This document shows, in pieces, positions 1 through 64,000 of a stretch of 64,000 bases of DNA. This stretch comes from Arenibacter sp. ARW7G5Y1 (GTDB taxonomy: Bacteria > Bacteroidota > Bacteroidia > Flavobacteriales > Flavobacteriaceae). The notes beneath the pieces are model-generated. The model saw only the letters and a program-made list of their open reading frames with translations. It searched no databases and was not told where the DNA came from. The translations under genes and the position numbers were made by a program. Location of the stretch: NCBI RefSeq assembly GCF_003201775.1, contig NZ_QJJZ01000020.1, forward strand, positions 1 through 64,000, in the 5' to 3' direction. Position 1 is the stretch's first letter. Each line of letters begins with the position of its first letter.

Positions 1-5
1 CTACC

Positions 6-35
6 ACCCTTTTTTAAATCCACAAGGGTTTTTTT
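6..35 (+). terminator. Rho-independent terminator of an upstream gene outside the window
   Basis: A short stem ACCCTT (6-11) pairs with AAGGGT (24-29) and runs straight into a seven-T tract. It would end a plus-strand gene lying left of the window. The stem is only 6 bp, so confidence is moderate. The rest of 1-343 has no convincing gene: open frames there on both strands have no family signature and overlap thrS. The stretch otherwise holds only the thrS promoter. Confidence 0.5.
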
Positions 36-289
36 AAACTTTTTTTGCCTTTTTAAACAGGATGCGCACAACACGCTGTCAACAAGCATCTTGCAACGAA
101 CCATCCCGCAAAAAAGGGAGAACAATTTAACACTTTTTTCCCTGACCGCAAAACACCGAAACGTTAAAACAGGAACGCCCCCCCCTAAGTGGACATGCCA
201 GCCCAAGACCGCAGGCCGAACGGAACGGCAAAAAGAGGGGGCGCCAAGGCCTAACTTGGTATACCGATACAAAATCCTTCCTATATATA

Positions 290-320
290 TTGCCAACATA
301 AATACTAGATGTTATCTTTG
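290..320 (+). promoter_or_regulatory. Promoter of the thrS operon
   Basis: TTG at 290-292, a 20-nt spacer, and TATCTTTG at 313-320 match the Bacteroidota housekeeping promoter (TTTG/TTG, 19-21 nt, TAnnTTTG). Transcription would begin about 325, giving a leader of roughly 20 nt before the thrS ATG at 344. Confidence 0.6.
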
Positions 321-343
321 CACACTTATTACGACAAAAAAGC

Positions 344-2284
344 ATGATCAAAATAACTTTACCGGACGGAAGCATAAGGGAATATGCACAAGGAACTACC
401 CCTTTAGAGGTAGCCAAAAGCATAAGCGAAGGTTTGGCGCGAAATATTATTTCCGCAAAATTTAATGGAGTCACTGTTGAAACGGTTACACCTTTAAATG
501 AAGATGGATCCCTTATTCTGTACAGCTGGAACGACAAAGAAGGAAAAACCGCGTTCTGGCATTCCACCTCCCACGTTGTGGCCCAAGCTCTGGAAGAATT
601 GTACCCCGGTGTAAAACTAACCATAGGACCAGCCATTGACAATGGGTTTTATTATGATGTGGATTTGGCCGAGGGCACTATTTCAGAGAAAGACTTTCCT
701 GCGATTGAAAAGAAAGCCTTGGAAATTGCCAGGGGAAAACACGATTTTAAAATGCGCTCCGTTACCAAGGCACAGGCATTGGAGCTATACAAATCACAAG
801 GGAACCAATATAAGGTAGAACTTATAGAAAATCTGGAAGATGGCACCATTACCTTCTGTGACCATGATACCTTCACCGATTTATGTAGGGGAGGACACAT
901 TCCCAATACCGGCATCATAAAGGCCATTAAAATATTGAGTGTCGCAGGTGCCTATTGGAGAGGGAACGAAAAAAATAATCAGTTGACCCGGGTTTACGGT
1001 ATTTCCTTTCCAAAACAGAAGGAACTTACCGAGTATCTGGAACTATTGGAAGAAGCCAAAAAAAGAGACCACAGGAAACTGGGAAAAGAATTGGAATTGT
1101 TCACTTTCTCACAGAAAGTAGGCCAAGGACTCCCCTTGTGGCTCCCTAAAGGAGCGGCATTAAGGGAACGTTTAGAAAATTTCCTCAAGAAAGCCCAGAA
1201 GAAGGCCGGATACGAAATGGTAGTTACCCCACATATTGGACAGAAAGAACTTTACGTAACCTCTGGGCATTATGCAAAATATGGGGAAGACAGCTTTCAA
1301 CCTATAAAAACCCCAAAGGAAGACGAGGAGTTCTTATTAAAGCCCATGAACTGTCCACATCACTGTGAAATATACAACACCAAACCCTTTAGCTACAGGG
1401 AACTCCCCAAAAGATACGCGGAATTTGGAACTGTTTATAGATACGAACAAAGTGGCGAATTGCATGGCCTTACCAGGGTACGCGGATTTACCCAGGATGA
1501 TGCCCATATATTCTGTACTCCGGACCAATTGGCCGACGAGTTCAAGAACGTTATAGATCTAACCCTATATGTAATGGGATCTTTGGGCTTTGGGAATTTT
1601 ACGGCCCAAGTGTCCGTTAGGGATTTGGATAATCCCGAGAAATATATTGGATCTGTAGAAAACTGGGAAAAGGCGGAAAATGCCATTATCAATGCAGCCA
1701 AGGAAAAAGGTCTTGATTTTGTTATTGAAAGTGGTGAAGCTGCTTTTTACGGTCCAAAGTTGGATTTTATGGTAAAAGACGCCCTTGGCAGGAACTGGCA
1801 ATTGGGAACCATACAAGTGGACTACAATTTACCGGAGCGATTTGACCTTACCTATAAAGGAAGTGACAATGAACTGCATAGACCAGTAATGATCCACAGG
1901 GCTCCTTTCGGAAGTATGGAGCGTTTTATAGCCTTATTACTGGAACATACAGGCGGTAATTTTCCACTTTGGTTGATGCCGGAGCAGGCTATAATCCTGC
2001 CTGTCAGCGAAAAACATGAAATATATGCCCAAAAAGTTTTAAATTCCTTGGAAAATAACGACATTCGCGCCCTCATTGACAACCGAAACGAAACGGTAGG
2101 CAAAAAAATACGTGAAGCAGAAATGAATAAAATCCCATTTATGCTGATTGTAGGGGAGAATGAAGAAAAAGAGGAAACGATTTCCATAAGGAGACACGGT
2201 GGCGAAGATTTAGGCGCCATCTCCGTAAAAGCCTTTACCGACTTGGTAGTAAATGAAATAAACAGTACCTTAAAGTCGTTTTAA
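344..2284 (+). CDS. thrS: Threonine--tRNA ligase
   Basis: Charges tRNA-Thr with threonine in the cytoplasm. The 646-residue protein has the full class II ThrRS layout: an N-terminal TGS domain (about 1-60), the editing domain with the HxxxH motif HSTSH near residue 73 and the CRGGH motif near 180, the catalytic core with the motif 2 region and KPMNCPHHC near 330, and a C-terminal anticodon-binding domain (about 545-646). Length is normal. The ATG at 344 sits about 20 nt after the predicted transcription start. It is the first gene of the block thrS-infC-rpmI-rplT, an order common in Bacteroidota. The gene stops at 2284 and is followed by a folded leader before infC, not by a terminator. Confidence 0.97.
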
Positions 2285-2288
2285 AAAT

Positions 2289-2362
2289 GCCTCGACCGGA
2301 TTTGTTTATGAAAACAGATCCAAGCTCTCCCAAAGAGAGATGAAAACGGAAAGAGGATCGAG
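2289..2362 (+). promoter_or_regulatory. Folded infC leader (predicted three-way junction)
   Basis: Between thrS and infC, CTCGA (2291-2295) can pair with TCGAG (2358-2362). This closes two internal hairpins. One has a 10-bp stem, GGATTTGTTT (2298-2307) with AAACAGATCC (2312-2321), loop ATGA, and one U-G wobble. The other has a 5-bp stem, CTCTC (2325-2329) with GAGAG (2335-2339). No T-run follows, so it is not a terminator. Its position just upstream of infC-rpmI-rplT suggests a cis-regulatory leader bound by IF-3 or L20. I know no named family that it matches. Confidence 0.45.
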
Positions 2363-2392
2363 TAGTAAATGTTTAACTAAAAAGATTACGTC

Positions 2393-2947
2393 ATAGCAAT
2401 TAGAAAAAGATTTAGACCCCAACCTAGGAGGGAAAATAAAAACCCTCACAACATTAATGAAAGCATTTCATCGCCCAAGGTTAGGTTGGTTGGCGACAAT
2501 GTAGAAGTAGGTGTATATAGCACCCGTGAAGCCTTGGCCAAAGCGGAAGAACTGGAATTGGACTTAGTGGAGATTTCCCCTAAAGCAGATCCTCCAGTGT
2601 GTAAAATTATAGATTACAAGAAGTTCCTTTACGAGCAAAAGAAAAGGGAAAAGGTCATGAAGGCCAAAGCCACCAAAGTGATCGTAAAAGAAATACGGTT
2701 TGGTCCACAAACGGATGACCACGATTATGAGTTTAAGAAGAAACACGCAGAAAAATTCTTAAAAGATGGTGCCAAGCTAAAAGCTTATGTATTTTTCAAG
2801 GGTCGTTCCATTGTTTATAAAGACCAAGGGGAAATACTGTTGCTTAAATTGGCTTCCGAATTGGAGGACTTGGGCAAAGTGGAACAAATGCCTAAACTTG
2901 AAGGAAAGCGTATGACCATGTTCATCGCCCCAAAAACTAAAAAATAA
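2393..2947 (+). CDS. infC: Translation initiation factor IF-3 (non-ATG start)
   Basis: IF-3 binds the 30S subunit and checks start-codon and initiator tRNA choice. Homology runs upstream of the first conventional start at 2486: the frame from 2393 reads [20 protein letters not shown], the typical IF-3 N-terminus. An in-frame stop lies at 2378-2380 and there is no ATG, GTG or TTG between it and this segment. The start must therefore be ATA (2393) or ATT (2399). Rare AUU-type starts are a known self-control device of infC, because IF-3 discriminates against them. The protein would be about 184 residues with an N-domain, a lysine-rich linker and a C-domain ending APKTKK. rpmI and rplT follow on the same strand. 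Confidence 0.9.
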
Positions 2948-3042
2948 TCCTTGCCCAATTGGCTTTGGTTACACGAAATAAAGTGCTAAGCTTGTTTTAG
3001 CACAAAGATAGTAAGCGAGATAAATTAATAAATAGGAAGAAA

Positions 3043-3240
3043 ATGCCTAAACAGAAAACAAAATCCAGTGCCAAAAAGCGATTTAAGCTTACTGGTAGTG
3101 GTAAAATTAAAAGAAAGCACGCCTTTAAGAGCCATATTCTTACGAAGAAGTCTAAAAAGCGTAAGCTTGCGTTAACCCACTCTGGATTAGTTCACGAGTC
3201 GGATGTTAACAGTATTAAGGAACAATTGCGTTTAAAGTAA
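3043..3240 (+). CDS. rpmI: 50S ribosomal protein L35
   Basis: A small basic protein of the large ribosomal subunit. The 65 residues begin [20 protein letters not shown], the standard L35 opening, and continue with the conserved KRKHAFKSH segment. It lies 95 nt after infC and 89 nt before rplT, the classical infC-rpmI-rplT order. A 7-bp hairpin (2983-2989 with 2997-3003) precedes it. One arm of a 12-bp inverted repeat (3012-3023), whose partner is after rplT, also lies just upstream. Translational control by L20 is known for this operon in other bacteria; here it is inferred. Confidence 0.97.
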
Positions 3241-3329
3241 TCGTTCCATCGGTAATTATTAACCCTGGAGTTAGGCAGTTAAAGTATTCTACAATATAGG
3301 ATCGCCTACTACAAAAAACAATTAAAATT

Positions 3330-3674
3330 ATGCCAAGATCAGTAAATTCAGTTGCTTCCAGAGCCAGAAGAAAAAAGGTGATGAAGCAGGCCAAAGGTTA
3401 CTTTGGAAGACGTAAAAACGTTTGGACAGTAGCCAAAAATGCGGTTGAAAAAGCAATGTTATATGCTTACAGAGACCGTAGAAACAAGAAAAGAAATTTC
3501 CGCTCCCTATGGATTACCCGTATCAACGCTGGTGCCAGATTGCACGGAATGTCCTATTCCCAGTTTATGGGCAAGGTAAAAGCCAATAACATAGAGCTTA
3601 ACCGTAAGGTTTTGGCTGATTTGGCCATGAACCACCCAGAGGCCTTCAAAGCTATTGTGAACAAAGTAAAATAA
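3330..3674 (+). CDS. rplT: 50S ribosomal protein L20
   Basis: L20 is an early assembly protein of the 50S subunit and in other bacteria represses its own operon. The 114 residues show the family pattern: basic N-terminal extension [16 protein letters not shown], the KGYFGRRKN motif, [11 protein letters not shown], and the globular RNA-binding end. Length is normal. It is the last gene of the operon and is followed 25 nt later by a strong terminator. Confidence 0.97.
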
Positions 3675-3698
3675 ATTAATAAACTTATCTCGCTTATA

Positions 3699-3729
3699 AA
3701 AACCTGTTCCAAATGGAACAGGTTTTTTT
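3699..3729 (+). terminator. Terminator after rplT
   Basis: AACCTGTTCC pairs with GGAACAGGTT across loop AAAT and is followed by a run of seven T. It ends the thrS-infC-rpmI-rplT transcript. Confidence 0.9.
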
Positions 3730-3960
3730 ATGCCCTGTTAATATTGCTAAAGAATACTCAACTCTAAACCAAGATCAGAAACAATTATTGTGTTTATGAC
3801 AAATTAGGAATAATTTGATCAGTCGCGTTTTTGGATCAATAGTTTTAATTAATAGGAGCAATCTAGTAAAACCAATGACTAAATTATTCTATCATTTTAC
3901 TCAAGTGGTTTTTATAGTTTTTTAATAGTTTTCGTGAATCTTCGATTTCTTTGCTTGCCC

Positions 3961-4046
3961 AATGAAACCGACGCAGGAGGTTCATGAATACCTTATTATA
4001 AAATAAAAAGGCAATGAATAAAACGAAACCGCAGGTTCACGAATAC
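3961..4046. repeat. Two diverged copies of a short repeat unit
   Basis: Unit 1 (3961-3991) and unit 2 (4021-4046) share the pattern GAAACCG, then GCAGG, then GGTTCA(T/C)GAATAC. Unit 1 has three extra bases in the middle. A third weak echo (TTCGTGAATC) lies near 3931. Nothing here is coding. The role is unknown. Confidence 0.45.
3981..3992. repeat. Left copy of a 12-bp inverted repeat
   Basis: TTCATGAATACC is the exact reverse complement of 4551-4562. The two copies frame 558 bp of hairpin-rich, gene-free DNA, as terminal inverted repeats of a small non-autonomous element would. The core TTCATGAA is itself palindromic, which weakens the case somewhat. Confidence 0.4.
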
Positions 4047-4092
4047 ATAATTAGGAAAATAACCAGCCATGAGCTAAACAAAAGAAAAGACC

Positions 4093-4500
4093 CTTCTTCG
4101 CTAGGTGGTCCCTAAAATCCCTGGATTTTAAGGACCGATGCCATGGCCTAAATTATTTCCAAGGCTTCAATAATTCTTAACGGCCATGCCATCTCCTCTA
4201 CGGAAGAAGAACGACCGAACCATAGACCTTGAGGACAATGCTCAAAGGTTTTTAATAACGGAAAATGACTTTTCCCCACATGAAGGTTGACGGAACGAAA
4301 GGACCGGCCTATTTTCAATTTCGTCTTAAATCAAGTGGTTTCCACATTGGGTTCAGGTAGCTGTCCAAAGAGCATTTCACCCTAGTGAAAGCGGCCTGGA
4401 CGGCGCGGCGGTGGAAAATGCGTAGATTTAAAGAAATTTAAAATCAGCTGGCCATGGCTACAGCTGGCTCCTCCTAACCAAGGTACACCGTACCTTGGTT
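4093..4500 (+). ncRNA. Candidate structured RNA or folded intergenic element
   Basis: No open frame of note lies here, but stable stems follow one another. A three-way junction (4093-4099 with 4203-4209) holds hairpins 4107-4136 and 4137-4193. Next come 4226-4249 and 4260-4275, then a nested stem set 4339-4417 with an inner hairpin looped CCTA. After that is a hairpin capped by a GAAA tetraloop (4425-4445), then 4445-4466, then a perfect stem of 11 bp or more (4476-4486 with 4490-4500). A GAAA loop and one G-U pair on the plus strand favour a plus-strand RNA. It is not tmRNA or RNase P RNA, since their signature segments are absent. No clear promoter was found. Function unknown. Confidence 0.35.
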
Positions 4501-4550
4501 ATTCGGCCCTGGTCGTTTTTTATTCATCGGCTGGTCTATTGATTTTTAAT

Positions 4551-4562
4551 GGTATTCATGAA
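4551..4562. repeat. Right copy of a 12-bp inverted repeat
   Basis: GGTATTCATGAA is the exact reverse complement of 3981-3992. The remaining sequence to 4676 shows no gene or strong structure. Confidence 0.4.
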
Positions 4563-4676
4563 TGCTACGCATTTGGGCGATGCAAAAAATGAACAGAACA
4601 CAAACTTGAGATAGTAAATTATATCTTCTTGCAATTCACACACAACTTTTGGGATTGATCCCAGAACCAACTATTG

Positions 4677-4955
4677 TTAGGTCGTTTTTATTTTACTGAT
4701 TGCCGCCTTAAATTCTTCCCAATCTATCAACTCATCGCCAGATTTGTCATAACCCTCAATTAGCTTGGAAGAAACAATTCCTCGTAAAAAGCCACTTATT
4801 TCCGCCTTTTTCAACAATTCAACAATCTCACTTTTTTTGAGTTTTCCATCCCCATCTTCATCAAAAAAATTATAGGCCTCCTCCGGCGTTTTAAATTTAT
4901 TGGTGATCAGAATCTGTATTTTATCCAATATCATATCTTTTGTAGCCATGCCCAA
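4677..4955 (-). CDS. Small EF-hand calcium-binding protein
   Basis: A 92-residue protein with two canonical EF-hand loops: DEDGDGKLKKSE (about 32-43) and DKSGDELIDWEE (about 70-81). Both keep acidic residues at positions 1 and 12 and the glycine at 6 or its usual substitute. There is no signal peptide or membrane segment, so it is probably a cytoplasmic calcium sensor or buffer. The start is MGMATKD; the second methionine at 4949 is an equally possible start. It stands between the hairpin-rich region and the yjbQ-like gene, with no operon partner. The specific role is unknown. Confidence 0.75.
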   Translation of the reverse strand: MGMATKDMILDKIQILITNKFKTPEEAYNFFDEDGDGKLKKSEIVELLKKAEISGFLRGIVSSKLIEGYDKSGDELIDWEEFKAAISKIKTT

Positions 4956-5062
4956 TTTATTAAAATTCGTATTTCACTAATTTACTAAATAAAAGGTATT
5001 AAACCTCAGGGCAAGCCTGCCATTAATAGGAATCGACCCTAGGGTAGAGGTATAGAACCTAG

Positions 5063-5084
5063 ATCCCGCCGAAAAAGGCGGGAT
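5063..5084 (-). terminator. Hairpin between the yjbQ-like gene and the EF-hand gene
   Basis: ATCCCGCC (5063-5070) pairs with GGCGGGAT (5077-5084), an 8-bp GC-rich stem. There is no T-run on either side, so it may be a weak terminator or an mRNA-stabilising stem downstream of the yjbQ-like gene. Confidence 0.35.
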
Positions 5085-5157
5085 TAGTTCAACTTGCAAT
5101 TTTAAGTGCGCCTTACCGACTTCCCAATATTGAGTTTCACTAATAAAAAACGGTTGA

Positions 5158-5580
5158 CTAGACCCCAAAGTAGCTAACTACCAAATTACGACCACTTGCA
5201 TGATTCCTGTGCTCGCACAAATAGATACCCTGCCAAATCCCCAAATTTAATTTTCCATTGCTAATTGGTATCTGCACGGAGGCTCCCATCAAGGAGGATT
5301 TTATATGCGCCGGCATGTCGTCCGAACCTTCATAATCATGAAGGTAATAGGGAGCATTTTCCGGAACCATAATATTCATATGACTTTCAAAATCGGACCT
5401 TACAGTGGAATCCGCATTTTCATTTATGGTAAGGCTTGCTGAAGTATGTTTTATAAACACCTGCAGCATACCTGATTTAATCCTATTTAAGTGCGGTAGG
5501 TGTTCCAGTATAGTATCCGTAATTAAATGAAAGCCCCTGTTATAGGCCTTTAAACGCAATTCTTTCTGATAAAACAGCAT
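5158..5580 (-). CDS. YjbQ/UPF0047 family protein
   Basis: A member of the small UPF0047/YjbQ family, some of whose members have weak thiamine-phosphate synthase activity; the true cellular role is unsettled. From MLFYQKELRLK the protein has 140 residues and includes the family features: GFHLITD, HTSASLTINENAD (histidine and asparagine of the putative site), and the C-terminal GIWQGIYLCEHRN stretch. The frame opens nine codons earlier at 5607, but the family usually starts with the FYQKEL-type segment, so 5580 is preferred. It is a stand-alone gene, divergent from the HAD phosphatase at 5699. Confidence 0.85.
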   Translation of the reverse strand: MLFYQKELRLKAYNRGFHLITDTILEHLPHLNRIKSGMLQVFIKHTSASLTINENADSTVRSDFESHMNIMVPENAPYYLHDYEGSDDMPAHIKSSLMGASVQIPISNGKLNLGIWQGIYLCEHRNHASGRNLVVSYFGV

Positions 5581-5673
5581 AACTATTAGAGTATATAAAT
5601 TATTCAAATTTCGATAAATATTAAGAAATGTGAAACTTTATGCAAGAAGGCCATTAATTAGGTCAATATCAAA

Positions 5674-5681
5674 TACCTTTG
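5674..5681 (+). promoter_or_regulatory. -7 promoter element of the HAD hydrolase gene
   Basis: TACCTTTG fits TAnnTTTG and lies 17 nt before the ATG at 5699. No clear TTG partner is found 19-21 nt upstream. Confidence 0.4.
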
Positions 5682-5698
5682 CATCTTAATTTATTTGA

Positions 5699-6499
5699 AT
5701 GGATCTATCAAAGGTAAAAATGGTGGTCACCGATATGGATGGCACCTTATTGAACTCCAAACATGAAGTAAGTAATAAATTCTTCAAATTATTTGAAGAA
5801 TTAAAAAAAAGGGACATTAGGTTTGTGGCCGCCAGCGGGCGGCAATACAACAGTATAGTGGACAAATTGGATACCATCAAGGATGATATCATAGTTGTAG
5901 CGGAAAATGGAGCTTTTGTTAAAAAGCGGGACCGGGAATTATTGGCTACCCCTTTGAACCAGGATACCATTAAGAAAACTATAGAACTATTAAGAAATGT
6001 TGAAGGCATACATCCCGTATTATGCGGAAAGAACAATGCCTATATCAATGGAAAATCCGATGATTTTGTAAACAAATTAAAGGAGTACTATTCCGAGTTC
6101 AGCATCCTAAACGATATTTCTTCCTTTGATGGGGAAGTCTTAAAAATAGCCATTTATCATTTTGAAAGTTCTGAAAAGTACATCTACCCTTTGGTAAATC
6201 ATTTGGAATCCGAATTAAAAGTGAAAGTTTCTGGCGAGAATTGGTTGGATATTTCACATATGAACGCCAACAAAGGATATGCGCTTCAACATATTCAGGA
6301 AAAGTATGGGATAAGCAGAAAGGAAACCATGGTTTTTGGAGATTACAATAATGATCTGGAAATGCTGGCAATGGCCGATTTTAGTTTTGCAATGGCCAAT
6401 GCCCACCCCAACGTAATAAAAGCTGCCAACTATCGTGCCGATAGCAATGATAATTACGGCGTAGAAAAAATCTTGGAATCGTTGCTCTCATATACATAA
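5699..6499 (+). CDS. Cof-type HAD-superfamily hydrolase
   Basis: A predicted phosphatase of small phosphorylated metabolites, of the Cof/IIB type. The 266 residues contain motif I DMDGT with the nucleophile Asp12 and acid/base Asp14, motif II in VAASGR, and motif III/IV in GDYNNDLEML near residue 217. A cap domain lies between, as in the IIB class. Length is normal. It converges with the AraC gene at 6512, with only 12 nt between the stop codons and no visible terminator. The substrate cannot be told from the sequence. Confidence 0.88.
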   Translation: MDLSKVKMVVTDMDGTLLNSKHEVSNKFFKLFEELKKRDIRFVAASGRQYNSIVDKLDTIKDDIIVVAENGAFVKKRDRELLATPLNQDTIKKTIELLRNVEGIHPVLCGKNNAYINGKSDDFVNKLKEYYSEFSILNDISSFDGEVLKIAIYHFESSEKYIYPLVNHLESELKVKVSGENWLDISHMNANKGYALQHIQEKYGISRKETMVFGDYNNDLEMLAMADFSFAMANAHPNVIKAANYRADSNDNYGVEKILESLLSYT

Positions 6500-6511
6500 C
6501 AACACTGCTAA

Positions 6512-7534
6512 TTATTGGTCCATTCCCAACAAGGTACTTGGCAAATATCCCATGTTTTTCTTAAATGCCACTGTAAAATGTTGTGGGTTGGAATATCCTA
6601 CCTCATAAGAAGCCTGGGCTATGGTATAATTATCCTCAAGAATCAATACTTTGGCCTTTTGCATTCGCAGACTTGTAATAAACTTAAAAATGGTAGTATT
6701 GTGGACCTTCTTAAAATAGCTTTTTAATTTTGTAGTATTATATCCAGCAACAGCCGATAATTCCTTAATAGTCAATGGTTTTTTTAAATGGGTCTCGATA
6801 TAGCGAACCAAATTTTCAATAGTTTCATAATCTGATGTGGATAAAGACACCTCCCTATCCCTCGCAATCTGTGTTTCTTGCCCCAAAAATAAATCAATAA
6901 GCAACAATTTAATTTTAGATTCCAGATAGTGCACCTTGGCATTGCCGGGCAAACTGCAATTTAATATGTCATTCATCGCTAAATGCATTGGCATAGTTAT
7001 TGGCTTGGATCTGCTCCAAAAACCAAGGGCAGTACTATCCTCAAACAAATTACCATCCACTCTACACTCTTTCCCCAACATTTCTTCAAGAAATTCTACC
7101 TTGTAAAATACTTCCAAGGCCACGTAATTTTGGCCACTAAGTTTCTGTTCAATTACATCTTTGGACCAGTGAACAATATTATATGAACCAGAGGGTATAA
7201 GCAAATTAACAGAATCCTTATGGCGCATACACTCATAGGAGCCTTGCAATACGAAATGTATCCCTATATAGGAATCCTGGCCTTCTACCTCTTCCACAAC
7301 CCCCTCTACCAAAGACAGTTTACGTATCAGGATCATGGCCTTGTCCATTCTAATCTCTTCTTGCCACCCCCCTATCTTGCCCTTAAGTTCATGTGAGATA
7401 AAAGCACTGGAGGATTTTTCCAATACCATTTGATCTACATCACTGTGTATAGGGGTGGACCTCCTTAAATTCCACAGTCCATTATTCCTTACTTCTTTAT
7501 TCGTTACTAATAATTCCTTTCTCGTTAGTCCCAA
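6512..7534 (-). CDS. AraC family transcriptional regulator of the iron-uptake locus
   Basis: A 340-residue regulator with a C-terminal AraC-type double helix-turn-helix (about 240-338), including ELSAVAGYNTTKLKSYFKK and the GYSNPQHFTVAFKKNMGYLPS end. The N-terminal two thirds is a divergent sensing domain of the kind seen in PchR-type iron regulators, which bind a siderophore. It is divergent from the TonB-dependent receptor at 7606 with a 71-bp intergenic region. Start is TTG at 7534, 23 nt below a TAACTTTG promoter element (7557-7564, minus strand). A later start is possible. PchR-like control of the receptor operon is inferred from position and fold. Confidence 0.85.
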   Translation of the reverse strand: MGLTRKELLVTNKEVRNNGLWNLRRSTPIHSDVDQMVLEKSSSAFISHELKGKIGGWQEEIRMDKAMILIRKLSLVEGVVEEVEGQDSYIGIHFVLQGSYECMRHKDSVNLLIPSGSYNIVHWSKDVIEQKLSGQNYVALEVFYKVEFLEEMLGKECRVDGNLFEDSTALGFWSRSKPITMPMHLAMNDILNCSLPGNAKVHYLESKIKLLLIDLFLGQETQIARDREVSLSTSDYETIENLVRYIETHLKKPLTIKELSAVAGYNTTKLKSYFKKVHNTTIFKFITSLRMQKAKVLILEDNYTIAQASYEVGYSNPQHFTVAFKKNMGYLPSTLLGMDQ

Positions 7535-7548
7535 CTGAAAACATAATT

Positions 7549-7564
7549 TAGATTTGCAAAGTTA
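7549..7564. promoter_or_regulatory. Back-to-back -7 elements of the divergent araC-type and receptor genes
   Basis: TAGATTTG (7549-7556, plus) abuts CAAAGTTA (7557-7564), which reads TAACTTTG on the minus strand. Both fit TAnnTTTG, so the two divergent promoters touch. No good TTG partner is seen for either, which suits activator-dependent promoters. Confidence 0.5.
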
Positions 7565-7565
7565 T

Positions 7566-7588
7566 TTATTTAGATTAAATCTTAATAA
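7566..7588. promoter_or_regulatory. 23-bp dyad, candidate Fur-like operator
   Basis: The segment TTATT-T-AGATT-A-AATCT-T-AATAA is symmetric about A7577, with 10 of 11 arm positions complementary. Its centre, TTAGATT-A-AATCTTA, has the 7-1-7 form of Fur-family boxes. It lies just downstream of the receptor's -7 element and upstream of the regulator's -7 element, so one bound protein could repress both genes. The AraC-type regulator is another possible ligand. Confidence 0.5.
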
Positions 7589-7605
7589 GAATAAGCAATT
7601 ATTTA

Positions 7606-10023
7606 ATGAAAAGATTACTACAACTTTTTTTAATGGTCATAATCTGGTCTGTACAAGGTCAAAAAACATCCGGCACATTGTCCGGAAGGGTAAGTGATGC
7701 CTTGGGAAAGCCATTACCCTATGCAAGTGTATTGTTGGAAGGCTTACAATTAGGTGTCCTCACGGACGACAATGGGGACTACTCCATTGGGAAGCTTCCC
7801 AAAGGCAAGCACAGGGTAGTGGTTTCCTTTCTAGGTTACCGTTCGCGCTCAATGATAATTGAGGTAAATGAAAACCACAGGGACATTAAAGTTGATTTTA
7901 CCTTACAGGAATCCTTAGAAAATCTGGACGAGGTAACCGTTAATGGAAAGACCAAAGAGACAGAGCTTGAGACAGAAGGTTTTGCCGTAAATGCAGTAAA
8001 AACCCAAGAAGCCAGTCTGCGGAATATTCAGACAAACGAATTGCTAAACACTACAGTTGGTGTGAAAATTCGTCAAAATGGAGGATTGGGCTCAGATGTA
8101 AGCTATAGTTTAAACGGATTATCGGGAAACTCTGTTCGAATATTCATCGACGCCATTCCCATTTCAACTTATGGCTCTTCCTTTAACTTAAATAGTATAC
8201 CACCTTCAATGATTAAAAATATCGAGGTATACAAAGGGGTTGTTCCCGGACATCTGGCGGACGACGCATTAGGTGGCGCCATCAACATTGTACTTCATAA
8301 GGATACAAAAACCAATTTCAATACTTCGGTTTCCTATGGATCCTTCAACACCTTTCAAACCAGTACTAACGGGTTGTATCGCTTTAATGAATCAGGGTTC
8401 ACCGTTAAAGCGTCCTTTTTCCATAACTATTCCGATAACAATTACAAAGTTTCGGGTAGAAGTGTTGTAGTTACAGGCTTAGGAGGGGTACAAACACCAA
8501 TCACAGCAAAAAGGTTCAATGACGCCTATAGGTCTACAGGTGGAATGGCCCAAATTGGTTATACCGATGTAAAATGGGCAGACCAATTTTTCATAGGCCT
8601 TACCGGTTCGGATGATTATAAAGAAGTTCAACACGGGGCTTTTATGACCATTACCCCCTACAAGGATAGGCACTTGGAATCCGATGCCCTTTTGGCAAGT
8701 ATAAACTACCAAAAGAAAGACCTTTTCACCCCTGGCCTCAATGTTGCTATAAACGGTCTGTACGGTAAAAGAAATCGTGCTGTCACCGATACCGTAGCAT
8801 GGGCCTATAGTTGGAGCGGTGAACGGGCTATTGATTTTAGAGGAGATGAATTTGAGTACACTTGGGGTTCTCAACAAGAAGGTGGTCCTACCCTGGCAAA
8901 AATAAAAAGAAATGTTGCCTCCATTAGAACAGGAGTATCCTATTCCATCAATGACCACCACAAGGTATTATTGAACCATGTATATAGTAGTATTGATAGA
9001 GAAGATAGTGATGCATTAAGATCTGTACTGGAAAATACATTTATAGGAACCAGGGATCTACATAAAAATATATATTCCTTAACCTATGAATTAACGGCTT
9101 TTGACAAAAAATTAAGAGCCAGTTTATTTGGCAAACACTATCAACAAAAAACAGTAAGTGTTGATCCCGCCATAGAAACAGACGTCAACGGAAACGATCT
9201 GGTAGTTGATGAAGTTGTCAGCAGTCATAAGAATTACGATGGATATGGTTTTGCGGCCTCCTACGCCCTTATCCGTAATGTAACAGTTTTGGCTTCAGCA
9301 GAAAAAGCCATCCGATTGCCAAACGAAACCGAAGTATTTGGGAACGATGGAGACAATGTTGTAGCCAATTCAAGTATAGATCCTGAAAAAAGTAACAACT
9401 ACAACTTAGGCTTCAGGTTTGGGACGTTTAATATCGATAAGCATGATTTTACCATATCAACAAATGTTTTTACCCGAAACATCAAGGATAGAATTGGTTT
9501 ACCTATTGAAACTTCACTAAATGTAGATGACGAATTAATTGTATACGTAAATCAAGGCAGTGGTACATCCAAAGGAATAGACGCACAATTAAACTACACC
9601 TACAACCATAATTTTGGTCTCAATTTCAACATTTCGCGTTTCAATTTAAAAATTGAGAATCAAGGTATCGAGATAGACGTTCCAAATACCCCATTCTTTA
9701 CAATGAACGGTGGTTTACGCTACTCCTTTGAAAATGTATTCCTCAAGAGATCACGTTTAAACCTTTTCTACAATGTCTATTTCACTGATGAATTTTCATT
9801 CCTGACCGCACAGGGGACGAACACCGTGGGCAATGAGTTTTTTGAAGTACCCCGACAATTGGCACAAGATATAGGACTTAGTTACAATTTTCCAAAAAAC
9901 AGGTTTGTGCTGAGCTTTGACATCAAAAATATATTGGACGAACCCGTTTACGATAATCTTTCCGTACAAAAGCCGGGACGGGCTTTTTACTTAAAACTGA
10001 ATTACGCAATTAATAAATTTTAA
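7606..10023 (+). CDS. TonB-dependent siderophore receptor (XusA-like)
   Basis: An outer-membrane gated barrel for energy-dependent uptake, most likely of a ferric siderophore. The 805 residues start with a signal peptide (MKRLLQLFLMVIIWSVQGQ). A carboxypeptidase-regulatory-like domain follows (about 23-100, SGTLSGRVSDALGKPLPYASV), then the plug (about 120-235, with the VEVYKGVVPGH-type segment) and a C-terminal beta-barrel ending in an aromatic residue (NYAINKF). No SusD partner follows; the next gene is a DUF4374 lipoprotein. With the downstream PepSY reductase this matches the XusABC xenosiderophore arrangement of Bacteroides. The substrate is inferred. Confidence 0.9.
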   Translation: MKRLLQLFLMVIIWSVQGQKTSGTLSGRVSDALGKPLPYASVLLEGLQLGVLTDDNGDYSIGKLPKGKHRVVVSFLGYRSRSMIIEVNENHRDIKVDFTLQESLENLDEVTVNGKTKETELETEGFAVNAVKTQEASLRNIQTNELLNTTVGVKIRQNGGLGSDVSYSLNGLSGNSVRIFIDAIPISTYGSSFNLNSIPPSMIKNIEVYKGVVPGHLADDALGGAINIVLHKDTKTNFNTSVSYGSFNTFQTSTNGLYRFNESGFTVKASFFHNYSDNNYKVSGRSVVVTGLGGVQTPITAKRFNDAYRSTGGMAQIGYTDVKWADQFFIGLTGSDDYKEVQHGAFMTITPYKDRHLESDALLASINYQKKDLFTPGLNVAINGLYGKRNRAVTDTVAWAYSWSGERAIDFRGDEFEYTWGSQQEGGPTLAKIKRNVASIRTGVSYSINDHHKVLLNHVYSSIDREDSDALRSVLENTFIGTRDLHKNIYSLTYELTAFDKKLRASLFGKHYQQKTVSVDPAIETDVNGNDLVVDEVVSSHKNYDGYGFAASYALIRNVTVLASAEKAIRLPNETEVFGNDGDNVVANSSIDPEKSNNYNLGFRFGTFNIDKHDFTISTNVFTRNIKDRIGLPIETSLNVDDELIVYVNQGSGTSKGIDAQLNYTYNHNFGLNFNISRFNLKIENQGIEIDVPNTPFFTMNGGLRYSFENVFLKRSRLNLFYNVYFTDEFSFLTAQGTNTVGNEFFEVPRQLAQDIGLSYNFPKNRFVLSFDIKNILDEPVYDNLSVQKPGRAFYLKLNYAINKF

Positions 10024-10043
10024 CCTTTTAATAAATACCTAAA

Positions 10044-11384
10044 ATGAAACGAACATTTTTAAACCTTAAAACCTTTGCTGCCATTGTATTAACAGCTGGT
10101 CTAATTGGCGCATGTAGCAGCGATGACGATACCATAACCACACCGGGTACCGACAATCCGGAAGAAACTAGATGGATTACCGTTGCCGGAGCCAAAATGG
10201 GCGACAACCCTGGCGACGGCAATGGAGGAACTTTAATATATTCAGTTTCTAGCGATGATGCCAAAGACCCAACAGTTTCAATTGAGCCTTTTCAAAATGG
10301 CTTTATAGCACCGTCCAATAGAACGGCAAGATTACAATCTTCCGAAGATGGCAACACCATTTTTAATATTAGTTACGCGGGAGATACCGGTGGCAACTAT
10401 ACAAAGTACACCGTAGAAGGGGGGCAAACCTTTACACCAACAGGTACCGAGGTAAGCATTGCCCCTTACGTAGGCACCGCTCCAAGATGGATAAAGCTAT
10501 TTGACGGGGATCAAACAGGGGCGGCAGTGTATGTCTCAACAGAACATGAGTTTGATGAAAACGATAATTATAGCCGTACAGAGGCTACCATTGGTGTAGT
10601 AACTTTGGATTTGGTCAACTCATCAATAAAAGAGTTTCAAGAACACAGTGTTGCCTTAAGTGCTGAGGAAGAAGCTAACGGTTACTATATTTCAAGAATC
10701 GATATGCCTACTTTAAATGCAGCTGGAAATAAATTATATATTGGTGCACGTTTAAGCAAAGTAAATCCTGCTACTGCTGAAAATGATAGTGATTATGAGA
10801 TTTTAGGTTCCAAAACCATTGTACTGGACTACCCTTCTTTATTGAACCCATCCGTAATTACCTCTGCGGTAGGTCACGGAAATACAAATGGATACCGCAG
10901 TATTAATTCCTTCGAATATAACGGTAGTGTATATCAGGCAAATCAGGGCGACCCAGAAGGTTCTTACATTTTAAAGATTGATGCTGACAACGAATATGAC
11001 GATGCTTATGAATTTAATCTAGACGATGCTTTAGGGGTAGAAGGTGCTTACATCCTTGCTTGGAGGCCTGCAGCCAATGGAAAAGCAGTTATTGCCTACC
11101 GGCATGATGGTTCTGTAGAAGGAGTAGCAGGAGCGCAAGGATTTTTTGCTTTGGCCGATTTGAACGCTAAAACGGCACAAAAAATCGAAGCTATCCCCTA
11201 TGACCCAGATTTCTACCTTTTCCAATATCAAGGCTTTGTAGTCGACGGAACTGAAATATACCTTACCCAAGCCCCTGTAGGGCAAAACGGAAATATATAC
11301 ATAGTAGATACCGAAACTGGTGAAGTAACCAAAGGAGCTGAATTGGTAAACGTAGCGGGAAGTCACTTTATAGGCGTTTTTTAA
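10044..11384 (+). CDS. DUF4374 lipoprotein (XusB-like siderophore-binding protein)
   Basis: A 446-residue predicted lipoprotein with a type II signal peptide and lipobox ending at Cys24 (LIGACSSDDD). The acidic residues after the cysteine are typical of surface-exported lipoproteins in Bacteroidota. The remainder reads as repeated beta segments, consistent with a propeller-like fold, and resembles the DUF4374 family; to my knowledge XusB of Bacteroides belongs to it and binds ferric enterobactin. It starts 20 nt after the receptor stop, so the two are co-transcribed. The likely job is to capture ferric chelates and hand them to the receptor. Confidence 0.8.
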   Translation: MKRTFLNLKTFAAIVLTAGLIGACSSDDDTITTPGTDNPEETRWITVAGAKMGDNPGDGNGGTLIYSVSSDDAKDPTVSIEPFQNGFIAPSNRTARLQSSEDGNTIFNISYAGDTGGNYTKYTVEGGQTFTPTGTEVSIAPYVGTAPRWIKLFDGDQTGAAVYVSTEHEFDENDNYSRTEATIGVVTLDLVNSSIKEFQEHSVALSAEEEANGYYISRIDMPTLNAAGNKLYIGARLSKVNPATAENDSDYEILGSKTIVLDYPSLLNPSVITSAVGHGNTNGYRSINSFEYNGSVYQANQGDPEGSYILKIDADNEYDDAYEFNLDDALGVEGAYILAWRPAANGKAVIAYRHDGSVEGVAGAQGFFALADLNAKTAQKIEAIPYDPDFYLFQYQGFVVDGTEIYLTQAPVGQNGNIYIVDTETGEVTKGAELVNVAGSHFIGVF

Positions 11385-11584
11385 ACCCACAGGAGTTATT
11401 TTCAGCATCAAAGTAATCCTATATAGCTTTGGCCGCCCGTACACAAAACGGTAGATATTGCTACCAGACACTATTATAATCCCTACCAGGGAATATAAAA
11501 AGAAGTGGATTTGAATGCCAAAGTCAATACCTTATAGATCAATACCGGTATACCTAGGATTACTTCACTGCCATAAATTTAAAG

Positions 11585-11616
11585 ACCGTTATCGGAACCA
11601 CGGTTTCGATAATGGT
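11585..11616 (+). promoter_or_regulatory. Strong hairpin inside the iron-uptake operon
   Basis: ACCGTTATCGGAACC (11585-11599) pairs with GGTTTCGATAATGGT (11602-11616) over nearly its full length. Two pairs are G-U on the plus strand and there are no mismatches. It is followed by TTTA, too short a T-run for a strong terminator. It lies 33 nt before the ankyrin gene start, in a 265-nt gap. It could attenuate or protect the transcript, making the receptor/lipoprotein part more abundant than the downstream part. Confidence 0.5.
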
Positions 11617-11649
11617 TTTAGATGTTCAAATACACAAAATCACAAGAAA

Positions 11650-13155
11650 ATGAAAACTACTATTTTTAAGACCATTGCCCTTGTTGTTGCTACAGGCCTA
11701 ATAGGATTTAGCGCCACAGCACAAAGAATCATGGAAAAATCGAGCAATCCTTTTTTAAACAGGGACTATTGGGAATCGCTACCAACTATTGACGATATTA
11801 AATCAGTACAAAAAGAAGGACATTCCATAACAGCTGCCAATGGTGGAGGTTTTGATGCCACTACTTTCGCTATCTTTGGCAACAACCCGGTAAGTACTAT
11901 TGCGTATTTGGTTTCACAGGGCAATGATGTAAACAAACGTACCCATGACTCCCGTACCTACGTATTTTGGGCCGCATCCCGTGGTAATCTTGATATTGTT
12001 AAATTCTTGGTTGAAAAAGGTGCCAAATTAGACATGGCCGACTCTCACGGATGGGGACCTATATCATTTAGCGCTGCCAGCGGACAGACAGATACGGACA
12101 TCTATGATTATCTTATTGACAAGGGTGCTGACATTCAAAAAGAACAAGACCACCATGGAAACAACGCGCTTCATGTGGCCGCCTCCAGGGCCAAAGACCT
12201 AAAGCTGGTCGACTATTTTATCCATAAAGGTTTGGATATCAATAGTACGGATCACCAAGGCAATGGTATCTTTCACTACGCCGCACAAGGTGGTAATATT
12301 GAAATTCTTAAGCAATTGAAGGAAAGGGGCGTTTCCACAGCAAAGAATGATGCCACTGCTGAAAATGCTATTTTCTTTGCCAGCAAGGGCAGGGAAAGCT
12401 CCCTTGCTTTGTATAAATACTTAGAAAGTATAGGCCTCAGTGCCAAGGTAAAGACTAAAAAAGGTGTAACTCCCTTGCATAATTTGGCAAGTTCGTCCAT
12501 AGACACCAAGATTTTCGATTATTTCATACAGAAAGGGGTAGACCCAAATACAGTTGATAATGAGGGTAACACTGCTCTGTTGACTGCGGCGGCACGAAAT
12601 AAAATAGAAGCTGTAAAATACTTTGCCGATAAGGCGGATAATATAGACCATGCCGATAAAGATGGCCGTACGGCCCTGGCGGTTGCCGTTCAAAGTAATA
12701 GTGGTGAGGTGGTCTCTTACCTGATTTCTAAAGGAGCCGATGTGAACATTAAGGACAGCAAAGGAAACAACCTGGCTTCTTACCTCTTTGCCAGCCGGGG
12801 TATACCTCGTGATTTTGATGCCAAGTTGGCCTCGTTGAAAAATAATGGCTTTGATTTTAAACAACTACAGGGCGATAATAGCTCGGTATGGCATTTAGCG
12901 GTTTCCAAGAACAACCTGGGGCTACTGAAAAAAGTAAGTGCATTTGGTGCGGATGTCAATGGCAAGGATACCAATGGAAATACCCCACTGCACTATGCGG
13001 CCATGACGACAGACAATGCAGACATCCTAAGATATTTGATAAATAATGGAGCTGATCTACAGTCTACGACCGAGTTTGGTGAAACTGCATACGACCTGGC
13101 CAGTGAGAACGAACTGTTGGCCAAAAACAAGGTTGATCTTAAATTTTTAAACTAA
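11650..13155 (+). CDS. Exported ankyrin-repeat protein
   Basis: A 501-residue protein beginning with a signal peptide (MKTTIFKTIALVVATGLIGF, then SATAQ), so it works in the periplasm. The frame is open upstream to 11515, but those 45 codons show no family signal and precede the signal peptide, so ATG 11650 is chosen. The mature part is almost wholly ankyrin repeats (about 45-490) with many copies of the pattern G.TALH.AA...G...IV..L...GAD. It mediates protein contacts and is unlikely to be an enzyme. It sits between the siderophore-binding lipoprotein and the DUF2271/PepSY genes, and runs 6 nt from the DUF2271 start. Its role in iron uptake is unknown; a scaffold for the periplasmic reductase is one guess. 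Confidence 0.85.
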   Translation: MKTTIFKTIALVVATGLIGFSATAQRIMEKSSNPFLNRDYWESLPTIDDIKSVQKEGHSITAANGGGFDATTFAIFGNNPVSTIAYLVSQGNDVNKRTHDSRTYVFWAASRGNLDIVKFLVEKGAKLDMADSHGWGPISFSAASGQTDTDIYDYLIDKGADIQKEQDHHGNNALHVAASRAKDLKLVDYFIHKGLDINSTDHQGNGIFHYAAQGGNIEILKQLKERGVSTAKNDATAENAIFFASKGRESSLALYKYLESIGLSAKVKTKKGVTPLHNLASSSIDTKIFDYFIQKGVDPNTVDNEGNTALLTAAARNKIEAVKYFADKADNIDHADKDGRTALAVAVQSNSGEVVSYLISKGADVNIKDSKGNNLASYLFASRGIPRDFDAKLASLKNNGFDFKQLQGDNSSVWHLAVSKNNLGLLKKVSAFGADVNGKDTNGNTPLHYAAMTTDNADILRYLINNGADLQSTTEFGETAYDLASENELLAKNKVDLKFLN

Positions 13156-13161
13156 TATTCC

Positions 13162-13659
13162 ATGAGAAATATAATGATCAAAGCAGTAGGAGCCCTGTGT
13201 TTGGCATCTACAATTTTCGTGTTGTCCTCTTTTATAAAAGAACCGGAAGTAAGCTATAAATGTATGATACAGATGACCAACTATACAGGTGAAAAAGCCT
13301 ATGTAGTGGTTACGCTGATCAACCCTAAAGGGCAATACGAAAAGACCCTTTATGTTCAGGGAGACGATGAGGAATGGTTTCCTGATTTAAAAAACTGGTG
13401 GAAATTCAGTAATGGGGCCCAGGAAAACATAGATGCCATTACGGGAGCCACCATTGGCAACGGCGAACGAAACATCATCTCATTAGGCTTTAACGCTTCC
13501 CAAATTGATGCGGGTTACAAAGTTCGCTTTGAGTCGGCCGTGGAGAATCAGGAATATCATTCCGTAGATGCCGAAATTCAACTAAATTCGGCTACCATAA
13601 AGGAAAAGGTGGAAGGTAAAGGTTACATCCGTTATATAAGAATGGTTCCCAATAGATAG
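13162..13659 (+). CDS. DUF2271 periplasmic protein with a flavinylation-like motif
   Basis: A 165-residue protein with an N-terminal signal/anchor segment (about 6-24) and a beta-rich body of the DUF2271 type, with a conserved tryptophan-rich stretch WFPDLKNWW near 72-80. Residues 91-97 read DAITGAT, which fits the Dxx[ST]GAT consensus at which ApbE attaches FMN covalently to threonine (here Thr97). It lies 6 nt after the ankyrin gene and 5 nt before the PepSY reductase. No apbE gene is in the window. A periplasmic flavin electron carrier is the favoured reading, but flavinylation is inferred from the motif only. Confidence 0.75.
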   Translation: MRNIMIKAVGALCLASTIFVLSSFIKEPEVSYKCMIQMTNYTGEKAYVVVTLINPKGQYEKTLYVQGDDEEWFPDLKNWWKFSNGAQENIDAITGATIGNGERNIISLGFNASQIDAGYKVRFESAVENQEYHSVDAEIQLNSATIKEKVEGKGYIRYIRMVPNR

Positions 13660-13664
13660 ATTAT

Positions 13665-15860
13665 ATGATTGTATCGGTTTGGAGGTATGGGCATTTACTA
13701 TTTGCTATTGCCTCTTCTATTTTTCTTTTGATTGCATCGGTCACCGGTGTTATTCTTGCTGTTGAGCCAATTTCGAATAAAATTGAGCCTTACAGTGTTG
13801 TCGGGGCCGATGACCTTTCTTTGGCCGAGACCTTAAAGAATATCAATGCTAAATATGAAGAGGTTTTGGCAGTGTCGCGAGATCGAAACGGTTTCGTAAG
13901 CGCTACGGTTATCATGGATGGAAAAAATGATGAATTTTACATTGATCCATTCACTGGTGAAAAACTGGGAAGTCTTATTCAAAAAAAGCCACTTTTTCAA
14001 TTTGCCACCAACCTCCACCGCTCTCTCTTTCTTAAATCCACAGGCCGTTTTATAATTGGATTTTCCTCTTTCCTTTTAATCCTTATCAGTATTTCGGGCA
14101 TAGTGCTCATTGCAAAGAGACAAGGTGGTTACAAGCAATTTTTTGCGCCTGTTGTCCGCGAGAATTTTTCCCAATACCATCATGTTGTTTACGCAAGATT
14201 TGCCCTAATTCCACTTTTGGCATTGGCTCTAACGGGAGTATATCTTTCCTTACTCCGTTTTGATATTATACCGGATTCTCCCGTCTCCCTACAAGTTGAC
14301 TTCGATTCCATACAGGAGGAACCACTAAAAGATTACACCGAATTTGACCTTTTTAAAACCACCCCCCTATCAGAACTTCGGGAATTGGAATTTCCTTTCT
14401 CTGAATTTGTAGAAGATTATTATATAATTCAACTCAAGGATAGGGAAATATACCTCAACCAAGTTACGGGAGACATTCTGGCCGAAGAAACACATCCTAC
14501 AATAAAAGTTTTGTCTTCGTGGGCAACTGTATTGCATACCGGGGAAGGTAGTATTTTATGGTCGATGGTACTCGGTTTGGGAAGTTTAGCGATACCCTTT
14601 CTCACCGTTACAGGCTTCATTGTATATTTCAAAAGGCCCAAAGCCAAGATAAAAAATGAACACTCCAAAAATGAAAGTGAATTTGTTATTTTGGTAGGTA
14701 CGGAGGGTGGCACCACCCTTCAATTTACGTTGGAATTACACAAACAACTTCTATCGGCAGGAAAGAAAAGTCACCTCACATTGATGAATCAATACACCCA
14801 TTTTAAAAAAATGGACCATCTAATCATCATTACGGCTACGTACGGACAAGGAGAAGCTCCGGCGACAGCCGAAAACTTCCTCCAACTTGTTAAAAAAAAC
14901 CACCAAAAACAAGCTTTCCAATTTAGTGTGGTTGGTTTTGGTTCTACAGCCTATCCCCATTTCTGCCAATATGCTTACACCGCAAATGACGCCTTAAACT
15001 CAGCTAAAAACAGTACTGCCCTGCTGGATGTATTTACAGTGAACGATCAATCTTTTGAAGCATTCAACCAATGGGCCAAAGCTTGGGCAAATAAAGTAGG
15101 CCTCCCCTTACAGCTGAAAAAACCCAAATTGATTTCCAATTCCAAGCCACCCTCGTCTTTTAAAATTATAAATAAAACCGAACTACCCCAAGATGACACT
15201 TTTCTTTTGTGCCTAAAAAATCTAAATGGAGCAAACCCAATTTCAGGCGACTTGTTATCCTTGGCGCCAGCGGAAGGTGTTCGTGAACGACTGTATTCCA
15301 TAGGAAAACTAAATAATGATACTTTAGTGATCAGCATCCGAAGGCATCCACAGGGCCTTTGTTCCAACTATTTGTATCAACTGGAACAAGATGAAAAAAT
15401 TTCAGCCACTGTTATAAATAATAGAAATTTCCATTTTCCGAAAAAGGCCAAAAAAAACATTTTCATTGCTACCGGAACAGGGATTGGTCCGTTCTTGGGG
15501 ATGATACAGGAAAACATTAAAAGAAAAGAAATCCATTTGTATTGGGGGGCCAGGACCAACGGTTCCTTTCAACTTTACAAAGATTATATTGAAAAGGCTA
15601 TTCAGGATGGAAAACTGACCAAATTTAATACTGCATACTCCCGAAATCAAGCTGAAAAAATTTACGTACAGCACCTTATTCAACGGGATAAAGAGCTATT
15701 TATAGAGGTTTTGAAAAAGAAAGGTTGCATTATGATCTGTGGGTCCCTTGCCATGCAAAACGAGGTCTTACTGGAATTACGGCAACTCTGCCACGAACAC
15801 TTGGGCAAAGACCTTAGCCATTACCAAAACCGTAAGCAGATTAGAATGGATTGCTATTAA
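13665..15860 (+). CDS. PepSY membrane domain fused to flavodoxin and ferredoxin-NADP reductase modules (XusC-like)
   Basis: A 731-residue inner-membrane electron-transfer protein. Residues 1-325 are a PepSY-associated transmembrane region with four helices (about 10-33, 127-150, 176-198, 298-322). Histidines 10, 118, 172/173 and 291 lie at helix ends, as expected for haem ligands. Residues 338-475 are flavodoxin-like (VGTEGGTT; TATYGQGEAPATA). Residues 498-731 are a ferredoxin-reductase module with RLYSIG (542-547, FAD), GTGIGPF (604-610, NADPH) and CGS (692-694). Electrons would pass from cytosolic NAD(P)H through FAD and FMN to membrane haem and out to the periplasm, where ferric iron could be reduced. 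It is the last gene of the operon, 5 nt after the DUF2271 gene. Confidence 0.87.
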   Translation: MIVSVWRYGHLLFAIASSIFLLIASVTGVILAVEPISNKIEPYSVVGADDLSLAETLKNINAKYEEVLAVSRDRNGFVSATVIMDGKNDEFYIDPFTGEKLGSLIQKKPLFQFATNLHRSLFLKSTGRFIIGFSSFLLILISISGIVLIAKRQGGYKQFFAPVVRENFSQYHHVVYARFALIPLLALALTGVYLSLLRFDIIPDSPVSLQVDFDSIQEEPLKDYTEFDLFKTTPLSELRELEFPFSEFVEDYYIIQLKDREIYLNQVTGDILAEETHPTIKVLSSWATVLHTGEGSILWSMVLGLGSLAIPFLTVTGFIVYFKRPKAKIKNEHSKNESEFVILVGTEGGTTLQFTLELHKQLLSAGKKSHLTLMNQYTHFKKMDHLIIITATYGQGEAPATAENFLQLVKKNHQKQAFQFSVVGFGSTAYPHFCQYAYTANDALNSAKNSTALLDVFTVNDQSFEAFNQWAKAWANKVGLPLQLKKPKLISNSKPPSSFKIINKTELPQDDTFLLCLKNLNGANPISGDLLSLAPAEGVRERLYSIGKLNNDTLVISIRRHPQGLCSNYLYQLEQDEKISATVINNRNFHFPKKAKKNIFIATGTGIGPFLGMIQENIKRKEIHLYWGARTNGSFQLYKDYIEKAIQDGKLTKFNTAYSRNQAEKIYVQHLIQRDKELFIEVLKKKGCIMICGSLAMQNEVLLELRQLCHEHLGKDLSHYQNRKQIRMDCY

Positions 15861-15906
15861 GCCTATTAATATCCATCACTAAAAATGTTGAAAAACTGAT
15901 TACAAC

Positions 15907-17172
15907 TCAAGTCTTCTGCTTCTTTTTCTGGGCAGCCGGAAACAATACATTGTTTAAAATAAGTCGATAGCCCGGAGAGGTAGGGTGCAGTTCCAATTCT
16001 GTTTTGGGATCCCCTACCCTGTGCTGATAGTCTTCCGGATCGTGCCCTCCATAAAAAGTAAAGAATCCCTTGCCTTTAATTCCATGAATATATCGGGCCT
16101 CGCCATTAATTTTATTTTCACCCAAAACCAAGACCGTAGGCTTAATCTCCTCTCTGGCGAAAGCGGTGGTCTGCCCCATAAACCCTTTTACCAAAGCTGT
16201 ATGGTTCTGACAGAGCATAGTAGGAACGGGGTCCCATTTGGCCGAGAAATCCATTAATGAAAAATAATCTGATTCCTTGGGCACATTACCCCTCCTCTTG
16301 GTCATATCTATGGAAGAAAATTCATATTGCAGCGGATTCCGTTCCAATATAAAATTAGTAAAGGCAAAAGTTTTCCCATAATCCAACCTAGCTTGATAAT
16401 TGGCGTCCGAGGGGTCACCATCAAACATGGGCTCACATATATCCACGCCGTCAGCAGCCAAGGCTATATCAAAACTATCGGTAGCGGAGCACATAGCAAA
16501 CATAAACCCTCCGCCAATAACGTAATTTCTTATTTTCAAGGCTACGGCCCGTTTTTCCTCCGAAACTTTATTGAACCCCAATTTTGAGGCCAAGGCTTCT
16601 GCCTGCTGTTTTCCTTCAATATACCAAGGTGCCGCCCTATAGGCGCCATAAAATTTCCCGTATTGCCCGGTAAAGTCTTCATGGTGTAGATGCAACCAAT
16701 CATATAATACCAATTTATCCTCCAATACTTCCTCGTCATAAATCTGATCATAGGGAATTTCGGCATAGGTAAGTACCATGGTAACCGCATCGTCCCAGGG
16801 GGAATTGTCCTTAGGGGAATAAACCGCAATTCTTGGTGCCTTCTCCAAAATTACAGCTTCCTGATTTTGTGAAGGACTCGATATTTCTTCCAAAATAACT
16901 TGGGCCCTGGAATCCGAAATAATCTCAAAGGATACTCCCCTTATCTGACATTCCCTACGAATGCTTTCGCCATCGGGCAACAAAAAAGATCCACCCCTGT
17001 AATTTAAGAGCCATTGTACTTTTTGCTGTTTGGACAATACCCAATAGGTAATACCGTATGCCTTTAAATGGTTTTTCTGACTATCAGCGTCCATAGGAAT
17101 AAGAATGGACGAGGCCGAAATTTCCATTATAAAAAAAAGAATAAAGGAAAGGGAGAAAAAATACTTTTGCAT
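15907..17172 (-). CDS. Conserved exported protein of the kind often labelled asparagine synthetase B
   Basis: A 421-residue protein with a signal peptide (MQKYFFSLSFILFFIMEISA). The frame extends 18 codons upstream (to 17226), but the signal peptide starts at 17172. In Flavobacteriaceae proteins of this family are often named asparagine synthetase B, yet I see neither an N-terminal nucleophile glutaminase Cys nor the SGGxDS ATP motif. The body resembles a glutamine-amidotransferase-like or ThuA-like fold, with GGGFMFAMCSATDSFD near the middle and a FYGGHDPED segment near the end. The function is therefore unknown. It converges on the PepSY gene and lies downstream of dnaB on the same strand. 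Confidence 0.7.
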   Translation of the reverse strand: MQKYFFSLSFILFFIMEISASSILIPMDADSQKNHLKAYGITYWVLSKQQKVQWLLNYRGGSFLLPDGESIRRECQIRGVSFEIISDSRAQVILEEISSPSQNQEAVILEKAPRIAVYSPKDNSPWDDAVTMVLTYAEIPYDQIYDEEVLEDKLVLYDWLHLHHEDFTGQYGKFYGAYRAAPWYIEGKQQAEALASKLGFNKVSEEKRAVALKIRNYVIGGGFMFAMCSATDSFDIALAADGVDICEPMFDGDPSDANYQARLDYGKTFAFTNFILERNPLQYEFSSIDMTKRRGNVPKESDYFSLMDFSAKWDPVPTMLCQNHTALVKGFMGQTTAFAREEIKPTVLVLGENKINGEARYIHGIKGKGFFTFYGGHDPEDYQHRVGDPKTELELHPTSPGYRLILNNVLFPAAQKKKQKT

Positions 17173-17349
17173 GTACCAATTTCTAATGTGCATCCCCCCA
17201 AAGATAGTGGAAAATTGATGTTTCAATTTTGAAAAGGGTTAAAATTTTGAAAATGACCTTATACTGAGGGAATCGAAATTTCTACATTTTGAAGGTCCGT
17301 TACAGTCCAACTAAAAGAATCGGCCATATGATGGACCTATGCACCAAGA

Positions 17350-18897
17350 TTAAAAAGGCACATCGTTATCATCCTGCATGGAATCATCGTTCATGGAACT
17401 TCCAAAGGCTTCATTGGCATTCGGCAGGTTTTTGGTGATGAAAGGATTATCATCATCGGCATTCATTTTCGATTGGAATTCGAAGGGAGAATCAAAATCA
17501 TCCAAGTTGTCAAATTTACCTAAATGCCCAAGGAACTTGAGTCTGATATTTTCCAAACCTCCATTTCTATGCTTGGCCACAATAAATTCGGCCTGACCGG
17601 CAGTTGGTGAACGTTCTTCATCATCCCATTCATCAATCTTGTAATATTCCGGTCTATAGATAAAGGAAACAATATCCGCATCCTGCTCAATGGCCCCGGA
17701 TTCCCGTAAATCCGATAAAATTGGTCTCTTACTACCGCCCCTGGTCTCTACCGCACGCGATAACTGCGACAGGGCTATTACAGGAACGTTCAATTCCTTG
17801 GCCAAGGCCTTTAAGTTCCTGGAGATGGTGGATATTTCCTGTTCCCGGTTTCCTCCTTTTTGACTCCCGCCCGCTGTCATCAACTGCAAATAATCAATTA
17901 TGATCATTTTAATATCGTGCTGTGAAGCCAAACGCCTAGCCTTTGCCCTTAGGTCGAAAATAGAGAGCGAAGGGGTATCATCAATAAATAATGGCGCGGT
18001 CTCCAAGGCCTTTACCTTAACGTTCAACTGTTCCCATTCATGCTTTTCCAGTCTCCCTGTTCTTAATTTTTCGGAAGACAGGCCTGTCTCTGAGGAAATC
18101 AATCTGGTAATCAACTGTACGGATGACATCTCCAAAGAAAAGAAGGCCACTCCAATATTGGAATTCACCGCAATATTTCTGGCCATGGACAGGGTTAGTG
18201 CTGTTTTACCCATACCTGGACGGGCTGCCACAATAACCAAATCACTGGGCTGCCAACCTGATGTTAATTTGTCCAATTTGTCGAAACCGGATGGGATACC
18301 ACTAAGTCCTTCCTTGCCTGCAATTTCCTCTATTCTCTTCTTGGCCTGAATCACCAAGTTCTGGGCCGTTTCCGCAGATCGTTTTAAGTTTCCTTGGGTA
18401 ACATCGTACAATTTTGATTCAGCGGTGTCCAATAAGTCGAACACATCGGTAGCATCCTCATAGGCTTCTTCTATTATTTCATTTGAAATCTTAATAAGAC
18501 TACGCTGGATAAATTTCTGCAGGATAATACGCGCATGAAACTCAATATGTGCCGAAGATGCTACCTTTTGGGTTAATTTTATCAAGTAAAAATCGCCCCC
18601 GGCACTTTCCAAACGACCATCCTTCTTCAATTGGGAGGAAACGGTTAATAAATCCACCGGCTCCGAGTTTTCGAACAATTTAAAAATGGCTTCATAGATA
18701 TATCTATGGGCATCCTTATAAAAGACTTCAGGATGTAGGATATCTATTACTTCATCGACCCCCTTTTTGTCGATCATCATCGCTCCAAGCACAACTTCCT
18801 CTAAATCAACAGCTTGAGGGGGAATTTTCCCTTTCTCAAGACTAATGATGGTCGACTTGTCTATTCGATGACCAATAATGGGGTTCGTTTTTTCCAT
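17350..18897 (-). CDS. dnaB: Replicative DNA helicase
   Basis: A hexameric ATP-driven helicase that unwinds DNA at the replication fork. The protein has an N-terminal primase-interacting domain (about 25-130), a linker and a RecA-like C-domain with Walker A ARPGMGKTAL, the H1a/Walker B region FFSLEMSSVQL and MIIIDYLQLM, and the conserved SQLSRAVETR and SDLRESGAIEQDAD motifs. MEKTNPIIG at 18897 is chosen as start; the frame opens six codons earlier. The C-terminal tail is acidic and ends DDNDVPF. No intein or insertion is visible. Confidence 0.96.
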   Translation of the reverse strand: MEKTNPIIGHRIDKSTIISLEKGKIPPQAVDLEEVVLGAMMIDKKGVDEVIDILHPEVFYKDAHRYIYEAIFKLFENSEPVDLLTVSSQLKKDGRLESAGGDFYLIKLTQKVASSAHIEFHARIILQKFIQRSLIKISNEIIEEAYEDATDVFDLLDTAESKLYDVTQGNLKRSAETAQNLVIQAKKRIEEIAGKEGLSGIPSGFDKLDKLTSGWQPSDLVIVAARPGMGKTALTLSMARNIAVNSNIGVAFFSLEMSSVQLITRLISSETGLSSEKLRTGRLEKHEWEQLNVKVKALETAPLFIDDTPSLSIFDLRAKARRLASQHDIKMIIIDYLQLMTAGGSQKGGNREQEISTISRNLKALAKELNVPVIALSQLSRAVETRGGSKRPILSDLRESGAIEQDADIVSFIYRPEYYKIDEWDDEERSPTAGQAEFIVAKHRNGGLENIRLKFLGHLGKFDNLDDFDSPFEFQSKMNADDDNPFITKNLPNANEAFGSSMNDDSMQDDNDVPF

Positions 18898-18997
18898 GAG
18901 TGCTAAATTATACAAATAAGAATTAAAAAGAGATTTGGGATATTAACAGTTGTTCAACATTATACCTGTTGATAAGTTACGAAATTTGTTCATAAGC

Positions 18998-19034
18998 AAA
19001 AAAAAACCGGAGAATTTCCGCTCCAGTTTTTTTT
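18998..19034 (-). terminator. Terminator after accA (works on both strands)
   Basis: The GGAG/CTCC stem is flanked by A-runs on the left and an eight-T run on the right (extended pairing of the A and T tracts). It lies between the accA stop and the dnaB start and would end the accA transcript on the minus strand. Confidence 0.75.
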
Positions 19035-19053
19035 ACCTTGACAAAAAGGGATA

Positions 19054-20007
19054 CTATCCATTAAATACCCCCATATTGGCATATTTGTCCATTCGGTTTT
19101 TCACCAATTCTTTTGGTGATAACTTTTTTAATTCCTCATAGTGCGAGGAAATTTTATTTTTTACAATTTCAAAAGTCTTATCCCTATTTGCATGGGCACC
19201 TCCTACCGGTTCACGAACTATCTCATCTATCAATTTCATTTTCTTCATGTCCGTAGCAGTAAGCTTTAAGGCCTCCGCCGCAATTTCCTTGTACTCCCAA
19301 CTTCTCCAAAGAATGGAAGAGCAGGATTCGGGTGAAATAACGGAATACCAGGTATTTTCCAACATCAATACCTTATCCCCTACACCTATGCCCAATGCAC
19401 CACCTGAAGCACCTTCCCCAATGATGACCACAATTATCGGGACTTTTAAACGTGTCATTTCCAAGATATTCCTTGCAATAGCCTCCCCTTGGCCCCTTTC
19501 TTCCGCTTCAATGCCGGGATATGCCCCGGGAGTATCTATTAAGCATACTACAGGGATACCGAATTTTTCGGCAGACTTCATTAAACGCAATGCTTTTCTG
19601 TACCCTTCGGGGTTGGCCATCCCAAAGTTTCGCAACTGTCTGGTTTTTGTATTATAGCCCTTCTGTTGCCCGACGAACATATAACTCTGATCTCCAATTT
19701 TACCAAGCCCCCCTATCATTGCCTTATCATCCTTTACATTGCGATCTCCATGTAATTCCAAAAAGGTTTCTCCACAAATGGCCCTAATATAATCCAACGT
19801 ATAAGGTCTGTTGGGGTGTCTAGACAGTTGTACCCTTTGCCATGCCGTTAGATTCTTATATATTTCCTTACGGGTCTCAACTAGTTTTTTTTCTATTTGT
19901 TTGCAAGTCTCAGAAACATCAACTTCACTTTCTTCACCGATTATCATGCACTTATCCAATTGCTCTTCCAGCTCCTTAATTGGCAGTTCAAAATCTAAAT
20001 ACTCCAT
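19054..20007 (-). CDS. accA: Acetyl-CoA carboxylase carboxyltransferase subunit alpha
   Basis: The alpha half of the carboxyltransferase that moves CO2 from carboxybiotin to acetyl-CoA, the first committed step of fatty-acid synthesis. The 317 residues show the family opening [15 protein letters not shown], the [12 protein letters not shown] and [16 protein letters not shown] segments, and the crotonase-like oxyanion region [15 protein letters not shown]. Length is normal. It is followed by its own terminator. accD is not in the window. Confidence 0.96.
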
Positions 20008-20050
20008 AGGTTTATAGGTTTAGTTCTTTTCAACGAACAAATATAAAACT

Positions 20051-20959
20051 TTAATGGGAAGGTAACCCATTAGTAGTTTTTTTTAATTTTTTTCTATTTT
20101 TTAATACCCCATTTGCCACCACGGTTGTCAAGACCAATAGTGCCCCGATGTAGAAAAGCGGTTTCATTTTTTCACTGTCACCAAGAAGGAGCACCCCCAA
20201 TATTATTCCATAGACCGGTTCCATATTGTTCGTCAACATTACGGTATAGGGAGAAATATATTTCAAAATCTTGACCGAGGCAATAAATGCATAAGCGGTA
20301 CAGACCGATGCAAGAAAAAAAATAAACAACCAATCACTTAGGGACAACTGAAAAAATTTCGGGTGATAACCACCTGAAAATGCCAGGTATAAAGACAGGA
20401 ACAGTACACCACTTCCCAATTCATAAAAAGAAATTACCGAAGGCCTATGCTCCTTTGTCAATTTACCATTGATCAATGAAAAAATTGCAGAAAGCAGGGA
20501 AGATACCAAGGCCAAAAGTATGCCATTTAAATAGCCCGTCTCCACGCTAAACATTATATAAAGGCCCAACATAACGATTAGTCCGAAAACCACTTCATAG
20601 CCTACCATTTTACGACCATACCAAAACGGTTCCAACACGGCTGTAAAAAATGCGCCTGTAGACATCGTTGCCAGTGCAATGGACACATTGGAAACTTTAA
20701 TGGCCATAAAAAAAGTGACCCAATGCAAAGATACCACGATACCCCCCAAAATAAGGGTCAACAATGCTTTTGGGGGTACCTTCAAATGAAATTTCCTGAT
20801 AAGAATATAGGCAAAAATGATCAGTGAAGCCATTAACATACGGTACCAGACCAAAGGAAGGGCATCAATAGTAATCAACTTACCAATGACCGCTGTAAAG
20901 CCCCAGACGAAAACAATAAAATGTAGGTGAAGATAATTATTGAGCTTAACGTTTGGCAT
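20051..20959 (-). CDS. DMT-family (EamA) transporter
   Basis: A 302-residue membrane protein with about ten hydrophobic helices in two EamA repeats, the layout of drug/metabolite exporters. The N-terminal repeat includes FIVFVWGFTAVIGKLITIDALP, and the second includes the YISPYTVMLTNNMEPVYGIILG segment typical of the family. A basic cytoplasmic tail (KNRKKLKKT) ends the protein. It overlaps the end of the LptF/G-type gene by 14 bp, so the two are translationally linked. The substrate is unknown. Confidence 0.85.
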   Translation of the reverse strand: MPNVKLNNYLHLHFIVFVWGFTAVIGKLITIDALPLVWYRMLMASLIIFAYILIRKFHLKVPPKALLTLILGGIVVSLHWVTFFMAIKVSNVSIALATMSTGAFFTAVLEPFWYGRKMVGYEVVFGLIVMLGLYIMFSVETGYLNGILLALVSSLLSAIFSLINGKLTKEHRPSVISFYELGSGVLFLSLYLAFSGGYHPKFFQLSLSDWLFIFFLASVCTAYAFIASVKILKYISPYTVMLTNNMEPVYGIILGVLLLGDSEKMKPLFYIGALLVLTTVVANGVLKNRKKLKKTTNGLPSH

Positions 20960-22028
20960 TCTGCAACAAATAAAACGCTATGGCCCCGAACATAACATTC
21001 GGGATGATCACTGCCAATAAGGGTGAAAATCCGGATTGTTCCGCGAGTGTCCCAAAAACCTTGTCAAAAAAGATATATATAAAGGCAACCCCAATGCCAA
21101 AAGCCAGATTTACCCCCATACCTCCCCGTCTTTTTACAGAGGATACAGCCACGGCGATTATAGTAAGGATAAAGGCAGCTATGGGCAGGGACCAGCGCTT
21201 ATACTTAACCAATACATAACTATTTATATTGGAAGCTCCCTTTTTTCTTTGCACTTCTATAAATTTGTCCAGCTCAAACATATTCTTGGTTTCGGCTATA
21301 TAGGAAACCGGGGTAAGGTCATCTATCTTAAAGTCAAAAATAGTATCCAATCTTCGCTTTGATTCCACAATCTCTTGATTATTGACCAGTTTTCTTTTCT
21401 CATAGGACGTAAGCCTATAAACCGTATCCTTCTCTATCCAGCGAATATTGGCAGCAGATATCTTAAAGTCCAGCGTATTTTCCTCGTTAAAACGCTCCAT
21501 AGTGAAATTATACCCAATCTGCCTCGCCGGGTCAAAACTGCTGACATAGATATAATCACTTTCATTCAATTGGTTAAATATGTTGGTGGTGACCCTATCC
21601 TGCTTCCCTTTCTTTAAATATTTAAATTTAAATTCGTTGTACCCCACGCTGGCCGGAGGCACAATAAACATATTCATAAAAAACATGATAATGGCTATAA
21701 TCGTTGCCCCAATGAGATATGGCCGTAAAAAACGTCCGTAAGAAACCCCCGAACTTAATATTGCCACAATTTCAGTATTGTTGGCCAATTTGGAGGTAAA
21801 GAAGATTACGGACAGAAAAAGGAAAATTGGGAACAACAGGTTTCCTATGACCAAGGTAAAATTCCAGTAATACATTACGATTTCGGCAAGAGGAACCTCA
21901 TTGTCGATCATTTTTCCAATCTGCTCCGCCAAATTTGCCATTATCCCGATAGGGATAAATAGCAACAACATCACAAAAAAAGTTGCCAGATAACGCTTTA
22001 GTATGTATTTGTCTATTATGGTCAGCAC
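20946..22028 (-). CDS. LptF/LptG family permease
   Basis: A membrane subunit of the ABC exporter that pulls lipopolysaccharide from the inner membrane toward the Lpt bridge. The 360 residues have the family form: three helices at the N-terminus (about 10-35, 50-75, 95-120), a periplasmic beta-jellyroll domain (about 125-260) and three C-terminal helices. The start is GTG at 22028, directly after the tgt stop codon with no gap, so translation is coupled to tgt. Whether it is the F or G subunit cannot be decided here. No lptB is nearby. Confidence 0.87.
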   Translation of the reverse strand: MLTIIDKYILKRYLATFFVMLLLFIPIGIMANLAEQIGKMIDNEVPLAEIVMYYWNFTLVIGNLLFPIFLFLSVIFFTSKLANNTEIVAILSSGVSYGRFLRPYLIGATIIAIIMFFMNMFIVPPASVGYNEFKFKYLKKGKQDRVTTNIFNQLNESDYIYVSSFDPARQIGYNFTMERFNEENTLDFKISAANIRWIEKDTVYRLTSYEKRKLVNNQEIVESKRRLDTIFDFKIDDLTPVSYIAETKNMFELDKFIEVQRKKGASNINSYVLVKYKRWSLPIAAFILTIIAVAVSSVKRRGGMGVNLAFGIGVAFIYIFFDKVFGTLAEQSGFSPLLAVIIPNVMFGAIAFYLLQNAKR

Positions 22029-23159
22029 CTAGAGTCTTTTATCCATTTGTTTTACCATTACGGATTTCCATTCATAAAAATCCCCTGCTAAAATATGTCT
22101 TCTTGCCTCACGAACCAACCACAAATAAAATCCTAGATTATGGATGGTCGCAATTTGCTTGCCCAAATATTCATTGGCAGCGAACAAATGCCTTAGATAG
22201 GCTTTGGAATATTCCAAATCTACAAAAGTAGTTCCCATCTCGTCCAAAGGGGAGAAATCGTCTTCCCACTTCTTATTTTTTATGTTGATGGTACCATGTG
22301 CCGTAAACAACATGCCATTTCTGGCATTTCTGGTAGGCATCACACAATCGAACATATCTATCCCCAAGGCAATATTCTCTAAAATATTGATGGGGGTACC
22401 CACTCCCATTAAATATCTAGGTTTATCCTCTGGCAATATTTCACAGACCACCTCTGTCATTGCATACATTTCCTCAGCAGGTTCGCCAACGGAAAGTCCG
22501 CCAATGGCATTACCTTCGGCCCCAACACTGGCAATGTATTCCGCAGACTGTTTTCTTAGGTCCTTATATGTTGAGCCTTGTACAATTGGAAAAAAAGTTT
22601 GTTCATAATCGTAGGTAAAAGGAGTTTTTTCCAAATGGTTAATACAGCGGTCCAACCACCTATGGGTCATGTGCATGGATCTTTTGGCGTAATTGTAATC
22701 GCAAGGATATGGAGTACATTCATCAAATGCCATAATGATATCGGCACCGATGACACGCTGTATTTCCATAACGTTCTCCGGTGTAAAGACGTGATAGGAA
22801 CCATCTATATGGGATTTAAACTTAACCCCTTCTTCCTTTATCTTTCTATTAGCCGATAAGGAATAAACTTGATACCCCCCACTATCCGTTAAGATATTTC
22901 GATCCCAGTTCATGAACTTATGAAGTCCACCAGCCTGCTTCAAAATTTCAGTCTTAGGCCTTAAATACAGATGATAGGTATTCCCTAAAATAACATCCGG
23001 GTTTATCTCCTCCTTCAATTCCCTTTGGTGTACCCCTTTTACGGAAGCTACAGTGCCCACAGGCATAAAAATGGGAGTCTCTATCTTACCGTGGTCCGTG
23101 ATAAGCTCCGCCGCCCTAGCTTTTGTCCTTGTGTCTGAATGTTGTAAGGTAAATTTCAA
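22029..23159 (-). CDS. tgt: Queuine tRNA-ribosyltransferase, zinc-site cysteines absent
   Basis: Exchanges guanine 34 for the queuine precursor in tRNAs with GUN anticodons. The 376-residue protein keeps the catalytic features: TDSGGYQ (Asp92), AFDECTPYP, the GGLSVGEP loop and the nucleophile in MFDCVMPTRNARNG (Asp271). However, where the classic enzyme has the zinc-binding CxCxxC after SPLD, this protein reads EMGTTFVDLE (307-316), with Gly309, Thr311 and Asp314 at the cysteine positions, although His340 remains. I believe this loss is shared by other Bacteroidota. A TATATTTG element (23179-23186, minus strand) lies just upstream. lptF/G-type and DMT genes follow as an operon. Confidence 0.94.
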   Translation of the reverse strand: MKFTLQHSDTRTKARAAELITDHGKIETPIFMPVGTVASVKGVHQRELKEEINPDVILGNTYHLYLRPKTEILKQAGGLHKFMNWDRNILTDSGGYQVYSLSANRKIKEEGVKFKSHIDGSYHVFTPENVMEIQRVIGADIIMAFDECTPYPCDYNYAKRSMHMTHRWLDRCINHLEKTPFTYDYEQTFFPIVQGSTYKDLRKQSAEYIASVGAEGNAIGGLSVGEPAEEMYAMTEVVCEILPEDKPRYLMGVGTPINILENIALGIDMFDCVMPTRNARNGMLFTAHGTINIKNKKWEDDFSPLDEMGTTFVDLEYSKAYLRHLFAANEYLGKQIATIHNLGFYLWLVREARRHILAGDFYEWKSVMVKQMDKRL

Positions 23160-23271
23160 AAAAGTCTATTTAAAGTCGCAAATATAGTCAACTCAATGCC
23201 ATTAAAACCTTAACAAAAAAATAAAGTTCTGTTATTGGCCATGATAGTTGATAAAATATTATAAATCATGC

Positions 23272-23302
23272 TTGTGTACCCAAAAGATTGCCATTACTTT
23301 TG
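23272..23302 (+). promoter_or_regulatory. Promoter of the split transketolase genes
   Basis: TTG (23272-23274), a 20-nt spacer and TACTTTTG (23295-23302) match the Bacteroidota consensus. Transcription would begin near 23308, which rules out the upstream in-frame TTG at 23288 as a start and supports ATG 23327. Confidence 0.65.
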
Positions 23303-23326
23303 AAAAGTTTAAAAAATATAGATAAA

Positions 23327-24172
23327 ATGCCAAAACTTCAAGAATTACAAGATTTGACCGTTCAAGTTCGCAGAGACATTCTAAGAATGGTTCATAAGGT
23401 TAACTCCGGGCATCCTGGAGGTTCATTGGGCTGTACCGAATTCATTGTTGCCCTTTATAATGAGATTATGGAGCTTAAGGATGGATTTGATATGGACGGT
23501 GCGGGAGAAGATCTCTTCTTTTTGTCCAACGGCCACATATCCCCTGTTTTCTATAGTGTTTTGGCAAGAAAAGGTTACTTTCCTGTTGATGAACTGAATA
23601 CCTTTAGATTAATCAATTCACGTTTGCAGGGTCATCCTACCACCCACGAAGGTTTACCAGGAGTAAGAATTGCCTCTGGATCTTTGGGCCAAGGTATGTC
23701 CGTAGCCCTGGGCGCTGCACAGGCAAAAAAACTGAACAAAGATTCCAAACTGGTCTACACGCTTCACGGTGATGGCGAGTTACAGGAAGGCCAAAACTGG
23801 GAAGCCATTATGTATGCCGCAGGTAAGAAAGTGGACAATATTGTGGCCACTATCGACTATAATGGACAGCAAATTGATGGAGCTACCAAAGACGTACTCC
23901 CGATGGGCGACCTAAAAAAGAAATTTGAAGCCTTCGGATGGGATGTAGTGGACATCAAGGAAGGAAATGATCTGGAAGCCATTCTAAAAGGAATGAAAGA
24001 AGCCAAGAGCAGGACCGGAAAAGGTAAACCGGTTTGCGTACTATTGCACACCATAATGGGACATGGAGTAGACTTTATGATGTATACCCACGCCTGGCAC
24101 GGCAAAGCTCCCAACGATGAGCAATTAGCTACAGCATTGGAACAAAATCCTGAAACTTTAGGAGACTACTAA
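23327..24172 (+). CDS. Transketolase, N-terminal subunit
   Basis: The thiamine-diphosphate-binding half of a two-chain transketolase of the non-oxidative pentose phosphate pathway. The 281 residues contain HPGGSLGCTEF, the GSLGQGMSVALGAA loop, and the ThDP/Mg motif GDGELQEGQNWEA followed by an asparagine-containing DYN step. The C-terminal half is a separate gene 33 nt downstream with its own start. This split form is normal in several bacterial groups and is not a frameshift. The start at 23327 is supported by the promoter position. Confidence 0.93.
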   Translation: MPKLQELQDLTVQVRRDILRMVHKVNSGHPGGSLGCTEFIVALYNEIMELKDGFDMDGAGEDLFFLSNGHISPVFYSVLARKGYFPVDELNTFRLINSRLQGHPTTHEGLPGVRIASGSLGQGMSVALGAAQAKKLNKDSKLVYTLHGDGELQEGQNWEAIMYAAGKKVDNIVATIDYNGQQIDGATKDVLPMGDLKKKFEAFGWDVVDIKEGNDLEAILKGMKEAKSRTGKGKPVCVLLHTIMGHGVDFMMYTHAWHGKAPNDEQLATALEQNPETLGDY

Positions 24173-24205
24173 TCCTTTTCCAACAAAAAATTAAAGAAAG
24201 TACAG

Positions 24206-25159
24206 ATGAAAAAATATATAGATCAAGGTAAGAACGATACAAGAAGTGGATTTGGTGCGGGACTGGCCGAATTGGGCAGGACCAACCCTAATGTAGTGGC
24301 ATTATGCGCCGATTTGGTAGGCTCTCTGAAAATGGAGAAATTCATAGAGGAAAATCCTGAGCGTTTTTTCCAAATTGGTATTGCCGAAGCCAATATGATG
24401 GGCATTGCTGCCGGACTTACCATAGGAGGAAAAATTCCTTTTACCGGAACTTTTGCCAACTTCTCTACGGGAAGGGTATATGACCAAATAAGACAGTCCA
24501 TTGCCTATTCCAATAAACATGTAAAAATCTGTGCTTCACACGCGGGGGTTACCTTAGGGGAAGACGGTGCAACACATCAAATTCTGGAAGATCTGGGATT
24601 GATGAAAATGCTGCCGGGAATGACGGTTATAAATACCTGTGACTACAACCAGACCAAAGCCGCAACCATTGCCATAGCAGCGTATCAAGGTCCCGTTTAC
24701 CTAAGGTTCGGACGTCCAAAAGTGGCCAATTTTACCCCTGTAGACCAAAAGTTTGAAATTGGTAAGGCCGTTATGCTCAATGAAGGTACCGATGTCACCA
24801 TTGTAGCGACCGGACACTTGGTATGGGAAGCTTTGATAGCAGCCGAAACTTTGGAAAAACAAGGTATTTCTGCCGAAGTAATAAACATACATACCATTAA
24901 ACCTCTTGATGGGGAAGCAGTGTTAAAATCTGTTAAAAAAACAGGTTGTATCGTGACTGCTGAGGAGCACAATTATTTAGGTGGCCTTGGCGAGAGTATC
25001 TCCGGACTCCTTGCTACCACGCAGCCTACCCCACAAGAATTTGTAGCTACCAAAGATACTTTTGGCGAAAGTGGTACTCCTGAACAATTAATGGATAAAT
25101 ACGGATTAAACAATAAAGCCATAGTTAACGCCGTTGTCAATGTGTTGAAAAGAAAATAA
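24206..25159 (+). CDS. Transketolase, C-terminal subunit
   Basis: The pyrimidine-binding and C-terminal regulatory half of the two-chain transketolase. In its 317 residues the Pyr domain (about 12-170) carries the catalytic glutamate segment QIGIAEANMMGIAAGL and the SHAGVTLGEDGATHQ loop. The transketolase C domain follows (about 190-310, EVINIHTIKPLD, EEHNYLGGLG). It is co-transcribed with the N-terminal subunit and followed by a terminator. Confidence 0.93.
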   Translation: MKKYIDQGKNDTRSGFGAGLAELGRTNPNVVALCADLVGSLKMEKFIEENPERFFQIGIAEANMMGIAAGLTIGGKIPFTGTFANFSTGRVYDQIRQSIAYSNKHVKICASHAGVTLGEDGATHQILEDLGLMKMLPGMTVINTCDYNQTKAATIAIAAYQGPVYLRFGRPKVANFTPVDQKFEIGKAVMLNEGTDVTIVATGHLVWEALIAAETLEKQGISAEVINIHTIKPLDGEAVLKSVKKTGCIVTAEEHNYLGGLGESISGLLATTQPTPQEFVATKDTFGESGTPEQLMDKYGLNNKAIVNAVVNVLKRK

Positions 25160-25231
25160 TTCCGAACCCCCTAGGGGTGGCGAAGATTCTTAACATAGAT
25201 ATGGCGAAAACTGTGGAACAGAACTCAACTA

Positions 25232-25282
25232 AACTGCTAAACTTACAAGCTGAAAATAATGCTTTTATTTAGCGGTTTTTTT
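25232..25282 (+). terminator. Terminator after the transketolase genes
   Basis: AACTGCTAAA (25232-25241) pairs with TTTAGCGGTT (25268-25277), including one U-G wobble, with a long loop holding a minor AGC/GCT stem. A seven-T run follows. Confidence 0.7.
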
Positions 25283-25391
25283 GTGCCACAAATTCAATTA
25301 TCCGTGTCAAGATAAATTCTTTTTAAGTCAAACAATTAAAAATGTTGTGCCTAAAATTGCACAATGTATTCTAATTTTAAAAGAACACACT

Positions 25392-25973
25392 ATGATTAAG
25401 AAAACAGTTTTATTAGCCGCTATTGCCCTAATGGGTTTTAGTGCACATGCGCAGACAGGTTCAGGTTTTGGAATTAAGGGCGGACTCAATTATGGCGCCA
25501 ATGGTGATTATTTTGAATCTACCGAGCAAGCCTACAAAGACCCCAAGGGCAATGTAGGATACCACATTGGAGTCTTTGGGAAATTAGGCGATAAAATTTA
25601 CCTGAGACCCGAATTGGTATACACCAAAACAAAATCCGACTACGACAACAATAGTTTGGACATGAGCAAATTGGATCTTCCGGTGCTATTGGGCTTCAAT
25701 ATCATAGGCCCGCTCAATGTTTTTGCAGGACCGGCATTTCAGTATATTTTGGACACGGATTATGAAGGCATCACCATAGGCGATGTTGAAAATGATTTTA
25801 CCGTAGGCCTTAATATTGGCGCCGGAGTTTCTTTTGGTAGGTTTGGAATAGACCTAAGATACGAAAGAGGTTTCAGTGAAAATGAAGTGACCGTTGTTGA
25901 CGGAGTTTTTTCCAATGACCGAATCGACACAAGACCAGACCAATTGGTACTAAGTCTTGCTTTAAAACTTTAA
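25392..25973 (+). CDS. Outer-membrane beta-barrel protein (porin-like)
   Basis: A 193-residue exported protein with a clear signal peptide (MIKKTVLLAAIALMGFSAHA, then Q). The frame is open from 25281, but that part lies before the signal peptide and has no family signal. The mature chain alternates short hydrophobic beta strands with polar turns, starts GFGIKGGLNYGANG and ends in a strand LVLSLALKL. This matches the PorT/OMP_b-brl family of small eight-strand barrels. It stands alone between two terminators. The function is unknown. Confidence 0.82.
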   Translation: MIKKTVLLAAIALMGFSAHAQTGSGFGIKGGLNYGANGDYFESTEQAYKDPKGNVGYHIGVFGKLGDKIYLRPELVYTKTKSDYDNNSLDMSKLDLPVLLGFNIIGPLNVFAGPAFQYILDTDYEGITIGDVENDFTVGLNIGAGVSFGRFGIDLRYERGFSENEVTVVDGVFSNDRIDTRPDQLVLSLALKL

Positions 25974-25995
25974 AGTTAAAGAAAATAGCTCACTA

Positions 25996-26028
25996 AAAAT
26001 GCCCCCGCAATTACGGGGGCATTTTTTA
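25996..26028. terminator. Bidirectional terminator between the barrel gene and the FKBP gene
   Basis: AATGCCCCCG pairs with CGGGGGCATT across loop CAATTA, with A-rich sequence on the left and a T-run on the right. It serves both convergent genes. Confidence 0.88.
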
Positions 26029-26050
26029 TTGGTAACAGCTAAACTTCACC

Positions 26051-26968
26051 TTATATATTCTTGTCCAAATAATCGGGTATATTATCGTTATTGGCATCTT
26101 TTATTTCATCCTTGGTAAGGATACCGTCACCGTCATCATCGGTATCCAAATAATTAGGAATACCATCCTCGTCGGTATCATCGTTAAAGAGATTACCGTC
26201 CCCATCCAAATCCTCCAAAATCGTATCTACCCCATCCCTATCATGATCGGCAGTATTCATGGCCAATAGGTTTACTTCAAACATTAATGGCGCGTAGGTG
26301 GCCCCAGGAGCACTACCGCTGAAATAAGCAAGCCCTGAGGGCATAAAGATTAGCCCCACTCCACTTCCGTTCACAGTAAAGGTGCCATCGCCATTTTCAA
26401 TGATGTCACCACCCACTTTAAACTTGGGCATTCCTTCCTTAAATCCTTTTATAACTCCAGAATTGCCGGACACTCCAGATCCCTGCATATCGAACCAGAC
26501 AGGAGAACCCAGTCTACTGTCGAAAACATGACCATCCAAGCGCATACCCTGATATTTTAAATATACAGAATCTACCGGAGTAGGGTTTTCACCAATTCCC
26601 GTTCTTGCCACAACATAATACAAGGTATGTTCAACATCTATTTCCCCTGCATCCAATCCCAGGTCACTGGACGATATCTTTACCACCTGCGTTTTGGCAT
26701 CTTCAAACAAAGATCTTTTGTCCTCATTGGCTCCGGCTATGGTATCGATCCTGATCCTTAGATCAAAACCTTCATCGATAGGCTCCTCAAAATCTTCATA
26801 GTTGTAAAAATGTGTTTTTAAATAAGCCTGAATTTCAGCATCATTTTCCACAATCACCTCACTTAGCAATCTTGGGGGCACCACTTCAATGTCATTACCA
26901 TCATCTTTTTTACAAGACCAGATAGCCATAAAAATTAAAGCAGGCAAAAGAATTCTCTTTATATTCAT
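26051..26968 (-). CDS. FKBP-type peptidyl-prolyl isomerase lipoprotein with acidic calcium-binding-like repeats
   Basis: A 305-residue lipoprotein: signal peptide and lipobox end at Cys19 (FMAIWSCKKDD). Start 26968 is chosen because the signal peptide begins there; the frame opens 21 codons earlier. The centre (about 110-230) matches FKBP folds with the VIKGFKEGMPKFKVGG segment and a LIFMPSGLAYF strand. The C-terminal 70 residues are rich in DxDxDG repeats (DHDRDGVD, DLDGDGN, DEDGIPN, DDDGDGIL), as in thrombospondin type 3 or EF-hand-like calcium-binding tails. It probably assists folding of envelope proteins. Some FKBP active-site aromatics seem altered, so isomerase activity is uncertain. 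Confidence 0.82.
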   Translation of the reverse strand: MNIKRILLPALIFMAIWSCKKDDGNDIEVVPPRLLSEVIVENDAEIQAYLKTHFYNYEDFEEPIDEGFDLRIRIDTIAGANEDKRSLFEDAKTQVVKISSSDLGLDAGEIDVEHTLYYVVARTGIGENPTPVDSVYLKYQGMRLDGHVFDSRLGSPVWFDMQGSGVSGNSGVIKGFKEGMPKFKVGGDIIENGDGTFTVNGSGVGLIFMPSGLAYFSGSAPGATYAPLMFEVNLLAMNTADHDRDGVDTILEDLDGDGNLFNDDTDEDGIPNYLDTDDDGDGILTKDEIKDANNDNIPDYLDKNI

Positions 26969-27047
26969 TGATTTCTTATTTAAAGGGCGCAAGATACAAT
27001 TTTCAACTATTTTTGTAGAAGACGTTAACAAAGATTTTCAATAGTTT

Positions 27048-27422
27048 ATGCGAATTGACAAATACCTATGGAGCACCCGCTATTTTAAAACACGAAATAT
27101 TGCCACTGAGGCCTGTAAAAAAGGGCATGTAAGAATCAATGAACAGGTGGTTAAGCCATCTAGGGAAGTATATCCCTTGGATAAGGTAATTGTAAGGAAA
27201 AACCAGATCAATTACGAGTTCACCGTATTGGATGTCCCTGAGAGCAGGGTTGGGGCCAAACTAGTAGACATTTACCGCAAGGATACTACTCCCAAGGAAG
27301 CCTTTGAACACAACGAGTTATTACAGTTCTCCAAAGACTATTATCGAAAAAAAGGAACTGGAAGGCCTACCAAAAAGGATAGAAGGGACATAGATGGCTA
27401 TTTGGATGAAGAAGCTGAATAA
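27048..27422 (+). CDS. S4-domain RNA-binding protein, heat-shock Hsp15-like
   Basis: A 124-residue protein with an N-terminal S4 domain (MRIDKYLWSTRYFKTRNIA to about 65). In the HslR/Hsp15 group this binds free 50S subunits carrying stalled nascent chains. The C-terminal tail is basic (RKKGTGRPTKKDRRD). A TATTTTTG element (27008-27015) lies 32 nt upstream. The end overlaps the methyltransferase gene by 17 bp or more, so they form an operon with the phosphoribosyltransferase. Specific function is inferred from the family. Confidence 0.85.
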   Translation: MRIDKYLWSTRYFKTRNIATEACKKGHVRINEQVVKPSREVYPLDKVIVRKNQINYEFTVLDVPESRVGAKLVDIYRKDTTPKEAFEHNELLQFSKDYYRKKGTGRPTKKDRRDIDGYLDEEAE

Positions 27423-27993
27423 GGATTTCTGGGAAAAAAAGTATCAGCTAGGGGAAATGGGGTGGGACATTGGCCACATTTCAACGCCACTGAAAAAATA
27501 CATTGACCAATTAAAGGATAAAAATTTAAAGATCCTAATACCCGGTGCCGGCAATGCATATGAATTGCTTTATCTTTTGGAAAAGGGTTTTACCAATGTT
27601 TTTGTTATCGACATTGCCAAACAGCCATTGGAAAATATAAAAAACAGAATTTCGGATTTCCCCAGGAACCAGCTCTTGGAAGGGAATTTCTTTGATCTGG
27701 AATTGGACAATTTTGACCTAATCCTGGAACAGACTTTTTTCTGCGCACTAGATCCAAGCCTTAGAATGGAATATGTTCTAAAAATGAAACAACTGTTAAA
27801 ACCTAATGGCAAACTGGCAGGGCTGCTATTTAATTTCCCTTTAACGGAATCCGGACCGCCTTTTGGGGGTAGCCTATCCGAATATAAAACCCTTTTTCAA
27901 GAACATTTTCAAATTAAGATCTTGGAAACCGCATACAATTCCATAAAACCGAGAGCGGATAAGGAACTCTTTTTTATATTTGAATCTAAATAA
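27406..27993 (+). CDS. TPMT-family SAM-dependent methyltransferase
   Basis: A class I methyltransferase related to thiopurine S-methyltransferases. The protein opens MKKLNKDFWEKKYQLGEMGW (about 195 residues), with the family segment GWDIGHISTPL, SAM motif I ILIPGAGNAYEL, the acidic FVIDIAKQPL step and EQTFFCALDP. The frame also has an ATG at 27394, four codons upstream; both starts lie inside the S4 gene. The substrate is unknown: bacterial relatives act on small thiols, selenium or halides. Confidence 0.84.
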   Translation: MKKLNKDFWEKKYQLGEMGWDIGHISTPLKKYIDQLKDKNLKILIPGAGNAYELLYLLEKGFTNVFVIDIAKQPLENIKNRISDFPRNQLLEGNFFDLELDNFDLILEQTFFCALDPSLRMEYVLKMKQLLKPNGKLAGLLFNFPLTESGPPFGGSLSEYKTLFQEHFQIKILETAYNSIKPRADKELFFIFESK

Positions 27994-27995
27994 AC

Positions 27996-28502
27996 ATGAC
28001 TATGTCCAATAGAATTTTATCCCACGAGCAAATCCAACATAAAATAAAACGGATTGCTTACCAGATTTATGAGACCAACGTTGACGAACCCGAAATTATT
28101 ATTGCCGGGATAGAAGGAGGGGGATTAAATTTTGCCAAAAAGATTCAGGCCGTGCTACAAAAGATTACAGGAGCCAACATTATTTTGTGCAAAGTGATCA
28201 TGGACAAGTCCAACCCTTTGGCCAGTGGGGTCAAGACTTCCATCCCTGAATCGGAATACACCAACAAATCGGTTGTCTTGGTAGACGACGTGCTTAATTC
28301 AGGGACAACTTTAATATATGGAGTGCATCATTTTTTACGAGTGCCGTTAAAACAACTTAAAACGGCCGTATTGGTAAACAGGAACCATAAGAAATATCCG
28401 GTAAAAGCAGATTACAAAGGGATATCCTTGTCCACATCGCTCCAAGAACACATCAATGTAGAATTCAAGGCCAAAAACGATTCTGTGTATCTAAGCGAGT
28501 AG
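27996..28502 (+). CDS. Phosphoribosyltransferase (PyrR-like)
   Basis: A 168-residue type I phosphoribosyltransferase with the PRPP-binding motif VVLVDDVLNSGTT (about 91-103) and the preceding EGGG loop. It resembles the uracil/hypoxanthine class and PyrR. The start may be ATG 27996 or the second methionine at 28002. It lies 2 nt after the methyltransferase and its last 12 bp overlap the convergent aroK. The base substrate cannot be assigned. Confidence 0.83.
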   Translation: MTMSNRILSHEQIQHKIKRIAYQIYETNVDEPEIIIAGIEGGGLNFAKKIQAVLQKITGANIILCKVIMDKSNPLASGVKTSIPESEYTNKSVVLVDDVLNSGTTLIYGVHHFLRVPLKQLKTAVLVNRNHKKYPVKADYKGISLSTSLQEHINVEFKAKNDSVYLSE

Positions 28503-29006
28503 TTCTTGTATTTCTGCAACCAAGGTCTCAGGATCCTTATGGTCACATTCCACAATATGTGTAGCCTTTAGATAGTAGTTATTTCTTTCAAATAAATGTT
28601 TGCCTATAAATTCGGGCAAGTCCGTATCCGCTATATTTTTGATCAAGGGACGATGTTCTTTTTCCTTTATCAACCTTTCAACGAGTCCCGAAATGGAAAT
28701 TTTTAAGTAGAAAACATAGTCCGCCTTGTCCAACATAGCCTCCATATTTCCAGAATAACAAGGTGTTCCACCACCGGTAGATAGTATAAAGTTGTTGTTT
28801 TGGGACAAAACATCCATTAAATATTCATGTTCCTTTTTCCGAAAAAAAATTTCGCCCTGTCCTTTAAAAATATTTGCAATAGAATTTCCCTGTCTTTCCT
28901 CAAAGATTTCATCCAGGTCTAAAAAACTAATTTTCAAATTCTTAGCCAACAATTTGCCTATGGTAGACTTACCACTACCCATATATCCAACCAATACTAT
29001 TTTCAC
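28491..29006 (-). CDS. aroK: Shikimate kinase
   Basis: Phosphorylates shikimate at C3 in the aromatic amino acid pathway. The 171 residues contain the P-loop GYMGSGKST (7-15), the DLDEIFEERQGNSIANIF substrate segment, the STGGGTPC loop and the lid region KEHRPLI. The start is GTG at 29006. A run AGGAGG overlaps the start, too close to act as a normal ribosome binding site. It overlaps the convergent phosphoribosyltransferase by 12 bp. Confidence 0.95.
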   Translation of the reverse strand: MKIVLVGYMGSGKSTIGKLLAKNLKISFLDLDEIFEERQGNSIANIFKGQGEIFFRKKEHEYLMDVLSQNNNFILSTGGGTPCYSGNMEAMLDKADYVFYLKISISGLVERLIKEKEHRPLIKNIADTDLPEFIGKHLFERNNYYLKATHIVECDHKDPETLVAEIQELLA

Positions 29007-29079
29007 CTCCTATTTTTTTTGTAAAAATGGTCTAATTTAATGGTAATTCAAAAAAAAATAAAAAATTCTCAAAAAGGCC

Positions 29080-29109
29080 TTGCAAAACAAACAAATGATA
29101 TTATATTTG
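29080..29109 (+). promoter_or_regulatory. Promoter of tRNA-Lys
   Basis: TTG (29080-29082), a 19-nt spacer and TATATTTG (29102-29109) match the Bacteroidota consensus exactly. Transcription would begin near 29115, about 30 nt before the mature tRNA end. Confidence 0.75.
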
Positions 29110-29143
29110 CACCCGCAAACAGCAATAGTCTGCAACACATTTT

Positions 29144-29216
29144 GACCTGGTAGCTCAGTTGGTAGAGCATCTCCCTTTTAAGGAGAGGGTCCTGGGTTCG
29201 AGCCCCAGCCCGGTCA
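29144..29216 (+). tRNA. tRNA-Lys (anticodon TTT)
   Basis: A complete cloverleaf of 73 nt: D stem GCTC/GAGC, anticodon stem TCTCC/GGAGA with loop CTTTTAA giving anticodon TTT, T stem CTGGG/CCCAG with loop TTCGAGC, discriminator A73. The CCA end is not encoded. The acceptor stem GACCTGG/CCCGGTC has one mismatch, T5 opposite C68. A promoter lies upstream and a terminator directly follows. Confidence 0.95.
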
Positions 29217-29218
29217 CA

Positions 29219-29250
29219 AAAAAGTTAAGTCACGTACTTAACTTTTTTTG
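29219..29250 (+). terminator. Terminator after tRNA-Lys
   Basis: GTTAAGT pairs with ACTTAAC, with flanking A- and T-runs extending the stem and a seven-T tail. It starts a few bases after the tRNA. Confidence 0.85.
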
Positions 29251-29326
29251 TTTAAAATAGTTTCGAATTACTTAAATTTAGGGACTATTTAAGAATACAT
29301 AAAAGTACCTTAACAAGACTTTTAGA

Positions 29327-29413
29327 GCCCACGTGGTGAAATTGGTAGACACGCCACCTTGAGGGGGTGGTGTTCGCAAGGACGTGCTAGTTCGAATCTA
29401 GTCGTGGGCACCA
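29327..29413 (+). tRNA. tRNA-Leu (anticodon GAG)
   Basis: A class II tRNA: acceptor GCCCACG/CGTGGGC (perfect), anticodon stem CCACC/GGTGG with loop TTGAGGG giving anticodon GAG, a long variable arm with a TTCGCAAGGA segment, and T arm GCTAG/CTAGT with loop TTCGAAT. The 3' CCA (29411-29413) is encoded, unlike in the neighbouring tRNA-Lys. Confidence 0.95.
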
Positions 29414-29453
29414 AAAACCGTTGACTTCTTAAATGAAGTTGGCGGTTTTTTTT
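29414..29453 (+). terminator. Terminator after tRNA-Leu
   Basis: ACCGTTGACTTC pairs with GAAGTTGGCGGT, with three G-U wobbles on the plus strand, followed by a T8 run. From here to 29633 (about 180 nt) I see no gene; the carotenoid promoter probably lies there, but no full consensus was found. Confidence 0.8.
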
Positions 29454-29633
29454 ATTCCCACACCTTATTTCCTGATCAAGAACAAATTCGCGCTTGGTCA
29501 AACATATATCGTATAAGGAAATGATTGCAAGCCATCAATTACAAAATTTGCGATACATATTTGGAAAATAAGCCTTATTTTCATAATCGGACGTTTAGCA
29601 AAATTGAAGTGCCGAAATTATATATAAATACCT

Positions 29634-31097
29634 ATGGGCAAAAGTGTTATCATCATTGGATCTGGGTTTGCATCCCTTTCTGCATCCTGCTATTTGGCAA
29701 AACAAGGCTTTGATGTATCCATCTATGAGAAAAACAAAACTGTTGGAGGTAGGGCAAGGCAATTTGTACGTGACGGTTTCACATTCGATATGGGGCCGAG
29801 CTGGTACTGGATGCCAGATATATTTGAAAGCTTTTTCAATGATTTTGGAAAAAGTCCATCGGATTTTTATCAACTGGACAAACTAGATCCTGCCTATAAT
29901 ATTTTCTTTTCAGACGATGTGATGACCATAGGGGACAGTATGGATAAAATTTGCAGAGAATTTGAACGAATAGAAAAGGGAAGTGCGGAACCTTTGCGAA
30001 AATTCATTAAAAAAGCCCAGGACAATTACGAAATTGCGATTCACAAAATAGTACTTCGCCCAGGCCTTTCCCCTATGGAATTGGTCACTAAAGATACCAT
30101 AGTACGTCTGGACCAGTTCTTTAAATCTATAAGTAAAGAGGTCCGCAAACGTTTTAAAAATCCAAAACTAATTGCTACCCTGGAATTTCCAGTGCTGTTC
30201 TTAGGGGCGAAACCCAACAAAACCCCATCCTTTTATAGTTTTATGAATTTTGCCGATTTTGGACTGGGCACTTGGCATCCCAAAGGTGGAATGTACCAAG
30301 TAATTAAGGCTATGGAGCTTTTGTCCAAGGAACTGGGAGTCAAAATCTACACCGATCAAACGGTAACCAAGATTGAAGTAACCAGGAGTAAGGCCACAGG
30401 CATTAAAGTTAACGGCAACACCATTAAGGCAGATATTGTACTAAGTGGTGCCGATTATCACCATTCAGAAACACTGTTGGACCAGCAATATCGCCAATAC
30501 TCGGAGGCCTATTGGAGCAAAAAGACCTTTGCCCCATCTTCCTTGTTGTTTTATGTGGGCTTTGATAAAAAACTGCAAAATGTATCCCACCATAACCTAT
30601 TTTTCGACACCAGCTTTGAGCAACACGCCAAAGAAATATATGACAGCCCCAAATGGCCCGAAGCACCCCTCTTCTACGCCAACTTTCCATCCATTACCGA
30701 TGCCAGCATGGCTCCAAAAGGTTGTGAAACGGGCTTTTTCTTAATTCCAATAGCCCCAGGTCTGGAAGATACCCTGGATCTCCGAAATAAGTATTTTGAA
30801 ATTATTTTAAACAGGTTTCAAAAACTTACAGGACAAAAAGTAGAAAATAGCATGCTGTTTAAGGAAGACTTTTGTGTAAATGACTTTATAGATCAGTACA
30901 ATTCCTATAAGGGAAATGCCTATGGCATGGCCAATACCCTTTTGCAAACCGCTTTTCTTAGGCCCAAACTGCACAGTAAAAAAGTGAACAATCTATTTTT
31001 TACCGGGCAGCTTACCGTACCTGGTCCCGGTGTACCGCCAGCCTTAATTTCCGGAAAACTGGTTTCCGAACTTATTGTTGAACATCAAAAAAAATAA
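29634..31097 (+). CDS. crtI: Phytoene desaturase
   Basis: An FAD-dependent desaturase that converts phytoene to lycopene. The 487 residues open with the dinucleotide-binding motif VIIGSGFASLSASCYLAK and EKNKTVGGRAR. They continue with the family segments DMGPSWYWMPD and GTWHPKGGMYQV and end with the FFTGQLTVPGPGVPPALISGK signature. Length is normal. It is the first gene of crtI-crtB-crtZ and lies 3 nt before crtB. Confidence 0.94.
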   Translation: MGKSVIIIGSGFASLSASCYLAKQGFDVSIYEKNKTVGGRARQFVRDGFTFDMGPSWYWMPDIFESFFNDFGKSPSDFYQLDKLDPAYNIFFSDDVMTIGDSMDKICREFERIEKGSAEPLRKFIKKAQDNYEIAIHKIVLRPGLSPMELVTKDTIVRLDQFFKSISKEVRKRFKNPKLIATLEFPVLFLGAKPNKTPSFYSFMNFADFGLGTWHPKGGMYQVIKAMELLSKELGVKIYTDQTVTKIEVTRSKATGIKVNGNTIKADIVLSGADYHHSETLLDQQYRQYSEAYWSKKTFAPSSLLFYVGFDKKLQNVSHHNLFFDTSFEQHAKEIYDSPKWPEAPLFYANFPSITDASMAPKGCETGFFLIPIAPGLEDTLDLRNKYFEIILNRFQKLTGQKVENSMLFKEDFCVNDFIDQYNSYKGNAYGMANTLLQTAFLRPKLHSKKVNNLFFTGQLTVPGPGVPPALISGKLVSELIVEHQKK

Positions 31098-31100
31098 TTT

Positions 31101-31940
31101 ATGAAGTCAATTTTTGATGCCGTTTCCCTAGATTGCAGTAAGCTCGTTACACAACATTATAGCACCTCCTTTTCCTTAGCCACTAAAATGTTGGCTACTT
31201 CCATTAGAGGGGATATATACAACATATACGGCTTCGTCCGATTTGCCGATGAAATTGTGGACAGTTTCCATGAATATGATAAGTTGTATCTATTGAATAA
31301 ATTTGAGAAGGATTTAAATGATGCCCTTGAACAAAAAATAAGCCTTAATCCCATTTTAAACTCCTTTCAACATACGTTCCACAAATATGACATCCCCTTG
31401 CATTTGATAACCTCATTCCTAAAAAGTATGCGGATGGATTTAGAGAAAAGGATTCGTCTTACGGACAGCCAATATCAGGAATATATTTATGGCTCCGCCG
31501 ACGCAGTTGGCTTAATGTGCCTAAGGGTATTTGTAAAGGGCAACAAAGCAGAGTACGAAAAACTTAAACCCTCCGCCATGGCTTTGGGGTCTGCTTTTCA
31601 AAAAGTAAACTTTTTAAGGGATTTAAAAACCGATTTTGAAGTTTTGAACAGGACCTATTTCCCGAACACCGATCTCCATAATATGACCGAAGATGCCAAA
31701 AACAAAATTGTCAATGAAATAAAAGCTGATTTCAAGTTGGGTTATTCTGGAATAATCCGCTTGCCCAAGGAAGCGAAATTTGGTGTTTTTACGGCATATC
31801 GATATTATTTTAAGCTATTGAAAAAACTGGAGGACACGCCATCATCGAAGATCATGTCTTCCAGAATACGGGTTTCCAACCTACGTAAATTTAGATTATT
31901 GGCTAAATCGTATATTGACTATAAATTTAAACTGGTTTAG
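31101..31940 (+). CDS. crtB: Phytoene synthase
   Basis: Condenses two geranylgeranyl diphosphates to phytoene. The 279 residues carry both aspartate-rich Mg-binding motifs: FADEIVDSFHEYD near residue 45-58 and NFLRDLKTDFE near 170-180, plus the YIYGSADAVGLMCLRVF helix. Length is normal. It sits tightly between crtI (3-nt gap) and crtZ (1-nt gap). Confidence 0.93.
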   Translation: MKSIFDAVSLDCSKLVTQHYSTSFSLATKMLATSIRGDIYNIYGFVRFADEIVDSFHEYDKLYLLNKFEKDLNDALEQKISLNPILNSFQHTFHKYDIPLHLITSFLKSMRMDLEKRIRLTDSQYQEYIYGSADAVGLMCLRVFVKGNKAEYEKLKPSAMALGSAFQKVNFLRDLKTDFEVLNRTYFPNTDLHNMTEDAKNKIVNEIKADFKLGYSGIIRLPKEAKFGVFTAYRYYFKLLKKLEDTPSSKIMSSRIRVSNLRKFRLLAKSYIDYKFKLV

Positions 31941-31941
31941 A

Positions 31942-32400
31942 ATGAAAATGTTGATTTGGATCTTAATTTTCTTTGCTACTTTTTCCTTTATGGAATTTAT
32001 GGCCTGGTTTACCCATAAATATATAATGCATGGATTCCTGTGGTCGTTGCACAGGGACCACCATAAAAAGGATCATGATTCATGGTTCGAAAGAAACGAT
32101 GCCTTTTTTTTGTTCTACGCAGGGGTCAGTATGACTTTCTTTTGGCTGGGCTCCCAAACCGATTTTTGGTACGGATGGCCCTTAGGTTTTGGAATATTGG
32201 CTTATGGCGCCGCTTATTTCTTGGTGCATGATATTTTTATACACCAAAGGTTTAAATTCTTTAGAAATGCAAATAATTGGTATGCCAAAGGGGTAAGGAG
32301 GGCACACAAAATGCATCATAAACACTTGGGAAAAGAGGATGGGGAATGTTTTGGAATGTTAATGGTACCCTTTAAATATTTCCAGAAAAAAGATAAATAG
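31942..32400 (+). CDS. crtZ: Beta-carotene hydroxylase (fatty-acid hydroxylase superfamily)
   Basis: A di-iron membrane hydroxylase that adds ring hydroxyls to carotenoids, giving zeaxanthin from beta-carotene. The 152 residues contain the histidine motifs HKYIMH, HRDHHKKDH, HDIFIHQRF and HKMHHKH between four hydrophobic segments. ATG 31942 is chosen; the frame opens nine codons earlier inside crtB. In many flavobacteria a lycopene cyclase gene follows, but here the next gene is a convergent TlpA-like protein, so cyclisation must be encoded elsewhere. Confidence 0.9.
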   Translation: MKMLIWILIFFATFSFMEFMAWFTHKYIMHGFLWSLHRDHHKKDHDSWFERNDAFFLFYAGVSMTFFWLGSQTDFWYGWPLGFGILAYGAAYFLVHDIFIHQRFKFFRNANNWYAKGVRRAHKMHHKHLGKEDGECFGMLMVPFKYFQKKDK

Positions 32401-32415
32401 AACCAACCCCTATTA

Positions 32416-32976
32416 CTATCGGCCCAACAGCCCATCTAAAAGCATCCTTGTTTCACTACTGTTCCAATCGGCAGCGCCTGTCTTTGCCACCACAATTCTT
32501 CCACCCCTATCTATGATGTAAGTAGATGGAATGCTTTTAGAGAAAAGCTGTTTTGGAGTGGTGGAATTCTCATAATAAACAGGCAATTCATAATTTCCTT
32601 TTTTCAAGAACTTTTCCACCCTTTTCTGTTGATCTTGAGCTACAAACATAAAAATTACCTTATCGCCATAATCCCTATATAAGTTTTGTAGCGATGGCAT
32701 TTCCGCCACACATGGAGGACACCAAGAAGCCCAGAAATTGATCAATACTACCTCGTCTTTTACTTGCTCAAAATTAAAATCGCTATTCCCCAAATCCTGT
32801 AATTTCCAGTGATAGTCCGTTATAAGTTGTTGTTCACGTGCTTCAACTGGTGTAGGATTGAATGCCAAAATGCGGTTGACGTATACTTTTATATAAAAAC
32901 CTACTGGAGTAAAAAGAAGTACAAGTACAGCCAGAATAAGCACACCGTTAAAAATCCATTTCCTATTGGGAACCAT
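32416..32976 (-). CDS. TlpA-family thioredoxin-like protein with active-site CPPC
   Basis: A membrane-anchored periplasmic thiol-disulfide protein. From MVPNRKWIFNG (the frame opens six codons earlier) it has 186 residues. A single N-terminal helix (about 7-26) is followed by a thioredoxin fold with the motif FWASWCPPCVAEMPSL (Cys86 and Cys89). It probably reduces envelope disulfides, for example in cytochrome maturation. The gene upstream, with only a 7-nt gap, is a paralogue lacking both cysteines. Confidence 0.88.
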   Translation of the reverse strand: MVPNRKWIFNGVLILAVLVLLFTPVGFYIKVYVNRILAFNPTPVEAREQQLITDYHWKLQDLGNSDFNFEQVKDEVVLINFWASWCPPCVAEMPSLQNLYRDYGDKVIFMFVAQDQQKRVEKFLKKGNYELPVYYENSTTPKQLFSKSIPSTYIIDRGGRIVVAKTGAADWNSSETRMLLDGLLGR

Positions 32977-32983
32977 ATAGCAT

Positions 32984-33544
32984 CTATTTAGCAATAAGAT
33001 CGTCCAGAATGGCCTTTACCTTATCATTGTCCCAATCCGCTACCCCTTCCTTGCTAATCACAATCCTTCCCTTCTTATCCAGCAAATAGGACCGTGGTGG
33101 CTTGGAACCATCCACTGGCATGGGATCGCCCACTATGGAATAGGTCACCGGAAAGGTAAAACCATGATCTGCCATAAATTTCTCTACCGGCTCCCTTTCC
33201 TCATTGGTAATGATATAAAAATCAATCTTTCCCTTATAATCGTCATATAGTTTTTGTATACTCTCCACTTCGGCTTCACTCGGAATATTCCATGACCTCC
33301 AAAAATTGATAAAGACAACACGACCTTTGGATTTCTTAAAATTGAAAAAATTCCAATTGGCATCCTTTAGTTTCCAATCGTAATCCTTGATCTGTCCCCT
33401 ATTTATTTCTTTAGTCACTTCTGGCGAAAAGGAGAACCATTTATTTAACAATACCTTACTATAATCCCCTAAAGGGGTCACAAAAAAAGATAAAATCAAA
33501 GCCATTACAGCGATGTTCAAAACAGTTTTTTTTCGAATATTCAT
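32984..33544 (-). CDS. Degenerate TlpA-like protein without active-site cysteines
   Basis: A 186-residue paralogue of the downstream gene with the same anchor (about 8-24, then TPLGDYSKVLLNKW) and the same thioredoxin-fold landmarks (FINFWRSW, DKKGRIVISKEG, GVADWDNDKV). At the active site it reads WNIPS (85-89) where the paralogue has WCPPC, so both redox cysteines are gone. The rest is intact, so it is probably a functional non-redox protein and not a pseudogene. A possible role is as a partner or chaperone-like subunit of the active copy. Confidence 0.83.
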   Translation of the reverse strand: MNIRKKTVLNIAVMALILSFFVTPLGDYSKVLLNKWFSFSPEVTKEINRGQIKDYDWKLKDANWNFFNFKKSKGRVVFINFWRSWNIPSEAEVESIQKLYDDYKGKIDFYIITNEEREPVEKFMADHGFTFPVTYSIVGDPMPVDGSKPPRSYLLDKKGRIVISKEGVADWDNDKVKAILDDLIAK

Positions 33545-33568
33545 TTAATTTATCCTTTTGTCAAAACT

Positions 33569-33599
33569 AAAAAACTCCTGATGAATATCAGGAGTTTTT
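33569..33599 (-). terminator. Terminator after aconitase
   Basis: AAAAACTCCTGAT pairs with ATCAGGAGTTTTT across loop GAAT. It lies 23 nt after the aconitase stop on the minus strand, where the left A-run reads as a T-run. Confidence 0.85.
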
Positions 33600-33621
33600 A
33601 CAAAGTATTTACAACACAATT

Positions 33622-35889
33622 TTAAGCTGCGTTCTCCCTCTTTATCACGTTAAGGGCAGAACCTTCATTAAACCATTCAATCTGCGATTGATTGTAGGTA
33701 TGGTTCAATTTTATTGTGTCCTTAGAACCATCTTTATGTACCACTTCCAAGGTAATTTGCTTTTCTGGTGCAAAATCCTTTATATCTACAAAGTTGAAGG
33801 TGTCATCCTCTTGAATTAAGTCATAATCACTTTCATTGGCAAAGGTTAGCCCCAACATTCCCTGCTTCTTAAGGTTGGTTTCATGGATACGGGCAAAAGA
33901 CTTCACGATTACCACTGCAACGCCGAGATGTCTTGGCTGCATTGCGGCATGTTCACGAGAAGATCCTTCTCCGTAGTTATGATCTCCCACAACCACTGTT
34001 TTTATCCCAGCCGCCTTGTAAGCCCGTTGGGCATCAGGAACACCACCATATTCTCCCGTTAATTGATTCTTAACGAAATTTGTTTTTTTATTAAAGGCAT
34101 TTACTGCCCCAATTAAGGTGTTATTGGCAATATTATCCAAATGACCTCTAAAACGCAACCAAGGACCAGCCATGGAAATATGGTCTGTAGTACACTTACC
34201 AAATGCCTTGATCAATAGTTTAGCGCCTTGAAGACTTTCTGGTTTTATAGGAGTAAAGGGTTCCAACAATTGCAAACGTTCTGATTTGGGATCTACCTTT
34301 ACCTGAACCCCTGTACCATCTTCCATGGGTGCCAAATAACCTGCATCTTCCACTTCAAATCCTTTTGGGGGCAATTCAATCCCCAAGGGTTCGTCCAACT
34401 TAACTTCTTGGCCATCTTCATTGATGAGGGTATCGTTCATTGGATCAAAATCCAAACGACCTGAAATAGCTATGGCCGCCACCATTTCCGGGGAACCTAC
34501 AAAGGCGTGGGTATTTGGATTTCCATCCGCCCTTTTGGAAAAGTTACGGTTAAAGGAATGTACTATGGTATTCTTCTCATCGCCTTTTAGATCACTACGG
34601 TCCCATTGCCCTATACATGGTCCACATGCATTTGTAAATACAGTGGCCCCTAAATTTTCGAATATCTGCAACAAACCATCCCGTTCCGCCGTAAATCTAA
34701 TTTGCTCGGACCCTGGGTTGATTCCAAAATCGGATTTTGGCTTTATCTTTTTATCAACAGCTTGTTGAGCAATGGAGGCAGCCCTGGTCAAATCCTCATA
34801 TGAAGAATTGGTACAAGACCCTATAAGTCCCCAATCCACTTTTAAAGGCCATCCATTCGCTTTGGCCTTTTCTCCCAACTGCCCTACCGGAGTAGCTAAA
34901 TCAGGGGTGAACGGACCATTCAGATGTGGTTTAAGTGTGTTCAAATCTATTTCAATAATTTCATCGAAATATTTTTCAGGATTGGCATATACCTCTGGAT
35001 CAGCCGTAAGGTAATCCTTGACCGCATTTGCCGCATCCGCCACATCGTTTCTATCCGTGGCCCTTAAATATCTTTCCATGGAGGCATCATATCCAAATGT
35101 AGAAGTGGTGGCCCCAACTTCAGCCCCCATGTTACATATGGTACCTTTACCGGTACATGACAAATTTTTTGCCCCTTCTCCAAAATATTCTATAATAGCT
35201 CCTGTACCTCCCTTTACGGTAAGTATACCTGCTACTTTAAGAATAACATCCTTGGCAGATGTCCAGCCAGAGATATTACCCGTTAACTTTACTCCTATCA
35301 ATTTTGGAAACTTAAGCTCCCAAGCCATTCCGGCCATCACATCCACGGCATCTGCGCCACCAACACCTATGGCTACCATTCCAAGACCCCCGGCGTTAAC
35401 GGTATGGGAGTCCGTCCCTATCATCATTCCTCCAGGAAAGGCGTAGTTTTCAAGAACTACTTGGTGAATTATACCTGCACCGGGCTTCCAAAAACCTATT
35501 CCGTACTTATTGGATACGGATTCCAAAAAATTAAAGACTTCGGCACTGGAAGTATTGGCCACTTTTAAATCGGCCACCGCACCACTTTTTGCCTGTATAA
35601 GGTGATCACAATGTACGGTGGTAGGAACTGCCACTTTTGGCTTTCCGGCTTGCATAAATTGCAATAACGCCATTTGGGCAGTAGCATCTTGACAGGCAAT
35701 TCGATCCGGTGCAAAATCAACATAGTCCTTACCTCTTCTAAACGCTTTGTCAGGATTGCCTTCCCACAAGTGGGAATACAAAATTTTCTCTGAAAGGGTT
35801 AAGGGTTTGCCAACAATTTCACGTGCCTTATCAACACGTTCAGACATGTTGGCATACACCTTTTTAATCATATCAATATCGAATGCCAT
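33622..35889 (-). CDS. Aconitate hydratase
   Basis: A [4Fe-4S] enzyme of the citric-acid cycle converting citrate to isocitrate. The 755 residues are of the mitochondrial aconitase type: cluster cysteines in GSCTNSS and in ACGPCIGQW, the [13 protein letters not shown] substrate segment, and the C-terminal swivel domain with [15 protein letters not shown]. Length is typical. A TAATTTTG element (35931-35938, minus strand) lies upstream, preceded by two copies of CCAAGAATAC. It has its own terminator. Confidence 0.95.
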
Positions 35890-35930
35890 TATCTATAAAA
35901 TTTTAGTTTAAGTTATTCTTCAAAATTAAG

Positions 35931-35981
35931 AAAATACCTTACGTTTATAAAACTTTTAAACCAAGAATACCCCAAGAATAC
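35931..35981 (-). promoter_or_regulatory. Upstream region of aconitase: -7 element and tandem direct repeat
   Basis: TAATTTTG (minus strand, 35931-35938) fits TAnnTTTG. Two identical CCAAGAATAC units (35961-35970 and 35972-35981), 11 bp apart and thus one helical turn, lie near the expected -33 region or just above. They may bind a regulator. No TTG partner is clear. Confidence 0.35.
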
Positions 35982-36091
35982 GCCAAATTTATGTAATTGT
36001 AAAAAAGAATGCACTAATTGGAATGGAAATGCAATAAATTACAGTTTTTTAATACCATGAAAAGTAGTACTTCCTTGCCTATTAGGTTTGG

Positions 36092-37045
36092 CTATAAAAG
36101 CTTGAGGATAATATGCTCTACAGAAATTCCTTCGGCCTCCGCCTTGTAATTTTTTATTATACGGTGCCTTAGGATACCCAGGGACACTGCTTTTACATCT
36201 TCGATATCCGGAGAATATTTACCGTGTACGGCGGCATGGGCCTTGGCTCCCAATATCAAATTCTGGGAAGCTCGGGGACCTGCTCCCCAATCTACGAATT
36301 GCTTTACAAATTCCGAGGCATTGTCCTGGTTTGGCCTTGTACTGTTCACTAGCTTCACGGCATATTCCACCACGTTGTCAGGTACTGGAATTCTACGGAC
36401 CAAATGCTGAATATCCATTATTTCCCCTGGGGTAAATAAGGGGACAATTATTTGCTTATTATCCGATGTGGTTTCCTTTACTACCTTAATTTCCTCCTCA
36501 ATGGAAGGATATTTTAATTCTATGGCGAACATAAAACGGTCCAATTGCGCTTCGGGCAAAGGATAAGTTCCTTCTTGCTCAATTGGATTCTGCGTTGCCA
36601 AAACATAATATGGCAGATCCAATTTATATTGATTACCAGCTATGGTCACCGCTCTTTCCTGCATGGCTTCCAACAATGCCGCTTGGGTCTTGGGAGGGGT
36701 CCGGTTTATTTCGTCGGCCAAAATTATATTCGAAAAAATTGGTCCCTTAATGAACTTGAAATTTCTATTTTGATCCAACACCTCACTCCCTAGTATGTCA
36801 CTCGGCATCAGATCTGGGGTAAATTGAATCCTTTTAAAGCCCAATCCCAAAGCAGAGGCAATTGTATTTACCATGAGGGTCTTGGCCAAACCGGGAACTC
36901 CGATAAGTAAAGAGTGCCCTCCTGTATATACAGACAGTAGTATTTGATCTACCACTTCCTCCTGCCCAATAATAATTTTGGCTATTTCTTGTTTTAGAAC
37001 CTTATTTTTTTCAACTAGAGCCTTAATTGCCGCTACGTCTGACAT
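36092..37045 (-). CDS. MoxR-family AAA+ ATPase
   Basis: A 317-residue MoxR ATPase, thought to act as a chaperone in assembly of metal or membrane-bound complexes. It has Walker A GVPGLAKT (about 58-65), Walker B ILADEINR, the FSNIILADEINRTPP signature, sensor segment LATQNPIEQEGTYPLPEAQLDRF, and a C-terminal lid. It lies 4 nt after the SurA-like gene, so the two are one operon. The usual partner genes (DUF58, von Willebrand A) are not adjacent in this window. Confidence 0.92.
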   Translation of the reverse strand: MSDVAAIKALVEKNKVLKQEIAKIIIGQEEVVDQILLSVYTGGHSLLIGVPGLAKTLMVNTIASALGLGFKRIQFTPDLMPSDILGSEVLDQNRNFKFIKGPIFSNIILADEINRTPPKTQAALLEAMQERAVTIAGNQYKLDLPYYVLATQNPIEQEGTYPLPEAQLDRFMFAIELKYPSIEEEIKVVKETTSDNKQIIVPLFTPGEIMDIQHLVRRIPVPDNVVEYAVKLVNSTRPNQDNASEFVKQFVDWGAGPRASQNLILGAKAHAAVHGKYSPDIEDVKAVSLGILRHRIIKNYKAEAEGISVEHIILKLL

Positions 37046-37049
37046 GCAT

Positions 37050-38501
37050 TTATTCCTTTACCCAATTATTTGCAAAATCACATTCTTTATTCGCGGAATT
37101 AACACTCACATAGGTATCTTCAATATGTTCGTCCATCCATTTTTTAATGGCATTGTACTGCTTTTCCCTAAGTGCCAATTCCTGGATTTTTATATAATCC
37201 TTTGCAAAATCGGCAACATGCTCATCATAACGATTGGTGATTTTCATAATCTTGTACTTGGGAGCTCCTCCCCTAGGATCATTTTCCAAGATGGGCATGG
37301 AAATTTCATTGTCCTTAATATCCCTCACCTGGTTATAGAGCGATGGTTCCATTTTGGTAAGCTCAAAACGGGAACTATAATCCTGTGGGTTTCTCAATAG
37401 TCCCCCATCAAACTTGGTTTCCTTTTCATCGGAAAAGTTCAGAGCTGCAGCTGCAAAGCTAAATTTACCGTCCAGCACCCCCTGCCTAATACTATCCAAT
37501 TCATTTTTCGCCTTATCCAATTCTTTTTGGGAAACTTCCGGCATCATAATTATATGACGCACATCTCTTTCCTGACCTCTAATTTTTTCAACAAACACAA
37601 TGTGGTATCCAAACATTGTTTCAAAAGGTTCCGAAATTTCCCCTTCCCTTAAACTAAATACTACATCTTTAAACTCCTTAACATATCCCGACTCTTTGGT
37701 GATACTTCCCAAAAGTCCACCACTGGACTTTGACGGTCCTTGGGAGTAGAGAATTGCCTTTACACTAAAACTGGCATCGTTCTCCAGAATATCTGCCCTA
37801 ATTTCATTTAGTTTATCTATAACCTTTTGCTTTTCTTCTTCGGATGCCTTGGGTTGTTTTACAATCTGGGCTATTTCCAACTCTGCACCGAAGATCGGTC
37901 TCTCATCTACCGGGATCTTATTAAAGAACTGTCTTACCTCCTCCGGGGTAATCTCTATTTCCGAAACAATCTTGTTCTGCATTTTTTCGGAAAGCATTCT
38001 CAACTTGTTAATCTTGTACAGTTCTTCACGAAAACTGATCTCATCATCCTTTTTATAATAGTTTAATACTTTCTCCATAGAACCAATTTGGGAAACCAAT
38101 TGTTGCAATTGTCGATCCCCTTGGGCATTTACCTCATCATCCGAAACCAAAATACTGTCTTGTACAGCCTGATGCGCGTACAGACGATCCTCCATTAGCT
38201 TACCTAAAAGGCTACATCTTGTTACATCGGCAGTGGAAGCCCCCTGGCTCTTTAGATCTATCAAAGTTTTTTCAATATCCGATTCCAGGATTACATAATC
38301 CCCTACCACAGCAGCTATCCCGTCCAACTTAATTCTTTTAAAATTGTTGACAGTATCGTTCTTGGAAACCATTGATTCCTCTACCTTCACCTCTTGCGGT
38401 TCTACCTGGGTGTCCGGCATACCTTCCGATTCCTGTGCACTTATTATCCCTGTCAAAAATAAAATAGAAAGGGAAAAACCTGTTTTAATTACCTTGTTCA
38501 T
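37050..38501 (-). CDS. SurA-like periplasmic peptidyl-prolyl isomerase
   Basis: An envelope chaperone for outer-membrane proteins. From ATG 38501 the protein has 483 residues with a signal peptide (MNKVIKTGFSLSILFLTGII, then SAQ). The frame opens 11 codons earlier, inside the upstream gene. A SurA N-domain (about 45-165, DGIAAVVGDYVILESDIE) is followed by two parvulin domains. These are marked by SSGGLLGSITKESGYVKEF, EPFETMFGYHIVFVEKIRG and VRHIIMMPEVS, and by FDGGLLRNPQDYSSRFE. It overlaps the upstream lipoprotein gene by 17 bp and is followed by moxR. Confidence 0.9.
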   Translation of the reverse strand: MNKVIKTGFSLSILFLTGIISAQESEGMPDTQVEPQEVKVEESMVSKNDTVNNFKRIKLDGIAAVVGDYVILESDIEKTLIDLKSQGASTADVTRCSLLGKLMEDRLYAHQAVQDSILVSDDEVNAQGDRQLQQLVSQIGSMEKVLNYYKKDDEISFREELYKINKLRMLSEKMQNKIVSEIEITPEEVRQFFNKIPVDERPIFGAELEIAQIVKQPKASEEEKQKVIDKLNEIRADILENDASFSVKAILYSQGPSKSSGGLLGSITKESGYVKEFKDVVFSLREGEISEPFETMFGYHIVFVEKIRGQERDVRHIIMMPEVSQKELDKAKNELDSIRQGVLDGKFSFAAAALNFSDEKETKFDGGLLRNPQDYSSRFELTKMEPSLYNQVRDIKDNEISMPILENDPRGGAPKYKIMKITNRYDEHVADFAKDYIKIQELALREKQYNAIKKWMDEHIEDTYVSVNSANKECDFANNWVKE

Positions 38502-39378
38502 AAACTTCAAATTCTTTTTCTTTAATAGCTTCATCCATTACCTCTACCTCCAATTTTTTCATATAATCCAACTTCCTTCTATTTAAAAGCAGTTGTTTAA
38601 TGGTAGGTTCAATATAAGTAAGGGGAGCAATATCGTTGATATCCAACATATCGTTTACCTTCACCAAATATACCCCTAAAGAGTCCTGTAATTCAAAAAA
38701 TTGTGATTTTTTTAAGTACTTGTCCTGATTTTCATTAGTTAAGGGAGTAATCTCTTCCATTACCCGAAAAACATTTACCCAAATAGAATCGTTAAAATTC
38801 ACTTTTCTAAATTGCACACTTATAGAATCCAAATAGCGTTTATCGGACTCCTTAAAATCCTTTAACTTCTTAGCAACCACATCCTTGTCCAAGAATTGCG
38901 TGGGCAATTCCACAAACCGTAACTGTATTATCCGTTCCTTAAGCTTAAAATTTTCCTTTTCGCGTTCGTAGAACTCGGTGAGTTGGTTACGGGTTATAGC
39001 CGTATCGTGCGATTGTAGTACCAGTGCCTCCTTATAGGCACCCGTGTACAAATCCGTTCTATAATTGGATACCAATTGCTCAAAATGCTCCAGCTTCTCC
39101 TCGGGTAGATTTATTTTGGACTTGGAAAGCAACAGCTGCTTATAAGCCCAATTGTTAATATAGTTGTTCACCAAAGAGGTACTGTCCGCTTTGGACATAT
39201 TGGTCAAAAGTAACTCTTTTAGGTCTTCCTTGTACAAATATGTATCCCCTACCCTGGCCACAGGAATTTTGTCTTCCTTCTTATTAAAAAGCGAATCACA
39301 GGATATAAAAGTGCATAACAATACTACACTTACTAAAAACACTGATACTTTTTCCAGCTTTAATTGACAAAAATCCAT
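38485..39378 (-). CDS. SurA-like lipoprotein chaperone without an obvious parvulin domain
   Basis: A 297-residue lipoprotein with lipobox end TFISC (Cys27) followed by DSLFNKKEDK. The next segment (ARVGDTYLYKEDLKELL) is SurA-N-like. The remainder is helical and charged, and no parvulin active-site signature is visible. It probably binds unfolded outer-membrane proteins together with the next gene, which it overlaps. A strong promoter ends only 4 nt before its ATG, so the mRNA may be leaderless. Confidence 0.8.
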   Translation of the reverse strand: MDFCQLKLEKVSVFLVSVVLLCTFISCDSLFNKKEDKIPVARVGDTYLYKEDLKELLLTNMSKADSTSLVNNYINNWAYKQLLLSKSKINLPEEKLEHFEQLVSNYRTDLYTGAYKEALVLQSHDTAITRNQLTEFYEREKENFKLKERIIQLRFVELPTQFLDKDVVAKKLKDFKESDKRYLDSISVQFRKVNFNDSIWVNVFRVMEEITPLTNENQDKYLKKSQFFELQDSLGVYLVKVNDMLDINDIAPLTYIEPTIKQLLLNRRKLDYMKKLEVEVMDEAIKEKEFEVYEQGN

Positions 39379-39382
39379 TCCG

Positions 39383-39412
39383 CAAATTTAGCAATTAAGC
39401 AGCATTATGCAA
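39383..39412 (-). promoter_or_regulatory. Promoter of the SurA-like/MoxR operon
   Basis: On the minus strand TTG (39412-39410), a 19-nt spacer and TAAATTTG (39390-39383) match the consensus exactly. The next gene starts at 39378, so the transcript would begin at or very near its ATG. Confidence 0.65.
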
Positions 39413-39495
39413 GTCCTCATTTCCCAATAAAATCCTCCAGCATTTATCGGAAGGTTTACTGCTATTATTATTGCTTTTATCATTAATTTTATTCC

Positions 39496-39744
39496 ATGAC
39501 GGATAGACAAATAAAACTCATTTGGGATTTTAGGGGTGAAGCGGCCCAAAAAACAGCAAAACATCATGAAATACATCTTAAAGAATATGTGTTGACCCAA
39601 AATATGACCTTGAACATTACGGGAAGTGCAGACATTACCAATATGCACTCCATAGCATTTCTAGTGGTAAACGAATCCCAGATGATTGCCGTCAGGGACG
39701 CCTTAAGGCCTCATCGCGGTGAAGTCTATACTCCAATAGACTAG
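39496..39744 (+). CDS. Small conserved protein of unknown function
   Basis: An 82-residue soluble protein, MTDRQIKLIWDFRGEAAQKT, with a histidine-rich AKHHEIHLKEY segment and a hydrophobic middle (MHSIAFLVVNE). It has no signal peptide. Its codon use and composition look real, and I recall similar short proteins in other Flavobacteriaceae. It is divergent from the SurA-like operon and 22 nt upstream of the serine hydrolase. No function is assigned. Confidence 0.7.
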   Translation: MTDRQIKLIWDFRGEAAQKTAKHHEIHLKEYVLTQNMTLNITGSADITNMHSIAFLVVNESQMIAVRDALRPHRGEVYTPID

Positions 39745-39766
39745 CTTAAATCCATATAAAGAACCC
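39745..39766. other. Short gap before the class A-like serine hydrolase
   Basis: Only 22 nt separate the small conserved protein from the serine hydrolase, so the two are probably one transcript. Nothing else is visible here. Confidence 0.4.
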
Positions 39767-40915
39767 ATGGGCAGTAGATTCTTAATTTTCATTTTCCCAA
39801 TAACGACCCTATTTTTCTCATGTACCCACCATACTGAGGATCCTGACCTATTAAAAATAGCCCTGGCCTCCAACAATTCCAAAATAAGAAAGGTTATGGA
39901 TAGCTTGGACCAATATGAGCTGCAAGCAAGATATACCCGAATTGACCGGAATAGGGACAGTATAATTTTTACTGATTTCAATTTTCAGGTTAACGACAGC
40001 AACTACTTCTACCCGGCAAGCACGGTTAAAACCCTAACCGCCATACTTGCCCTAGAAAAACTGAATGAAATGGACTCCTTGGACCGCTACACCCGGTTTT
40101 ATGTGGAAGGTGATTCCATTGAAACAACATTTGCCAACGAAATTATCAAGATTTTTGCCGTAAGTGACAATGAAGCCAATAATCGACTTTTCGAATTTTT
40201 GGGACAGGACCGAATAAACATGAGTTTAAAGGACAAGGGTATTGCACCGGTGAGAATCTCCCATCGACTTTCAACGGAAAATGCTTTTGAAGTAACTACA
40301 AAACCACTTATTGTCTTCCTAAACGACACTACACTAAGCTGGTTAAAACCGAGCGTAAACAAACCTGCTGTTCCCTTGGCCCTGAACAGGATAAAAAAAG
40401 GTACGGCCCATTATGAAGAAAATACCCTAATTAAGGAACCCTTCGATTTTAACTTAAAAAATTATTTTCCAATTAGTGCCCAGAACGAGGTTTTAAAAAG
40501 GATAGTTTTCCCGGAGCAATTCCCGAAAAGTGAGCGATTCAACCTTAGCCCCGACCAACATAGTTTTCTCATGAAGGCCATGAGTGACCCTCCTAGAGAT
40601 TTGGGGTACGATGACATGGAGTATTATGACGGCTATTGCAAGTTTTTTATGTTCGGAGATACCAGGGATACCATACCAGAATATCTCAAAATATACAATA
40701 AAGTAGGCAATGCCTATGGCACAGTGACGGATTGTGCCTATATATGGGACCGTAAAAATAATGTGGAATTTATACTTACTGCCACTCTTTTGGCCAATAA
40801 AAATAAAATCTTTAACGATAACTCCTATGAATACGAAGATATAGCACTTCCGTTTTTGGCTCAATTGGGCAGAGAGATCTATCATCTGGAAATAGCAAGA
40901 AAACAACGACAATGA
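39767..40915 (+). CDS. Class A beta-lactamase-like serine hydrolase lipoprotein
   Basis: A 382-residue lipoprotein (lipobox ending at Cys19, LFFSC) with the serine beta-lactamase/penicillin-binding layout: SxxK at Ser85-Lys88 in YPASTVKT, SDN at 133-135 in AVSDNEANN, and a KVG segment late in the protein (NKVGNAYG) at the place of KTG. It is longer than typical class A enzymes (about 290), with extra N- and C-terminal parts. It is more likely a peptidoglycan-related hydrolase than a resistance enzyme. Its last 4 bases overlap the next small frame (ATGA). Confidence 0.82.
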   Translation: MGSRFLIFIFPITTLFFSCTHHTEDPDLLKIALASNNSKIRKVMDSLDQYELQARYTRIDRNRDSIIFTDFNFQVNDSNYFYPASTVKTLTAILALEKLNEMDSLDRYTRFYVEGDSIETTFANEIIKIFAVSDNEANNRLFEFLGQDRINMSLKDKGIAPVRISHRLSTENAFEVTTKPLIVFLNDTTLSWLKPSVNKPAVPLALNRIKKGTAHYEENTLIKEPFDFNLKNYFPISAQNEVLKRIVFPEQFPKSERFNLSPDQHSFLMKAMSDPPRDLGYDDMEYYDGYCKFFMFGDTRDTIPEYLKIYNKVGNAYGTVTDCAYIWDRKNNVEFILTATLLANKNKIFNDNSYEYEDIALPFLAQLGREIYHLEIARKQRQ

Positions 40916-41097
40916 CAGCCTTAAATTTTGCCCCCCCCTTTACAAAAAACCAATATGGAAAAAATTTATTGGGCTTGTTGTACGAGGAATTACGGTTTGG
41001 TTTTTGGGCAAAGCCACTTAAAAGTCTCCTAACGGACATCCCAGGGCCGCACAAGAAAAGATTACCAAAATGGACAACTATATCCGGAATGGCATAA
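40912..41097 (+). CDS. Short open frame of unknown status
   Basis: A 61-codon frame (MTALNFAPPFTKNQYGKN...) that begins in an ATGA overlap with the serine hydrolase stop, suggesting coupled translation. It contains a run of eight C near its start, a site prone to length change. No family is recognised, and there is no signal peptide. It may be a real small protein, the remnant of a longer gene, or chance. The following 41098-41232 holds no gene. Confidence 0.3.
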   Translation: MTALNFAPPFTKNQYGKNLLGLLYEELRFGFWAKPLKSLLTDIPGPHKKRLPKWTTISGMA

Positions 41098-41232
41098 TAA
41101 ATGGCCTACAAAACCAAGCTTGCGCGGGATCTGAATTTGTAATTATTTAGGGGTATCAATATTATAATGATTTTACAAGGATATGGGTAACAACAATTCT
41201 GCCAATTTTCTATTTTTGTCCATTTTTCAAAA

Positions 41233-42129
41233 ATGATAACAAAACCTCGTATTGCCCTAATTACCGGAATAGTTTGTATTTCCATATTCCCGGTATTGGT
41301 GAAACTGAATTATACTCCGGGCCTTATTTCCGCCTTCTATCGTATGGCTATCGCGCTAAGCATAATCTTGCCTTATGTTCTATTTACCAAACAATTGAAA
41401 ATCCCGGATCTGCGCACATTATTGCTTACTATTATTTGCGGAATATGTTTTGGATCTGACGTGGCAGTATGGAATATTGCCATTCAGGAATCCACGGCCA
41501 CACAAGCGTCGTTCCTGACAAACCTATCTCCGGTTTGGGTAGGCATCGGTACATTTTTCTTTTTAAAACCTAAACCTTCCATTAATTTTTGGATAGGTAC
41601 CGTAATTGCCCTCTTAGGGATGATCACCTTGGTCGGATTTAAATTCTTTGCCCAATTTTCTTTTGATATTGGCTTTAGTTTTGGATTATTGTCCGGGGTG
41701 TTCTACGCCATCTATATTCTAATCAGTAAAGAAGTCCTGACCAAGACATCCATAGTAAATTTTATGACGCTAAGCCTAATATCTTCTTCCCTGTTTTTAG
41801 GAATCCTGTCCTATGCCCTGGACGAGCCTTTTACAGGCTTCTCAAATATTGGTTGGTTCGTACTGTTTATCCAAGGATTGGTCTGCCAGTTATTGGCATG
41901 GTTGTCCATAAGCTATTCCACCCAACATATGCGAGCCACAAGAGTCTCCCTAAGTCTATTGGCGCAGGCCATCTTGGCCGCCATCTTGGCTTGGATATTC
42001 CTCAACGAGTTAATTACCCTACAAATGATTTTAGGCGGTATTATTTTACTCTTGGGAATACGAATCACCTTTTACGACAAGCCATTTGTTTTACCGATGC
42101 GGAAAAAGGCTAAACTCCCGCCTCTTTAA
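41233..42129 (+). CDS. DMT-family (EamA) transporter
   Basis: A 298-residue membrane protein with about ten helices in two EamA repeats. Family segments include NYTPGLISAFYRMAIALS in the first repeat and QLLAWLSISYSTQHMRATRVS in the second. It ends with a basic tail (MRKKAKLPPL). Its last 20 bp overlap the convergent TIM-barrel gene. The substrate is unknown. It is only distantly similar to the other DMT protein in the window (20051-20959). Confidence 0.86.
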   Translation: MITKPRIALITGIVCISIFPVLVKLNYTPGLISAFYRMAIALSIILPYVLFTKQLKIPDLRTLLLTIICGICFGSDVAVWNIAIQESTATQASFLTNLSPVWVGIGTFFFLKPKPSINFWIGTVIALLGMITLVGFKFFAQFSFDIGFSFGLLSGVFYAIYILISKEVLTKTSIVNFMTLSLISSSLFLGILSYALDEPFTGFSNIGWFVLFIQGLVCQLLAWLSISYSTQHMRATRVSLSLLAQAILAAILAWIFLNELITLQMILGGIILLLGIRITFYDKPFVLPMRKKAKLPPL

Positions 42130-43054
42130 TAACTTTCAAGGTCTTTTGTAAGCCGGTCTTGGCCACCTCCAACAAATCCATACTGTGGTACTCCGGATTG
42201 TACAGCTCCAAGGAAATACAACCGTTAAAACCTGTGCTTTTAAGGTCTTTCAATATTTGTGGCAACGGTAAAATTCCGTCACCTGGAAAAACCCTATGCT
42301 TATCCTCCATATCGGCCATTTCCATTCCTTTGGGAGCATCGTTAAATTGAAAAATGGCAAATATATCACCGTTCAAAAGCCTTAACCCTTCAAAACCTCC
42401 TTCCGAAATATACATATGATATACATCGGGTATTATTTTGGCTTCGGGGTGATTGGCGTCAAGGGCAACAGCGGATGCCTGGCCCATGGTCTTGAGAGGG
42501 AACATCTTTACAAATACCAAAGCCGGTATTACATTATACTCCTTAATTCCTATTTCCAATAACCTTCGGTAACAAGAAGCAACAAATCCAACATCGTAAT
42601 TATCCCCCACCTGATTGGGTATGGCCTGTACATAGGTACAACCTATTTCAGATGCCATTCTCATTCTGTTTTTGGTAGCTGGTAAGGATTTTTGAAACTC
42701 TTCCTCATTCCTGGGAATGCAACCCCACAGGCCTATCATACTGGGCACAAACAATCCGGCTTCCTTTATTTTAGCGCCTAATTTTTTAAGATCGCCGCCA
42801 CTCTTCTCGTATTCCTCCAAATCGCTGTCCCATGGTTCTATGGCATCGTAACCAGCAGCTATGGCAATCTCTACCTTTTTTTCCAAACCCTCGGCAGGTC
42901 TTATGGTCGCCGTATCCAAACAAATGGGCCACGGACTCTGTCCATTTTGGTATCTTTTTTCTTTTTTTGGAATTTCCATTGGCACGGTGTTGGCCAACGA
43001 GATTGTTGCAACACTAGCTGTGGCTGCTCCTGCAATAAAGGATCTGCGATTCAT
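42110..43054 (-). CDS. Tat-exported sugar phosphate isomerase/epimerase-like TIM-barrel protein
   Basis: A 314-residue protein of the xylose-isomerase-like TIM-barrel (AP endonuclease 2) superfamily. The N-terminus MNRRSFIAGAATASVATISL is a twin-arginine signal peptide, so it is exported folded. Likely metal-binding acidic and histidine residues occur in AAGYDAIEPWDSD, KIIPDVYHMYISEGG and CISLELYNPEYH. Related exported proteins in Bacteroidota lie in sugar-degradation loci. Here the neighbours are unrelated, so the substrate is unknown. Confidence 0.82.
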   Translation of the reverse strand: MNRRSFIAGAATASVATISLANTVPMEIPKKEKRYQNGQSPWPICLDTATIRPAEGLEKKVEIAIAAGYDAIEPWDSDLEEYEKSGGDLKKLGAKIKEAGLFVPSMIGLWGCIPRNEEEFQKSLPATKNRMRMASEIGCTYVQAIPNQVGDNYDVGFVASCYRRLLEIGIKEYNVIPALVFVKMFPLKTMGQASAVALDANHPEAKIIPDVYHMYISEGGFEGLRLLNGDIFAIFQFNDAPKGMEMADMEDKHRVFPGDGILPLPQILKDLKSTGFNGCISLELYNPEYHSMDLLEVAKTGLQKTLKVIKEAGV

Positions 43055-43219
43055 ATTAAAGTTTATTATTCGACTAAAATATGAAAAAAAGTGACGTATT
43101 TCCCACTTACAGGCTAGAACTAACAGTTCAAGATTCTAATGTAACCAATAGGCCCCAAAGGGGTCATGGACCTATTATCGTATGGCTGCTACAACGAGTT
43201 GGAACTTAATTTTAACAGA

Positions 43220-44527
43220 TCAACCTTGAATTGGCTCTCCATAAAGGTCAAAATCCGCAGCTTCAAAAATATGAAGGTCAACAAATTCCCCTACTTTCAG
43301 ATAATGCTTTGCCGCATCCACCAAGACTTCGTTATCCACATCGGGGGAATCGAACTCCGATCGACCCACAAAATACTTGCCTTCCTTTCTATCTATTATA
43401 CAACGTAAAGTTTTACCCACTTTTTCTTGGTTCAACTCCCATGATATCTGTGATTGGAGCTCCATAATTTCCGAAGCTCTTTGTTGTTTCACCTCCTCGG
43501 GAACGTCGTCTACCAAATTATAGGCATGCGTATTTTCTTCATGACTATAGGTAAAACATCCCAATCTTTCAAAGCGCATTGCTTCCACCCAACTTTTCAA
43601 AGTTTGAAAATCTTCTTCTGTCTCGCCTGGATAACCTACAATTAGGGTGGTCCTAATGGTCATTTCCGGTACCGCAGCCCTAAAGTCCTGTAACAATTTT
43701 GTGGTCTTGGCCTGGGTTGTTCCCCTACGCATACTCTTTAATATGGCATCGGAAATGTGCTGCAACGGAATATCCAGATAATTACATACCTTAGGCTCGC
43801 GTTTCATCACTTCCAAGACATCCATAGGAAATCCGGTAGGGAAAGCATAGTGCAATCTAATCCATTCAATACCATCTACCTTTACCAACTCGTTCAGCAA
43901 TTCTGCCAAATTCCTTTTCTTATAAAGGTCCAATCCGTAATAAGTAAGATCTTGGGCAATAAGGATCAATTCCTTAACCCCTTTGGCTGCTAATTTATTA
44001 GCTTCCATTACCAAATCCTCTATAGGAGTACTCTTGTGTTTGCCCCGCATGATGGGGATGGCACAAAAAGAACAGGGACGATCACATCCTTCCGCAATTT
44101 TCAGATAAGCATAATTTTTTGGCGTGGTCGTTAATCGCTCCCCTATAAGTTCGTGCTTGTAATCGGCCCCCAGGGCCTTTAATAGATTGGGCAATTCGCT
44201 GGTTCCGAAATATTCATCCACATTAGGGATCTCTTTTTGCAGATCAGGTTTATAACGTTCACTTAAGCAACCTGTAACAAATACCTTATCCACTTCCCCG
44301 GCTTCCTTTTTTTGAACGTACTCCAAAATGGTATTTACGCTCTCTTCCTTGGCATTGGCTATAAAACCGCATGTATTTATCACCACAACATTCCCTTCCT
44401 CTTCATGTACGACTTCCTTGTTGTTGGCCTTCAATTGTCCCATCAACACCTCTGAATCGTACACATTCTTGGAACACCCCAAGGTTACTACATTTATCCT
44501 ATTCTTCTTAAGTGATTTAGTACGCAT
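43220..44527 (-). CDS. rimO: Ribosomal protein S12 methylthiotransferase
   Basis: A radical-SAM enzyme with two [4Fe-4S] clusters that methylthiolates an aspartate of ribosomal protein S12. The protein (435 residues from MRTKSLKKNRINV) has the UPF0004 domain with cysteines 18, 53 and 87, the radical SAM motif CDRPCSFC (148-155) and a C-terminal TRAM domain ending near EAADFDLYGEP. The segment VVTLGCSKNVYDSE is characteristic of RimO as opposed to MiaB. A TACTTTTG element lies about 18 nt upstream. ATG 44527 is preferred to the TTG at 44536. Confidence 0.94.
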   Translation of the reverse strand: MRTKSLKKNRINVVTLGCSKNVYDSEVLMGQLKANNKEVVHEEEGNVVVINTCGFIANAKEESVNTILEYVQKKEAGEVDKVFVTGCLSERYKPDLQKEIPNVDEYFGTSELPNLLKALGADYKHELIGERLTTTPKNYAYLKIAEGCDRPCSFCAIPIMRGKHKSTPIEDLVMEANKLAAKGVKELILIAQDLTYYGLDLYKKRNLAELLNELVKVDGIEWIRLHYAFPTGFPMDVLEVMKREPKVCNYLDIPLQHISDAILKSMRRGTTQAKTTKLLQDFRAAVPEMTIRTTLIVGYPGETEEDFQTLKSWVEAMRFERLGCFTYSHEENTHAYNLVDDVPEEVKQQRASEIMELQSQISWELNQEKVGKTLRCIIDRKEGKYFVGRSEFDSPDVDNEVLVDAAKHYLKVGEFVDLHIFEAADFDLYGEPIQG

Positions 44528-44646
44528 ATTTTTCAAATAAAGTGCAAAAGTACAACTTGAAAAAAGATTGTAGTCCCAATATATCTTTTTTTATTCTTTT
44601 AACGTTAAACCTTTATAACCAATTGAGCTCTAACTCATAAAGCCCT

Positions 44647-45735
44647 ATGAAAACCCAACTTTTTATTTCCGGTTTATTTCTGATTTGCAGTTTAATGGGA
44701 TGCTCCAAAGGCAATGATGACCAAATCCCGATTCCACCCGAGGAAGCCCTGTATTTTCCACCCTTAAATTCCGACGAATGGAAAACTGTGTCCCTGGAAG
44801 AGCTAGATTGGAATTCAAATGCGGAACAACCACTGTATGACTTCCTGGAAACAAATAAAACAGAGGCCTTTATCTTATTGAAGGATGGAAAAATTGTGCT
44901 GGAAAAATACTTTGGAAGTTTCAACGCTACAAAAAATCACTCCTGGAACTCGGCAGCCAAAACTTTGACCGCCTTTACTGTGGGAATTGCCCAAAAAGAG
45001 GGACATCTTGCCCTGGACCATCCCTCATCGGACTATATGGGAACGGGTTGGTCTTCCCTTAGCCCAGCGCAAGAGGCGCAGATTACCGTAAAAAACCATC
45101 TCACCATGACAACTGGGCTGGATTATACCGTAGAAAATAATTTTTGCACTGATGCTGAATGCCTGATTTACAAAGATGATCCCAACAGCTTTTGGTACTA
45201 CCATAATGCCACCTATACCTTATTGGACAATATTTTAAGTGGTGCTGTTGATCAAGAGTATAAGGAATACTTTAACAATAAGGTCCGTGACAAGATTGGG
45301 ATGCAGGGATCCTGGGTAAAGACAGGATATCTTAATCTGTACTTTAGCAACGCCCGAAGTATGGCCCGATTTGGACTCCTGAACCTGAACAAAGGCATAT
45401 GGGGCGAAACCGTAATTCTGGACGATCCCAATTATTTCACCAACATGACCACGACCTCCCAAGAACTGAACAAGTCTTATGGTTATCTCTGGTGGTTGAA
45501 TGGAAAAAGTAGTTTTAGATTGCCCGGTACCGAAGAACTATACCCTGGCAAATTAATCCCCAATGCTCCGGACGACCTAATAGCCGGACTAGGTGCCTTT
45601 GACCAAAAACTATATGTAGTACCCAGTAAAGGATTGGTAATTATACGAATGGGCGATTCTGCCAATGAAGATGAATTGGGACCATCTACCTTTGATAATG
45701 ATTTATGGGGAAAAATAAATGCCGTAATCAACTAA
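44647..45735 (+). CDS. Beta-lactamase-fold serine hydrolase lipoprotein (class C type)
   Basis: A 362-residue lipoprotein (lipobox ending at Cys19, SLMGCSKG). It has the class C/esterase layout: SxxK at Ser102-Lys105 (NSAAKT), a YxN-like YHN in FWYYHNATYTLLDN, and a GLGAFDQKLYVVPSKGLVIIRMG end where the HxG-type motif would be. Similar proteins are usually called serine hydrolases; the natural substrate is unknown. It is a single gene between divergent rimO and convergent alpha/beta hydrolase. Confidence 0.86.
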   Translation: MKTQLFISGLFLICSLMGCSKGNDDQIPIPPEEALYFPPLNSDEWKTVSLEELDWNSNAEQPLYDFLETNKTEAFILLKDGKIVLEKYFGSFNATKNHSWNSAAKTLTAFTVGIAQKEGHLALDHPSSDYMGTGWSSLSPAQEAQITVKNHLTMTTGLDYTVENNFCTDAECLIYKDDPNSFWYYHNATYTLLDNILSGAVDQEYKEYFNNKVRDKIGMQGSWVKTGYLNLYFSNARSMARFGLLNLNKGIWGETVILDDPNYFTNMTTTSQELNKSYGYLWWLNGKSSFRLPGTEELYPGKLIPNAPDDLIAGLGAFDQKLYVVPSKGLVIIRMGDSANEDELGPSTFDNDLWGKINAVIN

Positions 45736-45757
45736 ATTATATTGAAACCCAAAACCT

Positions 45758-46765
45758 TTACTTGACCGGGTGAAGTTGCACCACTTCTTCCAAGAACCCT
45801 ATGGTTTCCCTTTTTACGGACTCCAGATCTTTTGATGTTATATAAGAGGTCATTACATGGTTACCCACTTGTGGAAACGCAACTTTGCGCTTTAAATGGC
45901 TCTTTACCCCTAATTCATCGTACATTTCCAACAAGGCAGGGACCGATACCACCTTATCCTGTTCTTCCTCATTTTTATAGTAATATCCTAAAAAAGTGGG
46001 TTGATGGATCTTCTGAAAGACATCCGGTTTCATTGTTACATCCAATAAGGCCTGTAATTGCGTCAATGCCTCTACCCTGTATCTTGTTGTCCAATAACTA
46101 TTTTTTAAAGAATCCGCTTCAGATTCATAAAAATCGCTATCCATAATGGTTTTGGCTATTTCCAATCCCCAAGGCCCCGACAGTAATACTGCCGACGGGT
46201 CGTAGATCTTTACGTTTGGGGAATACAAAAGAAGGCTCGCTATATCCTTGTCCCCTTGGGCCAAATAAAGTGCCAGGGTACCCCCAGTGGAAGTCCCCAT
46301 AACAATAACCTTTTTTCCAATCCGTTTTGCTATGGCCAAAGCCTCCTTTGCCGAATCAAAATAGTCTGTAGCCGTTAGGTGAAGCATTGCTTGTTCTTCC
46401 CGGACTCCGTGCCCTTCCAAACGGGGCAAGTATACATTGGCACCATATCTTTGCCCCAATTCCCTGTGCAAAGGCGCACCCTCCTCATGACTGGCGGACC
46501 AACCGTGAAGATAAAGAATAGAATATTCTGTTTTTCCAGGGATAGAATCGTACCAAATTATTCGCGATTCGTTATTGATCTTAATTTTTGTATTTTCCTT
46601 TTCCCTTTGTAGAAGATTGTTGTTCAGTATATTTAAATCCGTTTCCACTACTGGCAAATCCATTGTCAATACAGGCCTATCTACTTTGGGACCTAAAAAA
46701 TAAACAATAAACAACAGGAGAAGTAAAAAAAATATTCCTTTCAATAATCGACGGACTATCTTCAT
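45758..46765 (-). CDS. Alpha/beta hydrolase, membrane-anchored
   Basis: A 335-residue protein with an N-terminal membrane anchor (about 7-25, LLKGIFFLLLLLFIVYFLG) and an alpha/beta hydrolase domain. Family landmarks are LYLHGWSASHEEGAP (oxyanion HG), the nucleophile elbow VMGTSTGGT, and a late histidine in PQVGNHVMTS. The fold resembles carboxylesterase or monoacylglycerol-lipase types. The start overlaps the ftsY stop by 4 bp (ATGA-type coupling), so it is co-expressed with ftsY. The substrate is unknown. Confidence 0.86.
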   Translation of the reverse strand: MKIVRRLLKGIFFLLLLLFIVYFLGPKVDRPVLTMDLPVVETDLNILNNNLLQREKENTKIKINNESRIIWYDSIPGKTEYSILYLHGWSASHEEGAPLHRELGQRYGANVYLPRLEGHGVREEQAMLHLTATDYFDSAKEALAIAKRIGKKVIVMGTSTGGTLALYLAQGDKDIASLLLYSPNVKIYDPSAVLLSGPWGLEIAKTIMDSDFYESEADSLKNSYWTTRYRVEALTQLQALLDVTMKPDVFQKIHQPTFLGYYYKNEEEQDKVVSVPALLEMYDELGVKSHLKRKVAFPQVGNHVMTSYITSKDLESVKRETIGFLEEVVQLHPVK

Positions 46766-47724
46766 TCTTTTCCACTAAAAAACGAATCCACAAACTCAAT
46801 CTTATTAAAGACCTGCAAATCTTCCATTCCTTCCCCTACCCCAATATACTTTACCGGAATCTGGAATTGATCTGAAATACCAATAACCACACCACCTTTA
46901 GCGGTACCATCCAATTTTGTCACTGCCAAGGATGTTACTTCCGTGGCCTTGGTAAATTGTTTTGCCTGCTCAAAGGCATTCTGCCCTGTGGATCCGTCCA
47001 AAACCAAGAGGACCTCATCAGGAGTACCTTCAACCACCTTTTGCATAACGCGCTTCACTTTGGTCAATTCATTCATCAAATTAACCTTATTATGCAGTCT
47101 ACCCGCAGTATCGATAATTACCACGTCCGCATTCTGCTTAAGTGCCGAACTCAGGGTGTCAAAGGCCACAGAGGCAGGGTCGCTGCCCATATTTTGTTTT
47201 ATGATAGGGACATCTACCCTATCGGCCCATACCTGAAGTTGGTCTATTGCGGCTGCTCTAAATGTATCGGCCGCACCAAGGACTACCTTTAAACCTTGTT
47301 TTTTAAATTGATAGGCCAATTTACCTATAGTGGTAGTTTTACCTACCCCATTGACACCAACAACCATTATTACGTAAGGCTTTCTTATCAAGGGAACCGT
47401 AAACTCGGTTTCTGATCCAGAATTGGTTTCGGACAGTAATCCTGCTATTTCCTCCCTTAATATAACATTAAGCTCGTCTACCCCCAAATACTTATCCTTG
47501 GATACACGAGCTTCTATACGGTCTATTATTTTTAAAGTGGTATTTACACCTACATCGGAGGAAACCAATACTTCCTCCAAATTATCCAAAACATCATCAT
47601 CTACCTTGGATTTTCCAACTACCGCCTTACTAAGTTTGGATAAAAAATTGGTCTTGGTCTTTTCCAGACCTTTGTCCAAAGATTCCTTTTTTTGTGCAGA
47701 AAATATTTTCTTAAATAAACTCAT
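46762..47724 (-). CDS. ftsY: Signal recognition particle receptor FtsY
   Basis: The GTPase receptor that brings SRP-ribosome complexes to the membrane. The 320 residues have a short N-terminal helix, the NG domain with G1 VVGVNGVGKTTTIGKLA, DTFRAAAIDQL, G3 DTAGRL, G4 TKLDGTAKGG and the closing GVGEGMEDL. The acidic A domain of enterobacterial FtsY is absent, as usual in this phylum. It lies downstream of rpmB-rpmG-DUF4295 but is separated from them by a terminator. Confidence 0.95.
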   Translation of the reverse strand: MSLFKKIFSAQKKESLDKGLEKTKTNFLSKLSKAVVGKSKVDDDVLDNLEEVLVSSDVGVNTTLKIIDRIEARVSKDKYLGVDELNVILREEIAGLLSETNSGSETEFTVPLIRKPYVIMVVGVNGVGKTTTIGKLAYQFKKQGLKVVLGAADTFRAAAIDQLQVWADRVDVPIIKQNMGSDPASVAFDTLSSALKQNADVVIIDTAGRLHNKVNLMNELTKVKRVMQKVVEGTPDEVLLVLDGSTGQNAFEQAKQFTKATEVTSLAVTKLDGTAKGGVVIGISDQFQIPVKYIGVGEGMEDLQVFNKIEFVDSFFSGKE

Positions 47725-47759
47725 ATTTTTGGCATGTTCCTTTTCATCAAAGATATAAA

Positions 47760-47793
47760 AATAAAAAAGCTACTTTCATCAGAAAGTAGCTTT
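47760..47793 (-). terminator. Terminator after the rpmB-rpmG-DUF4295 genes
   Basis: AAAGCTACTTTC (47766-47777) pairs perfectly with GAAAGTAGCTTT (47782-47793) around loop ATCA. The A-run at 47763-47768 reads as a T-run on the minus strand. It lies between the DUF4295 stop and the ftsY start. Confidence 0.85.
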
Positions 47794-47814
47794 ATAACCA
47801 ATAAATTTAGGTTA

Positions 47815-47967
47815 TTATTTTTTTTTCAACCAGTCGTTTACCATTTCCGGACTCATTACAGACTCCATAAAAGTGTAAGCACCTGTTTTGGGCGACTTAA
47901 CCATTTTAATGGCCTTGGTCAATCTTTTTGAACTTGTTTGTAAACTCGCTACCGTTTTCTTTGCCAT
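47815..47967 (-). CDS. DUF4295 small basic protein
   Basis: A 50-residue protein, MAKKTVASLQTSSKRLTKAI..., ending VNDWLKKK. It is strongly basic and matches the Bacteroidota-specific DUF4295 family, which nearly always follows rpmB-rpmG. A ribosome-associated role is likely from its charge and position but unproven. It begins 6 nt after rpmG. Confidence 0.92.
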   Translation of the reverse strand: MAKKTVASLQTSSKRLTKAIKMVKSPKTGAYTFMESVMSPEMVNDWLKKK

Positions 47968-47973
47968 GACGTA

Positions 47974-48156
47974 TTATTTAATTTCTTTATGAACTGTCAT
48001 TCTCTTTAGAATAGGATTGAATTTTTTAATTTCCATCCTATCTGGAGTGTTCTTTTTGTTCTTAGTGGTTATGTACCTTGAAGTACCTGGCATGCCAGAT
48101 TCCTTATGCTCTGTACATTCCAAAATAACCTGAATTCTGTTACCTTTCTTTGCCAT
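47974..48156 (-). CDS. rpmG: 50S ribosomal protein L33
   Basis: A 60-residue large-subunit protein, [20 protein letters not shown], with the family [21 protein letters not shown] segment. The zinc-binding cysteine pairs are missing except Cys14, so it is the zinc-independent form. It lies 21 nt after rpmB and 6 nt before DUF4295. Confidence 0.96.
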
Positions 48157-48177
48157 TATAATCTTAGTATTTCAGGA

Positions 48178-48414
48178 TTATTTAATTAACCCTTTTTCCT
48201 TTGCCTCTTTTAAAACAACGGAAATTCCTTTTTTATTGATACTCTTTAGCGCCTTGGCTGAAACCTTTAAGGTTACCCAACGATCTTCTTCTGGAATATA
48301 GAAACGCTTTTTAGAAAGATTTACATCAAATCTTCTTCTGGTTTTATTAATCGAGAAGGACACATTATTCCCAAACATGGCTCTCTTTCCAGTAACATCA
48401 CAAACTTTTGACAT
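48178..48414 (-). CDS. rpmB: 50S ribosomal protein L28
   Basis: A 78-residue large-subunit protein beginning MSKVCDVTGKRAMFGNNVS, with the typical SINKTRRRFDVNL segment and a lysine-rich end. It is the first gene of rpmB-rpmG-DUF4295. Confidence 0.96.
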   Translation of the reverse strand: MSKVCDVTGKRAMFGNNVSFSINKTRRRFDVNLSKKRFYIPEEDRWVTLKVSAKALKSINKKGISVVLKEAKEKGLIK

Positions 48415-48486
48415 CTCTCTACTTTTATTTTGTTATAAACAGGGTGCAAATTTAAATTAATTTTATGGGACGGACAAAATTCTTTG

Positions 48487-49734
48487 TCAGAATTTTAAAA
48501 TTTCTTTTCGAAGCATTTCAAAAGCCTTATTTACAGCCTTTTGCACAATTCTTTCACGCTGGCTCCCCAAATGATATTTCTCTACCACCACAGCTTCGGG
48601 GCTAGCAACTGCAATAAACACAGTTCCTACCTCCGCATCCGAGTCTCCTTTTGTTGGACCTGCGTTCCCAGTAGTGGCTATAGCAAAATCGGTCTTCAGC
48701 ATATTTCGCAGATTAGTGGCCATTTCAATGGCTACTTCCGCGCTCACTACTGAAAATTGTTCAATAGTTGTTTTGGAAACTTTAAGGACCTCTATCTTGG
48801 TTTCTGTGGCATAGCTCACAATACTCCCTTTAAAATAGGCGGATGCACCTGGCATACTCGTAATCTGTTGGGCTATTTTACCCCCGGTACAACTCTCCGC
48901 CGTACCCATTGTCATCCTTTTTTTTGTCAATAATTGGGCAATCACCGATTCTACAGATTCTCCCCCCTCCTCACCGAAGACAATATCGCCCAAGAGGTTT
49001 CTAATTTTCTCCGCCTCCAACTCCACCATGGAGTTTAGCTCCTCACTATTGTTTCCCTTTGCAGAAAGTCTAAGCCTAACGGACCCAAGACTTGGTAGAT
49101 AGGCCAATTTTACCATACTGGGCAGATTGTCCTCCACAGAGGATATCCTATCGGCCAGCGAACTTTCCCCCATCCCATAGGTAATAATGGTCTTATGGAC
49201 AATATAAGGCCGCTTAAACTCTTGTACTATTCTAGGAATGACCTTGGATGTTATTAGATTTTTCATCTCGAAGGGTACACCTGGCAATGAAACGAAGACC
49301 TTTCCATCTTTTTTTAACCACATACCGGGCGCTGTACCAAATTCATTGTGGAGTACATCGGCCGTAGAAGGCACCAAGGCTTGATTTTTGTTGACCTCCA
49401 ACAAAGGTATTCCCAAGTGTTTTTTAAAGATAGCCTCCACATGGGACAACACTTCCTTGCTTTCCACCAGGGTATCATTGAAATACTCGCACAGCGTATG
49501 TTTGGTGATATCATCTTTGGTAGGGCCCAATCCCCCCGTAATTATAATAATGTCGGCTCTAGATTCCGCTTCCTTAAGAGCTTCGAGAATATGAAGCCTT
49601 TCATCCTGTACCGAAGAAATCTGATATACGGAAACCCCTATCTTATTTAGTTCCTGGGCAATGAAGGCCGAATTTGTATCTATAATTTGACCAATGAGAA
49701 TCTCATCGCCAATAGTTATGATTTCAGCAAACAT
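48487..49734 (-). CDS. CinA-family nicotinamide-nucleotide amidohydrolase / competence-damage protein
   Basis: A 415-residue two-domain CinA protein. The N-terminal COG1058/MoaB-like domain (about 1-170, ITIGDEILIGQIIDTNS, TGGLGPTKDD) acts as an ADP-ribose pyrophosphatase in relatives. The C-terminal CinA domain (about 255-410, MGTAESCTGGKIAQ, TGNAGPTKGD) deamidates NMN. Its start codon shares a base with the Hpt stop codon (TAATG), so the two are coupled. Confidence 0.92.
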   Translation of the reverse strand: MFAEIITIGDEILIGQIIDTNSAFIAQELNKIGVSVYQISSVQDERLHILEALKEAESRADIIIITGGLGPTKDDITKHTLCEYFNDTLVESKEVLSHVEAIFKKHLGIPLLEVNKNQALVPSTADVLHNEFGTAPGMWLKKDGKVFVSLPGVPFEMKNLITSKVIPRIVQEFKRPYIVHKTIITYGMGESSLADRISSVEDNLPSMVKLAYLPSLGSVRLRLSAKGNNSEELNSMVELEAEKIRNLLGDIVFGEEGGESVESVIAQLLTKKRMTMGTAESCTGGKIAQQITSMPGASAYFKGSIVSYATETKIEVLKVSKTTIEQFSVVSAEVAIEMATNLRNMLKTDFAIATTGNAGPTKGDSDAEVGTVFIAVASPEAVVVEKYHLGSQRERIVQKAVNKAFEMLRKEILKF

Positions 49735-50072
49735 TAAATTCTAAAGTCATTTTTTAATTCTGAAACCACTTGATCTACGTCCTTTTTAAGTAATGGCACC
49801 AAACGCTCAATTTCTTCAGTATCCTCTACCTTTTTTCCCAAAGTCTCTATCTGAAGGGCTATTTCTCGGGTTTGTTCCATGCCCAATAAATCTACGTTAG
49901 GTTTAATCTTATGTGCCAGTTTATATACGCTATCATAATTTTTTACCCCCAATGCTTTCTCAAGTTCATCCAAATCCTGAGGAACTTCTTCCAAAAAAAC
50001 AGCTACGACAGATTTAATAAATTCATCATCACCTTCTGCCATTTCATTTATCTTGTCCAGATTATAAATCAT
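49734..50072 (-). CDS. Stand-alone histidine phosphotransfer (Hpt) domain protein
   Basis: A 112-residue four-helix Hpt protein that relays phosphate between hybrid histidine kinases and response regulators. The phosphorylated histidine is in YKLAHKIKPNVDLLG near residue 54, with the EEVPQDLDELEKAL helix before it. No kinase or regulator is adjacent. The gene lies directly between the FAH-family protein (no gap) and cinA (1-bp overlap). Confidence 0.85.
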   Translation of the reverse strand: MIYNLDKINEMAEGDDEFIKSVVAVFLEEVPQDLDELEKALGVKNYDSVYKLAHKIKPNVDLLGMEQTREIALQIETLGKKVEDTEEIERLVPLLKKDVDQVVSELKNDFRI

Positions 50073-50684
50073 CTATTTTATATTTAATGAGAACATTTGT
50101 TCATTCTCCAATGTACCCGAAAGATAATCATTTGCACTTATTCTACCAACACCGGCAGGGGTACCGGTAAAAATAATGTCTCCCTTTTTCAAAGTAAAAA
50201 AACTAGACGCGTAGGAAATTATATCATCTATCTTCCAAAGCATTAACCCGGTGTTCCCATCCTGAACAACTATATTGTTCTTTTTAAGTTGGAAATTTAA
50301 ATTATTTACATCATCAAAATTGGATTTTGGCAACCATTTACCTATAACCGCAGATCCATCAAAACCCTTGGCCTTTTCCCAAGGCAATCCTTTTTCCTTT
50401 AATCGAGATTGTAGATCCCTAGCCGTAAAATCGATTCCCAAACCCACCTCATCGTAATAATTATGTGAAAATCGCGAATCTATATGCTTTCCTACTTTTT
50501 TAATTTTCACCAACACTTCCACTTCGTAATGTATATCTTCGGAAAATTCAGGTATATAAAAATCCTGTTCTTTAGGCAAAACGGCCGAGTCCGGCTTAAT
50601 AAACAAAACCGGATCTGAAGGCCTCTCGTTATTCAATTCCTTTATGTGATCCACATAATTGCGACCAATGCAAATAATCTTCAT
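50073..50684 (-). CDS. Fumarylacetoacetate hydrolase family protein
   Basis: A 203-residue FAH-fold enzyme (from MKIICIGRNYVDH; the frame opens 12 codons earlier). Family motifs are GRNYVDHIKE, FIKPDSAV, the metal-binding EDIHYEVEVLVKI, GIDFTARDLQ and TGTPAGVG. Bacterial members of this short type act on acylpyruvates or oxaloacetate; the substrate here is not known. It is the first gene of FAH-Hpt-cinA. Confidence 0.88.
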   Translation of the reverse strand: MKIICIGRNYVDHIKELNNERPSDPVLFIKPDSAVLPKEQDFYIPEFSEDIHYEVEVLVKIKKVGKHIDSRFSHNYYDEVGLGIDFTARDLQSRLKEKGLPWEKAKGFDGSAVIGKWLPKSNFDDVNNLNFQLKKNNIVVQDGNTGLMLWKIDDIISYASSFFTLKKGDIIFTGTPAGVGRISANDYLSGTLENEQMFSLNIK

Positions 50685-50784
50685 ATTACAGAGTGATGTT
50701 CGGCAATTGACTTTGGGCATTTGTTTTGGAAAAGTAGGGCAAGTAACCTTTTTGAAAATCGGTAACTACCATTATACCAAATCC

Positions 50785-51561
50785 TTAGCCCAATTTGTTG
50801 TTCAATTTGCTCAATTTTATTTGGGTCAAAACCTTTTTTGTGTACAATGGAAAATCGGCATTTAAGATCCAACCAAAATACCCAGGTTCCTTTTCCAGAA
50901 CAGCATGCACCTTTTTGCCCTTATGCTTTCCAAAGGAAAAAATCTCCTCCCCCTCTTCATCCAACACAATAAAGCCCGCAAAATCAACCGCTTGTTTCCT
51001 AGTAGTAAATTCGGATAGCTTTTTAATATTGTTCTCCAATTCAGGATAACGGTCCAATTGCGACAATAGCACTTCATAAGTAGCCATGGTATCGGCCTCA
51101 GCACTATGGGCATCCACAAGGTCTTTATCGCAATAAAACTTATAGGCAGCTTCCAAGGTTCTTTTCTCCATTTTGTGGAAAATGGTCTGCACGTCCACAG
51201 AAACCGTATTCTTCATGTCAAAATCTATTTCGGCCCTGAGCATCTCCTCGGCCAACAGAGGAATGTCAAAACGATCCGAATTATAGCCTCCCAAATCGCT
51301 ATCCTTTATCATTTTGTAAATTTCCTTGGAAAGCTGTTTAAATGTAGGTTCGTTGGCCACTTTCTCATTGGAAATGCCATGAATGGCAACTACCTGGGCA
51401 GGGATTTCCATTTCCGGGTTCACCAACCATGTTTTGCTCTCCCTATTTCCATTTGGATACACTTTCAAAATAGCTATTTCCACTATCCTATCCTTGGCAA
51501 CATTAGTTCCCGTGGTCTCCAAATCGAAAAAACAAATTGGTCTTGTAAGCTTTAATTGCAT
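50785..51561 (-). CDS. DnaQ-like 3'-5' exonuclease
   Basis: A 258-residue protein with an exonuclease domain (about 6-180) of the DEDD type: Exo I FFDLETTGTN with Asp11 and Glu13, Exo II region GYNSDRFDIPLL, and Exo III HSAEADTMAT. The C-terminal part (about 195-258) has the FGKHKGKKVHAVLEKEPGYF motif seen in many flavobacterial exonuclease proteins. It probably degrades DNA or RNA ends in repair; its link to DNA polymerase III is not shown. Confidence 0.9.
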   Translation of the reverse strand: MQLKLTRPICFFDLETTGTNVAKDRIVEIAILKVYPNGNRESKTWLVNPEMEIPAQVVAIHGISNEKVANEPTFKQLSKEIYKMIKDSDLGGYNSDRFDIPLLAEEMLRAEIDFDMKNTVSVDVQTIFHKMEKRTLEAAYKFYCDKDLVDAHSAEADTMATYEVLLSQLDRYPELENNIKKLSEFTTRKQAVDFAGFIVLDEEGEEIFSFGKHKGKKVHAVLEKEPGYFGWILNADFPLYTKKVLTQIKLSKLNNKLG

Positions 51562-51766
51562 GTTGTAGGTTCTTTATACAAAGATAGTTTTTACAAAGGT
51601 TTTGACTAAAAATAGCCCCACAAAATGTTTAAAATCCTTTTAGAAGCAGGGAAATTCAAGAATATCCATCAGAATTAAACACACAACCCCACAGACCAGC
51701 GGAACAAACCATGCTAAAATGCATAATTAAAAATAACAAGGAAAATAAATCAATCCCAGGGATTTA

Positions 51767-53161
51767 TTAAACTTCCCTATTCTCGTCCCAGGCCTCCAAA
51801 TAATCGGCTACAGCCTTTACAAACATTCCTCCCAAAGCCCCGTTCACTACCCTGTGATCATAACTATGGGACAAATACATCTTACTTCGAATGGCTATAA
51901 AATCGCCCTCTTTGGTTTCGACTACTGCGGGTATTTTACGTATAGCCCCCAATGCCAATATACCCACTTGTGGTTGATTGATAATTGGCGTACCAAAAAC
52001 ACTACCAAAGGTACCCACATTGGTAACGGTATAGGTACCATCCTTCACCTCTTCTGGTTTTAACGCATTATTCCTTGCCCTCTTGGCCAAATCGTTGACC
52101 GCTTTGGCCATACCTACCAGATTTAACTGATCGGCGTTTTTAATCACGGGAACAATCAAATTTCCATCGGGCAAGGCCGCTGCCATACCAATATTGATAT
52201 TCTTTTTCTTTATGATGGTATCGCCATCCAAGGATATATTCACCATGGGATACTTTTTTAAGGCAATGGCCACCGCTTCCATAAAGATAGGGGTAAAGGT
52301 TAGTTTCTCGCCTTCCCTTCTTTCAAAGGCATCCTTGACCTTATTTCTCCAATTGACCACGTTGGTCACATCAACCTCAACAAAACTTTGCACGTGGGCC
52401 GAAGTAGCAACACTTGCTGTCATATGCTGGACAATCAATTTACCCATACGTGTCAAAGGAATATGCTCGTCGCCATTAATTGGCAGCTCCTTCTCCAAAG
52501 TCGGTTTAACCTCCTCCTGTTTTGTTTCCTCCTTTTTGTCGGGAACAGGTTTGGCAACTTGTTCCTCCATTTCTACCACAGGCATTGCATTCTCTTGCTT
52601 TTTCTCCTGAAAAGGCTGCCCTTGGCCCACCTTGCCCGAAGCAACATAATCCAAAATATCGTTTTTGGTTACCCTACCCTCACTTCCAGTGCCATTTATG
52701 GTATCCAACTCCGCCAAGGTAATTCCCTCCTGCTTTGCTATATTTTTTACCAAGGGAGAATAAAAACGATCGGTTCCACTATAATCAATTACCGGCGCGC
52801 TAGTACTTTCCTTGGCACTCAAAACCGCAACTTCCAATTCCTCTACCACTTTGTTCGAAACATCATCCTTTACAGAAACACTATGACCATCCCCTTCATT
52901 ATCAGACTCTAATCCGCTTCCATTTATTTCTATAATGGCAACGGTCTGGCCTACTTTAACAACATCGTCTATTTTGAATAATTTCTCCACTAAAATGCCA
53001 TCTACCTCGCTAGGAACCTCAGAATCTACCTTATCCGTGGCTATTTCAAAAACGGCTTCATCCATTTCTATGGTATCGCCAACTTCCTTCAGCCATGAGG
53101 TAAGTGTTGCCTCTGCAACACTTTCTCCCATTTGTGGTAATTTTAGCTCAAATTTTGACAT
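51767..53161 (-). CDS. Dihydrolipoamide acyltransferase (E2) of a 2-oxo acid dehydrogenase
   Basis: The core acyl-transferase of a 2-oxo acid dehydrogenase, probably the branched-chain type. The 464 residues have one lipoyl domain (1-80, lipoyl Lys44 in ATDKV), a variable linker, an E3/E1-binding domain (about 130-168, YSPLVKNIAKQEGITLAEL), a charged linker and a catalytic domain (about 235-464) ending with SYDHRVVNG, the His/Asp active site. No E1 or E3 gene is adjacent; in many flavobacteria E1 is a fused gene elsewhere. Confidence 0.92.
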   Translation of the reverse strand: MSKFELKLPQMGESVAEATLTSWLKEVGDTIEMDEAVFEIATDKVDSEVPSEVDGILVEKLFKIDDVVKVGQTVAIIEINGSGLESDNEGDGHSVSVKDDVSNKVVEELEVAVLSAKESTSAPVIDYSGTDRFYSPLVKNIAKQEGITLAELDTINGTGSEGRVTKNDILDYVASGKVGQGQPFQEKKQENAMPVVEMEEQVAKPVPDKKEETKQEEVKPTLEKELPINGDEHIPLTRMGKLIVQHMTASVATSAHVQSFVEVDVTNVVNWRNKVKDAFERREGEKLTFTPIFMEAVAIALKKYPMVNISLDGDTIIKKKNINIGMAAALPDGNLIVPVIKNADQLNLVGMAKAVNDLAKRARNNALKPEEVKDGTYTVTNVGTFGSVFGTPIINQPQVGILALGAIRKIPAVVETKEGDFIAIRSKMYLSHSYDHRVVNGALGGMFVKAVADYLEAWDENREV

Positions 53162-53259
53162 ATCCTTATTTAATACACTTGTAATGATTAATAAATTGCA
53201 AAACTAACAAATAAAAGGTCGTATTTTTGATTTTTATTCATTCTTTTTACTAACAACCC

Positions 53260-53877
53260 CTATACTTTTAATGAATTCTCAAACGGAATTCTATTCAGAA
53301 TACTTCTCCCCAAAGTTACCTCATCCGCATACTCCAATTCATCTCCCACCGCAATGCCCCTTGCAATGGTTGAAGTTTTTATGTCCAGACCTTCTAATTG
53401 CCTGTAAATATAAAAGTTGGTGGTATCCCCCTCCATAGTAGAGCTTAATGCGAATATTAATTCCTTTATTTTTCCCCGTTTTGCTTTGTCCACCAAGGAA
53501 TAAATAGACAGATCCTGGGGCCCAACACCTTCCATAGGGGAGATTTTCCCTCCTAGGACATGGTACAACCCTAAAAACTGACCTGTATTCTCTATGGCCA
53601 TCACATCCCGAATATCCTCTACCACACAAACAAGACTTTCGTCCCTTCTGGGGTTTGAACATATCTCACACACCTCCACATCGGAAATATTATGGCAATT
53701 TTTACAGAATTTGATATTGTCCTTTAAATTGATCAATGCATTTGCCAATCTAGCGGTTTGCTCCTTTGGCTGTTTTAAGAGATGTAGGACCAACCTCAGC
53801 GCGGTACGTTTTCCTATACCTGGTAATTGGGACATCTCATAGACCGCATTTTCCAATAATTTAGATGAAAATTCCAT
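53260..53877 (-). CDS. recR: Recombination mediator protein RecR
   Basis: Works with RecO/RecF to load RecA at single-strand gaps. The 205 residues (from [15 protein letters not shown] two codons upstream is less likely) show the helix-hairpin-helix [20 protein letters not shown], a four-cysteine zinc finger ([16 protein letters not shown]), and the Toprim domain with [15 protein letters not shown] and [16 protein letters not shown]. Length is normal. Confidence 0.95.
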
Positions 53878-53922
53878 AACCACAAAATTACAATTTTATA
53901 CCATTAATTTAAGGCATTCCCA

Positions 53923-54156
53923 CTAAAAGTAAATTTCAAGCATTTTACAATTCATATCATCAAGGCCCAACGATAAATACTTGCCATTAGTTTTAAATGT
54001 GAATATGCCCTGCAAATTGAATGTTGGCAAATCACCTTTCTTATCGTACCATTTTCCACTGTAAATGCTTTCCCAATATTTGCTTACCATTTGTCGAAAC
54101 AAATAACCTTTCATCGATAGGCAACTCAATACGTTATAAATAATTTTCAGATTCAA
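53923..54156 (-). CDS. Short hypothetical open frame
   Basis: A 77-codon frame without a recognised family. Its later part (WYDKKGDLPTFNLQGIFTFKTNGKYLSLGLDD) has balanced composition and could be a beta-rich fragment of a larger lost gene or a real small protein. An internal ATG (about 54114) is an alternative start. No promoter or operon link is evident. Confidence 0.3.
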   Translation of the reverse strand: MNLKIIYNVLSCLSMKGYLFRQMVSKYWESIYSGKWYDKKGDLPTFNLQGIFTFKTNGKYLSLGLDDMNCKMLEIYF

Positions 54157-54656
54157 AACAGTCCATCAAATTGACCCCTAATTCACACAGGTGTAACAAG
54201 GCATATGGAACCAACACAAGGAACAATCTTCTTACATTCTGATTTACAACAAATTAAACACACACCCTACAACATACATTTCACAATCCACTCCCTGAGA
54301 CTTGTATTTATTAATACCAAATGCTATCAATTTAAAGTCGTTTTACAGGAAATTAAGATAAAGTTGTGAGTGGTATATTTTGATAATAAAATAATTAACC
54401 CTTATTTTGTTCAAGGCATAGTTCCCCCAGTCCTATAGCCGCAATGCAATTTGAATTTATTGGCTTATTTCTTAAAAAGAACGGCACCCAAAAATTGGTG
54501 TTAACACTCTGCTATATTGAAGTTAAAGTGTGTTAATACTTGTAAGAAGGTAATGGAATATTCGTACTTTAAGGTGTATATAAAAATTTTGGTCATTGAT
54601 AACGCTATATATTTATAGTTAATGGTTAGTGTTTAGTATAGTCTATCAATGAAAGA
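54157..54656. other. AT-rich intergenic region without a recognised gene
   Basis: About 500 bp with only very short open frames, none with a family signature. No tRNA or known RNA motif is seen. It ends at a terminator-like hairpin (54657-54690), so a short unrecognised plus-strand transcript is possible but not shown. Confidence 0.5.
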
Positions 54657-54690
54657 AACCCGGGACATATGTTCCGGGTTTTGTTTTTGT
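54657..54690 (+). terminator. Terminator-like hairpin upstream of the fabH stop
   Basis: AACCCGG pairs with CCGGGTT, with ACAT/ATGT extending the stem, followed on the plus strand by TTTTGTTTTT. On the minus strand the tail is weaker (TTTCTTTC). It may end fabH transcripts, or a plus-strand transcript from the gene-free stretch to its left. Confidence 0.6.
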
Positions 54691-54710
54691 ATATTATAAT
54701 TTTGAATCCT

Positions 54711-55721
54711 TTACCACCTTATTATAGCGCTGCCCCAAGTAAATCCGCTACCAAAAGCGGCTAGCACTACCAAATCCCCAGACTTGATTTTTCCCTGCTC
54801 CCAAGCTTCGGTCAAAGCAATGGGTATGGAAGCTGCAGTAGTATTGCCGTATTTCATAATATTATTGAATACCTGATCATCCCCTAGCCCGAATTTCTTT
54901 TGGATATATTGGGATATCCTCAGATTGGCCTGATGTGGTACCAACATATCTATTTCCTTTGCCTCAAGATTGTTGGCCTTTAATCCTTCAATGATTACTT
55001 CATTAAAACGGACCACCGCGTTCTTAAAAACAAATGGGCCGTTCATATAGGGCAAATAGGACTCATCGTTGGGGTCATTATCCTCCAAAATATCCGTTAC
55101 CCAACGCTTTCCCATTCCTGGTGCTATAAGGGACAATTCCTCGGCGTGCTGTCCTTCGGAATGCAAATGGGTGGAAAGAATGCCCTTCTGGGCGTCTTCC
55201 TCCCTACTTACGATGGCAGCCCCGGCCCCATCGCCAAAAATCACCGATACCCCCCTACCCCTGGTAGTCATGTCAAGGCCATGGGAATGTAGCTCGGAGC
55301 CGATTACCAAAACATTTTTATACATCCCAGTTTTTACATATTGATCGGCAATAGACAAGGCATAAATAAATCCAGAGCATTGGTTGCGCACATCCAGGGC
55401 TCCAACGGTCTTTATATCCAAATCCCTTTGTACCAAGACCCCGGGACCAGGAAAATAGTAATCGGGACTCAATGTGGCAAAAACAATGAAATCGATATCA
55501 TTTTTATCTATTCCAGAGCGTTCTATAGCAATCTTTGCCGCTTTAACCCCCATAGTGGTAGTGGTATCCCCGTCGCCTTTTTTAACATGCCGTCTTTCCT
55601 GGATACCGGTACGCTCCTGAATCCAAGCATCATTGGTGTCCATTATTTTAGACAAATCATCGTTGGTAACCACATTTTTTGGTACATAGTAACCAAGACC
55701 CGTTATTTTTGAATTGAACAT
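54711..55721 (-). CDS. 3-oxoacyl-ACP synthase III (FabH-type)
   Basis: Condenses acyl-CoA with malonyl-ACP to start fatty-acid synthesis. The 336 residues have the thiolase fold and the full Cys-His-Asn triad: Cys115 in RNQCSGF, His263 in VPHQANLR and Asn293 in YGNTTAAS. Length is normal, or slightly longer than E. coli FabH. No plsX or rpmF is adjacent, which are the usual neighbours of the principal fabH, so this may be a second synthase with a special primer. Confidence 0.9.
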   Translation of the reverse strand: MFNSKITGLGYYVPKNVVTNDDLSKIMDTNDAWIQERTGIQERRHVKKGDGDTTTTMGVKAAKIAIERSGIDKNDIDFIVFATLSPDYYFPGPGVLVQRDLDIKTVGALDVRNQCSGFIYALSIADQYVKTGMYKNVLVIGSELHSHGLDMTTRGRGVSVIFGDGAGAAIVSREEDAQKGILSTHLHSEGQHAEELSLIAPGMGKRWVTDILEDNDPNDESYLPYMNGPFVFKNAVVRFNEVIIEGLKANNLEAKEIDMLVPHQANLRISQYIQKKFGLGDDQVFNNIMKYGNTTAASIPIALTEAWEQGKIKSGDLVVLAAFGSGFTWGSAIIRW

Positions 55722-55743
55722 CTGTTGGAAAATTAAGTTATTA

Positions 55744-55759
55744 GGGAGCCAAGGCTCCC
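55744..55759. other. GC-rich hairpin between fabH and htpG
   Basis: GGGAGCC (55744-55750) pairs with GGCTCCC (55753-55759). It lies 22 nt upstream of the fabH start and so falls in the probable 5' leader of fabH. Plus-strand sequence after it is CTCTTTTTC, which also resembles a weak terminator. Confidence 0.4.
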
Positions 55760-55923
55760 CTCTTTTTCTATTATAAAATCTAAAATATGGGAAATAATTT
55801 TAGTTACATCCAATTTAAATAAAAATATATTGGAATATAATGATATTGATCATAAGGCCATTGGGAGAATTTCAATACACACAATGGCATTTGGAGTATT
55901 TTCAACCCCCTAAAAAATGTCAG

Positions 55924-55954
55924 TTTGTCACTTCCACCAACAATGGTATTTTTT
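55924..55954 (+). promoter_or_regulatory. Promoter of htpG
   Basis: TTTG (55924-55927), a 19-nt spacer and TATTTTTT (55947-55954), followed by TTG. This is close to the consensus TTTG, 19 nt, TAnnTTTG. The leader would be about 35 nt. Confidence 0.55.
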
Positions 55955-55993
55955 TTGACAGTGTTAAGTCGTTAAACTAAAAAATATAGAAGT

Positions 55994-57880
55994 ATGGCCA
56001 CAGGCAAGATCAATGTTTCCGTAGAGAACATATTTCCGCTCATAAAAAAATTCCTTTACAGCGACCATGAAATATTTTTACGGGAGCTTATTTCGAATGC
56101 AACAGATGCAACCTTAAAACTTAAGCACCTTACCACCATTGGAGAAGCCAAGGTTGAATATGGAAATCCACTTATCGAGGTAAAGATCGATAAGGAGGGA
56201 AAAAAGATCCATATCATTGATGAAGGTGTAGGTATGACCGAGGAGGAAGTACAAAAATACATCAATGAAATTGCATTTTCCGGGGCTGAAGAATTCTTGG
56301 ACAAATACAAGGATTCTGCCAAGGACTCAGGAATTATTGGCCATTTTGGACTTGGGTTTTATTCGGCCTTCATGGTAGCATCCAAAGTGGAAATTATCAC
56401 CAAGAGTTATAAAGACGAGCCTGCAGCACATTGGATCTGCGATGGTTCGCCCAATTTCACCCTAAAAAAGGCCAAGAAAACCACCCGTGGTACGGAAATA
56501 ATCCTACACATCGCGGATGATTCCACAGAATTTTTGGAAGAAGGTAAGATTGGCACACTACTTCGAAAATACAACAAGTTTATGCCAATCCCGATTAAGT
56601 TTGGGACTACAACGGAAACTCTTCCCAAACCCGAAGGAGCAAAAGAAGAAGACCCTGCACCTACAAAAGAGGTAGACAATATAATTAACAACCCCAACCC
56701 GGCATGGACCAAACAGCCAACGGAATTGAAGGAGGAGGATTATAAGGAATTCTATAGGGAACTCTACCCAATGCAATTTGAGGAACCTTTATTTCACATA
56801 CACTTAAACGTTGATTATCCTTTTAACCTTACAGGGATTTTATATTTCCCAAAACTCACCAATGATTTAAATACCCAAAAGGATAGGATTCAATTATACC
56901 AAAATCAGGTATTTGTCACTGACAACGTGGAAGGAATCGTCCCTGAATTTTTGACCATGCTCAGAGGGGTCATCGATTCTCCGGATATACCGTTGAACGT
57001 TAGTAGGTCTTACTTGCAGGCCGATGGTGCGGTCAAGAAAATATCGACCTATATCACCCGTAAAGTTGCCGATAAATTAAGCTCTTTATTTAAAAATAAC
57101 AGAGAAGATTTTGAGGCAAAATGGAACGATATCAAAATCGTTATCGAATATGGTATGCTTTCGGAAGACAAGTTCTTTGAAAAAGCGGATAAATTTGCAT
57201 TGTACCCAACTGTGGACGGCGCCTTCTATACTTTTGAGGAACTACAGGAAAAAATAAAGTCGAACCAAACGGACAAGGACGATAAATTAGTAATCCTTTA
57301 TGCCTCCAATAAGGAGGAACAGCACAGTTATATAGAGGCTGCCAAGGCCAAAGGATTCGAGGTCTTACTGTTGGATTCGCCTATAGTATCGCATTTAATG
57401 CAGAAACTGGAAACCTCCAAGGAGAAAATTTCATTTGCACGTGTGGATGCGGATCACTTGGACAATCTCATCAAAAAAGAGGACACCCAAATTTCCAAGC
57501 TGTCCGATGAGGAGAAAGAAGTCTTAAAAACCGATATCGAGACTGCCATCAACAATAAAAGCTATACCGTTCAATTGGAGGCCATGGATAGTAACTCCTC
57601 TCCGTTCATTATAACGGAACCTGAGTTTATGAGGCGTATGAAAGAAATGCAGCAAACCGGCGGTGGTGGAATGTTCGGTATGGGAAATATGCCGGAAATG
57701 TACAATTTGGTAGTGAATACAAATCACGAGTTGGTTTCGGAGATTTTAAACACAAAAACGACCAAGAAGAAAGAGCGACTCATTAACCAGTCCCTTGATC
57801 TGGCACGTTTGTCCAAAGGTCTATTGAAAGGTGAGGAACTTACCAAATTCATTAAAAGAAGTTATGAAATGGTGAAATAA
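55994..57880 (+). CDS. htpG: Molecular chaperone HtpG (Hsp90)
   Basis: A dimeric ATP-dependent chaperone. The 628 residues show the GHKL ATP-binding domain with FLRELISNATDA, DEGVGMTEEE and IGHFGLGFYSAF, the middle domain with DNVEGIVPEFLTMLRGVIDSPDIPLNVSRSYLQ-type sequence and the catalytic arginine there, and a C-terminal dimerisation domain. It is followed 20 nt later by a very strong terminator. Confidence 0.96.
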   Translation: MATGKINVSVENIFPLIKKFLYSDHEIFLRELISNATDATLKLKHLTTIGEAKVEYGNPLIEVKIDKEGKKIHIIDEGVGMTEEEVQKYINEIAFSGAEEFLDKYKDSAKDSGIIGHFGLGFYSAFMVASKVEIITKSYKDEPAAHWICDGSPNFTLKKAKKTTRGTEIILHIADDSTEFLEEGKIGTLLRKYNKFMPIPIKFGTTTETLPKPEGAKEEDPAPTKEVDNIINNPNPAWTKQPTELKEEDYKEFYRELYPMQFEEPLFHIHLNVDYPFNLTGILYFPKLTNDLNTQKDRIQLYQNQVFVTDNVEGIVPEFLTMLRGVIDSPDIPLNVSRSYLQADGAVKKISTYITRKVADKLSSLFKNNREDFEAKWNDIKIVIEYGMLSEDKFFEKADKFALYPTVDGAFYTFEELQEKIKSNQTDKDDKLVILYASNKEEQHSYIEAAKAKGFEVLLLDSPIVSHLMQKLETSKEKISFARVDADHLDNLIKKEDTQISKLSDEEKEVLKTDIETAINNKSYTVQLEAMDSNSSPFIITEPEFMRRMKEMQQTGGGGMFGMGNMPEMYNLVVNTNHELVSEILNTKTTKKKERLINQSLDLARLSKGLLKGEELTKFIKRSYEMVK

Positions 57881-57900
57881 TCATTTTTCACAGACAATTT

Positions 57901-57936
57901 AGAGGCTGAATTACTTAGGTAATTCAGCCTCTTTTA
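57901..57936 (+). terminator. Terminator after htpG
   Basis: AGAGGCTGAATTAC (57901-57914) pairs perfectly with GTAATTCAGCCTCT (57919-57932), loop TTAG, followed by TTTTA. Fourteen base pairs make it the strongest terminator in the window. Confidence 0.9.
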
Positions 57937-57952
57937 TTTATATCTTTACCCA

Positions 57953-58312
57953 ATGGATTTCCCTTGGCACCTTTACCTTCTAGGATTTATTTATGTCATT
58001 GCCGGTATCATGCATTTTATGGTTCCCAAAATATACCTGAGAATAATGCCCAGGTATTTGCCCCATCATAGGCTCTTGGTATTCCTAAGTGGACTGGCCG
58101 AAATTCTTCTGGGCATAGGCCTATGCTTTCCTGCAACCAAAAATGTTTCCATTATCGGCATTTTATTAATGTTGACCATATTTCTATTGGTACACCTCTA
58201 TATGTTGAAGGGCAAAAAGGAAGGAGCAGGTATCCCAAAGTGGATCTTACTTCTTAGAATCCCACTTCAATTTGTCCTTATGTACTGGGCGTATACTTAT
58301 TTAGGCCTATAA
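57953..58312 (+). CDS. DoxX-like membrane protein
   Basis: A 119-residue integral membrane protein with four hydrophobic helices (about 6-24, 44-61, 65-85, 96-115), and the FIYVIAGIMHFMVPKIYLRIMP and GLAEILLGIG segments of the DoxX/MauE-like family. The biochemical role is unknown. The gene begins only 20 nt after the htpG terminator stem, so its promoter (TATCTTTA near 57941) would partly overlap the terminator. Confidence 0.8.
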   Translation: MDFPWHLYLLGFIYVIAGIMHFMVPKIYLRIMPRYLPHHRLLVFLSGLAEILLGIGLCFPATKNVSIIGILLMLTIFLLVHLYMLKGKKEGAGIPKWILLLRIPLQFVLMYWAYTYLGL

Positions 58313-58486
58313 ATTGATTGCACCCTCCGTTCCACAGTTGCCCCCTACATCTGCACCTTCTAGGTGGACATTGCTACTCTTACTAGTTTTAGGTTGCCAA
58401 TAATTTTACTATGTGATTCGATTAAATTTTAATATTATTATGTTCCGTCAACAATATTATAATAGGAGTATTTCTATCTTTATGAT

Positions 58487-59125
58487 ATGAAAATTATCTC
58501 CACCAATATTGGAAAAGTTACCAGCTTTCTCTGGAATGGCAGGGAAGAGCAAACAGGGATATTTAAATACCCTACGAACGATCCTCTTTTTCTTGGCAAA
58601 ACGGATGTTCTTAAAGACACCGTTATAGATAGGGAGCATCATGCTGGAATCAACAAAGCCTGTTATCTCTTTTCATCTGCTCACTACCCATTTTGGAAAA
58701 CAAGGTATCCAGTATTGAATTGGGACTGGGGAATGTTCGGAGAAAACCTTACTGTGGAGGGTATGGATGAATCCCAAATGAGGATCGGTGACATATACAG
58801 CATCGGTAGTGCGTTGGTACAGGTTTCACAACCTAGGGAACCTTGTTATAAGTTAGGGGTACGCTTTAATGATCCCAAAATTTTAAAGCAATTTGTAGAT
58901 TTTGGATATTCGGGCACTTATGTACGTATTTTACAGGAAGGCCCTGTAAAAAAAGAGGACCCCTTAATTTTGGTCGAAAGATCCGAAAACACCCTTACCG
59001 TAAAGGAGTGCTTCCAAATAATTCTTTCGAAAGAAAAGGACCCCTTAATATTACAAAAGGCCATCAACAACCCGGCATTACCGCAATATAAAAGGGATCG
59101 ACTTAAAAAATTTTTATCCCTATAA
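58487..59125 (+). CDS. MOSC-domain protein (YiiM-type)
   Basis: A 212-residue protein of the YiiM branch of MOSC domains, which handle molybdenum cofactor-bound or sulfur-containing substrates such as N-hydroxylated compounds. Family features are VDREHHAGINKACYLFS, WDWGMFGENLTVEG and the conserved cysteine in VSQPREPCYKLG (about 123). A YiiM 3-alpha domain forms the C-terminal 50 residues. It stands alone. A TATCTTTA promoter-like element lies just upstream. Confidence 0.88.
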   Translation: MKIISTNIGKVTSFLWNGREEQTGIFKYPTNDPLFLGKTDVLKDTVIDREHHAGINKACYLFSSAHYPFWKTRYPVLNWDWGMFGENLTVEGMDESQMRIGDIYSIGSALVQVSQPREPCYKLGVRFNDPKILKQFVDFGYSGTYVRILQEGPVKKEDPLILVERSENTLTVKECFQIILSKEKDPLILQKAINNPALPQYKRDRLKKFLSL

Positions 59126-59127
59126 AT

Positions 59128-59155
59128 AAAATAGGGGCCAAAGGCCCCTATTTTT
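59128..59155. terminator. Bidirectional terminator between the MOSC gene and the secreted protein gene
   Basis: AAATAGGGGCC pairs with GGCCCCTATTT around loop AAA, with T-runs on both strands. It serves two convergent genes. Confidence 0.88.
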
Positions 59156-59184
59156 CACTTTAATAGTATTTACTTTTCAATAAA

Positions 59185-59772
59185 TTAATTCACCGAAATT
59201 GTTTCGTAATAGACATTGGTGCCTTCACTTACAGATACCGTGTAATCATCCTTTACAGCAGTACTAAAGTTGAATACCTTTCCAACAACCAATTCCTTTT
59301 CAAATTTTTGGGTAAAGACAACCCTGTTGGCACTATCCACAACATTAATAACTACTGGATTTAACTTCTGGTTGAAGTAGTTCAAATAAAGAACATCCCC
59401 ATTTTTCCTAAAGAATGGTTTTGTTACTTCGTCACGGGCTATAATGTTTACCTCAGAATCCTCTACACTTATTGTGAACTCTACTGTCCTGATAAGACTT
59501 TCCATCTTTAAATAATAAAGACCTTCTTCCAATTTGGACAAATCGAACTTCTTGGTATAATCTTCATCTTCCTTAATATTCTCCATGAATATTTGATGCT
59601 TCCCGGTATCGGTCAAGGTCAATGTAGTAGATTCAGTTTGCTTATTTAACTTAAGAACCAATCTTTTGGCTTCTTTAACTGTTGTCAAGTACATTCCTGG
59701 GTCATTGGCCATTGCTAAAGTACTACTAAGTAGCAAAGCTGCCATTGCTGTTAATTTTAAAACTGCTTTCAT
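59185..59772 (-). CDS. Secreted protein of unknown function
   Basis: A 195-residue exported protein with a signal peptide (MKAVLKLTAMAALLLSSTLA, then MA). The mature chain is rich in beta-type sequence with two similar halves, each holding a strand such as KRLVLKLNKQTESTTLTL and NPVVINVVDSANRVVFTQ, like the small Ig-like modules near T9SS proteins. No sorting domain or catalytic motif is visible. It is a single gene. The start ATG is followed by a standard signal peptide, so the start is secure. Confidence 0.72.
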   Translation of the reverse strand: MKAVLKLTAMAALLLSSTLAMANDPGMYLTTVKEAKRLVLKLNKQTESTTLTLTDTGKHQIFMENIKEDEDYTKKFDLSKLEEGLYYLKMESLIRTVEFTISVEDSEVNIIARDEVTKPFFRKNGDVLYLNYFNQKLNPVVINVVDSANRVVFTQKFEKELVVGKVFNFSTAVKDDYTVSVSEGTNVYYETISVN

Positions 59773-59927
59773 AACATTTAGGATTTAATATTAATAAATC
59801 ATTTATGGGACAAATGTAGAACAGGAATTCCCCTCCCACTACTCCATAATTCCCCACTTTCTATTCTATTTTACCATCATGCAATATTAAATAATTGTTA
59901 ACAGGTTAATTTTAGACACATTTAAGT

Positions 59928-59935
59928 TAAATTTG
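59928..59935 (+). promoter_or_regulatory. -7 promoter element upstream of the AraC-alkB pair
   Basis: TAAATTTG fits TAnnTTTG and lies 56 nt before the ATG at 59992. No clear TTG partner was found at the usual distance. Confidence 0.4.
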
Positions 59936-59991
59936 CATAGAATTGTCTAAAATGGCAGTATTACCTTTACTTAACCTAATGAAATTAACAT

Positions 59992-60864
59992 ATGATACCT
60001 AAACCTACCTTTGAGGTCATAGAGCCCGACTTCGGTCATTCTTATACCTATCAACAGTTTGATGAACACACCCCTAATAAAATTGGAGTATGGCATTATC
60101 ATCCTGAAATTGAACTGGTTTATGTTAATGGAGGTTCCGGAAAGCGACAAATTGGAAGCCACGTTTCCTATTATACCGATGGCGATTTGATTTTAATAGG
60201 TTCCAACCTACCGCATTGTGGATTCACAGATGTGCTTACCGGCAACAAAAATGAAAGTGTGGTTCAAATGAAACAGGATTTTTTAGGCAACGATTTTTTC
60301 AACATCCCCGAAATGAAAAAAATTCAAAGCCTTTTTCAAATAGCCAAAGGAGGTGTAGCTTTCACAGGTAGTACCAAGAAAAAAATTGGTGAAAAAATAG
60401 AAATCATGGAATATCAGACAGATTTTCAACGTCTACTCTCCATTCTTAACATCTTAAATGAATTGGGAAATTCCAAGGAATATCAAGTATTGAACGCCCA
60501 AGGCTTTTCGCTTCAAACGGAAGTGAAGGATAATGACAGGATAAATATTGTCTTCAATTTCGTAAAAACAAACTTCAAGGAGGAAATAACACTAGAGGAG
60601 ATTTCCGATTTGGTGAGTATGACGGTACCGTCGTTCTGCAGATACTTCAAAAAAATAACAAATAAGACCTTCATACAATTTGTCAATGAGTGTAGATTGG
60701 TACATGCCTCAAAATTATTGGCAGAAAAACCCATTAGTATAACAGAAGTATGTTTTGAAAGTGGCTTCAACAATTTCTCACATTTCAACAAGTCCTTTAA
60801 AGCATTCACTGGCCAGAATCCTTCCGAATACAGAAATGAACTGAAAAGTGTACTTCAATCTTGA
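59992..60864 (+). CDS. AraC family transcriptional regulator
   Basis: A 290-residue regulator with an N-terminal cupin-type sensing domain (about 20-160, WHYHPEIELVYVNGG with the sugar/ligand-binding HxHxE-like pattern) and a C-terminal AraC double helix-turn-helix (about 185-285, SFCRYFKKITNKTFIQFVNECR, GFNNFSHFNKSFKAFTGQNPSEYR). This layout usually controls carbohydrate genes, yet the gene overlaps alkB by 4 bp, so the two are translationally coupled. Confidence 0.87.
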   Translation: MIPKPTFEVIEPDFGHSYTYQQFDEHTPNKIGVWHYHPEIELVYVNGGSGKRQIGSHVSYYTDGDLILIGSNLPHCGFTDVLTGNKNESVVQMKQDFLGNDFFNIPEMKKIQSLFQIAKGGVAFTGSTKKKIGEKIEIMEYQTDFQRLLSILNILNELGNSKEYQVLNAQGFSLQTEVKDNDRINIVFNFVKTNFKEEITLEEISDLVSMTVPSFCRYFKKITNKTFIQFVNECRLVHASKLLAEKPISITEVCFESGFNNFSHFNKSFKAFTGQNPSEYRNELKSVLQS

Positions 60865-61460
60865 ACCCGTTTTTGACCAACAAAATAGAACTTCCACTCC
60901 CGGATAGCGAAATAATCTATTATCCCAATTTTTTAAAAACAAGTGAAGCGGATCATTATTTAAAGATAATTAGAGAAACGACCCCTTGGCAACAGGATCG
61001 TATTACGGTATTTGGCAAAACACACCCCCAACCCAGGTTAACCGCCTTATTTGGAGACAACAGCAAACCTTATTCCTACTCCAATATTACAATGCACCCA
61101 CATCTGTTTACAGCCGAATTACTGGAATTGAGGAATAAGTTGAAAACCGAATTTGGCATACACTTTACCAGTAGCTTAATAAATCTTTACAGAAATGGAA
61201 AAGATAGCAATGGTTGGCATGCAGATGACGAGAGGGCCTTGGGCAGAAATCCAGTAATTGCATCCATAAGCCTTGGGCAAGTGCGATACTTTCACCTAAA
61301 ACATAAATTGAAAAAGGATTTAAAGTTCAAATTATTATTGGAACATGAGAGTTTGCTCCTTATGAAAGGAGAAACCCAACATTGTTGGTACCACCAAATT
61401 CCAAAAACTTCCAAAAACATACAGGAACGGATCAATATCACCTTTAGGGTCATTAAATAA
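60861..61460 (+). CDS. Alpha-ketoglutarate-dependent AlkB-type DNA/RNA demethylase
   Basis: A Fe(II)/2-oxoglutarate dioxygenase that removes alkyl groups from bases. The 199 residues have the double-stranded beta-helix with iron ligands His120 and Asp122 (GWHADDE) and His178 (WYHQIPK), and 2-oxoglutarate arginines near 190 and 196 (ERINITFR). The FGKTHPQPRLTALFG segment is typical of ALKBH2/3-like members. The start is TTG at 60861, overlapping the regulator's stop codon (TTGA). No ada or alkA gene is nearby. Confidence 0.88.
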   Translation: MNPFLTNKIELPLPDSEIIYYPNFLKTSEADHYLKIIRETTPWQQDRITVFGKTHPQPRLTALFGDNSKPYSYSNITMHPHLFTAELLELRNKLKTEFGIHFTSSLINLYRNGKDSNGWHADDERALGRNPVIASISLGQVRYFHLKHKLKKDLKFKLLLEHESLLLMKGETQHCWYHQIPKTSKNIQERINITFRVIK

Positions 61461-61489
61461 AAAAATCGGTTACTGAAACCGATTTTTTT
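61461..61489 (+). terminator. Terminator after alkB
   Basis: AAAAATCGGTT pairs with AACCGATTTTT with a short loop and a T-run. The remaining 275 nt to 61764 hold no gene or strong structure. Confidence 0.85.
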
Positions 61490-61764
61490 ATGCCTTTGCT
61501 GTTTCCGTTGGATACTGCCCCTAACCTATCAGGCAATTACGTTAGTCTCCTCACACCCAACTTCAACAACAATAACTCAATAATTTTGCCATTTAATATA
61601 AAAATTGGTCAAAAGTCATGTTTTTTTCGATAATTCGCCTAAGTAATACAAATGCGCCACAAACTATTGATTATAGGTACGCTATCAATAAAGATTACAC
61701 CAACCTTTTGGTATTACCTAGCAGTATGAAAGGCAACCTAATTTACAAAAATTGTAGGAATTGG

Positions 61765-62538
61765 CTATGAAAAAAGATCGTTCAAAACCTTGGCCAAGCG
61801 TACACCTCCCTTTTGCAATTGTTTTTCTACTATAGCCCAGTATTTATAGCTATAGGCATAGCCCAATTTTTCTCCTACCTCAACCGAACCATAAAGTTCG
61901 TTGGCCAAATCCTGGGATTCCTCAACCCAGTCATATATATTCCCCTGCTGAATATCCTTTATTTGGCCTTTGGTCAGTTTTGGCAAATTAATGGCCAATT
62001 CCGAATAGCTCATTCCATAATCATCTATCATATTGGAGTCCCATAGCTTATGAAGATTGGTACCTCTGCCAAACCATTCCAACTGTATATCATTGCCCCC
62101 CTTATCTTCCAATCGGCCTACATGCATAGGTTGGTGCAGATCCCCAATTAAATGGACCAACATTTTTAAGTAAAATACTTTATCTTCTTGCTTGCTATTT
62201 CCATCCTTGACAATGGCCATGCACTTTTCAATCCCTATTATTATATCGCCGTCTTCACTAGGTGGAACCTCGGTATATTTTTTATTGGATGGGTAATTCA
62301 CATAATGCCAGGGGCCAAATTTGGAAAAACTGCGATCTGCCTTTATTTCATCTCCATAATTTGAAACCAAAGCCAAACTTTGCCCATTTAAAAGTTTCTT
62401 TAAGGCCTTTTTGGTCCTTCCAGACAAATGTTGTTGAGCGACCTCCCCAATAGTTCTGTGTCCTGTCTTGGACCAGTCCACATCATTGCCAAAGCTCAAT
62501 TGAAAAATAAGAAGGCACAGTACCGTAATTCTTTTCAT
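61765..62538 (-). CDS. S1/P1-type nuclease
   Basis: A secreted zinc-dependent single-strand nuclease or phosphodiesterase. The 257 residues begin with a signal peptide (MKRITVLCLLIFQLSFG). The mature N-terminus has the tryptophan/histidine zinc ligands in DWSKTGHRTIGEVA. The central zinc motif HLIGDLHQPMHVGRLEDKGGND is intact, as are WHYVNYP and the LHKLWDSNMI segment. Length is typical. It may supply phosphate or nucleosides outside the cell. It is a single gene. Confidence 0.92.
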   Translation of the reverse strand: MKRITVLCLLIFQLSFGNDVDWSKTGHRTIGEVAQQHLSGRTKKALKKLLNGQSLALVSNYGDEIKADRSFSKFGPWHYVNYPSNKKYTEVPPSEDGDIIIGIEKCMAIVKDGNSKQEDKVFYLKMLVHLIGDLHQPMHVGRLEDKGGNDIQLEWFGRGTNLHKLWDSNMIDDYGMSYSELAINLPKLTKGQIKDIQQGNIYDWVEESQDLANELYGSVEVGEKLGYAYSYKYWAIVEKQLQKGGVRLAKVLNDLFS

Positions 62539-62753
62539 ATTATAATAAGTTGTTGACTTTTAAAACACCCATTGTTAAAAATAATAGCCACCAATATGAT
62601 AACGAGCCATAAACCAATTGAAAATTCCATTTTTATGATCCATATACCCATTGATGGATTTCAAAAGTAATGATTTGAAGCATAAGTAATTGTTAAGAAG
62701 TTAACCCTTTTAATTTTTTAATTTGATCTTGCAGTTCTTAATTGTAAACGAAG

Positions 62754-64000
62754 ATGTTGAAGAATATAAAAAATTCCTTTTTGAGGATAGGTACAATTTC
62801 ATTACTCGTAATTGGTGGCTCCATTCTTTTATTGGTATTGAGCGTATATTTGGGTGCCTGGGGAAAACTTCCGAGCAAAAAGGAACTTTCGGATTTTAAG
62901 TACCAAAGAGCTTCCGAGGTCTATTCGGCGGACAGTGTCCTTATAGGAAAATATTTTCTGTTTGACAGGCAGCCCATTACTTTTGAGCAGGTACCCAAAA
63001 ATTTAATAGAGGCTTTGGTGGCTATTGAGGATGAACGTTTTTATGATCATTCCGGAATAGATTATAAAAGTCTTGTCCGGGTGGCATTAAAGACTATCTT
63101 AATGCAGGATCAATCTGCCGGCGGCGGCAGCACCATTAGCCAGCAACTTGCCAAGAATTTATATCCTAGGGAAAAATCGGGAAAATTTCATCTGGCCATA
63201 TCAAAATTTAAAGAAATGATAATAGCTTCCAGGTTGGAAGCCATGTATTCCAAGGAAGAAATTCTGATGCTGTATTTAAATACCGTTTCCTTTGGCGATA
63301 ACACTTTCGGAATTGAAAGTGCCGCTTTAAAATTTTTTAATAAAAAAGCAAAGCACCTTCTTTTACAGGAAAGCGCAACTCTTGTAGGTATGCTCAAGGC
63401 TACTTACGGCTATAATCCCCGTGTGTTTCCAAAGAACAGCTTAAACAGACGCAATTTGGTATTGCAGTCCATGTATTCCAATAACTTTATATCACAACAG
63501 CAGGCAGACAGCCTAAAACAACTTCCAATTCAACTTGATTACAGGGAATATGATTACAATGAGGGCATTGCCCCTTATTTTAGGGAAGAGGTTAGAAAAC
63601 AAATGCTGAGCTGGGCCAAAGCACAAAGGGCAAAAGGAAAGGATTACAATATTTATACTTCGGGACTCAAAATATACACCACATTGGATTCCAAAATGCA
63701 AATACTGGCAGAAGAAGCAATGGAGCAACATATGAAAGCGCTTCAAAGCAGTTTTGAAAAAAGTTATGGCAAGCGAGCACCTTGGATAAAGGACCAAAAA
63801 CTCATTAATAAAATTATACAGAGTTCAGAACCCTTCAAAAAATGGAAGAATACAGGGCTTAACGAAGAGGCAATATTGGATTCGATGAACATTAAAAAGG
63901 AAATGCGATTGAGAGATTGGAACCAGGATGAAATGCGTTCTGCCAGCACCATAGATAGTTTATTGCATTATATTAAATTCTTAAATACGGGATCCCTATC
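62754..64000 (+). CDS. Class A penicillin-binding protein (transglycosylase/transpeptidase), 3' end outside the window
   Basis: A membrane-bound bifunctional peptidoglycan synthase. 415 codons are visible from ATG 62754, still open at the window end. After an N-terminal anchor (about 12-34), the GT51 transglycosylase domain (about 50-230) has the catalytic EDERFYDHSG (Glu92), GGGSTISQQLAKN (123-135) and IEASRLE-type segment (IIASRLEAMYSKEEIL). A linker and the beginning of the transpeptidase part follow (IYTSGLKIYTTLDSKMQ). The transpeptidase serine motif is not yet reached. Confidence 0.92.
   Translation, partial: MLKNIKNSFLRIGTISLLVIGGSILLLVLSVYLGAWGKLPSKKELSDFKYQRASEVYSADSVLIGKYFLFDRQPITFEQVPKNLIEALVAIEDERFYDHSGIDYKSLVRVALKTILMQDQSAGGGSTISQQLAKNLYPREKSGKFHLAISKFKEMIIASRLEAMYSKEEILMLYLNTVSFGDNTFGIESAALKFFNKKAKHLLLQESATLVGMLKATYGYNPRVFPKNSLNRRNLVLQSMYSNNFISQQQADSLKQLPIQLDYREYDYNEGIAPYFREEVRKQMLSWAKAQRAKGKDYNIYTSGLKIYTTLDSKMQILAEEAMEQHMKALQSSFEKSYGKRAPWIKDQKLINKIIQSSEPFKKWKNTGLNEEAILDSMNIKKEMRLRDWNQDEMRSASTIDSLLHYIKFLNTGSL

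Follow-up and report, generated by a model that had tools for sequence, protein, structure and literature searches.

The hairpins that crowd positions 4093–4500 of the window (the whole analysed stretch, 64,000 nucleotides from the genome of Arenibacter sp. ARW7G5Y1) are real, yet they do not constitute one stand-alone RNA gene: they are the interior of a MITE-like element with ISAon1-type ends. We think it probable, though by no means certain, that this is a non-autonomous MITE, moved by an ISL3/ISAon1-type transposase, that carries two inverted structured RNA units and probably guards the 3' ends of transcripts. Demonstrated here are ends shared with an insertion sequence (IS), 8-bp duplications, an empty site in relatives, and a covarying structure that, in intact units, has a 3' pseudoknot.

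The preliminary description had read the region as a dense run of stable hairpins in a gene-free stretch and as a candidate large structured RNA of the plus strand. The hairpin run stands: the segment 4085–4530 folds to a minimum free energy (MFE) of −145.1 kcal/mol on the plus strand (z −4.82) and −149.0 kcal/mol on the minus strand (z −3.67), values that none of 100 shuffles equalled on either strand. The stretch is also free of genes, with no open reading frame (ORF) of at least 60 amino acids between the end of rplT (3674) and position 4677. Among the individual stems named, that at 4476–4500 was recovered as a perfect 12-bp pairing (4475–4486 with 4490–4501), and the three-way junction with its 4137–4193 stem is part of the plus-strand MFE structure and also of a consensus drawn from 46 distinct copies; the hairpin capped by a GAAA tetraloop at 4425–4445 was displaced, these bases pairing, in the covarying consensus, as the 3' side of a long helix with its 5' arm at about 4306–4333. 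The idea of a large plus-strand structured RNA survives in part. It applies to one unit (unit I), which shows strong covariation and plus-strand wobbles, and fails for a single 400-bp RNA gene: the three-way junction is a second unit, probably on the minus strand, and the hairpin at 4475–4501 belongs to an optional module. The extent 4093–4500 is likewise that of one of many repeat copies, within an element that runs further, from 3772 to 4661. A repeat scattered without conserved pairing, the outcome that had been set against an RNA, describes the region by half, in that the repeat is scattered and the pairing is conserved. Searches of Rfam 15, which had been proposed as a check, returned no family: at the gathering threshold there were no matches in this stretch or in 15 loci from other genera, and permissive E-value scans of two stretches gave, at the units, matches far below the family cut-offs, so a known Rfam RNA family was rejected. 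Elsewhere in the window, two tRNA genes (RF00005) lie at 29144–29216 and 29327–29410.

Positions 3900–4680 have 125 matches (E 10 or better) in the same genome, from full length down to short pieces, and in a set of 60 genomes, own included, the segment 4080–4530 was matched in every one of the 18 that belong to the genus; 6 of the 42 others gave weak matches (best E 7e-7). Element copies end sharply at positions equivalent to 3772 and 4661, and these copy ends, together with a search for paired ends, delimit the whole element at 890 bp (3772–4661, plus strand in the orientation of unit I). Both ends are common to the window element and a complete IS of 1415 bp in the same genome (G000, contig C2; locus L074), the left (3773–3804, plus strand) at 87.5% identity over 32 aligned positions and the right (4619–4661, plus strand) at 90.7% over 43; a related IS in another genome (G004; L082) likewise has both ends in common with it, and the interior of the window element aligns to neither IS. 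Each IS encodes two ISAon1-type proteins, recognized by the NCBIfam models ISAon1_upstream and ISAon1_downstr, the larger one also by Pfam DDE_Tnp_ISL3.

Comparison of the flanks places a target duplication on either side of the element, CTAAACCA on the left (3764–3771) and a diverged CAGAACCA on the right (4662–4669), identical at 6 of 8 positions. The fetched loci hold 49 elements with both ends (326 to 1416 bp, two being the ISs themselves), whose 8-bp flanks are identical at 8/8 positions in 19 and at 7/8 or better in 25; the remaining 24 were kept in this count, some of them probably mispaired ends or old copies. Maribacter contributes, among the matches listed, 17 elements with both ends, of which 6 have a duplication matching at 8/8 positions and 10 at 7/8 or better. 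Nine Maribacter elements of 354–366 bp, again among the matches listed, consist of the IS ends, unit I and its pseudoknot, with duplications of 8/8 in three and 7/8 in three, and because they hold just these parts, unit I with its pseudoknot is the smallest conserved cargo seen. The transposase of the ISAon1-type IS had no match inside the unit-bearing elements of the fetched loci; at one locus (L046) a 44-aa transposase remnant adjoins such an element.

For the insertion site, rplT was located in 19 other genomes (17 of Arenibacter, 2 of other genera) and the 1500 bp downstream were compared. The element is present there only in A. palladensis (G014), and in one genome (G011) other DNA surrounds a 54-nt piece with 74% similarity to 4025–4078. 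Two genomes (G013 and G016) have the empty site, reading through the target with a single AAACCAAC, and in several others the flanks lie close together behind rplT with less exact edges; in G001, G004, G007 and G010, for example, the window's next gene is absent, so that the target site is unreadable there. In place of an optional module of the window copy (4449–4571, plus strand), which holds the perfect hairpin 4475–4501, the A. palladensis copy has the standard pseudoknot segment, a difference at one and the same site that implies exchange of the module after insertion. Modules are exchanged between element copies, and in Maribacter elements of 461–471 bp a module similar to 4449–4571 stands in place of the 3' arm of unit I. 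With the insertion young at this one traced site and the fold old, we infer selection on the element and not on the single locus. From the dispersed copies, the ISAon1-type (ISL3 family) ends, the 8-bp duplications and an insertion beside rplT in 1 of 19 other genomes, we conclude that the element is MITE-like: it shares its ends with a complete IS of its own genome, has an 8-bp duplication and occurs in multiple copies without a transposase gene. Its mobility as DNA in Arenibacter and Maribacter is best explained by the putative action of an ISAon1-type transposase in trans.

Other features of these repeats were recorded alongside. Unit I modules form tandem arrays in the same genome (L042 10480–12017, L041 13468–14609 and L056 2895–11379), and the junctions of the arrays fall at short shared TAAATTAT-like words. 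Several contigs of this genome (C16, C19, C21, C25 and C29 of G000) end within repeats, so the copy number is probably underestimated, and four (C1, C2, C3 and C30) start with the same variant IS end, ACCCAACTTTTGAGATTGATCC at 249–270, which suggests a second, multi-copy IS of the ISAon1 group. The hpA pattern has 4 occurrences in G000, 12 in G251 and 2 in G270, and on C16 of G251 a plus and a minus copy lie about 6 kb from each other; since no gene was seen to be flanked closely by an inverted pair, hpA and hpB were rejected as the terminal repeats of another type of IS. The left end of Arenibacter copies has a TTG-N20-TTAATTTG-like string, and the flavobacterial −7 box is given as TAnnTTTG in passages of PMC9723704; we claim no promoter at this end because the minimal Maribacter elements lack the string.

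Unit I (domain 2; 4305–4446, plus strand) is a conserved long helix with internal loops, identified by covariation and by a match of covariance model R2 to 4305–4480 at 143.8 bits. Folding of 101 copies of 4305–4446 (92 distinct) with RNAalifold gave −72.6 kcal/mol on the plus strand versus −53.4 kcal/mol on the minus strand. On a tree of the 92, changes from Watson-Crick pairs to G-U outnumbered those to C-A by 61 to 20 in the plus-strand reading (p 6e-6), counted over pairs common to both strands' folds and beside 78 further changes to other mismatches, and stem sites underwent 2.82 changes per site versus 5.78 in loops. An alignment of 57 sequences under the tool's own fold yielded 24 pairs only, 4 of them changed on both sides, and the outer helix needed a set wider than this one. 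Covariation was assessed on 26 sequences from eight genera, with the structure, including the pseudoknot, written out. Here 91.6% of cells are paired, and 30 of 57 pairs and 132 cells have changed on both sides, compared with 83.6%, 15.7 pairs and 38.2 cells in shuffled controls and at most 51.5%, 15 pairs and 35 cells in slid controls, in which partners were moved by 1–3 columns; relatedness may by itself exceed the shuffles, and the slid control preserves relatedness. The number of further pair types is less striking (60 versus 54.7 shuffled, with 14 of 500 shuffles reaching 60), and G-U cells outnumber C-A cells by 66 to 9, a count biased towards G-U by prediction of the structure on the plus strand. 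Covariation in homologues, the check named beforehand in the preliminary description, is thus strong in unit I, which is, as predicted from these alignments, a structured RNA repeat with conserved pairing, its plus strand favoured by the wobbles.

Directly 3' of unit I, intact copies have a pseudoknot, in which CUAG(C/A)N or CUUGA(C/U) is followed by a U-run and then by a hairpin on a U:A stem, and a loop closes the knot by pairing back. In the window copy this pseudoknot is broken between 4521 and 4575, and comparison with intact copies identifies its remnants, both on the plus strand, as CG with a U-run (S1a/L1; 4514–4521) and the loop GGGCGATGC with an A-run arm (S1b/S2b; 4575–4594). The arms of S1 change jointly (CUUGAC/GUCAAG, CUUGAU/AUCAAG and CUAGAU/AUC), and the U- and A-runs within pseudoknots are mostly equal in length. 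Of the 26 aligned sequences, 17 have CG and 8 have AU at pseudoknot pair 170–193. S1 is shorter in the CUAG class, which leaves two of the five S1 pairs tested open in most sequences (21 and 17 of 26 cells). Swapping arms among 48 distinct pairs, a few of which are chance pattern matches, lowered the mean S1 length from 3.75 to 2.52 (maximum 3.17 of 500 swaps), and arms of at least 4 numbered 18 before swapping, equal to the swapped maximum of 18. At the level of its letters, the segment is a covarying H-type pseudoknot with a U-rich L1 and a U:A S2, and so resembles those that form a U.A-U triple helix.

Unit II (domain 1; 4093–4209, probably minus strand) is the three-way junction. In the window copy the two units are inverted, head to head, with their pseudoknots pointing outward and both interrupted. 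Among Arenibacter copies unit II is mostly invariant, with 0.81 changes per stem site versus 2.63 in loops, and covariation there is thin for this reason. Its apical hairpin (4145–4185, minus strand) has a covarying 4-bp stem round the loop GAAGCCTTGGA, as read on the minus strand, which across genera takes the forms UAUU/AAUA, UCUU/AAGA, CGCC/GGCG, CGGC/GCCG and UUCC/GGAA; for 22 distinct arm/loop forms the pairing is 0.966, versus 0.694 when arms are swapped, with a maximum of 0.830 in 1000 swaps. The pseudoknot of unit II (3946–4093, minus strand), intact in other copies, is split in the window by an insert between its distal part (3946–3970) and its proximal part (about 4078–4093). In the minus-strand reading its S1 covaries as GUC/GAC, ACCC/GGGU, CCCC/GGGG and GCAC/GUGC, and a swap test on 13 distinct forms from other copies and genera, one of them unpaired, gave a mean of 3.08 versus 1.92 swapped (maximum 2.85), with the 4 arms of at least 4 equalling the swapped maximum of 4. 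The alignment fold of domain 1 is stronger on the minus strand (−66.3 versus −58.3), and its wobble test favours neither strand (10 GU versus 15 CA on plus letters, p 0.42); the minus strand is likely for unit II. Arenibacter copies and other genera have in common a GAAATCGAAGATTCACGAA-like segment (window 3931–3949; L324, L325 and L327) by which pseudoknots are interrupted; it may be another inserted repeat.

The core pattern of unit I was also found, among the matches listed, in Maribacter, Poritiphilus flavus, Muriicola and a Bacteroidia MAG. Covariance model R1 matched 13 of 299 family genomes, including the window's own and one more Arenibacter, and R2 matched 78 genomes in an order sample of 395 and 48 in a phylum sample of the same size, 29 of the 48 lying outside the order; the R2 cut-off was E 0.01 per genome, with at most six candidates scored per genome under strict filters, and the two samples overlap. 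The rough E-values, if valid, give about 4 chance matches per 395 genomes, so that the weakest R2 matches are not trusted singly. A further weak R2 match in the window, at 47735–47792 on the minus strand (E 0.028), is probably chance. Distant units, in the copies shown, start with CGGCC or a near variant and end just past the pseudoknot between differing flanks, and their interiors differ while the closing helix and the pseudoknot are kept; in one genome (G886) similarity extends further 5' of the unit start. Other genera have several free units per genome in a patchy distribution. ISAon1-type ends are absent, by pattern, from the eight copies of Poritiphilus, Muriicola and the MAG among the matches listed, and none were seen in the copies inspected outside Arenibacter and Maribacter. 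Integron-like cassette arrays were considered and rejected, the same-strand arrays in distant genomes sitting, by eye, among unrelated-looking genes, as was a phage or plasmid origin, for which viral pattern scans (exact matches only) and blastn gave nothing. In G117, two Flavo-1 RNAs (RF01705; L188 238–310 and 7736–7808) lie less than 4 kb from a unit I copy.

The orientation of units relative to genes was scored for 68 placed copies, with genes taken as simple ORFs and copies required to have a pattern-matching pseudoknot and 600 bp of flank. Tandem settings have 26 copies along and 10 against the genes (p 0.011), and the other gaps are convergent in 22 cases and divergent in 10; in a farther group of 17 copies, which includes two from the window's genome and G117, the upstream gene is on the opposite strand in 8. 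This modest bias fits a role at the 3' ends of transcripts, or merely selection against harm. A reading of the hairpins as an intrinsic terminator was rejected, no terminator-like site having been found in 3600–4760. We propose that an ISAon1-type transposase of the ISL3 family would move the element in trans, and that its cargo would be two inverted units of a structured RNA repeat dispersed across Bacteroidota. The units would be transcribed, by read-through or from within the element, and would act as folded single strands; their most likely role would be that the long helix and the 3' pseudoknot shield or define the 3' end of transcripts crossing the element. With such a role, insertions downstream of genes would do no harm, the RNA of the element itself would be stabilised, and the unit could spread within different vehicles.

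The free units of other genera, sharp-ended, patchy and present in several copies per genome, also suit a different account, in which the RNA unit is itself mobile via RNA, or via a single DNA strand, as a bacterial analogue of SINEs. A borrowed reverse transcriptase or nuclease would then recognise the 3' pseudoknot as its tag, and the ISAon1 ends would be a vehicle acquired late. A fold that is kept and strand-specific would agree with this, and so would the preservation, best in the distant copies shown, of the 3' pseudoknot and the closing helix. However, no partner gene was seen to recur beside units when the ORFs listed for 19 and for 14 loci or sites were inspected by eye, the 81 free units tested have no excess of flanking direct repeats, and 6 of 24 carriers have no Y1 transposase, while 30 Y1 loci hold one weak unit match between them; we regard the account as a possible but doubtful one. 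In its fuller form it would have Bacteroidota harbour RNA-level mobile elements of about 180 nt that end in a U-rich triple-helix pseudoknot, lack duplications and a dedicated transposase, and are packed singly or as inverted pairs into ISAon1-type transposons in Arenibacter and Maribacter, which strikes us as rather unlikely.

Units that are dispersed, strand-specific and arranged in inverted pairs also recall REP/BIME-like repeats, bound or moved as single-stranded DNA by a Y1 (RAYT) protein, but the unit size of about 170–200 nt does not, and Y1 genes fail to track the carriers: they do not adjoin units, and at E 1e-5 the same 6 of 24 carriers lack them, whereas 14 of 16 genomes with no unit match have them. 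The Y1/RAYT link was therefore rejected, and we consider this explanation highly improbable. Many MITEs are palindromic, and a scattered repeat whose modules are swapped between copies might be an ordinary palindrome-rich MITE, its neutral DNA palindromes devoid of an RNA role and homogenised by gene conversion; compensatory changes over eight genera, a covarying pseudoknot, a strand-specific wobble bias and stem sites in domain 2 that change at about half the rate of loops all speak against it, and make it improbable. The element offers a clear test case for why a DNA transposon would preserve an RNA fold: transcript protection, its own spread, or the RNA as the true parasite. A phylum-wide pseudoknotted RNA, often multi-copy and without an Rfam entry, would alter the annotation of intergenic repeats in Bacteroidota.

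REP/BIME repeats are dispersed intergenic palindromic units that occur in inverted pairs, often downstream of genes; the units described here differ in their length, their covarying long helix and pseudoknot, and the absence of a link to Y1 genes. U-rich triple-helix pseudoknots are found in telomerase RNA, SAM-II and the ENE elements of viral and transposon RNAs, with which our pseudoknot shares a loop 1 U-run beside a U:A stem and S1/S2 in H-type order, whereas our repeat is bacterial, multi-copy and not known to bind a ligand or protein, its putative triple helix being predicted from the letters. The large structured bacterial ncRNAs ROOL, GOLLD and HEARO are in some cases tied to mobile DNA; unlike them, the element has no Rfam match at the gathering threshold, in the window or in the 15 other loci, and no phage match. 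Among its closest known kin are MITEs of the ISL3 family (ISAon1 group), which it resembles in its IS-derived ends, 8-bp duplications, many copies and lack of a transposase, and from which it is set apart by a conserved pseudoknotted RNA unit that is also found without such ends. Searches of open-licence PMC text, aimed at the element type, ISAon1 and six sequence strings, brought up no prior description, and a review of prokaryotic MITEs (PMC10969869) mentions neither Bacteroidetes nor Flavobacteri-, neither pseudoknot nor structured RNA, and neither mRNA stability nor ISL3. BrickBuilt of Porphyromonas gingivalis, also named in passages of PMC5771137, is presented in passages of its description (PMC4596501) as an intergenic MITE with repeated internal modules and no transposase remnant, with TIRs that resemble those of other elements and with transcripts reported from within. 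The window element is likewise an intergenic Bacteroidota MITE with repeated internal modules and no transposase remnant, but the modules of BrickBuilt are 23-nt direct repeats, and the same passages contain no conserved RNA fold or pseudoknot, which marks it as a different MITE and not a prior description of this one. What is new is the cargo of this MITE-like element, a structured RNA repeat present as two units in inverted orientation.
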